Origin: Mesodorylaimus sp. YZB2_4
Taxonomy: Eukaryota; Nematoda; Enoplea; Dorylaimida; Dorylaimidae
Direction of reading: 5' to 3'
Assembly: GCA_030248295.1 (NCBI GenBank)
Contig: JASANH010001725.1
Span: forward strand, 434,001-498,000
Length of the DNA: 64,000 bases
A model generated the notes under the pieces. It was not told where the DNA came from. It saw only the letters and a program-made list of their open reading frames with translations, and ran no database searches. This document shows, in pieces, positions 1 to 64,000 of the stretch. Numbering within the stretch: the stretch's first letter is position 1; the number at the start of each line of letters is the position of its first letter. The translations under genes were made by a program, and so were the position numbers.

Positions 1-2190
1 CCTCTGACCTTGACGATGCCCTGGCTCGCTCGTATTGCAAATCGGATACGGGAGCGACCGGTTTTTGACCGGACACCCCAGAGCGGCAGTTGAAAAATAT
101 CTAACTTGCCTACTTTTTCTTACCATCGGCCGACATAAAGGGGCAAATTTAGAAGTTCGTTCCTGGAGTAACGGCAATGGCCAAGTGTCAGTGTCAATGT
201 CCACATATCTCAGTACAATGACGCAACCTGCTCCCATTCCGACTTCTGATAGGGCCATGTTTTTGGAATTTCAGATATGGTGACAGGAGCCTCGGGGTAG
301 TTGGACTGACTACTCGGAAAACTAGAAGACCTTGGGGGAAGTATGTACAAGTCGAGCGGCGTGTGCCCGCCCACAACATTGGAGATAATAGAATCCCCAT
401 TTTTGTCCGTAGTGACTTAGCAAATGCGTGGAAACCTTTGGAGTTTTACCTGTTTACAGCGAAACGGCGCTGCGCCTTTTGGGAGTGCGAATCCTTCCTG
501 GAAAGGGGTGCCTCATGTATGCCTGCCTGGTGGACCCTATCGATTGGTTGAATTAAATCAGCTGACGAATTCTATTAAGTATGGCCATCCATATATTCCT
601 CAACTACGCCATGTTTGCGAGTGTTTCTATTTTGCGACAGCCAGCGCGCAATGATGCTTCCGATCCTGCTCTGCTGGACAGCTGCTTCGAGCCACGCCCC
701 AAACAAGTGGCCAGTAAATGTAACATAGGCTTTACTGGTTCATTAAATTGGACCACCCAGTTTTGGTTCAGTACAACAGGGCGGAGTCGATGCTCGAATC
801 ATAGAGCTATGCGATTAGACCTCCGCCTGTCACTATTCATCATCTTCTCCTTCATCTCGTCGCCTTCTTCGCTTTTCTCAAGGCCTGTTTAGAAAATGCC
901 CAAGATCACACTTTCAACCAGCAAAGCAAATAAGCCTATTGACGAGTGGCCATAGGTGCCTTTTTGCCAGGACGAGAGTGCATTGTGTGAAAATGGCCTC
1001 AGTGCCCAACCCGACACGATGGGCGGTCTCTCTGTTTCGACAATGTGTACAATGGGCGCCCACTGCTTAGATTTATCGATAAAACTGGTCCCCTTGAGCA
1101 TTGCGCATCCCCCGTCAAGACTATCTGTGCAGAAGAGAAGAATGCAAGCACGCGTGACGAACTGGTGCTTTGTGCAGTCGGTAGTCTTTTGTTGGAGTAC
1201 ACCTTTTAGCCACCTCCACCACCCTTCCTTTTTAATACAATCAGTGGAGGCCGGTTTTGGTCATTGCTAAGAAGCTGTATCGTTTGAGCGCGTGCGTCAA
1301 GGGCGCTCCTCCTGCCTGCTTTTTAGTTTTATGTCTACGATCGATGATCGACTGGTTTTCGCTCGAAGGGGCTTGGGCTTTTTTGGATTCCATTCTTATA
1401 AGCCGATGCCTAAAACGCGTTCTGACCACCTCCATTGGGTGCTAGTGTCTTTTCGTCATCGGGCTTGTTTCGGTGCCATTGCATAAACGTGCGCTAACAA
1501 TAGCACTTGGGGTACTGCCCACCTTCTGACGTGAGTGTCTATCGTGTTTCGTCTAATACTCCCCAAACTTTTCGACATTTTCGTTGAACGAACAACGTCT
1601 GCCGGATGTTTGTATATCCGTTTTCTCATTCTTACGCTCGAGTAGCTCGACCGATGTCTACGTGCCCGCAGTCAGATCGGAGCCGTGGGCCCCTGGCGCC
1701 GAATAATCGAATTCTGGTTACATAGGTGCTGGGACCAGACTGGCCAATAAACACTGGACGCTCCCCTTTGCTGCCTTTTATTTAGTCATTGAGTCAAGAT
1801 CATTATTTGCGTGGTGATTCCTGCCTTCCCCCATCCTACCTATTTAAACCCGCCGTAGCTAGTGCCTTTGCGCAGGCGTCTAAGAAGACTGGAGTGCAGC
1901 GCGAGTGCACCAACTGCACAGCCTGATCTGATACCTTTTCTGTTCATAGAAGAAAAGTTTTTCACCGCCGCTCGAACGGCGCCCATGGGCGCATGAACAC
2001 GGCTCTTATACCCTTGGAACTTGGTCGGTTCGAGCAGTCTTGAATACTTGGCCAATTCTTGAACAAGCAGTCCCTTGGAGATCGATCGTCCTAGATTATA
2101 CCTAAGCGCCTGGTGCACCAGCCGATTTAGCAGACGAGACAATTCACTTGCTGACGAGGCGCACGTTTGGAATCACGTGCGTGCCCGAGA
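1..2190. other. No recognisable gene
   Basis: Short open frames occur on both strands but none has convincing composition, a spliced continuation or similarity I recognise. The frame at 1840-2142 on the minus strand opens with TTG, not ATG, and ends in a low-complexity basic tail. The last few hundred bases should hold the DUOXA promoter. Confidence 0.5.
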
Positions 2191-5100
2191 ATGGGCAGTG
2201 GCTGGTTCGATGCATTCCGCGATCAAGGCGGTCCCACCTGGTACGGCGATAATCGAACACCTGTCATCGCAGATTTTACAACACTAAAACTGGTCGTGTC
2301 ATTTTGTATATTTCTTCTGGCATTTCTGGTCATTTTTCCAGGCATCAGGCGCGCGGTAAGTCATATCTGACTACTTGCTGCCCTAAAGGCATGAGCTAAT
2401 CAGGGAGATGGCACTTGCTCTGCTGTGTACGCTGCAATGGCATTCTACCATTGGTATTGCTTACTTTGAGTTATCTTCCCCGTTCTTGCATGTGGCTTCT
2501 CCCATCAGCTGCACTGCGCTGTGCCAAAACGTCCATACCTACGTTTGGTCTTTTCTTTCTCCTATGCGTGCTCTCGTTCCACAACTACCTCAACTTTCCT
2601 TTTCCATTTTTCAAAATTTCGTTTTCCATTCCATTCCATTCCTGAATAATTATATTTCCGAATTCAAACATTGGGTGTGCAATTCGGAATACAGATGCGG
2701 ACTTCCTCTGAACCAATTCGTCCAACTTTGCATAAACAGACCACACTTGTCTTGTCTCGGTACCTGGCCCCCTCAGTATCTCATTATTGACTTTCCGAAT
2801 CAGTCATGTTTCCTGTTCCTCGCCGTGACACAAACCATATACGGAAGAATGGCGGTGGCCTTCCTGATGATTCTTTGTCCAAAATGGCAAACAGGCCTTC
2901 TTGCGCAAACTGACCTCGTTGACATTCTTCCGCCAGGCATGTACCCCATTGCACTGCTCCCTGACCTCTTTATTTGGAAATCACTGCTGCCGTCTTGTGG
3001 AGACGGGCACCGCCTGAATAATGTGCATTTCATTTTTTCGTGGAGCAACTCAAGGTTGCACCAAAGGCAACTGCAGGTTGCAACTGAACAAGCATGAGGT
3101 GTCAGAACATCACTCGCCCCATTTGAACTAGTAGGCCATGATTAGTTACTGAGGGGTGCATGGCTATCCGCACCCTGTAGATACATGCAGACATGTTGGT
3201 AGTCTCTAGTTGTTTTGTGCTCGTTCGCAACACATTGCCTCTGTCTAATCTATGATGCAGCGTGTGCAGTTTCTGCACCCTGCTTTTGCGTAACCCTCAT
3301 TTTACGACTGAAGACCAGGCCATGTCCATGGCTTGATCCTCATAAAATGGTGGGCACAGGACGAGGTGTGCATTTAGTGCCTGGGAGCCAAGTTTCTGTC
3401 TCAAAGCGCAGTGCGTCACTTGGGATGTCTGACGATGAGTATTGTGTGGGCACCAGTTGTGTTTTATCGCCATTTCCAATCACCAACCTCTGTAAAAGTT
3501 TTCTGTCATGAATTTAGAGATGGACGAGCTTTCTTTCGATGACGCTCACGCTGCTCGTCGGCGCTATTTTACTAGGTAAGTATTTCTTATGCTTTATTAC
3601 TGTTTTGTGTTTGGCCTCTGGCCGAACGCACGTGGTGTTGGTGACGATTGCGCTCGCACCTCCTTCGTCTTTGCTAGCCATCAAATTTCAGCGAGCATTA
3701 TTGTAGAGGGCGGGTAGATCAAGCGACGCATTCTCTGCATACCGGACCTTGATCGGGTGACGTAGGGAGGCATTGTCGCTGTACAAGTGTCTCCTTTTAC
3801 AAACGACTTCAAACAGCGTAACTGATAAATTTTGCTAATTTTGCCCGTCTAATCTATTGTCGCATTGATGAGTGAAAGTATGTTCTTGTTGGAGCAGGAT
3901 TCGCCCTCGGGTCACGTTTACATCACTCAAACTACAAAGCGCAAGTCACACGCTTTGTTCCCATTTTAAGCCACTTGACTTGCTCTTTGTGTTGGTTATG
4001 ACTCGGGGTGTAAATATAAATCTTCGTCGATACAAACTAAAAACTTGTTTTACTCAAGGAATGCCCATGACGAAACGTGTAAGTTTAGTGACGCCCTGTA
4101 GAACTACTGTTTGCCTTGGAATCCATCTTCAACTGGGGGGGGGGGGGGGGAGAGAAAAATATTGTGCTCAAGAATCATACACAGCAGTTATATGCATGAC
4201 TTCCATATCATTTTCCTGGCGCTACATCTTTGCTTTGGTTTTTATTTTAGTCTGCACCTATTACCCTGGCTGGCACGTAGCACTGGTACGTGTCCGCATG
4301 CCGTACCGCTCGTTCAGTACGGAAAAATTGGACGCCATAATTGGCGTTGAAATCGGTTTGGAATCTGTAAATATTACACTACGGGGTGAGTGCAATGCTT
4401 TGTGGTCTGTCATATCTGACGTGTTCAAATATGTGCTCCGTTGCAGGATCTGCTGAGCGCAATATCCACAGCCATATGAACTATAATGAACGCTTTTACT
4501 TTGCCGAAGGTAAGGGCACAATGTGGTCCAGTTTGAGTGTGTTCTATGTGGACTTTGGTCATGTTTCAGTGAAATCGATGCAAAGGGACTTCAGCGATGC
4601 TCTTGAAAAAGGGTTGCCGTACCCGATCATGAGCGTTGTTGAGTATTTATCAGTCGACAAAGCGGGCTTTATTTGGGGTCGTCTGTATCGGTTGGCGGGA
4701 TATTATACGCGTATTTTATTGTGGTGAGTGGGGCGTTCGTCATTTCTTGTGTTCGAATTGGAGTAGACGTGATTAGGTTGGAATGAGTGCAGGTGCAGGC
4801 GAGTGTGACTCGGCTAGACACGTTCCACTTTCGGTGAACCGTAAAAGACGAGAGGGCATGCTGACCGAAATTCTCGAATCTACCTAATTTTTGAACCCAC
4901 TTTCTGGTTCGCACATCTCTGGTATGGACAGGAGAGAACTGACAGTCGTTGATGCTACCCTTTGCCTACAATCTGCGCGCTCTGCGAAAAACATGAAAAA
5001 ACCGCACCGCAAGATATAGTTGGGGTATCTAGAAAGTAGGCTGGTCTTTAATAATGCATATCAGAGCAGTTTCTTGAGAAGTCCAGCATCCATAAACAGC

Positions 5101-5821
5101 ACTCGCTGCCATGCATGTTTATTGTGGGCTGTGATGGCAGTTTTATCGCCTGGCCGCCTGATGGAGCCAAACAAGAATGAGGTTTCGAGATCAAGTTTTT
5201 TTCAAGTCATTATTTTTTGGTGCAACATAAACGCATGAATAAGAAACTGACAGGGACAGGAATAGATGGAGCGTGACTCACGGTCCTTGAGTGGGCTTTG
5301 TGGTACGTACCTCGCTACAATATCAGGCACTTGGTATAACAGTGAATAATGTCCCCTGCGTCTCTGCTTGCAGGTTATCATTCGCCGCGTGGCTCTTGCA
5401 AACGTGTATGCTGTGCCTGGTGCCCAGCTATTACTCTAGAGCACTGATCGCCGTTGGCGGTTGCATATGGCTAGCCGATCTCGTCTTCGGTCTAGCATGC
5501 CCCCAAACGTTGGTCATTCCGTTTCCCGGCGTCCAGGGCGACCCTACGTTGCTCAGGTTTCGCTTCGGTTGGTGCTTTTGGCTGACGTTAGGCGCAGGTA
5601 AGCTCATGGCCGGGATGGCCTCTACTCGCAAGGACTGCTATTTGAGTAAGTCACTTCCAGGTGCAATATGTATAGTCATCGGCGCCGTGATTAGAATATT
5701 GGAAGCTAAATCATGGTGTAAATTTTCGACATTCCTTCAACTGGAAGAGGACGAAGCCGCGTCGGCTCCATCAGCCGATCAAGCCACACTAGCAGCGCAC
5801 GAAGAACGACTGAATGTGTGA
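2191..5821 (+). CDS. DUOXA: Dual oxidase maturation factor (DUOXA family)
   Basis: Multi-pass ER/plasma-membrane protein that, in its family, pairs with dual oxidase (DUOX) and brings it to the cell surface for hydrogen peroxide production. Seven exons: 2191-2355, 3518-3575, 4251-4385, 4447-4509, 4570-4723, 5374-5597 and 5661-5821. They join in frame to 319 residues, close to the usual family length. The N-terminus (MGSGWFDAFRD) leads into a first membrane segment ending FPGIRRA. Exon 2 encodes the second membrane segment. The extracellular loop has YPGWHVALVRV, YRSFSTEKL, GVEIGLESVNITLRG with an N-glycosylation site, and HMNYNERF. Then follow LEKGLPYPI, RLAGYYTRILLW and further membrane segments, all characteristic of DUOXA. 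All introns are GT-AG. Intron 1 (1.16 kb) holds a 229-codon open frame and intron 2 a G16 tract. No DUOX gene is visible in the window. The ATG was chosen because it starts the family-typical N-terminus. Confidence 0.92.
4135..4150 (+). repeat. Uninterrupted G16 tract
   Basis: Sixteen consecutive G residues inside DUOXA intron 2, followed by a purine-rich agagaaaaat. A run this long can form G-quadruplexes and is length-unstable, so the exact count may be a sequencing or assembly artefact. Confidence 0.9.
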
Positions 5822-6328
5822 ATGCGACCAGCCCGAGAGACATTCAAGCTCATGCCAAAATTGCGGTTGTAAATCTTTTAATGTATCTGAGTGTTCTGCA
5901 GGTAGATGCATATACTCGTGTATACACTGGTTTCGTGTGGTCAGGATTCTAGAGTTTTTCTTTTCCCAATTTTGTTCTCGGCCTGGCGCCGTTTAGTGCC
6001 GTTTCCTCTTTCCTTCGTTTGTGTAGGTTTTTTGGAAGTTTGGAGTTTGGTGTGCGCATAATTGGAAAAATGGTATAGTGAAAGAAATAGCCAGGCGATT
6101 GTGCGAACGCCTGCGGTGCGCCATTCGATAAGAGGTGTCAGAATTAAGCGGGGCTCGACTAACTGAGCACGGGTAGGGTCGGGTCATCATAAGTTCGCCC
6201 ATGATGACGGGGCCTTAGTTCGCCAATGTGGAGGCGATGGATCAAGAACCCCTTTCCAGTACGGGGGGGGGTGAGAAAGTTCCCGACTTATTTGGTGGAA
6301 CATCCCCTCGGGAAAGGGGGGATTGCAT

Positions 6329-6360
6329 ATCGATCCTAGGAGGGGGTACCTAGGATCGAT
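6329..6360. repeat. Perfect 12-bp inverted repeat, 8-nt loop
   Basis: ATCGATCCTAGG at 6329-6340 and its exact complement CCTAGGATCGAT at 6349-6360 flank AGGGGGTA. It lies in a G-rich stretch that also has a run of about ten G near 6264-6273. No open reading frame or transposon end is evident around it. Confidence 0.9.
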
Positions 6361-7089
6361 TTATATATTTCCGATCCATCTATCCTCCGGCGAACCCGAA
6401 AGTCCGAGCTGTATTGGCCTTGCACGAGTAGGTCTGATGGCGAGCAGTATCGCTCGCGTCTCAGGCTGAATTGCTGGTACACTGAAAGTGGTGCTGGGCG
6501 AGAGGGTGGGTGTGTAGTCGCAAACCTCTTGGTCAGATTCGTCTGATCGAGGGTGCGCGCCTTCCTCGAGCTCCCCCCGATTGCGGGTACGAACGGGGCT
6601 GTGGGAGTCATTGGGTTGGCGAAAGCTAGGGTAAAGAAAGCTTTGAGGAACGATGAGCAAAGGTGAAAGGAAGGCCTTGACGTCTGTCCGAGGAGGACAT
6701 CCACCAGCCACAGTGTCATAGAGTATGTGTCCGATCGTGAGTGAAGTGGGAGTGAGAAAGACGCCGTGAGTGATGGACCACGATGGATTTCCATGCTCTT
6801 CACGATCAGTTGCACCGTATGGACACGGCCTGTCCCATGGTCAGGCCCTGCTAGCTGCTGCGCATCACACTGGTGCAAGGATGGCAGTTGCGTACACTCC
6901 TGCCGCCTGCGGGATTTTTTGCCTTCTAGCGAACTCCAACAGCGCCGAATACGCCGCCCATACCATTCATAATCACATTTTCTAGCTTCATGTAAGCTCA
7001 TACCTGATTTGAAGAATATGCTCATAAAAATCCTACACAGCAGCGTACCTCGGTGCATCTCCACTAGGAGCATCTCCGCGCGATTGCTT

Positions 7090-7359
7090 ACCGACTTCCT
7101 CGGTCAATGGCAGGCGGGCTGTGAACCCTGTCGTTTTTGGACAGCCGAGACTGTCCACTCGTTCGGCTTTCGTCTCTCCACTCGGAGCACCTCGTCGGTA
7201 CCGGGGTGAGTCATCAGCGGCCGGGGGTGCAAGGTCAGCGGGGTTTATGACTCGCAAATTGACCTTTGTCACTGGGGGTCGAACCCGGGGCGAGTCCAGC
7301 TATTTGCTCGCAAGCAAAACGGGCAGATAAATGCCGAACCACGCTCCGCCACCGCGGCC
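7090..7359 (-). mobile_element. tRNA-derived SINE, copy 1
   Basis: About 270 bp sharing colinear sequence with a second copy at 41.9-42.2 kb. On the minus strand it starts GGCCGCGGTGG, has an A-box-like TGGCGGAGCGTGG and, about 60 nt further, a B-box GGTTCGACCCC. That is the RNA polymerase III internal promoter layout of a tRNA head. The rest is a non-tRNA body ending near accgacttcc. No poly(A) tail or clear target-site duplication was found. No coding capacity. Confidence 0.8.
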
Positions 7360-8266
7360 TCTCCGATCACTGTCGGGTACGTTCTGTATAAGAGCTCTGG
7401 CTGCCTCTGTACAGGTCGCTCTAGGTGTGTGAAGATCAAGGACTCTTACTATCAAATATCCATCCTTAGCCTTCCAGTGAACTTCAAGTTTCCAATCTGC
7501 TGCAATGATCATCTAATAATCTCCAGATTTTGACTGCGCTACTTAACCCTTTGCTGTACGAATACAAATAGGTACACTATGTAAAGTGACGAAAAGAAGA
7601 AAGTTCCATCATATATCTTATTCGATGGAATAGACTTGAACAGAATGTAGCGTATTTGTCGATTTCAGAATAACCATCACTCAATCCACCTACATTGTTA
7701 TCATATGTTATCTTCAGCGCATTTAAGATTGCCAATTATAATATAAGTCAATGAGTCAACGGGCTGAGCACAGTAGCACTTGAAAAATATATATGTAGAA
7801 AATCCAGTACCTACTACAACAATATAATCCTGGCCACAGAAGAAGAACCTTGACCCTAGTTGCTGTCATTACAGCTATTGCTGCTGTATGTATTTCAGTA
7901 GCCAAGCATTTCAAAGCGCATTCCAAGGGCACCGTACACTAGGATTACGGGTACAAATGCGCGAGCTGAGCAAACTCAGAACCTTGAACTATCCTGATAG
8001 ACCCAGTCTTCACTATCAAGTTCCATTTCTTTATTGACAGCATCTGTCATAAGTCTGAACTGCATTTTTAGCAACACTTTTTATTGCGCACAGCATTAGG
8101 ATCTGGGGACTAGCAACTTCAGAAGTTCAATGTAAATGTTTCTTGGTGTACAACTACGTTTTAAATTACTGCATAAGCAATCGCAAAACGAAGTTTGGCT
8201 AAAAACCTTTTAGACGCCATAAAGAGACTCCATAAATCAGTCCTCCCAGTGCTCAGACATCACAGA

Positions 8267-8923
8267 TTAAGCTTCCGGCGTTTGACTCGTGTCGACCTCA
8301 TACTCATCGTCAGCCTTATTATCTTCTCCGCCCACTTTCCCGCCAAACCTAATGTCTTGTACACCAGCTGGCCTCTCGCATTTCTCCCAGATTTTCTTCC
8401 TGTTTGGCACTCTAGAATAAAAGTCAGGCACACTGCCCGGACTGCATTTTGCCCATGTCCATTTGGGATCAGTCCATCCATTTCCAATTAGATTCTTATC
8501 ACCAATTCGTTGAACCTCCTTCGCGGACTCATTCAAACATGCCCTGTCACTGTTTTCATCACCACTCGCATCTTCTTGGGACAATCTCTCGCCATTGACG
8601 GGTCTTTTCTCTCCATTCTCACAATCCACTGTCTCGAATAACTTTCTACAGCATTTCGGTTTCCCAATCCTTTTCGAATCCATGCTCGAAAAAGACATCA
8701 GTGGCCTTTTTTTGAACAGTTCGCACCTCTTCGTCTGGCTGCAAAGAAAACAAACGGGCCTTTGCTCACCCGCCGCTGTTCGAAAATGTGCTGTACATTC
8801 TTTGCACGCAGCCCGAAGAAAGTGAGACATCCTGTTGACAGCTCCATTTATTCCCAGGCAGACAGGCAGGGGCTGGTCGCGAGGGGGCGCTACTTCAAAT
8901 TGAAAGATGGATGCCTCAATCAT
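8267..8923 (-). CDS. Intronless Cys-rich protein with WW-like segment
   Basis: 218-codon ATG-initiated frame with balanced, polar composition, unlike the neighbouring noncoding DNA. Near residues 40-67 it has C-x2-C-x(15)-C-x2-C (CKEC ... CFLC), a possible zinc-binding pair of knuckles. The middle is charged and probably disordered. Residues about 148-185 hold W..PKWTWAKC, PDFYSR and IWEKCERP. That spacing of Trp, Tyr, Trp and Pro resembles a WW domain but is not a clean match. The C-terminus is acidic. An alternative start is the internal Met at residue 32 (MSHFLRAACKEC). I do not recognise the family. It may be a genuine single-exon gene, or the last exon of a larger one. Confidence 0.5.
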   Translation of the reverse strand: MIEASIFQFEVAPPRDQPLPVCLGINGAVNRMSHFLRAACKECTAHFRTAAGEQRPVCFLCSQTKRCELFKKRPLMSFSSMDSKRIGKPKCCRKLFETVDCENGEKRPVNGERLSQEDASGDENSDRACLNESAKEVQRIGDKNLIGNGWTDPKWTWAKCSPGSVPDFYSRVPNRKKIWEKCERPAGVQDIRFGGKVGGEDNKADDEYEVDTSQTPEA

Positions 8924-9290
8924 GGTGATCTTAAAGATAAGTTTTCAAGGTTTCATTCTAGACGTACTCTAGTCACTCCTCGTCCCGTTTCCCTTCTCTG
9001 GTTCACCCATATGTATTGTGTATTTCACACATCAAACACAGCTGCACTTGCCCTCGCATAGGCTGCAATATGAATACAAAGCACCGGTCAAAAAAACACA
9101 TGATACAAAAGTACATAAATTTCAACAGCGATCTTGACTGCTCATTATCTATACTTGTTCGAGAATATTGCATCAGATAGGGAAATTAAAAAGCTGAAAT
9201 GTCACCTGTCAATTTCAAAGCTCATGAATCAAAAAAACATGCTCTGCCGACTAGAAACAAATATTAAAGCTCAAAAGAGAGCATGATCGT

Positions 9291-12200
9291 CTAGTTATAA
9301 TCCCAAGCAGCATCGTGGTTTGTTTGTGGTGGTAGCGAGTCGGGTGCTGGAGCCAATAAGCGCTCACTCGATGAACGACACCCGCCGCTGGACCGATTGT
9401 TCAATGCCAACGAATCAATGACTGAAAACAGGAAACAATAAAGATCGTGTGCTAAATTGACTTCCTCCAGCATCTGAGGATCCTTGGAGCGCTAATTTGC
9501 ATATTCCAGCTCCCTATCAGACGCATCCGCATACATTCAGTCACCGACATGATCATAGGGTGCACAGCAGCCTCAGGAACAGGCGAGACCAGACTAGGCA
9601 ACTTTTCATAACCTGTTTGGCCCCGCAATTTCCATGGAATAAGTAAGACCCTGATCTCTGCTAGGGCCAAGGTTATTCAGACACTTACCCAAGTCAGTTG
9701 CACTGCTATTATTAGTTCCATTGCTCGATGAGGTCGGCTTAGACATACTCCGATTGTAAGTAGGAAAGAACTTGTTCCTTTGCGGCAAAGAAGGGTAAAA
9801 ACCACGATTTACGTTCATTTCGCCTTTGATGAACCTAAAAAAGGATCCTGCGTCAGATCGACCAACAAGATCTGTGCTACGCTTACTTTTCCAGTTTTGT
9901 TACACAGGCTTCTTGGTATTCGTGGACCCACCGAACGGCGTTGAACCTCGTCACTGCTCTCATATCAGCTGGCAACAGATTCTCATCCGGCCACTCGAAT
10001 CTCGGGTCAAGTACCGGTATGACATTCTTGTTATGCTCCAACGCGCACCGCACTTCCTTGTGCACCCAATCGTTACAAGCATCGTCGCCGATACATCGAT
10101 CCAACGCATTTGGTGTCAATACCAACACAAAATGCTTAGCTGCTTGAATATTCTTGAGTAAAGACGAGTCAAAGTGACCCGCATACAGGCGGTCGACGTC
10201 GATAAAAACTTTATGAGACCGTAATTGCAGCAAAACTTTCAGCAAACTGGCCAACTGGTTACCCGTGCTGCGTCGATAGCTGATGAAAATATCAATTCGT
10301 TTGCTCAGCAGAGCCACTTCCACATCTTCAACGTGCTTGCAATCTAAAACGATTGTAAGCAATAGAATCGCAGGCACCTCCAAACTCACTCTTTATCAAC
10401 ACTTCACCTTCCAATGAGCCAAGCAGTTTCAATCGATGCACGGGATTCACAATGCCGCAGTCGTCTCTGAGCACACTGTCCGACAACGAGGGCAATACTG
10501 TACAGTCCACGCCCATTTCCAGCAATCGGTAGGTGTACACGGAGAAATGCGGATCAACTGACGACAAAAAGCGATCTAGCCTCGTTTCGTCGATACACCC
10601 GTAGTCAGCTGCCATCTACAACAGGAAACGACCATCACTTGTGACACACCACAGCATGCATTCCAATCCACTACCTTCAAGCTATCCAATTCTCGCATAA
10701 AGCGTTTCCGAAACAGACCCGAGGTCATGCCAATATCATTGTTCAGCTCCTCATTAGTCAATAAAAGCAGGAGATCCCCATCGACCTTGTGCTCCTCGAA
10801 CGCGGCGGCAAACGGCTCGAACCCGATCTGGAAAGTGAGACCATGATGACACTAGGCTGATGCTAGCTGCCGCAGGAATCGAGTCATTTTCCCAATCACC
10901 CTACGACTGGCATACCTGCGTGACCCAATATTGCACGTCTTCCACCGTCCACAAGGGAACTTGAGGACTGAGTTTATGCGGGCATTGTTCTCCGATTATT
11001 TCCAATGCCAAACTTGCTAATTTCGATGCCATTTCGTCCGGCAATGCCGCCGCCTGTTTCAACGCCTCTACTGCGCCTATTTCTCTCAGCACATCCATCC
11101 GCTCTTGTTTCTTTTTGATCGTTGCTTCCATGGCGAAATGAAATGCGGCGATGGCTCTCGGTTCTCGTCGTTTCGCACTCAACATTGGCACCAACTTCTC
11201 CAGCCATTCCGGTCGTCGTCCCTGTCGGTGACGTAAATCTTTAGCCGCGATATCGCATGGTTTCTGTGATGCCAAAAAAGGCTCGACTAAACTGAGAGTG
11301 CCCGATTTGGTCACCGCCGTCTCGATTTCCTTGTTCGAAACCAAAGTGCAGCTGAAACCAAATCAGTGAGTCAAACCTTCAATTCCGCCACAATTATACA
11401 CCTCCCATCTGTCCTTATGCCACGTATGAGGACGATTAGGGATAACCCTCACTCTGTACCCTGGTCGGCAAAAAACTTTTATAGTCTCCTTGTGCACGAT
11501 TGACCCCTGCCCTAAGATGATGAATTCTAAAACCCCGAGTGAATTTTCGCTAGTAGGCGCCTTTTTCAATGTTTTTGAGAAAACGAGAAGCCTATTGCGG
11601 AAACACATTGGAATTCGAATTTAATAGTGGCGGGGAAATTAAGATATAATAATTGCCCATGCGTAATACTTACATGGCCAAACAGGCATAATATCTGGTC
11701 ACGTCGTCCTGGCTAGAAGCCAACAGGAACAACCAGTCGGGCACATTTTTTTCCATTATTTTCTGCTGACAATCGTGATCGCTGTACAGTGACAAGTTCG
11801 CCAAAGCGAAGGCGGCGTGCCGAAACGTGGTCAGATCCGTCGACGCCTTACACGCGTTCAGGACAAAATCTAATGCCGAGAGTGAAATCAATCGCACATT
11901 CGTCTGCGGGTTCTGCTTGAACAAGCCTTCGAAAATTCGCAACGAAACGCGCATAGCTGCTGGCGAAGACACTGTCTTTGCCGTCAATACCAACGGTTCC
12001 AAGAGGCCGAGACGATTCACCAGATAATCTCGATTCGGACTACTGAAACAGCCTTCCAATGCCAGCCCGGCAGCTTCTCTCACGTCATCATCATACATGT
12101 ACAACTCGACGATCGTGTCGAAGTAATTCATTTCCCTAAAATACAAGGCATGTTAAATGCACGGGCTGGTGACACTAAAGCACAGTGTCTTGCCTGATAT

Positions 12201-13491
12201 AGTCGCACAATCCGTACGCCAAGTCCAGCCCCAGATTTGGCAACGCCCACGCGTCGCTGAACACCTTGGCCACCATGGTCAGTGCGTCCACAATAATAGT
12301 CGAGCTCGAACGCAATACGTTTCCCGACCCGCTCGGTCTCTCCGCATCTTGATCGTTAACTGATAAGATAGCTCCAAAAGCATTGTCCAAAATTCGTTGA
12401 TACTTATTCAGTTTAGCCTTTAACGCGTGCTTCGGGATCACGTGCTCGGTTTGAACGTGTTTCAAATAGGCGAAAGGGGGCGACGCAGCAGCTACAATGT
12501 CCGTAATGGCATTCGTAGATCCAAACGAAGAAGCTGATCCATTTTGGCCAGACGATGACGGCGTCGAAGATGCCACGGGTGGCTTACTCGGCCATTGAAC
12601 CAGTGGCTGGCGTCCAACACGACCGCCGCCAGAATACTTTCTATTGCCCAAGACTCGAGAAGAAGCAACGGGAGCATAGTAATTTCGATAAGCTTGTGAA
12701 ACAATGGCTGCCGGTGCCACAACTGTATTCGCTGCCGTATAGCTCGCTGATTTGTTCAAATTGCGCCAGTTAGGTGCTCCAGGCGGAGCTGACGTTTGAC
12801 TGCAAGTAGTATATGCTGCACTGGTAGAAGTATCGCCGTAACGCATCCAAGACAAAGGTAAAGCTGGTGACGGCACATCTGATGGAAGACGAACAGTCAC
12901 ATAGGGCGGTATTGAATCAATGAAAGATGCTGCTGCAAATGCTTGATCATTGGCCGTACCATAGGGAGGCAAAATTTGAGATAAATTATAGAGAGAATCC
13001 ATCGAGTCCCCGCTAGCCACAGTTGATAAGGAACCCATACAGTCGTCGGCCACGCAATCATCGCCGACTCGATCACGATGTTTCCCAAACGATCGCAAAA
13101 CTGACTTGTTTCCTGGAGTCGACGACGGAGCCAAGGGTGGTTTCCCCGTCGTCGGAGTGACAGAATTCTCCAAACTTGATGGCTCGACTCGAAATCGTAC
13201 GCGACTCGCAGTCGTCGATGCCACGGCAAGATCGGCTGGTCTCGAGAGGTGATCTTTATTCTCGTCGATCGCATTAGTCTTTGATCCGGGACCATCCGAC
13301 GTGTCATCTACGGCCATAATGTCTTGTTTGATTTCTTCTAGGTCGTCCTCGAGACAATCGGAGGTTCGATGCGCGAACAATATCGTGCCCAATGAGTCGG
13401 AGTCAGTCTCTCGTCCAATACTCTTCTGGCCCACTCGTACTTCCTCGTCGATCTTGCTCTCGAATCCAGTCGGTGAAGGGCTCGACGACAT
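9291..13491 (-). CDS. SARM1: SARM1/TIR-1 NAD+ hydrolase (ARM-SAM-SAM-TIR)
   Basis: Cytoplasmic NAD+-cleaving enzyme that executes axon degeneration and acts in innate immune signalling in its family. Eight exons: 12194-13491, 11674-12135, 10916-11351, 10675-10827, 10408-10615, 9887-10343, 9689-9834 and 9291-9421. They sum to 3291 nt (1096 residues). The first about 380 residues are Ser/Thr/Pro-rich and look disordered. ARM repeats follow ([43 protein letters not shown]), then two SAM domains ([21 protein letters not shown]). The TIR domain spans about residues 868-1000: [34 protein letters not shown] and WVHKEV. Its Glu, at about residue 949, is the catalytic position (human E642), so the enzyme should be active. 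The first intron (12136-12193) has a GC donor. The start is the first ATG of the frame; an upstream non-ATG extension exists. The C-terminal 90 residues after TIR are Ser/Asn/Pro-rich and lineage-specific. Confidence 0.93.
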
Positions 13492-15124
13492 GCCCCGCAC
13501 CACTCGAGAAAAGCTACAAACGAGTCGCGAAAATCGTTGTCTTCGAGTAAAGCCACGCCCAATAAAGCTACGCTGTTGAATCGTGCAGGAATGAAATGCC
13601 GAAGACAAGACTAACGTTCAACAATGGCTGCGACTCAACGCCCGAAGTTGCGTAAATAAACCGCCTGTGCGTCCTAAACAAACACTGCAAAATACATAGC
13701 TAAAAATTGGTACATTGAAAAAGCCAGACCTTTCATAACTGCGCCTGCCTCTCGCCATCACGGGTAGCTAGGATAATGGACCACTAGGTCAAAGAAAAGC
13801 TGGGCCATGTACTATACCTAATGTACGCAGCCGTTTACACGATTAAGTGAGCCATAACATCCAAGGTAACAACCAGTCACGAACGCCTGCCCAGCCACTC
13901 CAGTCGAATGATGTACAGCAGTACCCAAAGCGTCAGTCATGGCCAAGACACTAAAAATCAAAGTCCACTGCACTTGCACCAGCTTTGTATGCGATTACGC
14001 CACAAAGAGAGCCGCTTTCATTACAAAGCTAACGCAAGTCAACCCACGCACGCCATGAATGCATGGCATTCTATTTGCATCCCATTTCCCTTCGCTCGCC
14101 ACCATCATCGCAAGCTGACGGCGGAATCCAAAGATTCAGCGAGCAGGCCTACATTGTTCCCCTCACATCTGATAATTGGATCCGTAGTGGGATAACATCT
14201 CCCTCGATCATTGCAAATCATAATGTACTGTAGGAAGCGAACAAAATGCCGGGAACAATCTTCTCATTTGATCGCCTGCCGCCCCGAGCCGCGGATACTC
14301 AATCTATTCGGCAGGGTTTCCGCAAATTTGGGTTTGATAAAAACCAAGCCAACGATAGCCAGTGCTCCTCGTTACGTAAGCAAGGAAGCAACAAAACCAT
14401 ACGTGCGTAGGCACGCACACGCCTAATTAGTAGACACGGCTAGCACGGTATAACAATGCCCGGCTATGGAATTTTCCACGGGCGCTCGATCTCATCATAC
14501 AAGGGCCTTTGGCCAACAATGTTGCCTCAAATCTAAATATGCCCCAGTCAAGTCGATAAAACTGTGAGACAAACGCAGACTATTTTCTAAAAGTGTCTTT
14601 GTGGGTATCTATTCTTCGATCCAGACATTCACTTTTGCCGAACAGAAATGACTGTTCCCTTCTTGCCGCTTTCTAGCAGACAACATTTAACGCCGATCTC
14701 TTAACGCGGTAAAAATAAAATTGAAAAAGACGAGCAATACAGCAGGCTGGATTCATGGAACGGCATATCGCGTCGAATTTCCAATAAAAACTTTGTCAGC
14801 TTCAGTCAGCTTTCCAGAATATCATTATGGTAGACAGCATAGCCTAATCTTCGAAACCGCACGGATCAGAAGTCAGCGGGGATCAGGTATGACGCATTTG
14901 GCAGCTAGCAGGCCTAACGTGCAAACTCCAATAGCCACTTTCCTTAGCAGCATAACAAATTTGAAGACGAGGAATGGATTGGCAGGGCAGTTGTTGCACA
15001 AGCCTTTGCAAGCTTACTTCCCACCAGGCCATCAGGGCGAGGCAAAAAATCAATTTTTCGCAGCTGCTAGTAGTTTTTCACCTCGACTACTCCGCCTCTG
15101 TCTGGTCCTACATGAGCCTAGGCA
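13492..15124. other. Intergenic, no supported gene
   Basis: Lies upstream of SARM1. Open frames on the plus strand (for example around 14.7-15.16 kb, 145 codons) have no ATG at the frame start and no recognisable content. The SARM1 promoter should lie in the first few hundred bases. Confidence 0.45.
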
Positions 15125-15700
15125 TTACCCGTCAATGCGACATGGATTCGATATTTGAAGCGCCTCGAGTCTGGGCCCAGTTTCGCCCAGCCAGTCGAGT
15201 GTGCCATATTTGGAGCCATACATGAAAAATTGGGTGGTGTCTTGTAAAGCGACAGTCTGAATCTTCACGATGACGTAGGGAGCAGTCAGATAAAGCTGGG
15301 GCTTGTGGTCATGAAACAGACGAGGAAAAGATTCGTGCCGCGCCCGTATTTGTCGTTCGCTTGCCACTTGTTCCGCTCCCCAACCTACAGGCAGCCTGTA
15401 CAGTCGACCTTATGAGAGACCATCCACAAATTTGCGTGCAACATCTGCTGTTAAAGTAACTGCGGTTTCGTGAGATAAGAGGACAGGACCCAACTGAAGG
15501 CATTTTTTGAACGAGCTTTTAGAATCTGTCAATCTCTCCACATCCTTGATTCGGTGCAATTCACCACTGCTTCGGTTGTTCGACTGGCGATTTCGGGTCC
15601 ACGCGGCAGCTCTTGTTGCCTCAAAGAAACGTTTTGTGAGTGCAAAGAAGCGTTTTAAAATTAAGAACAGGAGGCAATCAAGTTTTGAAGACAGGACCAT
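15125..15700 (-). CDS. Tentative two-exon protein, unknown function
   Basis: Two open frames join through a 36-nt GT-AG intron (15385-15420). Exons 15421-15700 and 15125-15384 give 179 residues starting at an ATG, and the joined frame stays open to TAA. The N-terminal 30 residues are hydrophobic and basic (LLFLILKRFFALTKRFF), so a membrane anchor or mitochondrial targeting signal is possible. The second half (PQLYLTAPYVIVKIQTVAL, FFMYGSKYGTLDWLGETGP) has the composition of a folded domain, but I do not recognise it. The intron would be shorter than any other in this window, so the model may be wrong. Confidence 0.35.
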
Positions 15701-16653
15701 TTGATGAAGAGAGGACTACATTATGTAGTCCATGTGCTAGATATATATCACAGGTTATCTTATATAGGTAAATTATTGCTCAGTCTGTGTCTTGATCATT
15801 ACTTTCATGTGAGATAAATAGGTTCTGCAGATGTTGTCAAAGCTGGTTGTGGCATACTCCGCTGATGCACACCATGGCTAGACATATCGATGCGCAGGGA
15901 GAAAATTTGGTAACTTTTATCCTCAGTACACACCTATTTCACTTTTCCCATACAGACTTCTAGATATCTGCTCATTGCGATAAACAGCTTAGTCAGTACT
16001 ATTGATCGAAGATCGCTTCTGAATCATGATCATTCAACTATAATTGAAGCCGATGGAAGAAAAGTGGAGTTTCCAAAACGAAGAACTCGACTGGAAAAAT
16101 TTTTCGATTGAACTTGTTCGATGCGTCACCTGTGATGAGTACGCCTGAATATTGCTCCGCCAAAATTTGACTGCAGATCAAGTGGTGTGAAGTATCACGT
16201 GTCACATCAGTATCAGAGCTGTTTCACAGTGTTTGAAGAGCTGATAGGAGGTGACATTTTCGGAAAGTAGTGGTCGTCTCGAGACTTGATATCTGTCTCA
16301 TCCACATCAGGGTCGCTTAGATTTCCGTCACTTTGATGGCTGAAATCACTGCTGCGTGTGCAATAGTGATCAGAGGTCATAGAGAGAACAAGGAGGCGGA
16401 ATTCCTGGTCTCCAGAAATGAACTGCTGCTGCCCGCTGTTTCCATGCGTCATGGCCAGGCGAGACCAGTTGACGCCACAGCATTGAACTGAGATACCATG
16501 CGCAGGCAATTTGCGTGGTCTTTGTTTGCTGCTTTGCACTGCCCTCTGTCCACCCCCTATTCAGGCCAGCAAGCTCACTCGGGCGTCGTTTACGTTCTCT
16601 TTTTGGTCGCTCTGTCTTCTCGTCGTGTTCACCAATTCTCAACTCGGAACAAG
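15701..16653. other. Intergenic, no supported gene
   Basis: AT-rich at 15.7-16.1 kb. Minus-strand frames at 16.2-16.7 kb (108 and 103 codons) overlap the B-box gene promoter and carry no recognisable domain. Confidence 0.45.
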
Positions 16654-17334
16654 ATGGCCGACGTGCCGACTTTGAGTGCAAGTCACGTGTCCTCAGGAAA
16701 TGGACCCCCGCATTGCGACGACTGCTCTCAGGAGACCCGTACTCTGCGCTGGTGTCAGGGTTGCTCGTCGGCCATCTGCGATGCCTGCGTCTTGGACCGT
16801 AAGTCCTGGCTGTGACTGGCCGCGACCCGATCAGCCGCCCTTCTCTCTGCAGGCCACATCGAGCACACGATCGGCAGCTATCAGAAAGCCTCGCGCGATT
16901 CCAAGACGACCATGGAGCAGTTCGTGAGGCAAATGCGCAGCGAGTCGGCGCGGTTCCGTTCCAAACGACAGGCCATGGAACACGGGGAAAAGGAAATCCT
17001 CGCCAAAATCGACTCGATAATCGAAAAAGTGCAAAAACGCTCGAAAGAATCCGCCGAGATGCGCGATCAACTCAAAGCCGTCGTCGACGAACTGGAGAAG
17101 CTGGCCAAAGTGCCCTTGAATGGAAGGACCGTGTAAGTTGTCCTCGCGGGGCCTCGGTGCTCAGTGGGTGCCCTGACCGTCCCTTGTTTCAGGTGCGAAA
17201 GGGGGCACGCCAGGATGCGCGCCGAGTCTTCGATCAAAATGTCGCTCGAGCGCCAAGCTGCGATCGAGAAGCAGTTAAAAGAGGCAGGAAAAATGATCGA
17301 GGACAAACTGGGCAGCGTGAAGATGGAATCTTGA
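16654..17334 (+). CDS. B-box zinc-finger / coiled-coil protein (TRIM-like, no RING)
   Basis: Three exons (16654-16798, 16853-17132, 17193-17334), both introns GT-AG and 54-60 nt. Residues about 17-55 form a B-box: CDDC, CQGC, ICDAC and an H-x2-H pair (GHIEH) after the exon 1/2 junction, the zinc-ligand order of TRIM proteins. The rest is highly charged and helical (MEQFVRQMRSESARFRSK, EKEILAKIDSIIEKVQKR), predicted to form a long coiled coil for dimerisation. A normal TRIM would have a RING before and an NHL, SPRY or other domain after. Both are missing and the protein ends at about 188 residues, so it should bind partners rather than ligate ubiquitin. Coding DNA is noticeably GC-richer than the surroundings. 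Confidence 0.8.
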
Positions 17335-18221
17335 AGGGGAGGCCAGTCAGTGGATGCAATTTTGTAAACCAAATTTGATGATGGAGGAAGAATTTCTAAA
17401 TGTAATCACACGTTTTAGATTCATGGTGTTCGGTGTTTTATGTTTGTGGTATTCGAGTGCGACACACTGCCTGTGCCTGGATGCGAGTGTACTGTGCATA
17501 AATATACCTTCAACGGACCCTTGGTAGGCGAGCCGCTCTATCACGTCTGGAGGTGCACTGCATCTGGTAAGCGGCCAAACATTTTCTCCTGACGACACCA
17601 GCATACACTTTGATGTTCCAGGAAAATTAAGAATGCTCGAGAGAAATTGCATGGTCAAGGATTCGGGCAGCGCGAAATTCATGGCCATTGACGAGAGTGG
17701 GTAAGTGCACAGCTTCTTCCAGATGCTGTGAGCGGAGTCGGCTAGGTCACCTGTTTGGTGAGAGATTGCAACTCATCAGTCAAGGGGACGGGCGGGAAAG
17801 GCTGTGACAAAACCCCGCCAGGATCACGTTCATTCATGATGACTCACAGAGACGTATGCGAAGCTAATCGGTAGTGCTGTGGGTAGGTCAATCATGAAAC
17901 TGGAAGCGTGATGGATCAAATGTCAGACACTTATGTCATGTCTCATCTTGTGGCGACAATAGTTTAACGCAATAGCGTTCCTGCCCAGGTTGAGCCGCAA
18001 AATCCCAAGCTGCAGAAAAGCAGTTTTCCTTTAAAACCAATTTGAAACAATAAAGCCTCGTCTCGAGGTAAAACAAGTTAGCACAACAGACAGAAAACGG
18101 TTAGCCACAAATATCATAGACTTCAACCAAACGTACTCTGACTAAAACCAACGATCCTCCTAAAGCCCTCCTCCTCCTCTTCCTCCTAAAGCCCCATCTA
18201 ACAACTATCACCTCCTCCTCT
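17335..18221. other. 3' flank of B-box gene and of Argonaute
   Basis: Convergent 3' ends of the two genes. A pyrimidine-rich stretch (about 18150-18225) contains two copies of tcctcctaaagccc and repeated cctcct just beyond the Argonaute stop. A 113-codon minus-strand frame (17347-17688) was considered and not accepted. Confidence 0.5.
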
Positions 18222-21200
18222 TCAAACGAAGTACATCGAGAACTTCAACGACTCGGCCACCGATGCGCCAGCCACCAATTCATCCTCGGGCACGGCACTT
18301 TGACGACTTCCTTGACCACCGCTCTTCTCCGACATCGTCTCGCATCCGAAATCGCCCCTACAACAAGTCCCACTGGGGATAACCCGCCCGACAGGAGGAC
18401 CTACCACCCACCCTCCTGGTGCACCCGAGCAGACTTACACTTTGTCCAACAAGTGGTAGCGAGCACGAGTGCAGGCCAGATCGGCGTAGTAGCTCGGAGC
18501 GGGCACACTGACCGAACGAGCGCAACGGGCGTACATGTGGCACGTGGCGTAGGTGATCATCTGCAGCTGGTCCGACGTGAACTTTGAATCATCGCACAGC
18601 ACTTGGTAGCGAGTGGGACGACTGGTGCCCTGAAACGAGCAGAGTAAACCCAGCGAGCCTGCAACTACACCAGTCGGACTCACCTGAATTCCGGCGTGAC
18701 TGCACAAGTAAAAGTCGAAGCACTCGGGACTGGTGATCACGTTGTCCACTACCGTGCCCGGCGGAATGTTGCGAGCGCGTCCATTGGCCTCGGCCTCGTT
18801 GGCGCAGAACAAACGAGTGTGATGGCGTTTCTGAGTGACGATGAACGTGATCGGCGGCTTGTAGTCCGTGCTCAACGTCAAGCAGGCCTCCCGCAAACCC
18901 CGCAATTCTTCGCGGATCACCTGAAACAAGGAGCCTGGACTCAGCGCACACGTCACCACCAATCGAGTCCTTACTTGACAGAACTGTCCCTCGGACACGC
19001 CATCGCGGTACACGATGATACGAGCCGGCTTCACCTTCGTGGCGTTGTAGAAGGCCACCAAACGATCGCGCATGGCGTCCACCAAATAAACCAAGGCCTC
19101 GCGACGATGCTTCTGCACTTTGATCGTGGCCGCGAAACGCATCGGCGTCAAATCCACGTTGCTGACGACCTGAAACGCCCACATCAGCTGAGGTCAAACA
19201 AACCAGCAACCGCATCTTACGGCAGCGACCGACGGCGATCGTTTATCCAGCGGCGACGGATGAGTCACGTCGATTCCCATGAACATCGTCGGTTGATCCA
19301 CGACCACGTTGTAAATCCTGCCAAAAGACCCCGATTGAGGATGGAAACTCGACAAAAATCCGGCAGGAAGCTTACGTCCGATCTGCCAACACCTTCGAGT
19401 TGACTCCGCCCATCTTCGAATTCATCTTCAAGGCGATGTTCTGAGCCGTCTGCATCTTGTTCTTCTGCGCCACATCCATGGCGTTCTTCGCCAAGATCAC
19501 CTGCGTCATCACGCCCAACACCACGTCGCCCACGCGTTTGATTTCGGCTGCAACAAAAGCACTGTCAGAGCAAGCCTCGAACAGGAGCAACGGCTAGCTT
19601 GCAATAAAACTGGGTGCTCTTCTGAGGCACCACGACGATGATGATCGAGCACTGCTTGCCCTTCGATTCGATCTCCTTGCAAATCGACGTCATCGCGGGT
19701 TCAACGTCCGCCACGTCCTTGATAGCCTGGGCACCGTCCGGCCACTGCGGCATGCGCATTCCGAAGCCGACGCAGCAGTTGATCAGCTTTCCGATGAATT
19801 GCCTGAACCAAAGGCGAGGCACGTGCACAAACTCCGAGAGCACGAAAGGGGAACTTACACCACGACCGGATCCTCCTTGCGACGTCCAACCACCAGCAAA
19901 CCGTACGCATTGGCCGCAGCCGGCAAGTAGAATTTTTCATTTTCGAATCGCCACACGCCATCTCGAGGCGTCGTTCCCTAAATGGCATCCGTCACGAAGG
20001 GACACTCACTGGGAAATGAGTCGTACTTACCTCGGCGCCGCGGCCTCCTTGTCCGTACTGAATATTGGGCGGCATCAACGCACGTCCGGGCACGCTGACC
20101 ATACGCATGTCCACTTGAATTCCGAACGCCTTCAGCCACGGATCTGTGTCGAAGGCGGCATCGCGAGCCAGCGCTTGAATCTTGCGCATTCGAGTTGGCG
20201 CATCTGTCGCCGCTTGCTGAAATGAAAAATCTTTGTATTTGAGGTTCGAAGGGGACGCCCGTCTGCTCACTTTGATCATGGTTGACGTTTGGCGTTCCGT
20301 CAACTTTTTCGCGGCCTTCTGACTCTGCACCAAGACGCAATGCTGAAACGGCGCAAAATGTTCCGAATACAAAAAATACTATTTATCAACGCCTGACCTC
20401 GATGGGGATGTAGGCCGAACGACGCTTCGATCCGACATGCAAAACGGGAAATTTCGGAAAGTTCAGTGGGCCGTAACGTTCAGTAAAATACTCGGCTACC
20501 GTTTTGCGCGTTCCTTCGTCCAAATCAAAGTGCATGGACGCGGCCGTGCCCGGAACACCATTGACTCGGAACTCGCGAACCGAACCCGGACGATGAGTCA
20601 CACGAACACGCAGTCCTGAAACGAGACAAGAATCCCACCGGTTTCCTGGGAACGCAGAGGCTTCCCACCTTTGATCTCCTTCTCAAACAGTTTGACCTCC
20701 AACTGGCTCAACTCGACACCCGAGTGCAACTGAGATCGACCGTACCCGCCTCCCGACGCAGCGTTCAAAACGTCGATCAGGAAGTCAAGCGCGTTGATGG
20801 GCTTGACGAAAGCCGTGTGCGAAACTGAAACGAAGCGGGCCTGAGGACACAAATTGATGATCGTCTCGGGTCCCTTACCGTCCATGTTGATCATAGGCAC
20901 GTAGCCTTGAGTCACGTGAGCCGAAGTGAACAGACCGTGCCAGATTTCGCGTCCTCCTCCCAGATCGACGCCGGCTCCGTTGGGCACCTTGTACGAGCTG
21001 TAGCTGAACGGATACCAGGCCTTGGCCAGTCTGAAAGCACAGTCAGTCAGGCAGTGGATGCAGTGAATACAAGACTCTCTCACTCGTAGATGACGGCGTT
21101 GGATCGCCCTTGGCGCAGGATAACATCGATGGCTTGGATGGGCGTCGTCAAACGATCCATCAAAGCGGCCGTGTGAACCGAACGCAAATCGAGAATCACC

Positions 21201-22366
21201 GAACCAACGTACTGGAACAGCAGGCCCACAGGAGTCGGCTTGTCTTCTCGAGCCAGTTGTATTTCAAATTCGAACTTGTGCTGAAAAAACAAAACGCTTT
21301 TGCCAATTTCATGCAGCTACCCCCGCCCTCTGCACTTACAATGGGCTCCTTGGATGGAAACTGGATGGCGGCCGTCGTGTAGCACTGATGCGAGCCGTCG
21401 AAAGCGATGGCGTACGGATTCGGGAAGATATGCTTGTTGTCCGTGACCACGCGCCAGAAGCAAACGCGATTCTCATCCCTGAAACGAAGGCAATAGACAA
21501 GGCTGGCCAGGAGCAACACGTCAGGGCGTACCTCGTCAGTTTCAGACGCGGGTGCGTGACTTCGATGTGGTACTGAGCCAACGTAATGGCCTTGCTCGAC
21601 TGCATCTTGATTTCGAAATGGTTGGCGATCAGTTGAATGCGACGACCGGAAGAACCGAATCCGGGACGCTTGGCCAATTCCGACTGAAAACAACGAGAAA
21701 CCATAGACTCGATGCCGAGAAGCAAAGAAAGAAAAGGGGAGGAGATTGGGGAGAGAGGATGAGGGGCGACATTCCCAGCTGTTTCGCACTGATCCCGAAC
21801 CAAAACTGACTTAAATGTCTGTACTTTCACGGGAGGCAACACCCAAAAAATGACCCTGTTATCTACAGTAGTCCCTCTTATCCAGGATCGAATTCAGAAA
21901 TCACCCACCAACTCCATCTTGTTCAGTTCTTTTTCGATATTTCGATCGGGGCTGCTACCGGACGGCGACGAACTGGCAACGCGATGGCCGCTGCTCGATT
22001 GTTTTCCGGACGTCGATCCCGAATCGCCGCCGGGCTGCTTCGGCTGCCCAGTTTGACTTCCTCGACCGCCACCACCACGACCACGACCCTGCGTCGTTTC
22101 GCCGTTCAGACGCGTTCCGCCTACAAAAAAATGCATTTTCTTTGTTAAAAAGAAAAGAGTTGATGGAAATTTTCTCGCCTTCTCCGATTCCCGACTCCAT
22201 CTCGATTCCATTTTGACCTCCAGGCGGCAACTGGGAACTTTGTCCGCGAAGGCCTCGACCAACGCCTCGGCGTCCGCCTGAAATAAAGCGGCACATTTTG
22301 CGAGAAAATTTCGGCGAAAACAGAAGGAAACCTTGCGAAACACCTACTTTGAGCTTGTTCAGTCAT
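18222..22366 (-). CDS. AGO: Argonaute (AGO clade) with D-E-D-D tetrad
   Basis: Small-RNA-guided silencing protein. Nineteen exons from ATG at 22366 to TGA at 18222 sum to 3021 nt (1006 residues). The N-terminal about 110 residues are Gly/Arg/Ser-rich ([11 protein letters not shown]). The N domain starts at [22 protein letters not shown] lies near residues 280-400; MID includes [24 protein letters not shown] has MGIDVTHPS (D738), RREAL (E778), [10 protein letters not shown] (D810) and [14 protein letters not shown] (D948). Spacings D738-E778 (40), D738-D810 (72) and D738-D948 (210) equal those of human AGO2 D597, E637, D669 and H807. The fourth residue is therefore Asp, not His. The C-terminus ends MYFV where relatives end MYFA. 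Two introns (22121-22178, 19548-19602) use GC donors. Exon 4 is an 18-nt microexon (21801-21818), the least certain part of the model. Confidence 0.93.
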
Positions 22367-24286
22367 GAAGATGCAAGATTTCTTCGAAAACTCTTCAAAA
22401 CACGAAAATTTTTTTCAATCCAAAAAACGAAAGGATCAACTTTTTCTCGCTTTGCGGAAAATACGTTGTGGCTGGCGAGGAGATTTCTAAGGTGTTTAAC
22501 ATTTTGGACCAATGGCGAGCGACCGCGTGGTCCAAGCAGAACTCGTCGTTCACGCGCAAAACATCATGCCAGGCACGATGCATGAAGCTACGACGAGCTG
22601 AGCTGTCTCTGGGGGCCCTACGACAGCTAGCGAGTACTTTAAGATTTTATTGGCGCGGAGAGAAAGTCGCTTTTTTCAAATGGCTGGGCAAACTTCTTCT
22701 ACGAAAGGCAGGACCTGACCTTGGAAAGTGGGTTTTGATCGAAGGTTGAACCATACGGGTTTGATGCGCATTTTCTGACTGCCGATCAACCGCAGTGTTT
22801 CCAGGTCGAGGAGTCCAATCAGCGAGGTGGTGATCCGTAATACTCTTGTTAGAACTCCTGCTCTCTCCAGGAGAAATGGTCTTACGGATAATAGTGTCAC
22901 ATGTTACTGTTTTACAGTATCCACATGCCGGGGCGAAGTTTCCTTGTCACAACAAGTGAGAAATCACGGTTAACTATTTCAACATTCCAAAACTGCTTAG
23001 AGTCGTTGCCCACTCCCCCGGGGTCTCTGTTTTTTAGTGTGCTTATGAACTGGTAGTCCATTGCTGGAAACTTGTTACTTGTAAGCCTCCCTCACGGGTT
23101 GGCGGCTTGAGTATCTCTGTACTGTATCGGCTATGATACCATGGTCAATGAGTCAACGTTTATGCAGGACTTTCAGGACCATGCATTTCTAGTAAGTTAT
23201 GGCTTGTTTCACATTACTTATAATCTTTCGAGTGCGCCTTCGCTGCAGAAAAAAATATGATGTCAGTATTAGCACCAGTAAATTTAAATTTCGCCCTTTT
23301 TTTACATAGTTATGGGCAGAAAAGTGGCTAGTGCCAGCAGAACAAGAGATGTAGGGCACTACAGTAGTTAAGACTTCATACTCTTATGTACAGTACAGTT
23401 ATACAGACATTAGTCCTTCCGAATTGTATCTCATCTGGTGCGTCATCCAGGACCGTTGAATTAGTTGGGTTCTCGTGTAGTAGCACTGAACCAACTGTGC
23501 TGTGATATGAGGCTCGAATCAAGCCAAGCAGCCCACCAGTGCAGCAGATATCGCTTACTGTTGTAACATGTGCCTGAAGCCGGCAGTGTGCCCATCGATT
23601 GGCACAAGTGGAACGTAGTCAGCCTCTCGGGTTGATGTTTCACCAGTCTTGGACTACTAGAGGTCGGTAACTACTGCGCGGAGTGCAATGCGGAGTGCGT
23701 AAGCTCCACTCGCCACCATCCACGCGCCCTAAGGATTCGTCCGACGGGAGTCAGGCGTCTAGACTCAGGAGGCGACACATGGCAGGACGTAGGTGGTGGG
23801 CGCGTCTTCAACTGTCGCTCGTTTACTTACGTAGGATCGGAAGGGCAAGCCACAAACGTCGGATCGTCGAGAAATACTGATCTAGACTGATCTGCCCAGG
23901 CAGAGAGCAGGGCCTTCGTACAAACGATGCTGGGGTTCAGGAACTAAATCCCTCGCATGTTAGGAAAGCCAGTCAGCGCGGGGGGCCTCACTACGTAGGC
24001 GTTCTACGCTAATGCAGTACACTGAGGCACCTATTACACCGTGCACTGGTGGATACCACCAAGTGAATGAAGACCAGGTGACGTAAGCTACACTACACAT
24101 TTTTCTTCGCACCCAAGCACAGCCAAAGGACTATTCGTTCACTTCTCACTACACCATGTATGTTGCACACGCTAGATCCTAGACACACGGGGTGTCAATA
24201 CAAGTACAATACGGCATATGGATCAAACAGAAACATAATTCGTAATACACTCCTCCAAGGACTTCCTCCTGCGCTGCACCATCCTC
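22367..24286. other. Intergenic, no supported gene
   Basis: Upstream of Argonaute and downstream of the DEG/ENaC gene. Only short frames with unremarkable content; 23.0-23.4 kb is AT-rich with many stops. Confidence 0.45.
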
Positions 24287-26764
24287 TCAGACGACAGTCG
24301 AACGTTCGAGCAGCGCTCCGGACGCCATCACATCCAACTGCTTATTGCTCATTTTGTCTTCATCCTGTGGGAACCACTCGGTCATGAGGAACATGGCGAT
24401 TTGGATTAGCGACATTATGGATACCCCCAACCTGAAATAAACGTGTCAGCATTGAAGCTTTGACAAAAATCATCATTGAGTGTAAGGCTTACCATAAGGA
24501 CAGCATACCGCCAATATTTCCAACCATTGTCTCGAATGAGTACGTGGAGACTTCTTCGAATGTCAGCACACCACCATACACGGCAGCCGTATTCAAGAAA
24601 GATAATCTGGTTAGGTTGGTGGGTATGCCGAATAAACTACTCCTCTTTTCCTGTTTCTCCGAGGCATCATCTTGGGGGGACACGTTCCAAATGGGCAGTC
24701 TCAAGTGCGATTGCACATCGATGGTATAGATCGTGCGTTGACATGGTGGGGGACAGTTGTCATAGCAATGTTTCGGTGCCTCTGAACTTTTCTGTTGCCC
24801 TTCCTCGGTGTGCATAGATGCTAGCCTCTCCCATAAGTCCTCTGCGTAATAGTTGAACGTCTGATTGGGATTTAGCATGCTGTTGTTGCACGTGTCCAAA
24901 GAGCAAGAGGTCATCAAGAAGTAGCCATCTTCGAGAAAGCATTGAAGCACGCATCGGGCGAAACTGTAATTGCCAGTCTGGTCCATCACGCACCGATTGT
25001 CTGGTTTATCGACGCTGATGAACTTATGAGTAATAAATTGAATAGTGTTGGATTGGTGTGGATAGATCTCGGCGTGTCTCCTAGTAGCTTCACCCAACTG
25101 CATATCCAGCCCTAAAAACAGCCTCCAATACGAGGCCGGTGCCAGGAGATGGCGAGTCCGATCGGGTACGATCACATCGAGGTGGTCGAGTGAGTTAACC
25201 ACAGGTGCGTTGCCTGGCGTAGAATGCATAGGAATTTGGTAGCAGATCGAGTCGCTCATTAAAATCTTCTTAAATGTGTTGTTGACACAGAATGGGCACT
25301 GGTAAAAGAAGTCCTGACTATCTAAAGAAACCCATTTGAAAAACTCGACCAGGTCTGTAAATCCTTTCTGATAGAAGTAGCTGTCGAAATCTGATTTTGC
25401 TCGACGATAATTCTCGATTTTGTAAGGCGGAGGGCGGACGTAGTAGTTTATGAGAAATCCCAAGGCGTACTGCAGACCCCCGATGGAGAGACCGTCCCCG
25501 ATGGCCTTGTCGGCGTCGAGCCAAGTGTCAGGGCATAGAAGCATGACTGGGTACTCGTATTGAGCTTGCTCAATTAGCTTCACCTGAAAAATATAAAAAG
25601 AGAGCTGATTGATTCCACCTTTTTGTGTTTAGTACACGTGGTTTTTAACGACTTGCACGCGCCTCATGCAAGCTCGTGTTCTCTTTGAAGGAAAACAAGC
25701 CAGCTCATATTTGAAGCCCCTTTCAAAAAGCAATAAGGACAGATGAGTCTGTCTCTATCTTGATCTGCATGCATCGGGCGAGGTGGGACGAACTTGACAT
25801 TTTTTTTCTGAAGGTCATAATGTAGGTTACAACAAGTGCCCGCATCGGTTCATCTGATATCCCATTTTCCATTTTCCCGCAGCCAAAACTTCTGCTCGTC
25901 AGTGATCTTCTCCCCGTTGTGCCCCTATTCATATTCCATTAGTCTTTGAAATCCTGCCTCGCAATCAATAGCCATTGACGAACACTACGTCCGCCATTTT
26001 TCGCCTACTTGAGTGCATGTTGTATATTCTCTCTCAGGGGCTCACAAAATGTTCTTGACGTGCTTCTCTCCTTTCTAGCATCTCGCTTGGAAGCTCTGCT
26101 CATTTCCTTGATTGGACCTACTCCCGCCCGCTGTCTGGGACTCCAATCGTCTCTCAGTCAGGCAAAGCCCCGTTGTCCTAAAAATGCTGACAAAAACTAC
26201 GCCTCAGATTTTTTGCGACCACGACCACAAGCGGAGATCGAACAAAGAAGTGCAGATTGTGAGGCTGTGTGACTCACCTTTGTCGCTGTCGGCTCCTTCA
26301 AGTACTCGAGCATGGTTTTGTAAATGAAGTAACCCGTCGAGGAGACGCACATAACAAATATTATTACCCAAATTAACCTGACCGACCACTGAGCAGACGC
26401 TGACATCTCTCTGAACCCAACGATCGAGACGGTGTTGAAAAACTTTTTCCAAAATCCGCCTGCAATAAAAAATTTATCGCGTAGTGTGGCAAGGAACCGA
26501 ATTCCATCCCAAGTCCTGCTTAAGGATTAAATCTACAACGAAGTATCCCTGGCCTACGGACGACCAGTGCTCTCTTTGACCGAAAATTCATCTGACGGGG
26601 CTTTCAGACCATGCAAGGCCAACCTTACCTTTCTGTTTCCTCCAAGTGCTCTCGCATCTGTCACGTTCCAAGAGCCTAAGTCGTTTCTCAATTTTCTCCA
26701 ACTTGATCAGAATCTCGGTCAGCACGACGTCGTGCTTGGTTGTATCACTGTCGAATTTAAACAT
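24287..26764 (-). CDS. DEG/ENaC (amiloride-sensitive) sodium channel subunit
   Basis: Two-pass plasma-membrane cation channel subunit. Four exons (26629-26764, 26278-26459, 24493-25583, 24287-24431) give 517 residues. The N-terminus (LTEILIKLEKIEKRLRLLE) looks like a short coiled coil. TM1 is SVRLIWVIIFVMCVSSTGYF. The post-TM1 motif is YPVMLLCPD, in place of the usual FPAVTIC. The cysteine-rich ectodomain includes CPPPCQRTIY. TM2 has METMVGNIGG-like sequence and WLGVSIMSL, containing the G-V-S selectivity filter (G/S-x-S). The N-terminal gating motif His-Gly is Val-Gly here (TVSIVGF). The family covers acid-, peptide- and touch-gated channels; the gating stimulus cannot be read from the sequence. 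The gene is isolated, without related neighbours. Confidence 0.9.
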
Positions 26765-29700
26765 TTCCGACTTCTATTGAGCTACATCAGAAAAAAAGCA
26801 CCCCCTTCACTAAAAACTTCTTCACTGTTAGCGTCGTCACGCCGTGAAAGCTCGTTCTCTTTGCGCTGCCCATAGTACACTTCAAGGTCCCGAAATCAAA
26901 ATCTAATTTCTGGCCTCTTTCCTTCGCAGCACATAACACCGGATGGAGCTCACAAGCTCTGCCTGCAGTGATCGATGAAGCAAAGAGTCAAAACGGCAGT
27001 TGGACACTCATTAAATTACCAACTCATGCGCATGGGTCTTTTGTAACACAAGCGTCAAGCTTTTTCGACTAGTGTGGCGTCCCTTCCCCTCGGCACTAAT
27101 AGACCAGCATAATGGACGGACTGGGCTCGTCATCACGCCGCCGGGAGACCGATATAGGGTTTCAAGCAAGCCTGATCCAGGAGCAGTGCACGTGGGCAAG
27201 CATAGTCCAGTCGTACCCCTAATCACTACTCGCGTACATAAGTGGTCCCTTTCTCGAAAAAGCCATCGCAAGCACTCGCTTTGTGCTCAGCGGGTGCGAT
27301 TAGCTAAATCGGCAAACTCGCCCTGCACTTGCCTCGACTTACTCTCTAGTTTTTAACCCGTTAGAATTTGAACCAGAAAAAGTTTCTTTGTTGGACTCCT
27401 TGAGCAGCAAAGTTCTATTGGAATGCTCTTTCCTTGAAGGTCTCACATATTCAAGTGTACGATGTGTTTCGTCAAAGACCCCCATGACTTTCAGAGAAGT
27501 GACAGAAAAAGTTTATGTATCCGTATAAAATGCGCACTGAAATTAGACCCCTGCTAGTACCTGCTGCTGGTCGCACTCGGGCACGTAGCAGACGGCGTCA
27601 TCACGAGTCCTGCGCAGTCTGACGTACCTCTCTTTACCTAGCCCCACTTTTTCCACCTCACACGGGAAACATGCTGTTGAATCAAGATTACAAATTTAGA
27701 CTGAACGTTCATGAAATAGAAAATGACGCGATATGGTTCCTTCCCAAATGAGAATTCCCACAGTTATCCACGTTCAGCCTCGAATCAGTTTGTGCTGAAC
27801 ATACGCCTCCGATTATTTCGTGGGAAAGGATGGAATGTGTTTCAGTGACTGGTACTTTATTGGCCCTTAGAGTTATGCAAATCTTTTCGGATAATGGAGT
27901 TGTCTGTCAAAGTAGCGCGGGCACTAACGGTCTTATTTCGAGGACTTAGCTAGAACTGGGAAGTATTGGAAGCCGGCCTACTTCTATCGCCAGCCTAATC
28001 CCAGAGCCGTGCCACAAAATAATGCCGCTTTCTCAAGCAGCAAAAATGCATCCTTCATCTGTCAGTAAGAGATGGTATTCACCGCATCACCACGAAGCCG
28101 AACAGGATTATGGCCTTGGGAAGCTTATTCGATATCCTTCGCAACAATGAACCAGTGTCTTCATATCCGTTTGTAAGCTCCACCTGTACGGGCGGTGATA
28201 TCATATCCCTCCCTACTCGCTTGATTAAGCTAAAATTGACTCAAAGACAGCTCAAACAAAGAACACCGTCGGCCTGAATTTGGCGCCAGATCGATCAATG
28301 ATATAAGGCATGGCAGGCAGCATACGCGTCCACGCGTAACTTTAATTCAATGACAGATTTTCATAAGACTTGTCATTCTCATTAGACAAACTCCCGAAGG
28401 TGCTAGCTGCAAAAAGAACATCCCAAGGGAGCGATAGGGCATGCTTCAGAGGATTCGTAGTCATCAGAGGTGCGACTAATCGTAAGGCTAAAGAGCGCGC
28501 CAGTATTTTGGTGGAATAAGGCCCTGGCTCAAGCTTTAGCTGGTGTAACTGTCAATTCCGTTTGTCTCGAGAAGAGTCGACTGCACCCAGCGAGCTATCA
28601 ATAGCCACCTGGCGACCGCCATTCTCTGCGCTAGAGATGAGAATAAAGCGGAATTGGGGCACGCTAGATCGAAGGAATGCACTTTTCAGGGGGTAGACGT
28701 GGGGCTTGTCCCATGATAGCACAGGGCTATAATATCTTCGACCGTTAGCATTAGAATCGAAGAATAAACATTCTGCCGCTATGCGTACAAAGGATCTATT
28801 CACTGCCGCCAATTTGTTTCTATTCGTAAAAGCCTATTATATCTCCTTTGGACTACCATTGCCTCCTTCACTTGAGCTCCTCTGCTTCCAAGGGTGATGA
28901 ATGAGTAACCAAGTTTTGCAGGACTGTTTGGCTTCATTTTCTATGCGTTGAGTGTGGTGCGACTTGGAAACAAAACACCAGGTCGGTGGGTCACACGTGC
29001 CCCAACACAAGAAAATGGAAATTCGAACTATCTCGACTAGGATGCAGTGAAAAAGGTCTGTATGCGAGTCGAGAGATCGAGTTACGGATTCTCCAGCTTG
29101 TTTTTGATTGCTGCACGCCGCAGGCCACGAGTTAGACTTATGCTCTTCATCACAAGCCCTCGATACTAGTCGGAAGGAGTGTGAGCGCTGCGACCAACAA
29201 TTGCCAAGCACGTCACCTTAGCAGAATCTGTCCCTTGGCATTTGGTTGCTAGTCCTTGTGATCTGACTTGGCTCAGTTCTTCCTGCACATCCGCCTTATT
29301 TCATTCAAATAATCACAGACAGAGAAAAAGTTTTGCTAGTCAGCCTAATATTGTTGGATGGATTTCAAACCTTCTTATCGGATGTAGATTATCCTCATCG
29401 GATTTCGCAGTCTGATTCATGTCTGGCGCTCGTGTTAAAAATAGCACACATGCTCTGAAACCTTATCTCGCAGTTCTCACAAACCTCTTCTTGTCCTTTA
29501 TCCGATCAGTGCAAAACAGAAAGTATCGTTCACATTTTCGAAGATATTAAAAGACAGGAGACAGACAAGAGACAGGTGGCACAAGCACAAGTGGCCTATT
29601 TGGTCCCACACATGTGCTGTGCTCGTGCCTGGCTTCCTTACAACGTCAAGCACCTGCCATATGTCTGGTGAAGAAACAATTGAAGTTACCCGCCTGGAGG

Positions 29701-31482
29701 TAGCTAGAACCCAACGCACAACATGTAATATCATTTGTGACCAGAACAAGCCTGTCGCGGAGGCTTTGTCAGGATGGGATAACAGACCGCACGCGCTACT
29801 CGGCACCAATTTGCGGACCTCTCTGCGAGCGGCGTCTCTTATGCAAGCCTATACGCGCTACCTGTTTCGGCCAGGGACAGATCCATTGATCCAGATAAGA
29901 TCTATGCTTTAAAAAACTCGCCGAGAGAAGGCGCGAGAACTTTCGTGCGCGGAGGCTTGATCCCAAACGGCTAACTGACGTTTTTTACTAATCCTGTGCT
30001 CTCATCCTAGGAAGCATTCATTTGCGGGGTCACCCATCACAGCCGGATAATTATGAGATAATGAGACTTCTTCTGGCGCATATCCGCCGCCGTCAACACA
30101 GTGTTGATTGGCGAGTGTTCGAGCCCATATAACGGTGCTCCTTGAGAAGACTTGGTCAGAGTGCGGTCGTGTTGGTTCGGCGTTCAGTCATTCTTCGACT
30201 GCACATTCCATCTCTGATCGTCATCGCCATGATCAACTGGGAAGCTGATATGAGAAGGCAGCAATGTTTGCCTCGCTCGCGCACCGGCCCCAAGCAAAAT
30301 CTGGAAGACGCAGCTTGTGGTAGAATTGAAATGAAGGTCTTGGAAAGTGGCATGAAGCCGTGTGAAAAGAGGAAATACCAATTTTGGGCTGCAGTTGAAA
30401 CTGACAACATATTCTGCGGATGATTGAAGACGAGTCCTGTTACTCAATGAGGATAGTATACATCAGACGTGCCAGTGCTTCTGTACGTAAACCTGTTCAA
30501 ATGTGAGAATGTGTGTATGTGCAGATAATATCTACATTTTTTGCATGTTTTGGAGTAGCTCGAACAGTCACCTGCACATAGAGGAAATGTAGTGTGCATG
30601 GCCATCGTACAATCTACGAGTTCAAACTGCCCAGTCAAGTCTGGAGACTCCATCACACCACAGCCACCACATCGTGCATCGCCTGGGGTTTGCCATCGTG
30701 CCTTGATCTATCATTCAAGTTCGTATCTTGTGCCTGCGCGTAGAAATGAGTTGGTCCGACTGCATAGAAGTCCTTGTAATCAAATTCTCCGCAAGGCGAT
30801 GCAATTGGCGTTACGTTACCTTCTTTGCGTCGTGTGCTTCGATTCCCTCGGGACCAGAGTGATTCCCGGGGAGAGAGAGTGGCGATCGATGTGTACGATT
30901 GTTTGTATACAGAATAATGCCTGCTGCCGAATCCAACACCGTCCTTGTTCTTTTGATATTTTCTCACCATTTTTTGAGCCACCTGCAACGAACAGAGGCA
31001 CGTATGATCAGTGTATTTGTCAATGCTGGTTCGGGCACGAATTGCATTTGCTTTATTTCACCATGCGGATTCTTATCCCCTTTGGCCTCCTCTTGCATTT
31101 GCGTATGCGTATGTGCAATGAGTAGTTCCTGCTCCGTTTTGGCAAAATGACAGCCACATTCGTGCCAGGTCTATAGACGAGACCAATTAGATCGGAAGGA
31201 GGAGGTTTAAGACGAGCAATTTTCTCCAAACAAGTCAACCATTTGAAAATTCGCACGTCGAAAGCGATAGCCATACGAGTAGCTCGAACTCGGGACCTGT
31301 TTTTCCGGAATGTTCACGTCCTAACATGATCCCGTGTCTAATGAGGTTACACGTCGCTGATCGGTTTCTGTACCTGCGCCCGAGGTGCCTCGTGTCTGCA
31401 CAGTGTACACTCCCCCCAAAACATGGGATGGGCCCACTTCCCGCACAACATTATTAGTTATCAGTTAATCAGGTTAGCGGAT
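26765..31482. other. 4.7-kb interval without recognisable gene
   Basis: No frame over about 180 codons, no spliced series I could build, and no domain motif. It may hold regulatory DNA or lineage-specific noncoding transcripts. I saw no tRNA, array or transposon ends. Confidence 0.4.
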
Positions 31483-32354
31483 CTACCCCATCCGAGGCGT
31501 GGCTGCCGAGAACATGAGCTTAATTGGGCACGCTGAGGCACGCGGGCCTCCGCTTTGTGCGTACACAAACATGTCGATAGATCGGTACTGACGCGAATAT
31601 GACGACGATCGGGATCATAACGGGCAACAGGCACGTGCTCGTCCGTACGCGTGACCACCAGCGCGCATGCACTTCACATCCTTACCCTGTCACACTCATC
31701 CAACGCTTTGGCTTCGCGCTCCAATTTCTTCAGGTACCATCGGCCAAAAATCACAAAAATAGCAATGAGGAAGAAAACGACCAGGGTTGCCACAGTAAGC
31801 TCTTTGTTGACTTCAAACCCGAAGTATCCGAGTCCGTAGCCGTCCATTTTGACTGGCACTATACAGCTCCCGTTCTCCGCATTCCAGACTGACCCATTCA
31901 GATTGCATACATTCTTTTCACAAAATGGACCAAAATGGCTCGCCGGGCAAGTACAGGTTGAACTAAATAGCTCTGCACTGTTCGTAACCGTGGCCCTGAA
32001 GCCTGCTCCGCAGTTACAGTACCAAGTAGGGGTTATGGTTTCGGGGGCTTGAAACCATTCCGCCAGCACGTCGACACTGCACGGTTCCGGCGGGCGAACT
32101 CGTTCCGCCTCTTCATCCCAAATAGTCGGAGGTGCCATTTCGGTCGTATTGCAGTACCATTTTCGGTCATGGCGGCAAATTTCATATTGGCAGAATTCTC
32201 CTCCGAATCCTGGACGACATCTGCAATGGCCATCGTGCGGGGTCAGCACGCCAGCCCCTCTGGCGCATAGGCGGCGATCACAAGCTCGACCAGTCCAGAA
32301 TTTGAAACACCGACATGCGTCCGCGTACCAACGGCCATTTACGCATAAGGACAT
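31483..32354 (-). CDS. EGF-like repeat single-pass membrane protein (5' end incomplete)
   Basis: The main exon (31686-32354) encodes cysteine-rich EGF-type modules (CRCRPGFGGEFCQYEICR, CNCGAGF, CTCPASHFGPFCEKNVC). One transmembrane helix follows (LTVATLVVFFLIAIFVIFG) and then a basic stop-transfer (RWYLKKLEREAK). A GT-AG intron (31588-31685) joins in phase 0 to a 34-residue cytoplasmic tail ending at TAG 31483. The chosen ATG (MSLCVNGRWY) gives no signal peptide. The frame stays open upstream to about 32438 without a good ATG, so a signal-peptide exon probably lies further 5'. Likely a type I cell-surface protein with adhesion or signalling role; I cannot assign it to a named family. Confidence 0.6.
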
Positions 32355-33216
32355 GATTTCCAAACTCACCAAGTACGCTTCAAGTTTGGCAAGGCCTAGT
32401 CCGCCAACGCACCAGCACGAGGCAGCTCGTTTTATCAACGCTCAGCTAGGAGGATCAGATTTCATTTAACGCAGCGATACGAGTAGGATATGTAAACACC
32501 ATGGGTGGCGTGGTCGTATTCTGAAGCGAGTGGAATAGTACTGGCGGGGGAGGGGGTGACATAGGGTACGTACAGAAAAGGCAGCTTTATGACTGGACAA
32601 CATCCCATACTAAGTACTAACCAATTGGACTTTGCACTGGCGAAACGTTGGAAAACGGTGATAAGATTGTTTTGGTGTTTTGTGGCCAGAAGTAAAACAA
32701 GCTGAACTACATATTCATTTTACTGGAATTGCCCAAGCACAAATAGACTTAACCGAAAATCGTTTCCACAGCATCATCTATTTGAGCTAACGCTCGAGAG
32801 GATAGCGGCTCTTGATTTGACCTTTTCAATCTAGACTAAACTAATTGCATGTGGAAAAACCGGGCGGTTTGGAATGGGATTTTTATCAGCCACCCACTCA
32901 TTTTGGTGAAGCCAACCAGGATTATCAGCAGAAAGTGACCGGCGATCTGACGGTCTTTTTAAACGGACCTTATCGAAAGTGTCCACTGCTCATCAGGTCA
33001 TACGAAGAGCTGTGCCAGGTACCAGAAGTGAGCTTACGCTTGACCATTGTTAGTCCTCACAATCAGCATCAACATCTTTTTGGTACATTCAAGACTGAAA
33101 AGTAGTCGCAATCGGCCCGGCACACCGCAAAAATCTTTTACAATCCAGACTTTTAAACCGTGTCTACAACAAGGAACACAAAAATGTTAGACGTACCATT
33201 TATTTTGCACAGACTT
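32355..33216. other. Intergenic with one possible exon fragment
   Basis: A plus-strand frame at about 32851-33105 (EWDFYQPPTHFG, VFLNGPYRKCPLLIRSYEEL) has coding-like composition and ends at TAG. It has no in-frame ATG, and no convincing upstream exon was found. It may be a gene remnant. Confidence 0.3.
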
Positions 33217-33603
33217 TTAGGTCGATTCACCTCCTTGTTCTACACTTCCTCCTCCAGATTCCAATGCGGCCGTCACGCAATTACTGACTTGGGGCGCACT
33301 CGAATTGGTAGCAGTACTGCTTACTGAGATGGAAATAATATGACGTCCAGGGACCATTGTCAATCCGAGAAGACGAGGTTCTTCCATGATCTCCTTTCCG
33401 TCCTTGTTGGTCTCCACTGCATTGCCGTCCTTGTCGACGGTGGCGGGCCAATATTCGCGGGTCTGACCAAGAATAATATTGCAATCGTTATCGGTGCAAA
33501 GGAAGGTACCGACCACCTTGCGACCATCGGTCAGATGAATGCACAACGGACGATCGAGCCATCGCATCAACGTTTCACGACCACTCGATTCTGCTTCCGT
33601 CAT
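33217..33603 (-). CDS. NAA38: N-alpha-acetyltransferase 38, NatC auxiliary subunit (LSMD1)
   Basis: Single-exon 128-residue protein with an Sm/LSm fold. The Sm1 motif is about residues 13-48 (LMRWLDRPLCIHLTDGR, VVGTFLCTDNDCNIILG) and the Sm2 motif is LLGLTMVPGRHIISISV. The spacing and the REYWP segment after Sm1 match NAA38 rather than spliceosomal Sm proteins. It is the auxiliary subunit that, with NAA30 and NAA35, forms NatC, which acetylates N-termini such as Met-Leu and Met-Ile on ribosomes. The C-terminal 25 residues are a Gly/Ser/Glu tail. A 64-codon ORF about 70 bp upstream on the same strand (33673-33867) could be a small gene or 5' leader, but I cannot support it. Confidence 0.85.
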   Translation of the reverse strand: MTEAESSGRETLMRWLDRPLCIHLTDGRKVVGTFLCTDNDCNIILGQTREYWPATVDKDGNAVETNKDGKEIMEEPRLLGLTMVPGRHIISISVSSTATNSSAPQVSNCVTAALESGGGSVEQGGEST

Positions 33604-34513
33604 CGCTGCGGAGATTAAGAAGCGATAGGGGAAATCAGTATCAAAGGGCCAACAGCTGTCAACACTGGATGTCTAGCCGAAGCATACTGTAGTTGATTTC
33701 TCGAACAAGTTGCCGATTTGTTCAAGCACATATCGGAAATCGAATCGCACGCATGAAATACTGTTTCGCGCTTTATAGCAACTTATATCATGTACAAGCT
33801 CTTCTGGTAAAAACCGCGCGAAATTCAAACCTTGGTACTTCAATCTGAAGACAGCTGGTGCAACCATTTGTAAATATGTTGATTATAATGGGCGAAATAG
33901 TGAGTGTAATTGATTTTAGATGATTTAGAACGCTTATGTGCGCGACTTCGATTTTGTTGGTTTTCATTATTCACGGATGTCATGGCACACACTGCACGAC
34001 CGTCATGAACATGCGCGTGATTATGATCGAGAGACGGTTATGCCACAAAAGGTAATGTAATGCAATTTAAAGAGGCCATGTACGTACGCATAGTTGAATG
34101 GTCTCTTTACATTACGTCTTTTCCGTTTTGGTTATGTTGTTAGCAGTGAGCTGATGCGGTCGAAAAGAGTATGTTATTCGAAACATACCATGCCCTTCTT
34201 TCGCACAGTTCATCGTAATTACTTTGAAACCGCATTTTCAAAACTCTGCACGTGATAATTTAAACGTGTTGACCCCCTCTCCATTCGTTATAGCTGATAC
34301 ATATGACCCAAGGCTTCTCCATCGCTTGACCTATCACAGAGCACAGGCAGCAAGCAGCAGGGACACGTCTGACCTCAGACTGACACATCATGCGCGTTTT
34401 ATTATCAAATAGCGAGAGGCAGGATGAATAATTTACAGGTACATTTTGTATTCGGTGCGGACGTACACTTGTGGTCACCAGGTGTGCAGTCTTTGAAAAT
34501 CCGATTCCGGCAA
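33604..34513. other. Intergenic, no supported gene
   Basis: AT-rich. Contains a minus-strand 64-codon ATG frame (33673-33867) of unknown status and nothing else recognisable. Confidence 0.4.
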
Positions 34514-35632
34514 TCACATGTGGTAGTATTTCGTATCATTGGATGGTTCAGTAGACGAGGCAATAGCGTCGGTCAAGCAGATTGTACTACTAGTACGTTC
34601 CATGTCCAAATTAACGTAGTCGCCCCCAAAGTGTGCCCGTATTTTATGCCGCTTAACGCCAAGATAATCCGAAATTCTTTTTCGGAACACTATGCATAAA
34701 ATGGCAATGATCAATATTGTGAAGACGAAACCAAAGGCCACGGAAGTACTCGAGTGACCAGATGCTTGCATACCGTTCGCTGAGGCCGTGTCATTCAATG
34801 ACGAGACATTGTGACTGTCTGATAGCGGTGTGGTAGCAGTGGTTGAAGTGAAAGTGGAATTCACACTTCTCGGGTTTGTTGGAGTTGTTGGAGTTGTCTT
34901 GTTCTGGCTTGATTTTCTGGTACTTTCGACAAAATTTGTGCATAGTTCATTGATTAGACTGACATAAATTGAGGCATTGGCCTTTGTCATATTCAAGGAG
35001 AAGAAGTAGGCGTGGGACACAACCATGTTGCCGTTAATGACAATGCTGAAATTTGCACTTCTGGCGATATCCGGGTTGGTGGTCAAGTTCACATAGAAGC
35101 CATAAAATGCGCCATTGTCGATGAGCATATCGAAGAGATTGGTCAAGTATATGTCCTGCTCGTTTGCGGATGACATGTTGGAGCATGTGTCCACCAATAG
35201 AAACTGCGAGGTTTTGGTTGGCGCCTGAAGACTAATCACGCTTTCCTTATTGACGAGGGTCACATTGGAGAGGGCAGCTGTCACGTCGATTGTATCCACT
35301 TCGATCTGCTTATCTGTGATCAGAATATTATTCTGACAACGAGCGGATGCATCTAACAGGCTGAAATTGAGGGCTGATGAACTAGTCGAAAAGTTCTCGG
35401 AGAAGTCAAACAGCTTCTGCCAATCTAATTTTGTCTGGCCCGTCACATCTTGTGGGACAGCCACGATCACAGAGACTACAATGGGTGGCAGATCAGTTGC
35501 TTGGCTGGTCGAAGGCGCACTGGTCGAGTTGGAATTTCCAATCGCGGATGTCGTAGCTGACTGAGCAATACATCCAATCTGAAATATGCTGATTCCAGCC
35601 ACAACTGCTAAACACCGCCACAGCAGCAGCAT
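34514..35632 (-). CDS. Type I membrane glycoprotein, unknown family, paralogue A
   Basis: Single-exon, 372 residues from ATG at 35632. Signal peptide at residues 1-24 (LLLWRCLAVVAGISIF), then a Ser/Thr-rich stretch. The core ectodomain has the motifs FLLVDTCSNMS, GAFYGFYVNLTTNPDI, NFSIVINGNM and INELCTNFVES. A Thr/Ser-rich stalk with many N-x-S/T sites follows, then one transmembrane helix (VAFGFVFTILIIAILCIVF), basic residues FRKRISDYL and a 45-residue cytoplasmic tail ending KYYHM. Paralogue B, about 1.5 kb upstream on the same strand, shares these motifs in order, so this is a tandem duplicate. I do not recognise the family. The likely role is at the cell surface, but function is unknown. 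A C15 tract lies about 100 bp upstream of the ATG. Confidence 0.75.
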   Translation of the reverse strand: MLLLWRCLAVVAGISIFQIGCIAQSATTSAIGNSNSTSAPSTSQATDLPPIVVSVIVAVPQDVTGQTKLDWQKLFDFSENFSTSSSALNFSLLDASARCQNNILITDKQIEVDTIDVTAALSNVTLVNKESVISLQAPTKTSQFLLVDTCSNMSSANEQDIYLTNLFDMLIDNGAFYGFYVNLTTNPDIARSANFSIVINGNMVVSHAYFFSLNMTKANASIYVSLINELCTNFVESTRKSSQNKTTPTTPTNPRSVNSTFTSTTATTPLSDSHNVSSLNDTASANGMQASGHSSTSVAFGFVFTILIIAILCIVFRKRISDYLGVKRHKIRAHFGGDYVNLDMERTSSTICLTDAIASSTEPSNDTKYYHM

Positions 35633-35731
35633 TTCCTCTTTTTAATACTAAATCAAAGCCAAATACCAGGTTCGACAGCGATGCAATGCAATCAATGCAA
35701 GGACATCTTGGCGACGTTTTAAAAGATAACG

Positions 35732-35746
35732 CCCCCCCCCCCCCCC
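35732..35746 (+). repeat. Uninterrupted C15 tract
   Basis: Fifteen C residues on the plus strand, so fifteen G on the sense strand of paralogue A and about 100 bp upstream of its ATG. Possible G-quadruplex in the promoter or 5' leader; the length may be misassembled. Confidence 0.9.
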
Positions 35747-36605
35747 ATATGGGCTGGCTTTATGTCGAAGACAAGTTCGAAAAATGAGATTCACAAAAAC
35801 TTGCATGACTTGGTCTTCTCGCGCTCGTTATTTGAGCTGTTTTTACCACGATTCCACTAACTGCATGCCTTTAAGGTAAGACACATACAAACATCGATTC
35901 ACCAAACTCAGGTTGTATCACTTTGGGACAGGTAACACTTCACCTTTTGGCCAGCCAAACAGGAGCTAGGATCAAAACTGGCCGAGACGTGCTTGTGTAG
36001 CAGATGTAAGAAATCATTTTTGTTGACATCATAATCATTCACACAGAACATAAAAAGATAACTTATGCTTGCGTACTGGTAGGAAGGCCTAAGTAAGCCG
36101 AACTCGCGTGAAAAACCAAGAAACAGGATGCTCTACTGCCCATTTTTGGCCTATGGACAAACGGACCGGTACAATAAAAATTTGTTTTTTATTTCTTAAC
36201 GCAAAGAGAGAAGGCGTAGGTGATTGGCGAATACGAGAGGGCCCTGTTTAGCAGAGTGGTGTCATAAATCTACATACAACATACTGTATAGAATGACGGA
36301 GATGAACTGGAGATGGGGGATGGGCTGTTGGTATGCAACCTGAAAGAAACTTATAAGATTTGGTCGGGCAGGCGAGGCGAGCAGAGAAGAAATGAGTGAA
36401 AAGGAGTGGACGTAGAAAACAATGCTCATGAAGGGACTACTTCGGTTCAGACAAAGACTCACTTTTAAGGATCTGTTGTAAGAGAGATACGACTAGCAAG
36501 TGAATGGGTCCGCTGGAATTCCGTCATTGGCAATCCCACGTCGAAGTTTTGAAGGTGGGGGACTGACAAAGCGCCAAGTCTGACATCTCGAACATCGAGA
36601 CAGCT

Positions 36606-36931
36606 AACGAACATGAGAGGGCTGAGATTTGCTCTCACTGCGAATGACCCCAAATTATACAGCGTCTCATCGTATTGTTCAGCACCCGCAATTTACAGGT
36701 GCTCAAACTATGTTAATTTTGACGATGAGGTAACCCTGAAAAGCACCACTTAGCCATATTCGTCGTTACCTTCGAGTAACCAAAGTAGTGCTTTTTCAGG
36801 GTTATCTCATCGTCAAATTAACATATTTTGAGCACCTCCAAAGTGCGGCTACTGAAATACGATGAGACGTTGTACAGTATAATGCGGGGTCATTCGCAGT
36901 GAGAGCAAATCTCAGCCCTCTCATGTTCGTT
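36606..36931. mobile_element. Foldback element (about 147-bp inverted arms, 31-nt loop)
   Basis: Left arm 36606-36751 (aacgaacatgagagggctg ... aagcaccactt) is closely complementary to right arm 36783-36931 (aagtagtgct ... cagccctctcatgttcgtt). There are a few substitutions and small indels. The loop itself contains a smaller GTTAC/GTAAC stem. No open reading frame. This is the structure of a foldback MITE or a very recent hairpin. If transcribed it would form a long double-stranded RNA. No target-site duplication could be established by eye. Confidence 0.85.
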
Positions 36932-37160
36932 TTGTACTGACCAAAATTTGATGTCCTTGTTAAGCGGTGTCATCGCAAGCATGGCATACGGTTTCGATAT
37001 CGAGTGCTTATAATGCAGCGCAGGTTAACATGATACCCGTACGGCATTCAATACTAACGCCTCGAACTTTTGACGCTGACTTGTAAAATACTGCAGGTAT
37101 ACATTCTAATGTCGACACTTTCCACACACTCACAGCATGGTGTAGTCACAGAGCGAAGAG

Positions 37161-38384
37161 TCAGTACTTGTATTCGGGATGATCAATGTAGTTGGTCACA
37201 GCCTGTCGTCCCGTTTCCTCTGCAGGACCAGTAGAGTTACGCCTGGAGACAAAGTCATCCATACTGTATTCATGCTCGAACAGAGTGCCATATCTGATGG
37301 AAGGGCCACCTACGGTCGCTCGTTTTCTGCGTAAATATCTTCCGATTCTTTTTCGGCATAGAACCAAAATGAAGCCTACGATTAACAACGCTAGGATAAG
37401 ACCCAAGGCCAACGATGTGTTCGAATGGCCAGAGATTGCGTGTTTTTCGACAATAGGGGACGTCAGAGCATTCAAGGGCGGTGTCGTCGCATTGCTCACA
37501 TAACCTGATGTGGTGGCGATGGTGGTGTCGCAGCCACTTGCATTTGCACAAGGGCTTATCGCGGCCGTAGTTAAAGCCATTGAGGAAGTGACCGTTGAAT
37601 GTGCCAGACTTGTCGTGGTCGTGGCCGTGCTTGTGCTCGTCCTCGTATTCAAGGATGCATTTTCAACACGACTCTTTACACTTTCCACGAAATTCGCGCA
37701 CAGCTCATTGGTTAGGTTGACAAGGGCAGTGAGATCCATCTTGGTCATATTCACCCGAATGAAGTAAGAATGGTTTAAATTCATGCGGCCATTGACTATC
37801 ATGCTGAAGTTTGACTCCTTTGAAATATCAGGTTCAGTCCGTAGGTTTAAGTAGAAGCCGTAGAAAGTACCGTTAGCGAAGCTATCGAAGAATTTGAGCA
37901 ATGCAGCTTCCTTGTCTCGTGCAGACATGGGTGTTGAGTTTGAACACGGATCCACTAGAATGATTCTTGTTCTGTTGGTTGGCGCTGTGACAAATAAATC
38001 GGAGCCATTGATGAACTGTTTTCGTTCAATCTGCAAATCCGTCGTGACATCTGTTATGCTCACCTCCGTCGAGGCAGCCACTTTGTCTCTCGTCGCGTTG
38101 CTGTTCAGTGAGGCGACCATAATAGGAAATTCGGCAACCAGGCCCAAGTGCTCTGACCAGCTCCCTTTGGTGGAATTGCCAGGAATGGACACGATGATGG
38201 AGACAGTATTTGACAGAACAGTCCCATTGCCGCCTGATGGGGATGCATGGTCAGTCGAAGCATTTGTCGACTGGTTGGCAGTAACCGTGGCCAGTGTACT
38301 GGCAGTGGACGGGATGTCAGGCGCAGTGAGTCCTCGTCCTATTATTCCCAAGACCATAATCTTCAAGCACAACAGAGTCAACAT
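37161..38384 (-). CDS. Type I membrane glycoprotein, unknown family, paralogue B
   Basis: Single exon, 407 residues from the ATG at 38384 (two codons inside the longer non-ATG frame). Signal peptide MLTLLCLKIMVLGIIG. The ectodomain motifs follow the order of paralogue A: IILVDPCSNSTP, GTFYGFYLNLRTEPDI, NFSMIVNGRMNLNHSYF, VNMTK and TNELCANFVES. Then come a Thr/Ser/Ala-rich stalk longer than in A, one transmembrane helix (LALGLILALLIVGFILVL), CRKRIGRYLRRKR and a tail ending HPEYKY. The conserved Cys pair and FYGFY segment suggest one folded ectodomain module. Tails of A and B share only the Tyr-rich end. Same orientation and organisation imply tandem duplication. Function unknown. Confidence 0.75.
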   Translation of the reverse strand: MLTLLCLKIMVLGIIGRGLTAPDIPSTASTLATVTANQSTNASTDHASPSGGNGTVLSNTVSIIVSIPGNSTKGSWSEHLGLVAEFPIMVASLNSNATRDKVAASTEVSITDVTTDLQIERKQFINGSDLFVTAPTNRTRIILVDPCSNSTPMSARDKEAALLKFFDSFANGTFYGFYLNLRTEPDISKESNFSMIVNGRMNLNHSYFIRVNMTKMDLTALVNLTNELCANFVESVKSRVENASLNTRTSTSTATTTTSLAHSTVTSSMALTTAAISPCANASGCDTTIATTSGYVSNATTPPLNALTSPIVEKHAISGHSNTSLALGLILALLIVGFILVLCRKRIGRYLRRKRATVGGPSIRYGTLFEHEYSMDDFVSRRNSTGPAEETGRQAVTNYIDHPEYKY

Positions 38385-39398
38385 TTTCAATTTTCACTGT
38401 GCGCTTTTGAAACCGATTTCTTTCTCCAGCCTCCTCCAGTAGTCGACTTGAGCCAACGCGACCTCACAACAGCTTGACGAACTTTATACAGTACAACACC
38501 CACCCCTGTCGTACTTGGTAAAGCTCCGCAGGTGAGTGCGTGCGTCTTCAAGACTAGTCTTGGAGAAACAAGTTTCCCAAAACATCCCTCTTCAGCATCC
38601 TAAGTTTGTCAGACTGGGTTATTTGATTTCCTATTTTCGCCTCGTTCACTGAACCGCAGCGTGACTCACGTCAACACCATATCTATGACTGGGCTTCATT
38701 GGGCAAGAGGGTAGAGTGCTAAGTAGGGACAGTAGTAAGTTACGCAAGACGACATCATCGAGGCAACATGAAAAATAAGCTATGCACACTGACTATGATC
38801 GTAAATGCGAATTGTGCGACTTGAGTCACGAATTTAATGTGTCGTAAAATTTTATGGCACATCTAACCGATCTGCTGTATGACGGGTGCATCTTGCAAAT
38901 ACGCTATCTCACAATGACTATACGGATAAGGAAGGCTGATGATGTCTGAGGCGGCGATTTCTTACAATTTGTCGATCGAAATACAGCACGCCTTCCAAAC
39001 ATGTCTTGGCTTCGCGCCTTCCCACTTCACATCCGTCGCTGATTTCCCTCAAAGTCTCTCCAACCTGCCCTGCGCCATGCTGGTGGCTGATGTATGCACT
39101 GGGAAACACGGCCTCCACTTGGGCGGGCAAATCACTCATTTTTCTCCTGGCTGATCTACCGCATATGAACAGGATTTGCATCGATCGATCATTTGAATTT
39201 GAGACAGATGATATAGGTAAATAATTAGTACCTGAAAATCTTTTTTCGTCCAATCAGAGAGCGCCATCTGTTTTCCAGCGAAGTGCGGGATCAAAGTCCT
39301 TACAGATTCCACTTCGGTGCCGACTACGCGATCGAATTTTAGAAAGGTCGAATTTCTGATCTGAGTTTATTAGCTGTAAAACTTGATTGGTGCGCAGG
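38385..39398. other. Upstream region of UEV/RING copy 1
   Basis: Unique sequence to about 38.82 kb, then the outer part of the inverted repeat. A minus-strand frame (MQILFICGRSARRKMSDLPAQ...) at about 38.92-39.19 kb is open here but frameshifted in the other arm, so I do not call it a gene. Confidence 0.4.
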
Positions 39399-41360
39399 AT
39401 GACCGAGCAAGGAGTGAAACCGAAGTAAGTTTCGACAGTTTCGAACGAAATGACAAGAAAGTTCAGGCAAAGTTTAGTCAATTTGCACAAAACCACGTCC
39501 CCCGAAACGGAAACGAAGCAATGAGCTTCTTCGCTGTCCCCGTCTTCCTAAAGCCCCGAGTTTTGGCGTTTTTGTCTTAGATCGCCGCAAGAACTGGAAA
39601 AACTGTACGAGCGATATCAGTCGAGCCGATGCCGAGACGAAGTTGCCGACATCACCTCCCGCCCCATCGACGGCGTCGTTTTTATTACGGTCACGGCTCG
39701 GAAAACGGAAACCGGAAAGTATTTGTAAGTTGCCGACTGATTGCCCGTCGACTCCCCGACTTGACTTTTTCTTTCTAGGCAAGTGTTTGAATTCGATGTG
39801 AAGAAATACGAAGCAGTTTTGACCGTGCTCCTTCCGCAAAAGTTTCCGTTCGTGCCCCCAGTAGTGAGCCGAATCCGATTCTTGGTGACCTTTGTGCCCT
39901 GCATGGCTCGCTGTTCAGGTAACGTTCGAACACAAAACCATCCCGTCCCACCCGGACATCGACGCCGATACGGGCCGCGTTCGCGGATTTTGGACGGAGA
40001 AGGGCAAGTGGAGCAAGGAGACGAAGATCCGGAACATTTGCGAAAACGTTGTGAAAATGCTGTCCGAAGCTAAGACGCCGGTGAGTCCGAGTCCGTTTCA
40101 CTCGGGGGTGCTCACGCTTGTCCTTTCAGATTCCGTCGCCGCCACCGCTAATTAAGAAAAGCGACGACAACGCTCTACGATTCCGGGCCGCACCGGCCGA
40201 ATTCAGATACTTGTGTAAGCTTCCTGATTGTCTTCAGGTTGCGGCCAGTCTCTGAGCGCTGTTCATAGGCATCGGTGAAGGAAAGGTGTTCGTGGCCAGT
40301 CTGAGGCGTCATTACAAGTGCGCGATCAAGTTCAATTGGAAGGTGAGCTGGTTCGTTTTTGGGTCATTCGAGTAACCGACGCGCGATCTCGTTTCAGAAG
40401 AATCGTCGCGAGGGCGGTCCGTGCCTCATTATCACTTCGCCTATTCAGCCCTCGCGAGACGCGGTGGCTGCCGCTTTGGACGCGTACCTCGTGCAGAAAG
40501 GAGTTCGTCGTTTTCGGAAAATGACAGAGGTCGATCCCGAACCCGATGCCAGGGCCTTCGTAGCGTCTTTCGGAGGATCGTCAATTACGGCCTCTGAAGC
40601 AGGCGACCTGATCGAGTTGGACGACGACGGTGCGGATGAGTCGATCTTCCGAGTTGCGATCGTAGACCCTCTTGATTTGCAGAGAGTCCAGTCGAGGAAC
40701 CACGCCATCGTTTGGAGGAATCAGAAAGCAGTCTGATTTTGGATGGAGGGGAATCGCTATTTGTTAAGGGTGAGGGTAGCCAGCCAGTTTTCTGACCTGT
40801 TTAGTAATATTCCTTTTGTTTTAGACGGAGCCGAGAACGAGTATTCGGACGACGAGATGCGTAAAGTGGCCGAGAGCCTGACGACCCTGTTTGGAGCCAC
40901 GTTGTTGAAAGTCTGGAGCAAGGCTCATTCAGTGATGCTCGCCGTCGTCCGAGCGTCGTCGGCTGTGGGCCAATTGAACGTAGAGTTGTGCAGTTTAGGA
41001 GAAGCCATCGACCAGTTGGAGGGCATCGTGGAAGGTCATCGCCACCAATTGGACAGTTGTGAAACGGAATTTCAGTTGCTGCTGGACTCGTCGCGTCGTT
41101 TCAATTGTCCGATCTGTTTGCGTCGTGTGATCGACGCTGTTTTGAGTTGCGGACACGGGTTCTGCGGAAAGTGCATAGGCAGTGGTCATCGTTGTATTCG
41201 TTGCCACCAAATGGTTCAATCGAAACTGACCTTGTTTCCGACTGCGTAGGTTTTTGTTTGTTAGAGCAGAGACAGAAATTGTTTTCTCGTAGGGTAATGG
41301 TGTAGAGTATTTATATGTGAATTTGAGGGCCTGTGAGAGCCATGTCAATTGGTTTCGTTG
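38820..41360 (+). repeat. Left arm of 2.5-kb inverted duplication
   Basis: Colinear, reverse-complementary match to 46845-49380. The coding part (39.4-41.25 kb) is almost identical. The outer and inner ends are recognisably homologous but carry many substitutions and small indels. The ends were judged by eye where matching sequence fades. Confidence 0.93.
39399..41249 (+). pseudogene. UEV/KH-like/RING protein, copy 1, broken splice donor
   Basis: Same exon structure as the intact copy on the other arm: 39399-39424, 39581-39724, 39779-39860, 39919-40080, 40130-40214, 40269-40342, 40398-40635, 40683-40769 and 40825-41249. Together they would encode 440 residues. At the donor of intron 7 the sequence is GCGG-ATGAGT (A at 40636), while the other copy has GCGG-GTGAGT. 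With the donor lost, retention of the 47-nt intron shifts the frame to TGA at 40734-40736, giving about 303 residues without the acidic linker and RING. Exons downstream are still intact and near-identical, so the lesion is recent, or the product is a functional truncated, RING-less form, or an AT-AG intron is tolerated. An ATG at 40743 opens a RING-containing frame that could be translated separately. Confidence 0.7.
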
Positions 41361-42581
41361 AACTGGTTGATGCCGACTGGCAGTGGCCCTCTTGTTCGTT
41401 GTGTCATAATTCGATTGCGACTGATAGAGAGATTAGGAAAAATTTTACGATCTGTCCTTGTAACATTTATTGAAGCTCACGTTAGTCTACTAGCAAACCT
41501 TGTGTGCGGGGTCTTCAGTGAGATCCTCATGGTCCTAGTTCGATCTGGCTCTGCTCGTCTGATCGACGGTGAAATGCTTCTGACTGCAGCTGAAGCAGGT
41601 GGTCAATGCATCAGATTTGTAGCACCTAGTTTAGGTTTTGACAGAAACGAGTAATGTGATTGGACGGCCTGCAATGGCTTCATGCGTGAACGCAAAGGCC
41701 AATCTGAATGTCGGGAATGCCTGATGCAGCTAAGCAGCGGACAGGAGCGTCATACTGTAGCTGCCTCAGTTTTTTTGGGCCAAAGCCCGTTTTTCCTATA
41801 ACCGGCCAACAGTCAAACCTTATAAGCTGGGCTGTGCGGGGACCGGCTCACACAGACGCGTCCCTCTGCGCGTTCCTACACGAGGCCATCCTGGACTGGA
41901 CACCGACTTCCTTGGACGATGGCGGGCGGGCTGTGAACCCTGTCGGTGTTCGACACTCGAGACTGTCCACTCGTTTGGCTTCCGTCGCTCTAGAAGCACC
42001 TCGACAGTACCGAATGAGTCACCCACGGCCAGGCGTGCAAGGTCAGCGAGGGTTTATGGTTCGCAAACCGACCTCCATCACTGGGGATCGAACCCTAGAC
42101 GAGTCCAGCCACTCGCTACCAGGCAGTACGGAGAGACGAATGGCGAACCGCTGTACCACCGCGGCCAATAGCTGCCTCAGTTGCCAGTCACAATTTGGTT
42201 ACTCCTGGAACATTTGCGAGGGTTTTTTACGTACATCTCGCTCGCAAGATTTGCGCAGCAATTTCTTATCGCAGCGCAAATTGCTTTTGGGTACATATTT
42301 GGCGAGAATCGAGATCGAGATGCATCAACCAATAAATCACTAAAACGACTACATCGCCTGCGCCTTTACTTCAACCAAGTGATGTGTCCAAGGCCGAGAT
42401 GTCAAAATGAACGTTTTTGTCACCGAAACATGTGAAACCCCTTATGACCCTAATCGTAAGTAAGACCTGAATAAAGATTAGCTAACTACTCAAATCATAT
42501 GGCTAACTGGGGCTAACTCGTTAGGCACCATTGAGGCAATCAAAACCCGATCCCGATACGTCTTGCCCTACTGTATGTTGT
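41250..42581. other. Interval with SINE copy 2; no gene
   Basis: Holds the inner end of the left repeat arm (to about 41360) and a SINE at 41902-42166. Plus-strand frames here run through the SINE and are not coding. Confidence 0.5.
41902..42166 (-). mobile_element. tRNA-derived SINE, copy 2
   Basis: Second copy of the element at 7.1 kb, colinear over about 265 bp with scattered substitutions. On the minus strand: GGCCGCGGTGGTACAGCGG (A-box-like TGGTACAGCGG), then TAGGGTTCGATCCCC (B-box), then the shared body ending in accgacttcc complement. It lies in the spacer between the inverted arms, 3' of aldolase. Confidence 0.82.
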
Positions 42582-44535
42582 CTAATACTGATGTTTCTCG
42601 ACGAACAAGGACTGACTGGACGCAGCAGTCGACGCCTCGCTTTCGTACTTGCCAAGCGTAGCCAAACCGTTAGCCTGTAAAGGAGATATTATTTGCCGAG
42701 GATCGAAAATACTGTATACTGATAAGGAATCGGGGTTTGGAAGGACTAGTTACCAGAGGAAGACTATTGCGTAGGCACTCCCAGCACACACGCACAAACA
42801 CAGCGACACGTACCCGAGCGCGTGTGAAGAACACTTGCTGCGCTGCTTTCACGTTCTCGTCTTTTCCTTGCCAAGCCTTCAGAACGGAGGCCTGCAAAGC
42901 GCGTCCGTACGAGAAGCTTAGTGCCCACGGTTTCTTGCCAGGGAATTGATTGATGGCGTTCAAATTGACGCTCGCATCCACTTCAGACTGACCACCCGAC
43001 AAGAAGACAATGCCTGCAAGGAATCAACCATAACATCAGAAGTCTTACCACACCACAGTCCCTTACCAGGCACAGCGGCGGGTACTCCGCGCTGGAGAGC
43101 GGTGACGGTAGCTCGAGCGATGTCCTGAGGCGATGCTCTCTTCGGACAGGCTTGGCCCGGGGTGACCATATTCGGTTTCAACAACGTTCCCTCCAAGAAG
43201 ACATGATGATCGGCCAGGGCCTTGTACACGTAGGCCAGTGTTTGTTCGGTCACTTTCTGACAACGTTCCAAATCGTGATCGCCATCTTGCAAGATTTCTG
43301 GTTCGACAATCGGAACCAAGCCATTCTGAAAACAAAGAATTGCTGACCGCGACAGTACACAAAGTACAGTAGTTGCTGATACCTGCTGGCAGATGCTAGC
43401 ATAACGAGCCAAGACGTTCGCATTCTCCAACAGCCCCAAATTCGAAGGCGTATGCGGTCCGATTGTCAAGACACAACGCCACTTGGCAAATCGGCATCCA
43501 CCATCGTAGTATTCTTTGCAACGAGCAGCCAAATCGTCCAGTCCTTAAGACCAAAGATTGGTTCAATAACACGATCTCGACAAAACAAGCCTATCAGCAG
43601 ATCAGATCAAACGGGAACTCATTTCGCTGCGAGGTCGCACAAGACCTCGTGTCATTGAAAGGGACGAAAGAACGGAGATTCTAAACACTGACTAGCACTC
43701 TCAGGACAGAGCACGCCTTTGTGCGAACACAAATTCAAGAGGTCTCCCAAAACTACCTGCTTGTACTCCTACTCCCATCTGCTCTCTTGCAACTAACCTT
43801 GCGTCGTTCCTTCTCCAATCGTTCCAGCTAACGGCACGACCCCCTTGTCCACCTTGATGCCCGGAATGATGCCTTGCTGTTGCAACAGTACTGGGAACGG
43901 CGTTCCTTTGCTATCTTTTTGCCGGAATGTTTCGTCGTACAAAATTACACCAGAAATATGATCTGCGGCCGATGTGGTGAAAAGCAGCTGACGGTATTTG
44001 CGACGGTTTTCGGCATTATTTTCTAATTTGATATCGGCAAAGCGTTTTCCAATTGTTCCTACAAAAATATTTCAAGGATTGCTTCAAGTTTGATTTATCC
44101 ACTGGACTGTAGTCTCTGTTCTTCGATACAAAACAAAGCACTCTTCCAGAAATTCCTGTTTTTCAAGTTTCCAATAGACTTATTCGCAAAAAGGACCACA
44201 AATGCAGTTTTTACTGTTGGATGAATCTAAATTATTGAAGCGCTAGTCTATTGCTGGTGTTTGACCATTTTTTTGGAAAATCAAAAACTAAAACTTTCAG
44301 TTTTCTTCCAGTTTCTTGAAATTTTTTAAAAACTGGGCACAAAGCCAAGATTAGAAACATCTTAATTTTTATGCATTAAGTGCAATTACTGTATAAATTA
44401 GATTTCCTTACCCGTGCTTTCATCAGCAGCCAAAATTCCCTTTCCAGGTGCCACGATTGCCTCTGCCGTTTTCCTCAGTGCATCTTCTTGAGCCGTGGTC
44501 AAATATTGTTTATAACTGCCACCGACTTCGGCCAT
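42582..44535 (-). CDS. ALDO: Fructose-bisphosphate aldolase, class I
   Basis: Cytosolic glycolytic enzyme cleaving fructose 1,6-bisphosphate to dihydroxyacetone phosphate and glyceraldehyde 3-phosphate. Six exons (44412-44535, 43798-44058, 43383-43543, 43067-43325, 42814-43013, 42582-42674) give 365 residues, the family length. The N-terminus is [20 protein letters not shown], followed by [17 protein letters not shown]. The Schiff-base Lys is in [21 protein letters not shown] and [20 protein letters not shown] follow. The last residue is Tyr (EKHQY), the C-terminal Tyr needed for catalysis. All introns are GT-AG. It sits with the GST gene between the two arms of the inverted duplication, both on the minus strand. 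Confidence 0.96.
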
Positions 44536-45497
44536 TTTTAAAGAACTCTTCGTTGAAATAAAAACTGAATTTGTGGACCGTGCAGAAGAGGAATGTTGGT
44601 TGGTATGCGAACACAAGGAGCAAAGTAAACAACACACCACTCCGGCCTGGGCATCCCGATAGTTTGCATACGTGGCACGCATAGTCAGGGCGACAGTCAC
44701 GTGACTTGCCTGCAGGCGATTGGCTGACGATGCTGTGGCAGTGCCCGCATGATTACACGGAGGCGATGGCTCGTAAATTGTAAAGTAATGTTCATCACCT
44801 GAGCATGTGATTTTGTGTATTTTGTTTTGAGTGATCTCTTTGTCAGCCAAATTCTGTACACTATGCTTTCCACTGGGCAGAAATGCTAAAATTTGTGCAT
44901 GCCTCGCAATGCAATGTGAAGTGCACATGCGAGCAATGACGTCTATCGAACACACCAGAAATGAGGCACTCGCTAATGGTGGGGCCCGGGACGGTCATAA
45001 ATGTGCTGTGACACTGTCTTTACGAATGCACAAAGCAGATTGCACCTTCGACTCGCCCGTGACTGCCTGACTGGTGGTGCAGTAAGGAAAGAGACATGTT
45101 CCACACCGACGTGGGCACCTTTATGTTCTCACCTAATCCTCCTGCATCCGTGTTCGAACATCTCAATCAAAAGCACACCCAATTATCCACCACTCAGTCA
45201 CTCGAACCAGTCCTTATTATTGCACTCGTCACCCCACCTTTCTCCACTTTTTTTGCTGCTTGCCAATCATGCGTGACAAATGTCAAACCCGCCTTTTTAT
45301 TTCTAACATTTCTAAAAGATGTCCCCTACAAGCCGAGATGTGCGATGAGCCAAAACGCAAAGCAGAAACATTGTGCACCAGCGATTTTGAAAAAGATGAG
45401 ACATAACTAGGCCAAGCAGAAGTTCGTGCCAAGCTCAAAGCCAGGAGTGCAAATAATCAACTGGCTTTCCCGATAATCCTCTCGAAATTTGTACTCC
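44536..45497. other. Intergenic between aldolase and GST
   Basis: Upstream of aldolase and downstream of GST. No supported gene; plus-strand frames of 79-104 codons have no recognisable features. Confidence 0.5.
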
Positions 45498-46433
45498 TTA
45501 GAGCACAGTTGGAGGACGTGATGTAACGTACGATTTCAATTGTGGCAACTCGAAAATTTTATCCTTAAATTTCTTCAATTCCGGACGCGAATCCAAGGCT
45601 TTTGCATTGAAACAATCTTCCAAAACCGACATGAATTCGGCCACGGCAATATCTGCCCACGTAATCTGAAAATGCAAAGCCAACTTTTCTGTAGACTTGA
45701 GTTTTATCTCCAAACATCTTTAAAACCCACCGAATTTCCCACAAAATATTCACCACCATTTTCCTGCAAAAACTGGTAATAACGGTCCAAAAACGGTTTC
45801 AAATGTTCCTCGACGAGTAGGGCCCAATTTTCGTCCTGGAATAGTCACACACTCTTCAAATTGAGCTGACCGGGATTTGAACCTGCGCCCTGAACCCTGA
45901 ACTGCAAGCCTTACCGCACTTTTCGCATCTCCTTGCAATTTAGGCATGTAGACACTTTTCAGATTACCCCACATATCGAAGATGCCATCGACCAACATAT
46001 CGGCATGGGCCATATCCCAATTAGTTTTCCCCGCCAAACCTAATTTCAAATTTACTTGAACAACGCACTCATACTAGTCCGAATCGACATTTGCATACCG
46101 TGTTCGCGGGCGAGATAACGACCGATGGCGGTCGACTGACATAATTTTTTACCATCGATTTCCAAAACTGGTACTTGACCCATCGGCATTTCTGAAATTG
46201 CAAAACAATGCCGGTTTTGAATAGCGAAAAAACCAAGCCAGACAAAAAAAATTTAAAGTGCAAAACAGGGGGAAAATGGAACTTGAGGACTTACGTGCTT
46301 TGACCGATGGCCATTGCTCGACCGAAATTTTAACATCTTCAAATTTTGTGCCAGTATAGACAAGCAATAAACGGGCTGTTTCGGCCCGTCCTCTCATCGG
46401 GAAGTAGTACAATTTGGTCGCGTGTTCTGGCAT
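45498..46433 (-). CDS. GST: Glutathione S-transferase, sigma-like
   Basis: Cytosolic dimeric enzyme conjugating glutathione to electrophiles or isomerising prostaglandins. Five exons (46295-46433, 46099-46191, 45915-46039, 45731-45835, 45498-45665) give 209 residues. The thioredoxin-like N-domain begins [15 protein letters not shown], with the catalytic Tyr at about residue 9. [20 protein letters not shown] binds glutathione, followed by [11 protein letters not shown]. The helical C-domain has [14 protein letters not shown], the N-capping box typical of GSTs. The ATG at 46433 fits the family; an upstream in-frame extension is ignored. Intron 3 (45836-45914) contains a tRNA-like 3' half. Neighbour to aldolase, same strand. 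Confidence 0.93.
45838..45910 (-). other. tRNA-like 3' half inside GST intron 3
   Basis: On the minus strand the intron reads GGCGCAGGTTCAAATCCCGG followed by TCAGCTCA. This resembles a T-arm with B-box GGTTCAAATCC and part of an acceptor stem. The upstream half overlaps the exon and shows no convincing D-arm or A box, so it is not a complete tRNA gene. It may be a SINE remnant or chance. Confidence 0.35.
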
Positions 46434-46954
46434 TCTGGCGGAGTAGGCAAACAGGCAGCCACGTGCGATTACGTCGAGTCGATAGAACTTTGTAAAACCC
46501 AAACCCGCGTCCCTTATTTATATGCGCCGCCCGGGAGCCAGCTGTCGGCAAGGGAATACTCAACACAACGTGGCACATCCGCTTCGACTGGGGTATCTGC
46601 TGGAGACTACATTCTACCGTGCGCAATGGGAGCAGAGTGCAATGAGCAGACACATCGCCCAAACGAGAATTGCAAAGTCGTTCGATTGATTGTGGCAGAA
46701 TTTCTCTGGTTAGATCCACTGTAACTGCAGAAGAGAAGGCGGGGCTTCGAGCACTCCTGTTGCATGCAGATTTCGAAGAGTACATTTTGCTGAAAGACAA
46801 CTCGAAGGGCCCTTAAAACATCACTTTCCACCTAAGACAAGTAAAACGAGAACGATTAAAATGGTTCTCACGAGCCCTCATATTCAAATATAAATTCTTT
46901 AACGCCATTCCTGCCGAGAAAACAATTCCTGCCTCTGCTCTAACAAACAAAAAC
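46434..46954. other. Intergenic; 3' flank of UEV/RING copy 2
   Basis: Holds the GST promoter side and, from about 46845, the inner end of the right repeat arm. No supported gene. Confidence 0.5.
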
Positions 46955-49380
46955 CTACGCAGTCGGAAACAAGGTCAGTTTCGATTGAACCATTTGGTGG
47001 CAACGAATACAACGATGACCACTGCCTATGCACTTTCCGCAGAACCCGTGTCCGCAACTCAAAACAGCGTCGATCACACGACGCAAACAGATCGGACAAT
47101 TGAAACGACGCGACGAGTCCAGCAGCAACTGCAATTCCGTTTCACAACTGTTCAACTGGTGGCGATGACCTTCCACGATGCCCTCCAACTGGTCGATGGC
47201 TTCTCCTAAACTGCACAACTCTGCGTTCACTTGGCCCACAGCCGACGACGCTCGGACGACGGCGAGCATCACTGAATGAGCCTTGCTCCAGACTTTCAAC
47301 AACGTGGCTCCAAACAGGGTCGTCAGGCTCTCGGCCACTTTACGCATCTCGTCGTCCGAATACTCGTTCTCGTCTTCGTCTAAAACAAAAGGAATATTAC
47401 TAAACAGGTCAGAAAACTGGCTGGCTACCCTCACCCTCAACAAATAGCGATTCCCCTCCATCCAAAATCAGACTGCTTTCTGATTCCTCCGAACGATGGC
47501 GTGGTTCCTCGACTGGACTCTCTGCAAATCAAGAGGGTCTACGATCGCAACTCGGAAGATCGACTCACCCGCACCGTCGTCGTCCAACTCGATCAGGTCG
47601 CCTGCTTCAGAGGCCGTAATCGACGATCCTCCGAAAGACGCTACGAAGGCCCTGGCATCGGGTTCGGGATCGACCTCTGTCATTTTTCGAAAACGACGAA
47701 CTCCTTTCTGCACGAGGTACGCGTCCAAAGCGGCAGCCACCGCGTCTCGCGAGGCCTGAATAGGCGAAGTGATAATGAGGCACGGACCGCCCTCGCGACG
47801 ATTCTTCTGAAACGAGATCGCGCGTCGGTTACTCAAATGAGCCAAAAACGAACCAGCTCACCTTCCAATTGAACTTGATCGCGCACTTGTAATGACGCCT
47901 CAGACTGGCCACGAACACCTTTCCCTCACCGATGCCTATGAACAGCGCTCAGAGACTGGCCGCAACCTGAAGACAATCAGGAAGCTTACACAAGTATCTG
48001 AATTCGGCCGGTGCGGCCCGGAATCGTAGAGCGTTGTCGTCGCTTTTCTTAATTAGCGGTGGCGGCGACGGAATCTGAAAGGACAAGCGTGAGCACCCCC
48101 GAGTGAAACGGACTCGGACTCACCGGCGTCTTAGCTTCGGCCAGCATTTTCACAACGTTTTCGCAAATGTTCCGGATCTTCGTCTCCTTGCTCCACCTGC
48201 CCTTCTCCGTCCAAAATCCGCGAACGCTGCCCGTATCGGCGTCGATGTCCGGGTGGGACGGGATGGTTTTGTGTTCGAACGTTACCTGAACAGCGAGCCA
48301 TGCAGGGCATAAAGGTCACCAAGAATCGGATTTGGCTCACTACTGGGGGCACGAACGGAAACTTTTGCGGAAGGAGCACGGTCAAAACTGCTTCGTATTT
48401 CTTCACATCGAATTCAAACACTTGCCTAGAAAGAAAAAGTCAAATCGGGGAGTCGATAAGCAATCAGTCGGCAACTTACAAATACTTTCCGGTTTCCGTT
48501 TTCCGAGCCGTGACCGTAATAAAAACGACGCCGTCGATGGGGCGGGAGGTGATGTCGGCAACTTCGTCTCGGCATCGGCTCGACTGATATCGCTCGTACA
48601 GTTTTTCCAGTTCTTGCGGCGATCTAAAGCAAAAACGCCAAAACTCGGGGCTTTAGGAAGACGGGGACAGCGAAGAAGCTGATTGCTTCGTTTCCGTTTC
48701 GGGGGACGTGGTTTTGTGCAAATTGACTAAAATTTGCCTGAACTTTCTTGTCATTCAGTTCGAAACTGTCGAAACTTACTTCGGTTTCACTCCTTGCTCG
48801 GTCATCCTGCGCACCAATCAAGTTTTACAGCTAATAAACTCAGATCAGAAATTCGACCTTTCTAAAATTCGATCGCGCAGTCGGCACCGAAGTGGAATCT
48901 GTAAGGACTTTGATCCCGCACTTCGCTGGAAAACAGATGGCGCTCTCTGATTGGACGAAAAAAGATTTTCAGGTACTAATTATTTACCTATATCATCTGT
49001 CTCAAATTCAAATGATCGATCGATGCAAATCCTGTTCATATGCGGTAGATCAGCCAGGAGAAAAATTTGTGAATGGCCCGCCCAAGTGGAGGCTGTGTTC
49101 CCTAGTGCATACATCAGCATGGCGCAGGGCAGGTTGCAGAGACTTTGAGGGAAATCAGCGACGGATGTGAAGTGGGAAGGCGCGAAGTCAAGACATGTTT
49201 GGAAGGCGTTCTGTATTTCGATGGACAACTTGTAAGAAATCGCCGCCTCAGACATCATCAGCCTACCTTATCCGTATAGTCAATGTGAGATAACGTATTT
49301 GGAAGGTGCCCCCGTCATACGGCAGATCGGTTACATGTGCCATAATATTTTACGGCAGATGAATTTCGTGACCAAAGTCT
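46845..49380 (-). repeat. Right arm of 2.5-kb inverted duplication
   Basis: Reverse complement of 38820-41360. Relative to the left arm it lacks seven bases (near 49115) outside the gene and carries scattered substitutions, most of them outside coding sequence. Confidence 0.93.
46955..48805 (-). CDS. UEV-like / KH-like / RING-finger protein, intact copy 2
   Basis: Nine exons, 440 residues, from ATG at 48805 to TAG at 46955. Residues about 10-138 resemble a ubiquitin-conjugating (E2) fold: VFEFDVKKYEAVLTVLLP, FPFVPPVTFEH, HPDIDADTGRV and W-SKETKIRNICENVVKML. The segment that should carry the active-site Cys reads GRVRGFW, so it looks like an inactive UEV. Residues about 150-225 (RYLCIGEG, FVASLRRHYKCAIKF, AVAAALDAYLV) resemble a KH RNA-binding fold with a degenerate GxxG loop. 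An acidic linker (DLIELDDDG, EDEDENEYSDDE) and a helical segment follow. The C-terminus has a C3HC4 RING: FNCPIC, SCGHGFCGKCI and HRCIRC. A RING beside an E2-like fold suggests a ubiquitin ligase, perhaps RNA-associated. Intron 7 has a normal GTGAGT donor. I know no named family with this order. Confidence 0.75.
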
Positions 49381-50178
49381 GGTCTTGGATTGCCCGCCAA
49401 AATTTGGTTATCGAATCCATCGCTAGTTTTCATGGCTCAATACGTACCGCAGCCACCTAACCATGCAACCTTGTTGACTGCTCTGGGTACGTTGCCGATC
49501 GTATAAGAATGTGTGGCCTACTAGGTGGGGCCTCCTGTGCTGGATGTACGTCACGCTGAGAATGAGTTTTAGTGAACAGGGCAAATGCAGATGTTTCATT
49601 AGGGACTTTGAAACTGGCACCCTGGTTAGCGCCCCTGTCTCCCAGAAAGAGGGAATGTGACCAATGCTATGGCAGGGCCCTTAAATTAAGCGTCGGCTGG
49701 GAGTTAGGGGCAGAGAAGGGAATGGGGAGCACAAGGTCCCCTCCATCGAGTAGCATGCAATACCGCCGGTGAGCGTTCGTGGAATCTGTAGGCGCAACAG
49801 TACCACACCAACAGTATTTTGCAGGAGCATTCCAGGTACACGCGTAACCACCACCCGTGGTTGGCTGATATGTCCCTGCCTGAGCAACTTTCAATGTTGA
49901 ATTAGCGCACAGACACAAAATAGTGAAAATTTAGGTTACGATCGCAATGACAAGAAACATCAAAACTTGGTCAGTACAAAACGAAAAGAAATCGAATAAC
50001 CGTTGAGAAATAATTGCTCTCCTCGAAGCTGTCCCCACGACGAAGGCATCAAATGCAGACACATCAAGAGGCTAGAATGTCGATTGGGATTGGGACTCCA
50101 TGACGTCGTCTTCTTGAGGCGAGCACTAAAAGACCCAATAATCTGATTAGTCTTGGCCAGCCAGTCCATTCAAAACAG
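48806..50178. other. Outer part of right arm and unique DNA
   Basis: Repeat homology fades near 49380; beyond this to RAD1 I see nothing supported. An 83-codon frame at 49667-49918 (minus) is Gly/Thr-rich without recognisable features. Confidence 0.45.
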
Positions 50179-51896
50179 CTAAAAACGTACAAAAAATTCG
50201 ATGAATACGATCTGTCCGTCTTGCTCGACCATATACTGCATCGAAAAAAACCCGCGTTCGTCGATACGCATCGATACCTTGGTGGCCAGAGTCAGCGCTT
50301 TGGCGCTCGGTTTCAAAAGCGAGACGCGGTACCTGGAAGAAACCCAGTGAGTCGGCGCTATTTGGAAGAGCCAGAAATGAACTTACTTATGACTGATCCG
50401 TGAATTTCTGCAGTCAAACAATTCGATTAAATCTGATTCTTTCTGAATCGTTGTCTGAAGAGAACGTAGTCCCACTGATTGATGTCATACGGAGCAGCAA
50501 TCCAAGACCTACTTCACTGGTACTATGAGTGCCTCTGGTGGAGAATCTGATACCCTTGTCTTGATCCACTGAGATCTCCATGCACTCACTCGTTTGATCC
50601 AGATCGCAGAACGTTTCACGTATCGGATCAGCCTAGAACAGCCCAGTTGTATCCAGAATCATTCCCGAATGAATCACGTTGTGACTTTCGTTCCATGGGA
50701 TCAGAGAAAGCGGACAAAGGTGCCTACCAGGTGGCCTGACCCTTTCAGAGACCTCCCAGTAGGACTATTTGCACAGTATGCCCCTGGCACGACATACCAC
50801 CTAGCCGCTTTGTGTGGTACGACCTAAGAAACCTCAGACCTTCCTCCCTTCACATACCTTTATTATGATCTTGGCTGCCACTGAGCTCAACGAAAATTCA
50901 AAATCCATGATATCGTCCGGCTGCAACGTCCGAATCGAACAATCAGTCACAACCTGATTTTCCTCAAGCCTAGAACACAAATCCAGAGGCAGATTAGAAG
51001 ATTGCAGAACCAGCTAAACATATGGAGTAGGTTACACTAGTTTCAACGGCGATCCATGATCCGCGTACGACATCTTCACAGTACTCAATGTCGAATTCGA
51101 GTGCGAACCAAAGATATTCAAACACTCCTGCAATGAAGCGACCTCTCACACATCACGTACTGTGTATGAGGCATGTGACATTCTCAGGGCTCCTCCCTCT
51201 CGACCACTCTGCTGGTCTGGTTCGGGACTGCTTCTGGTTTTGTGACCTGGTTTAGGGAATCAGTCCTCCATTCCTGTCTACAGGGGGTGCCAGCGACCAT
51301 CAACTATCATGCTGTGAAGAAGCTCTCGCGGCCGCCGGTAGGCCATGCTGGGAAAGCCAAGTGTTGAGCCCAGGACCAGAGAAAGACTTTGCTTCAACGG
51401 TCAGCGAATCTTATTTCTGACATGACCAACCCCCTGGTCTCGGACTAGTCCATACTTACACATAATACTGGCAGGCTGATACAGAAATTGACATTCTCCT
51501 CATTGAGTTGATAACGCGAGAAGAGATCGCTTTGCAGAAAGGCATTGACTTGCACGCATTTCGTGTCTTCCACCGTCACCTTCAGCCCCTTCTCCGTCGC
51601 GCAGATCGTAGCTCTCTGCAACAGGGATCGTTGTGATCATCGAAAGGGCTGGCGTTTCTTGGACCCCAGCCGAATTGTGTTACCCCCGGACCTCGCTTAC
51701 CACCCTCCCAACAATACTGAGAACACCCACTCTTCAAAGACACTGCATCACAGACCCAGAGAGGCGCAGCCACTGATACTCTACTCACCTCCCTGAACTG
51801 GATGGCCTTCAAGATACTGTACAAGGCCCTCACATTCTCCGACTTGGCCACAAACAGATTCCGACTGTCATCGCCTTCAGCCCGCACGAGAACCAT
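50179..51896 (-). CDS. RAD1: RAD1, checkpoint clamp (9-1-1) subunit
   Basis: Nuclear sliding-clamp subunit that, with RAD9 and HUS1, loads at damaged DNA and activates ATR signalling. Several exons: 51789-51896 (MVLVRAEGDDSRNLFVAKSE ... ILKAIQFRE), 51460-51615 (CATEKGLKVTVEDTKCVQV, FCISLPVL), about 51032-51127 (ECLNIFGSHSNSTLST), about 50850-50970 (VVTDCSIRTLQPDD, MDFEFSLSS), about 50520-50640 (DPIRETFCDLDQTSE, IRFSTRG) and 50179-50337 (YRVSLLKPSAKAL, MRIDERGFFSMQYMVEQDG). These match the RAD1 order, including the KPS-KAL and Q-Y-M near the C-terminus. The protein stops soon after FIEFFV, without the acidic tail of vertebrate RAD1. The start could instead be the ATG at 51935, but that codon is followed by a GTGAGT donor-like sequence. 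Confidence 0.87.
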
Positions 51897-52332
51897 CTTT
51901 GGCCACGCTCCAACCTCAAACAAACTCACCTCCATCTCAGACTGCCCATCTCACTATCCAGTACTGGCGTGAACCCCGCACCAAGAGCAGTCTTCATCCG
52001 AATCAGTATTTACTTACTTCCATCCAGGCAACAACGCCAATTACAAACCAGCTTTAAGAATAAACCGTAAACCTTATTTTGCCCATGTTAAAACATGAAT
52101 AACCCAAAATACAGCACGACTTGGAGGAACATGACCCACATGCCTTCTATCTTACATCACACAGCTCTGTACATACATTCAATGCCACTAAAAATACATA
52201 ATGAATGGCCTTTCTACAACACCGGACGTTCCCAAACGCATCCACTAATCGAAGATCATTCGTTCAACCGTTTCCCAATCCACTAGGAGATGCATAGGCG
52301 ACAAGAGGTATGACTAATGCTACTGCCCGTCC
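51897..52332. other. Intergenic between RAD1 and Mig-10-like gene
   Basis: Short interval holding the RAD1 5' flank and the 3' flank of the adaptor gene. AT-rich, no frame supported. Confidence 0.5.
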
Positions 52333-55300
52333 TCACGCTGTCTTGTCGCTCCCTTCGCTGCTGGCCTCCATTTTCTGCAATCGCCTTTGCATGGCTCGCT
52401 GCAATTCGCTTTGAAACGCATTCGAAAATCCTTCCTCGCCCGACGGTGGCCGATTGGTCGCCGCCTGGTGACTAGGGCTCGTCATTGCCGTCGAAGAAGC
52501 ATTCGGAGCTGGTAGCAGTTTCGGCTTTGCAGGAATGGCGGGTTTCGGTTTGGGAGCCGTCACTGGCGGGGGTGTCAATGGATTCGTTCCCGGCCCAATG
52601 CTCAGACGAGTGTTCTCGGCCCTCTTAGGTGGAGCGGGAGGCATTTTCCTCGGTTTCGTCCCGTCTTGGCTGACTCGAGGCGACGTAGGAGGGTGCGGAG
52701 GCAGTGGCAGGTTCCCGTGCTTCCCGTTCAAGTGTTGACCATCATTGCCATTCGTGTACGCCGGCGACACGGGCGATCGAGGCGACACCGTGTGCGAAAT
52801 CACGGATGAAGACGACGAAGTCCCGTTTTCCATTATTTTCACTTCCAGCGGCTGCGGCGTCCTCGCCTGTAGCTGGACAGGCGAGTGAGCTTGCGGTAAA
52901 GGCGATGGAGGAGGGGCGAAGTCAGCAGCGGCGGCGAAATCGGCTTGCAATGTCGAAAATGATGGCGGCTGAGACATGGCATGCACTGGCATGGGCGGTG
53001 GGAGTTCTTCGTCGGAATCGTTCTCTTCATTTAGCGACCGACTAGATCCATTCCGTCCGCCATTCATCGACTGCGTCTCGTGACTTTCGCTGTGCTTTCG
53101 CAGAACCGCGGCCAAATGAATATGCTTGGTGCTCTCGGTCAAAGGCAATCGAGCATTGTGATGCGCAGCACCCATCGCATACGCTGGCAGGATCTTGCTC
53201 GGAGCCGTGGTGGTCGGAGGCTGCCGTTTGATGGTTCCAGTCGAGAATTCAGATTCGAAACCATTCATCGATTGCGAATCTGGTGTCGGTGTTTGCGAGT
53301 CGACCGATCCGCCGCTCGTACCATTAGCACCCAGACTGTGCACGGCAGCAACTGGTCGTTTCACAATTCCTGGGCTTTGTTCTGACCTGGCGATCGTCGA
53401 TTCGGCAATTGGCAGTACAGGCACATCCACATGGGTCAACGTTCGACTGTTCCTTTTTTGAAAACCTGAGCGACCAATATCGGCCGAACGAGGCCGCAAC
53501 GAAATGGGCGATAATCGGCAGGACGGATCGTCACCACTGCCGCTACCTCTCGAAGGCCGCAAAACGATCGAGTCTTTGCAGTAAAATTCCGAATTGCTAC
53601 TCGCAGACAGCGAATTCCTCATGTATCCATCCAACACAATGGTTGCCCCATCAGGAGTCGGCTGCCCGTCCATAGATTCCAGAATATTTTGGTAGTTCTC
53701 CAACAAAGCATGCCCGCTCTAAATTCAGCTCTTTAATCTCAAGAATCCCCAACAACGCAATTGGGAAACCTTTCTTACCTTGGCTATCCTCAGGCCAGTT
53801 AGCCATCGCTGATGGGATCGCTCGTCTTCCGCGCACAAATACTTGATGTACGTCGACGCTTTGACCTGAATTTGAGGATGCTGAAAACAAAACTTTTTCG
53901 TCAGCCTGTTCATAAACGGCTTTTTAACAGATTCCTTCAATGCTAGCGCTCCCACAGACAATTGCTCTTCTCATTTTAACTCACCATTCCACGCCTCACC
54001 TTTAAAGCAAAACCAAAGTCCGTCGGGGCTTTGTACTTCTTTTTCCAACCAAGGCCGTTATATATTTGAATCATTTCCAAATTCATGAGGCAGACCAAAT
54101 CTTTCGAGCCCTGAAAGCACGAAAACCAAAATATATAACAGCTTGATTCAAAGAAAAACTGTACGATAACGTTCCCCTTTGACCAACGGTCGACTATAGC
54201 CCAAGAGGATAGCTGATGTCATCACTTCCTATTGCATTCTAATGATTACTGAAACGTCTACTATACAACGTTACAGTGGTATAGGTGAATGCGCCTTCCC
54301 TCAGAGCACCCACACCCACTTGTCTCTTCCCGAACAGTTCCTCACTCACCTTTCCTTTTCCCTTTGGGACGTAATAAAGTCCGGAGGCTCGTAGAACGAA
54401 ATGGTGTTTCTTCCAAGCTTTTTTGCCGTCCGCTTTCAAATAAAGAGTTCCATCAATCTCGGGCGGCTGTACTCGAGACAACGAAAAAAATTCCTAAAAT
54501 AACAATGCTTTCCCACTTGCCACGCCCGACGGACCGCAATAGCCCACTCTTTCTTACATCAATCAGTTTCTCCTTTTTTATCGCGTCCATTTCCGGAGTT
54601 TTTTCCGCGTTTGGCACGTCCAACAGGTAGCACTAAAATGGATTGGGCGCATTAACAACCTCGCTAACCTTCTTCCAACGTGAAGCACTCACCTGCGGTT
54701 CTTTAAATAAATGGTACTTTTCAGGCCTCTCCACAAAATACAATTTATTTGCCGAATCTCTCGTCCACAGCAAAAGATTCTCCACCACGTATTCGTGGTC
54801 CTCGTAAATCCTTTCTGAAACAACAAGCAACTGCCAACTTGATCTCGTTTTCCACAACCGCCTCACATACCCATATACAGATCAGGCAAATGCTCGACAA
54901 TTGCGTGCGTAGGCATCAACGGAATGAGGTGCTTTTCGGCCAGTTGACGCAGAGCATAGGCCACTGTCCATTTCTCGTCCACCAAAATACTTTTGCTGCT
55001 TCCATCCGGCGTAAAAACTTTTACGTACAGCTGAAAAAAATTATTTTTACTATTAACCACAAACACAATTTCAATCAAGACATACCTTTTTAACGCTGGC
55101 TTCCTTCATCTTCTGTAACGCCAATTTGATCTTTTCAGCTTTGATCTTTGCATTTTTCTCCTCCTGAAACAGTTTCAACGCGATATGGGACTACAAGGAT
55201 AAATATATAATTTACTGCCACCTCCGTCAAATTCTCCTTCTGTATCTCTTGTTCTATATTGCGAATATGCGACTGAACTGGCTCCAACATCTGAAAACCA

Positions 55301-58300
55301 GGCTTGGCTTGAAACATAATCGTAAGGCATACATAAGGAGTCGAATTTCGAGGCCACTCAAAGCGCGGGCAACACGTACAGGTGAGGTATCGAACGGCCG
55401 ACAAGTGCTTACTTGAGTCGGCGAGGGAGTGGCTATTGAATCTCGTCTCGAGCTGCTATCAGTGTTCGATGACGAGGCATTGCTGTGCCGATTTCGATTC
55501 CGTAAACGATCAGTGTCACTCTTGCTAGCATCACCAGCGACCGAAGTGCCATTGCTTACAACAGTAACCGCGTTCACCATCGGACCACCGTTCGTACTGA
55601 TTCCATTAAGCCCACCTCCGCCCACGCCAGACGAAGATTGCATGGATTCACTGGACATCAAACTGGCGCTGTCGCAAAATGCCGAATCATTATCGGGACT
55701 CTGCGCCCGATGGCTGTTGCAAAACGACTCGCCCGAGCTCTGAAAACGTCAGCAAAGCGGAAAAGAAAGAAGTTCGATAGCAACCACAGGCGAAGGGAGA
55801 GAGCTAGGAGTGGACCGAGGCTAACGGCCAATAAGAACCAAGAAGGAAAACGGGCCGCCGAGACTGGTGGTAGTAAGAAGTAATAGCAAAAATAATCATC
55901 CATCAACTTATGTAACGTTACGACGTCACAGCCTTCCGTTTCGGGAAAACGATCCACGGCAGGGCGGTCAATCGGAGAGAATAAAAGGGGACAGAAAATG
56001 AAAAAGGCCAACCCGTAACTCTCCGATGCGTAAATGACCAAAGACAGCCGTGCCTATTTAGCTAATACCCTTTCCTTACGCAACACGAGTCTGGTTCCCG
56101 TGCCTATGAGCATTGTCTCCGTGAATACACTCAGTAAGTTTAATTGTACTGCACATGTCTTCGGCCTACCGCAGGGATTGCAATACTCCCAACTCGAAAA
56201 TTTCCACGTCACTTTCTGGACGCTATTATTCTGCAACTGGCAGCCCCTAACTACCACAGCTAACCCTTTCCTCCTCGTCCTGACCCCTTTACAGCACCAG
56301 CAAACTCGGACAGGTGATCCATTTTGGTCAGTTAACCCGATTCCCATTCTAAGAAACGAGATATTTCTTATTCCCACTAAACCCTCGAGCACACTTCACT
56401 CCTAAACGTCCTCGAATGAACGACTCCACAAAAAAGAGCAAACTAACAAAAGGGCAAGAAAGACAGGTACAAAAATGCCGCCGTTGACCCATGACGACCA
56501 ATGGCCATAAACCCAGAAATAATCTCCTTATTGCTTACCTGCAGCTTAGCCCCGTATTCCATGGACGAATTATTGCCACCAGAGAACGCAATGACGTTAT
56601 TGGGCGATGCGGGCTGCGCACGATCTGGCGAGACTGGTGCCAAGGCGGCTTGATTTTTCGTCCGTTGAGGTGACGGTTTAGCAGGAACGGCCGGTGGAAG
56701 CAATGTGTTCGACGCCTGTCCGACGTGGCCTCCAGACGATGCAGCAGGTCGAGATTTCGCCATCGCAGTTTGCTGCTTGGACACGGCTGACGTTGTCGTC
56801 GCTGATACGCCCAATAGAACGCCTGCACCGCCATTGCTTAGCTGAGACTCCAATGCGTATAACTCGCCCAATAAAACGTCCAAATCGATGTCGGCGCTCT
56901 CTGAAATCCAACACAACGCACATTATTTACTGCCATCTAAAAAAGCATTAACGACACTAAAACCCAGACTGGACCGCGGGAAAACGTGCCGTTTACATAA
57001 GCTCAAGGTCATAAAAAGTGGCTCTCCCCCGCAGCTTTAATCCGTTACAAAACACGCTCTCCTCGATTGCTTTGAGCAGTTGGACATGGTAATTAAAAAC
57101 CAACAAAGTCGAACAAGTCCAGAAAACATTACCTTCCATGTTGGCCATTGAATATCGGTAACTATCCATGGGCGGTTTGGGTGGCACTGGAGGCGGTTTT
57201 GGTTTTGTCAGAGCCGTAGCATTTATGGAAGGCGAACTCGCCGAAATCATTTTCGACGCCACTCCACCGTTCCCAACGCCACTGCCGAAACTATCGTGCC
57301 GTGCCTGCAACGCCAGTGGTCGACCACTGTCTAATTCCTTAAAGCAAACGAAAAGCTTATAAGTAGGCTCGTCTTCGCGCGCTTATTCTACTCCCACTTT
57401 AAAGTATACGCGCTTCTATTTATAGCCACACACCACACGAACTCCAGACTGCGCTCGCGCTTGCTCAGGCGAAAAATCGCAAAAAGAGAAAAAATCGACA
57501 TCAATTCGATTATGCGAGAGCCTTCCCAACGGACCAAGGCTAGCCATCCCTTCCTTCCACTCTCGGTCCCCTCGTTTTCGTTCTCACAAACTCCTCTCCT
57601 AATTTGACAAGTAGCCAAGACTTCACACCAGCCATTTACGAGGGCCGTCCCCAAACGAATCCTCTCCATCTCCACGACAGTCGAAATGCCGATAGTAGAA
57701 GCAAGAGTCTCGAAAATGGCATAGCCTAGAGCGGCCGCGACGCACCATATCTTTTCATAACACTGGCTCCCAGGCAACTGGCATGTCCTAATCGATCAAA
57801 GACCACTGTTTCACTCATGTTCCGCATCCCTCTTGTGCACAACACCTAACCACACGAATTCCCAAAGCCAACTCCTAGCAATCTTTCATAAACCAAGAGC
57901 AGGAATGTGGTATCGCGAAAACATCTCTAAATCTACGCAAAACACAGCCCAACTTCGTCCAAGCGCTCCCTTGTGCCACCGAACTTTCCCCGAGCTCGCT
58001 TCGCTTAACAAAATACAACTCTCTGTTCAGGTAAGAACAGCTGTCCTTGACAAATAACCAATGCTATATGAAGCCTCCCTACATGAACAATAAACCAACC
58101 GCCTGACTTAACATCGTTTTTGAGCACCCAACTCGCCGAGCCACCGAAACGCAGACCCTTTCGAGACCCATTAGCGCTTCAACTACCCAAAACCGACCGC
58201 GCAATCATAGCCGAAAAACGGTTATGAACCCTCGGAGCATTCCGCGACCTGTCCACATTGGCAATCAATTATAACGCCGAGCAAAAATCGCGAATGCACT

Positions 58301-61300
58301 CGGTCCTATCCCGATCCTTACTTAAAGACCCAACGATAGTAAGCCACCAAAAAAGATCTCCAAAGCACGCAAAACGCCTGGCAGCTGCCGTTTCCCATGC
58401 ACCAGTCTCAAGCCACATTTTATGTTATTAACGACAACATATCCAACGACGACCAAGCCCGCTCTCGACACCACAATAGACGTCAAATGCGCTTAATTTG
58501 GACAAAAAAATCTGACCTAAATCAATTCGTGCTCGAGTCCTACAATTTCGCTAAATGAATAATCTTCGTGCTCAGAAATAAAATAGCCTTTTTAATAAAA
58601 GATAAACCAGAATTTTCTGAATTCCACGATTTTTATTACAAAATTAAGTGCCCAAATCTATGGAAAGAGCAAAACTACGCACATTCTCTCAGTCAACGTA
58701 GGAGCTGAATAAAATCTTCTCTCAAACGTCGCCTCGGGCGAGTCAGCGAAAATGACCGACGGAAGGCCATTGGTTAACGACACACGCATCAAGAAACGAT
58801 CCAACCAACGCCTTCTAAGATTATTTTCGGGTGAATACGCATGGCACCCACATTCCTTCCTCGCCACTCCACTACTTCTATATCCATCTCGATTACACGA
58901 CCAAAGAACTTCTGTATGATTTTTCCCAACAAACCTGTCTCGTCGTTTAGTTTTGTCAACAAATGCGCGTCAGCGAGACACGCACCAATCTATATCTGCA
59001 TAGTAAATACACCCATTTCCGTCTCCCTACGCATGCGCCATGTCTTCCTATCCAATCAATTCTTCACCAACCAAAAGACCAACAATCCTCCGTCCAGCCC
59101 CGCACGTGCGAGTCAACGCACGTGCCGGTCGCCATCGACTAAAAAAGCACCCAAATTGAAAAAATCAACCGAGCGCGTAATCCGACAATAACAGCGACAA
59201 TGAATAGCTCGCCGCCTCGCTTTGACAAAAAGTGACTAGTCAACGATCGCTCGCTCGGAATCACGTCGAATACAAGCAGTAAACACAAACATCAAACCCA
59301 TTCCGACTCCACCTGTGCACTCGACAAGTCGAAGGCCGTACGATATTAAGAAATGGCTCCAATTCTGTTCGCCGTCAAAAAAACCAAGTCATACATCATT
59401 TTTGAATCATCTATCCTACGCGTACCTTGACCATTTCTATCAGCACACCACTTATGACCCAACGATGCAATAAGACTGATCGTAAAGACAGACGTCACAT
59501 CGCTCCGCCTCCCCAATACGTTACATTCCCGCCACGCAACCCAATTAAGATATCAAACGTTCGACATACCTCGCTCAATGCTTGCAACTGATCCAGCCAT
59601 TCGCCCAGCTCGCCCTGAACGCCCATCGCTTCATCTTTGTCCGAATCAGCTTCGCCATCCATTTCTCCACCTCTGAAACAACAACAGTCCAATTAACCCA
59701 ATAATTACAATCCACTTCGCGCAACGGCCCAAACAGCACTGCAGCTAACACGCAATCTTCTTCCCTGTACACCAATCAAACAGGCATAAAAATAATCCAG
59801 CATGTGTGAAAACACCAAGCTGCCCCTCCCGCCATTTCGTCTAGGGCGACTGGTCACTGGTCAACTAAAGAGCCGTCGTGCAGGCAAGAGAATCGAGAGG
59901 CGACGCAAGGCTATGTAAATAAGGATAATGGACGAATCCAGAGTGATCCTCGTGCCCACTAGTCACCATTGAAATACAAGAAAAGGAACTCGAGCGACCG
60001 TTGGCCACCGTCGACCTCTTCTCCTTCGTGCATACTTTTCTTACCCACCGGGCAGCCGGTCATCGTTGAGGTTGTTCACACGCCGTCGCAAAACAGCGGA
60101 ACAGCAAATCATTCATTGGCTCGTTTTGATACAAAATAGCCCAGCTTTCCTTTGCTATTATTATAGAGAACTACTATTTCCTATGCAACTGCCAGCTTCT
60201 TCGACGACCCGGCAAATCAGGCTTCCGACAGACCGCAAACACCAGCGTCCCAGGACTTGTTTACTAACCATCTGCGCTCGCAAGCAAGCTGCAAATCCGT
60301 CTCTCATTCCGTTATACTCGTACATAACAACACACAACGAAAGACGAAACCAGCTCGAAATACAGCCACGGGGCTCGCGCCGGTAAGCTTGATGCCCCAA
60401 CATAACAGTCCACCCTAAGTCGCACGTTCTACCGCTCCTAATGCTCCTTTTAATATCCCCAGCCCAAATAGCTCTAGGCAACAATACCGACGGGCGCGCC
60501 CGCACACTCGCTTCTTATACACCCACTTTTGCTCGCCCAAAAAGTCCCTTACGCAACATGTCTCGAGACATTCAGATGCAAATCAAAAAGTGACCCCGCC
60601 AGACTTCGTAAAATAAAGTCACCTCGAAAACGGCAAACGGCAATCTCTTCCAGAGTTATCGCAAAAACGAATGACCGTTCTTCTGCCCGAACCACTTACG
60701 TCACATGTTCTTGGCCGTATCCATTCCACTCGGTGACGCTCCGTCTGCCAAGCTCTCGCTACGCGCGCCCCCTACTGCTTCCCGCCCGCCAGCTAACTCC
60801 TGGATAAGTCATTAGCTCAGTCAGTTCTTTAAGAATTGCCAAGTCACACAATTCCACACTACGCCCACCAGTCTCAATACAAAACGCGGCAACGTATCAG
60901 TTCAATTTAGAGACCCACAGGGACGCTAGTCTAATGAAATAAGTGATAAAGAAGATCCGTAAACCTCAGTTCATTCAGTCTCCGATAACAATGCCAAGCA
61001 CCATCGCACGCGCACTAACACCTTCTCTTTTCAAAATTTGTTGTAAACTGCCGATACAGGTGGGTAATCCAATTACGGACGGACGGACGATAAGAGCGAG
61101 TTGAGGCTTCGTCCTTCGGTACAGCTACGAACTGGTTTCTCGCAAATCTCCTAATGTTTTTAAAAGCCACTAGTCGTATCCGCATCTAAGAGTAGGGACA
61201 AGAAGCCACGTTACGCCGAGACCTCAATCTCTAAGCTTTTCCCCAACCACCCGCGCATTTCCCCATTCCACGAGCTCCCTATTATTAACTTTATCGATGC

Positions 61301-63066
61301 CCGCGTGTCAAAAACAATCGGCTACACGCAAACCTTAAATTCGTCAAAAATGCCCTTCCCCCTTTCGTCAACAAGCCAACGTACATCGTCGAACGCCCAA
61401 CAGTATTGTCCATTGGTCCGACTCGAAGCTGCTGCCTAAAGGTCCATTCTTCGCGGCCTTGAAACCGACTTTTAGCAAATCCGCGTAAAACAAAAGCTAA
61501 ACGAGTACTTTGCGCCGACACAGCTACTGCAATTGCTTCTGAATCGAAACTTACACAAGTACGCTCCACTCGGCCTCGCCTATGCGTAACTCAACACTCA
61601 CTATTCCCATCTCGCCGACTATTCGCTTTCCATCCAACGCGCACGTGCGTAAGCTCGAGCCAACGCGCTCGTTAGACTTCGAACGCACTCGGTATACATA
61701 GCTAATGGCGTTCACAAGGGAAGTGGCACATCTATTTTCTACCAATGATCGTCAGCTCGAAAAAATATCCGTATGCAGCTGTCGGCGACTATTCGACCAA
61801 CAAAGCCAATGGCCAACTAAGATACACCGCCCCCAATGGACTATTAACTGCAGCAAAGAGGCACCCAAAAGAGCCGAATTTGAAAAATCATCCAAGACGT
61901 TTTATGTGATCGCCGAGGAACGAAACCACCTTCGAGGACGACAACGCCCGCCAAAAACGAAATGTACACAGCACGCAGGTGGCTGTTATTCACTCGCTAG
62001 CCAAAACTACGCTCCGCCTGTCAACAAAGAAGGACAGTAAAAAACTGTCGCCTACTTCGCTTCGCTACACCCATCAAATTCCCAATCCCCTACAACGCGT
62101 GACATCGGGCCTTCTTACTGCCTGCCTGCACAGGAGCGGCCCAGGTGCCAGCACAGCCACCAACCAGCACTGTCATCTCAACTGCAAACACTATCCTTTG
62201 TCAACAATCTTTCAGCAATATCGATACTCATAATACGGCTGTTCCATCGAGCGTAATAAGCTAACCCGCCGACGAACTCCCCTGAGACAATCCACAGACC
62301 ATGTGCCCCGTATTCGTTTCATCCACTACCAAACAGTACGAAACCCAAAATACTAACTGGCAGACGGTAAAGCCAGCCTGCGGGAGACAAAATAAACGTC
62401 CCGTCTTACTGAACTATATAAGCCACGCAGATCATGCTCTATAAGGCACCCATATCAGGCCATCTGCCATAACCACTATCACATCATCACCATTATCTGC
62501 TCTTAACCAACAGTAAAACACAAATCACCCAACACATTGCTAGCTCTCCTGCCAGCACAGGCACACGCCCGTGTACATGTGGCAAGCGATGAACGGCGTT
62601 TAAACCAGTCAGTCCCATGGCGACCAAAACAAGCACCAAAACTGCGCATGAAGAAACCAGTCGCCATGCACATAGGTTGATTGTCCTCATGCAAGGATCG
62701 TGTCAAATTCGCTCTACACCCGGCCCAAGTTGAGAATGGCGTACGCATATTTCCGTGAGTTCTGCCATTGAGTTTTTGGAAACTCATTCGTTACTGCCAT
62801 AAATTATTAGTCATCACTAACGATAAGAGGCGCGCCACGTCAATATTACGTATCTATTCTTCGGGCCGAGCCAACTTAGTCCGTCTTCGTAAATCCTTAT
62901 ACACAATGCTTTCTATCCTCCCTCAACGCAAAAAAGAACTCAACTTTTCTGGTCCATAGAATTATTACTCATTGTTCATATTCATACAACACCCACGTAA
63001 TCCAAACACTTACTCCTCTCCATCCGTTAGTGTTTCCTCAGATTTCGAATCATCCATAGAAGCCAT
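52333..63066 (-). CDS. mig-10: Mig-10/RIAM/Lamellipodin (MRL) actin adaptor
   Basis: Cytoplasmic adaptor linking Ras/Rap GTPases and phosphoinositides to Ena/VASP and actin at the leading edge. The first coding exon (63014-63066, [17 protein letters not shown]) joins across 3.3 kb to 59570-59672, then 57133-57304, 56539-56900 and about 55411-55741. Shorter exons follow, and a last large exon, about 52333-53720. The N-terminal helices [13 protein letters not shown] and [16 protein letters not shown] resemble the talin-binding helix of RIAM. A basic coiled-coil ([16 protein letters not shown]) leads into the RA domain ([37 protein letters not shown]). The PH domain follows ([55 protein letters not shown]). 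The C-terminal 450 residues are Pro-rich ([39 protein letters not shown]), for SH3 and EVH1 partners; no strict FPPPP was seen. Some middle exon borders are approximate. Confidence 0.88.
59673..63013 (-). other. First intron of the Mig-10-like gene (3.3 kb)
   Basis: By far the longest intron I could trace. Its plus strand is rich in A and C and poor in G. No nested gene is convincing. A likely home for alternative promoters, but I see no specific element. Confidence 0.6.
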
Positions 63067-64000
63067 TTTTCTTTTCTTTTTTTATTAAACAGACGTGGAC
63101 GAGAAAATTTGCACAAAAGCTAAATCCACAGAAGCTTTTTTCAGAAAGTGTCCGCTTGGGTGCAAGAAGAAGCACAATTTTCGCCCGCTTCTTTTCGCTT
63201 GGTTACTGTTCGTTTACTGTTCACGGACACATAGCCAATGAGAAATCCGCCTTACATCCGACCTTCGCACCACATTACATCGATATAGTCAGTCCTTGGT
63301 TTTCGTCAGACTCACCAGCTACGACTACCGGATGATGGATGCTAGAGAGGCGGCGCTGGCAGCAGTCGATGGCGCGGCGGTGGTAGCGGTTCATAAAGTC
63401 GAGAGCGCAGGCCTTTTTTTACTCCCACTTTCTCGGGAACAGACAGTGGAGCCAAGAGTTAACTAAGTTAACGAGTCTTCGATGCACGATCCCGATGGCC
63501 GACAAAATGAATGAGAAAAACGCACTTTCTCCCACGATATTATATCGCCTTGCAACAGCTCTTCAGGGAGACAAAATAGAACGGAATACATGTGCTGTTG
63601 TTAGCAAACTGAGCAAACAATCCTCGCGGGCTGCGGTCGAAAAACGAGCAAAAAAGTCGTCTAATTGACGTCTGGCCCATTAATCATGCAGAATAACTTA
63701 CAGCTTTCAACCGATGCTGAAAGATTCGACAGCAGCAGCAGCAGCAGATCTTCCACCAAAGCAGGCGGACAAAGTGAAAACTACTACACTGTATAAAGGT
63801 CCAAAAATTTGGCCGACAGACGAAAACTCTGGAAGGGCGAATGCACCAGAACGGCAGTGTGTATGTGCATCGCAATTTGTTCATGTTTTCCAGTCAAATA
63901 ATTCAATCAGGGAGACGGGTATATGGCTTCAGGGTAGATGGGCAATGAAATTGTTCATGCGCTTGGTCAACTGTCCAATCTAAGGCAGGCCTGGAGCGAG
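63067..64000. other. 5' flank of the Mig-10-like gene
   Basis: No supported gene. Contains a short (CAG)n run of about six units near 63730-63747. Confidence 0.5.

Follow-up and report, generated by a model that had tools for sequence, protein, structure and literature searches.

Introduction

In Drosophila, the tightly linked mirror paralogues Hsp70Aa/Ab and Hsp70Ba/Bb are homogenised by ectopic gene conversion, and crossing over between them can produce inversions; these pairs are described as being under purifying selection and as having silent polymorphisms common to both paralogues (PMC3924832). The palindromic pair Amy-p/Amy-d is likewise homogenised by conversion while its flanks apparently evolve independently, with concerted evolution described as limited to the coding sequence (PMC3924832). 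On the human Y chromosome, the arms of the palindromes are described as >99.9% alike and their conversion as GC-biased, arm-to-arm conversion in palindrome P6 having a mean tract of 2068 bp and inversions mediated by its arms being rare beside conversion (PMC3723533). Two further reports describe human inversions mediated by inverted repeats, with repeats of 1.6–24 kb and inversions of 5.1–226 kb, which were genotyped, 17 of 22 predictions being validated (PMC3961182), and yeast loci at which template switching between short inverted repeats both homogenises the arms and flips the spacers (PMC8604942).

Here we describe an inverted gene pair in a window of 64,000 nucleotides, the whole stretch of DNA that was analysed, which corresponds to positions 434001–498000 of contig C48 in an assembly of 145 Mb and 1067 contigs. 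The locus carries two linked paralogues in opposite orientation, as in the Hsp70 and Amy class, and its two copies probably share a converted core. In contrast to the Hsp70 pairs, omega between the two copies is near 1 and one of them may decay, and in contrast to the Amy pair, the homogenised part includes introns and around 260 bp upstream of the gene. The homogenised stretch of about 2.1 kb is similar in length to the mean P6 tract, whereas its identity of 98.5% and the absence of visible GC bias differ from what is described for the Y palindromes. The 2.5-kb arms and the 5.5-kb spacer fall within the ranges of the human inversions, which were genotyped, while the window locus is known from one assembled orientation. 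In view of the Hsp70, Amy and related precedents, the behaviour of the locus is already of a known kind; the family of fusion genes that it carries, combining a ubiquitin E2 variant (UEV) domain and a RING domain, is less familiar.

Results and Discussion

The inverted arms and the genes between them

A self-BLAST of the whole window returned a single long inverted match, with 2551 columns at 96.5% identity (E = 0), between the arms listed in Table 1. A separate repeat search returned the same arms as two ungapped pieces, of 2282 nt at 97% and of 268 nt at 92%. The inner arm ends lie 5469 nt apart, and the genes of both arms face inward. An earlier note on this DNA had described a large palindrome whose two inverted arms surround an aldolase and a glutathione S-transferase (GST) gene. 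In both searches the arms proved to be real, with the coordinates given there correct within about 10 bp, and Pfam matches bore out the presence of both genes in the 5.47 kb flanked by the arms; the term palindrome, however, is loose, since the repeat is inverted but imperfect and its arms are separated by a spacer of 5.5 kb.

Beyond the arms, no homology was found between the two outer flanks (1.2 kb), for which the alignment score of 30 was reached by 3 of 100 shuffles (maximum 34) and the best match was a 15-base stretch not adjoining the arm, nor between the two inner flanks (0.8 kb), whose score was under the null mean and was reached by 80 of 100 shuffles.

Table 1. Features of the inverted pair and its surroundings (window positions), and places of the gene family in the assembly.
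Feature	Position	Strand	Remarks
Arm A, inverted repeat	38818..41367	+	Self-BLAST, repeat search and column comparison
Arm B, inverted repeat	46837..49379	-	Self-BLAST, repeat search and column comparison
Homogenised core, arm A	39138..41271	+	32 of 2134 aligned columns substituted (noncoding 16/808, coding 16/1326); bounds by eye
Outer (gene 5') edge, arm A	38818..39137	+	27/313 substitutions and a 7-bp gap
Inner (gene 3') edge, arm A, most diverged	41272..41367	+	26/96
Gene A, nine-exon UBC-like/RING model	39399..41249	+	Exons by eye from splice borders and open frames
Gene A, exons 1-5	39399-39424, 39581-39724, 39779-39863, 39919-40080, 40130-40214	+	
Gene A, exons 6-9	40269-40342, 40398-40635, 40683-40769, 40825-41249	+	
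Intron 7 of gene A	40636..40682	+	Donor ATGAGT (GTGAGT in B)
Gene B, same nine exons	46955..48805	-	All eight introns GT-AG, 441 aa
Class I fructose-bisphosphate aldolase	42582..44535	-	Six exons, joined by eye; match covers positions 2-349 of the 349 in PF00274 (E = 1e-176)
Glutathione S-transferase	45498..46433 (limits approximate)	-	Exons joined by eye; GST_N and GST_C; sigma-like among PDB matches
Dispersed high-copy repeat adjoining arm A in the spacer	41878..42166	.	SINE-like; tRNA-like motifs by eye
Family places in the assembly	C48 two, C165 four, C6 three, C82, C327, C823 and C104 one each		

With regard to the spacer, the best 120 of 7999 scored protein matches to the aldolase were considered. 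Among those listed with an organism name, Romanomermis (75%) and Plectus (73%) were the closest nematodes over the full length, and seven were from other organisms, namely a plant (62%), a moth (60% over 71%), a mite (73%), and an annelid and three molluscs (70–72%); the highest identities listed, up to 92%, were to short contigs. Of the 27 organism-named aldolase matches listed, 20 are from nematodes, and the best PDB matches of the GST include nematode enzymes; the DNA is therefore likely to come from a nematode. When the assembly was searched with the spacer, eight matches were obtained, namely the spacer itself and seven pieces at 70–84% on C8 and C146, all seven of which fall within the aldolase part. 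Another copy of the dispersed repeat is present at 7090–7359, and its genome-wide search gave 3001 candidates, 40 of the 40 scored being matches, its own copy included. Tandem repeats, tRNAs (ARAGORN) and Rfam families were each searched for in the window, with zero found. Flipping of the spacer by recombination between the arms is possible.

The duplicated UBC-like/RING gene

Each arm carries the same gene model, with nine exons and eight introns of 47–156 nt and with a product of 441 aa; its borders derive from open frames and splice consensus, so that these are predicted models only. Pfam placed a ubiquitin-conjugating (UBC) domain at residues 71–153 (PF00179, E = 8.7e-9). In alignments with UBE2W and UBE2L3, the catalytic site corresponded to V106 or R107, respectively, and hence to no cysteine. 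Because V106 or R107 occupies the aligned catalytic site, the UBC domain was called UEV-like, and the predicted protein thus appears to combine a UBC fold without catalytic cysteine, as in UEV or E2-like domains, with a C-terminal RING. The latter matched PF00097 at the cut-off of 21 bits, the remaining RING models being under their cut-offs, and exon 9 encodes, as read by eye, the C3HC4 pattern C-x2-C-x10-C-x-H-x2-C-x2-C-x6-C-x2-C, the zinc-binding pattern of RING E3 ligases; a ligase role is putative. The best PDB match of the RING was RING3 of MIB1, which forms part of a fusion chain.

The gene thus shares with UEV proteins, i.e., cysteine-less E2 homologues, a UBC-like domain without cysteine at the aligned site, and with RING E3 ligases a C3HC4 RING, but differs from both in that it joins the two domains in one protein. 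Among 7996 candidates scored, there was no orthologue of this protein at E ≤0.001. A literature search, judged by title and the start of the abstract, retrieved no paper on families of UEV-RING fusions; this speaks only weakly against an earlier description.

Identity is uneven along the arms

The two arms differ at 92 columns, comprising 85 substitutions and a 7-nt gap, and these differences are not evenly distributed. Identity was 98.8% in coding sequence (16 of 1326 positions differing) and 97.1% in introns (15 of 525), and only one change was present in the 261 bp upstream of the ATG, whereas identity decreased to 91.4% in the outer edge and to 72.9% in the inner edge (Table 1). The edges are therefore about 4 times (outer) and 14 times (inner) more diverged than the noncoding sites of the core. 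A segmentation based exclusively on noncoding columns gave 38918–41270 as the best inner block, with 29 differences in 1020 columns compared to 40 in 197 outside it, and a log-likelihood gain of 33.8, the highest value among 200 permutations being 11.9. In line with this, differences were less frequent in core noncoding sites (16/808) than in the outer edge (27/313; p = 2e-6), in introns (15/525) than in the inner edge (26/96; p = 3e-13), and at synonymous sites (4/314) than in the outer edge (27/313; p = 1e-5), with the proviso that the core bounds were picked after the data had been seen, which the permutation test allows for and these Fisher tests do not.

Therefore, the uneven identity claimed earlier, with near-identical coding sequence and more diverged edges, is real, and equality of intron and flank identity, which would argue against conversion, was not found. 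As expected of a pair of the Hsp70/Amy type, the silent and noncoding sites of the gene are homogenised in comparison with the edges of the duplication to which they belong. Introns nevertheless differed more than coding sequence did (15/525 versus 16/1326, p = 0.016).

The core and the edges seem to derive from a single duplication, because the inner edge is homologous between the arms (55 of 79 ungapped columns matched, the best of 2000 shuffles giving 37), identity in the outer edge is 91%, and neither edge, used as a query against the 145-Mb assembly, gave a match other than arms A and B, so that no third copy of either edge was found. The differences in the outer edge are point changes scattered across 320 bp and do not form a single patch; edge differences are partly clustered, for example at 41290–41308.

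Coding changes and a lost splice donor in arm A

Between the two copies, 12 nonsynonymous and 4 synonymous changes were counted over 1009 and 314 sites, respectively, which corresponds to a dN of 0.0119 and a dS of 0.0132 (NG86) and to an omega of 0.93. The probability of at least 12 nonsynonymous changes among 16 was 0.004 at an omega of 0.2, 0.03 at 0.3 and 0.20 at 0.5; accordingly, an omega ≤0.2 is rejected and an omega of 0.5 is compatible with the data. The latter value, together with the larger difference in introns than in coding sequence, leaves room for some mild constraint. No sign of GC-biased conversion was visible, neither in GC content, which was 49.5% in the introns of arm A and 49.1% in its outer edge, nor in the weak/strong differences of the core, which divide 15:14 between the arms.

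All eight introns of arm B begin with GT and end with AG. In arm A, all eight end with AG, but only seven begin with GT, since intron 7 begins with AT at 40636. If this 47-nt intron were retained, the frame would shift and the protein would stop ahead of the RING. Splicing at an alternative GT, located 6 nt upstream, would leave the frame intact at the cost of two residues; this site scored 3.66, compared to 8.05–9.53 for the seven other donors of arm A and 8.79 for the arm B site, on a crude matrix trained on those seven other donors. Given the loss of the donor and the weakness of the upstream GT, arm A may yield a near-normal product, a shortened one or none. The statement in the earlier note that each arm holds a complete nine-exon gene consequently fits arm B, whereas the presence of two complete genes is unproven because of the GT-to-AT change in arm A.

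Seven differences between the arms are located in exon 9, six of which could be polarised with the copies on C165 as outgroup (in one case with just one outgroup); five were derived in A and one in B, an asymmetry that was not significant (p = 0.22). Taken together, the lost donor and the fact that most of the few polarised changes are derived in A are suggestive of arm A being a decaying copy. That one arm has lost a donor suggests that a copy is not fully shielded from decay by conversion.

Probable gene conversion and other explanations

Arm-to-arm (interlocus) conversion of the core after an older inverted duplication is probably the best explanation of these observations. An inverted duplication of the UBC-like/RING gene would have produced two copies facing the aldolase–GST block, and the core, around 2.1 kb including promoter-proximal sequence, all exons and introns, and sequence just beyond the stop codon, would then have been overwritten by conversion, while the edges would have escaped it and retained the older divergence. 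Since the last conversion, the copies would have drifted by about 1.5%; strong purifying selection between the two is not visible, and arm A would perhaps now be decaying. As the two edges are unlike each other (8.6% versus 27%), one simple event would be insufficient and more than one probably took place; as the core is only 98.5% alike, conversion would be neither frequent nor very recent. We infer conversion as the cause, its timing and the decay of arm A; in the window pair, two copies without an orthologue, it is the uneven divergence that argues for conversion.

A single, fairly recent inverted duplication without conversion, with edges that mutate faster or were disturbed at formation, for instance by template switching at the ends, seems unlikely. 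In an earlier study, apparently of C. elegans (PMC2728529), newborn duplicates are reported to be frequently adjacent and inverted, and the clustering of some edge differences, as at 41290–41308, would agree with a disturbed end, but the point changes of the outer edge are scattered across 320 bp, and noncoding stretches next to each other would have to differ in rate by around 4- and 14-fold. The earlier note had left the choice between conversion and strong constraint, and here conversion is favoured, with introns and synonymous sites being nearly as alike as coding sequence, while strong constraint is disfavoured as the cause of the likeness of the core, because 12 of the 16 coding changes are nonsynonymous and an omega ≤0.2 has p ≤0.004. 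That strong purifying selection on the protein has kept the coding core alike is thus very improbable, despite the lower divergence of coding sequence than of introns (p = 0.016), since the introns and the 261 bp ahead of the ATG are alike too and a splice donor has been lost in arm A. Equally hard to credit is an assembly artefact in which two haplotypes of one locus were joined head to head: the spacer was carried by one contig in the assembly search, as such a joint would have it, but haplotypes would share sequence past the gene, where the arm flanks are without homology, the window contains no N, divergence ranges from about 1% to 27% within the arms, and another inverted pair is present on C165.

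The locus, with its probable arm-to-arm conversion, offers a modest example for telling conversion apart from constraint, since one duplication contains introns, synonymous sites and two diverged edges, and since the protein shows no strong constraint between the copies.

The gene family elsewhere in the genome

In the assembly, the family gave 28 exon-level matches at 13 places, the window's own included (Table 1); those on C823 and C104 were weak, UBC-only and with internal stops. Among eight loci examined, both domains were found in L047, L048 and L049, the UBC part only in L050, and the RING half only at four places in L044–L046 and L051. Two further UBC-like/RING genes, located at around 755 kb and 815 kb on C6, are 95% alike over 2952 columns and lie in direct orientation around 60 kb apart.

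A second inverted pair was found at C165:183000-192999 (L045), with arms at 3077–3992 and 7466–6532, for which the match was limited to the RING half. These arms are 90% alike over 938 columns, including a 576-nt stretch at 97%, and their identity is thus mosaic. L045 was the exception among the five loci scanned, as no repeat pairs of at least 60 bases were detected in L044, L046, L047 or L048. We compared the L045 pair with two further copies, located at around 82 kb and 68 kb on C165, as a quartet. Sites joining the inverted partners amounted to 20 of 26 in columns 440–900 and to 2 of 15 in columns 190–440 (p = 2e-4, for segments selected after the alignment had been viewed, and for the C165 pair, not the window pair); the other segments did not group the pair, with 0 of 4 sites in columns 900–1150 and 5 of 12 in columns 1150–1440, which are poorly aligned. 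Within those limits, the incongruence of the C165 quartet supports conversion in the family, and the second inverted pair could help to establish if an inverted orientation favours conversion in its own right.

A broader scenario, in which a young family of cysteine-less-E2/RING fusions would spread by repeated inverted duplication and conversion, as in the window and C165 pairs, while the arms would flip the aldolase–GST block with both orientations segregating and one arm would become RING-less via its lost donor, is doubtful and is put forward as speculation.

Other features of the window

Outside the inverted pair, a foldback at 36606–36931 pairs with its own reverse complement over 336 columns at 83%. 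The neighbouring open frames at 34517–35641 and 37164–38393 (- strand), for which there was no Pfam match, are 32% alike over 307 columns; they contain stretches rich in Ser, Thr and Asn and, as judged by eye, probably a membrane segment. At 54242–55105 (- strand), neighbouring open frames gave a PH match below the cut-off and an RA-like match, and may belong to a MIG-10/lamellipodin-type gene. Finally, the open frame at 33220–33672 (- strand) carries an LSM domain (PF01423, E = 3.5e-10).
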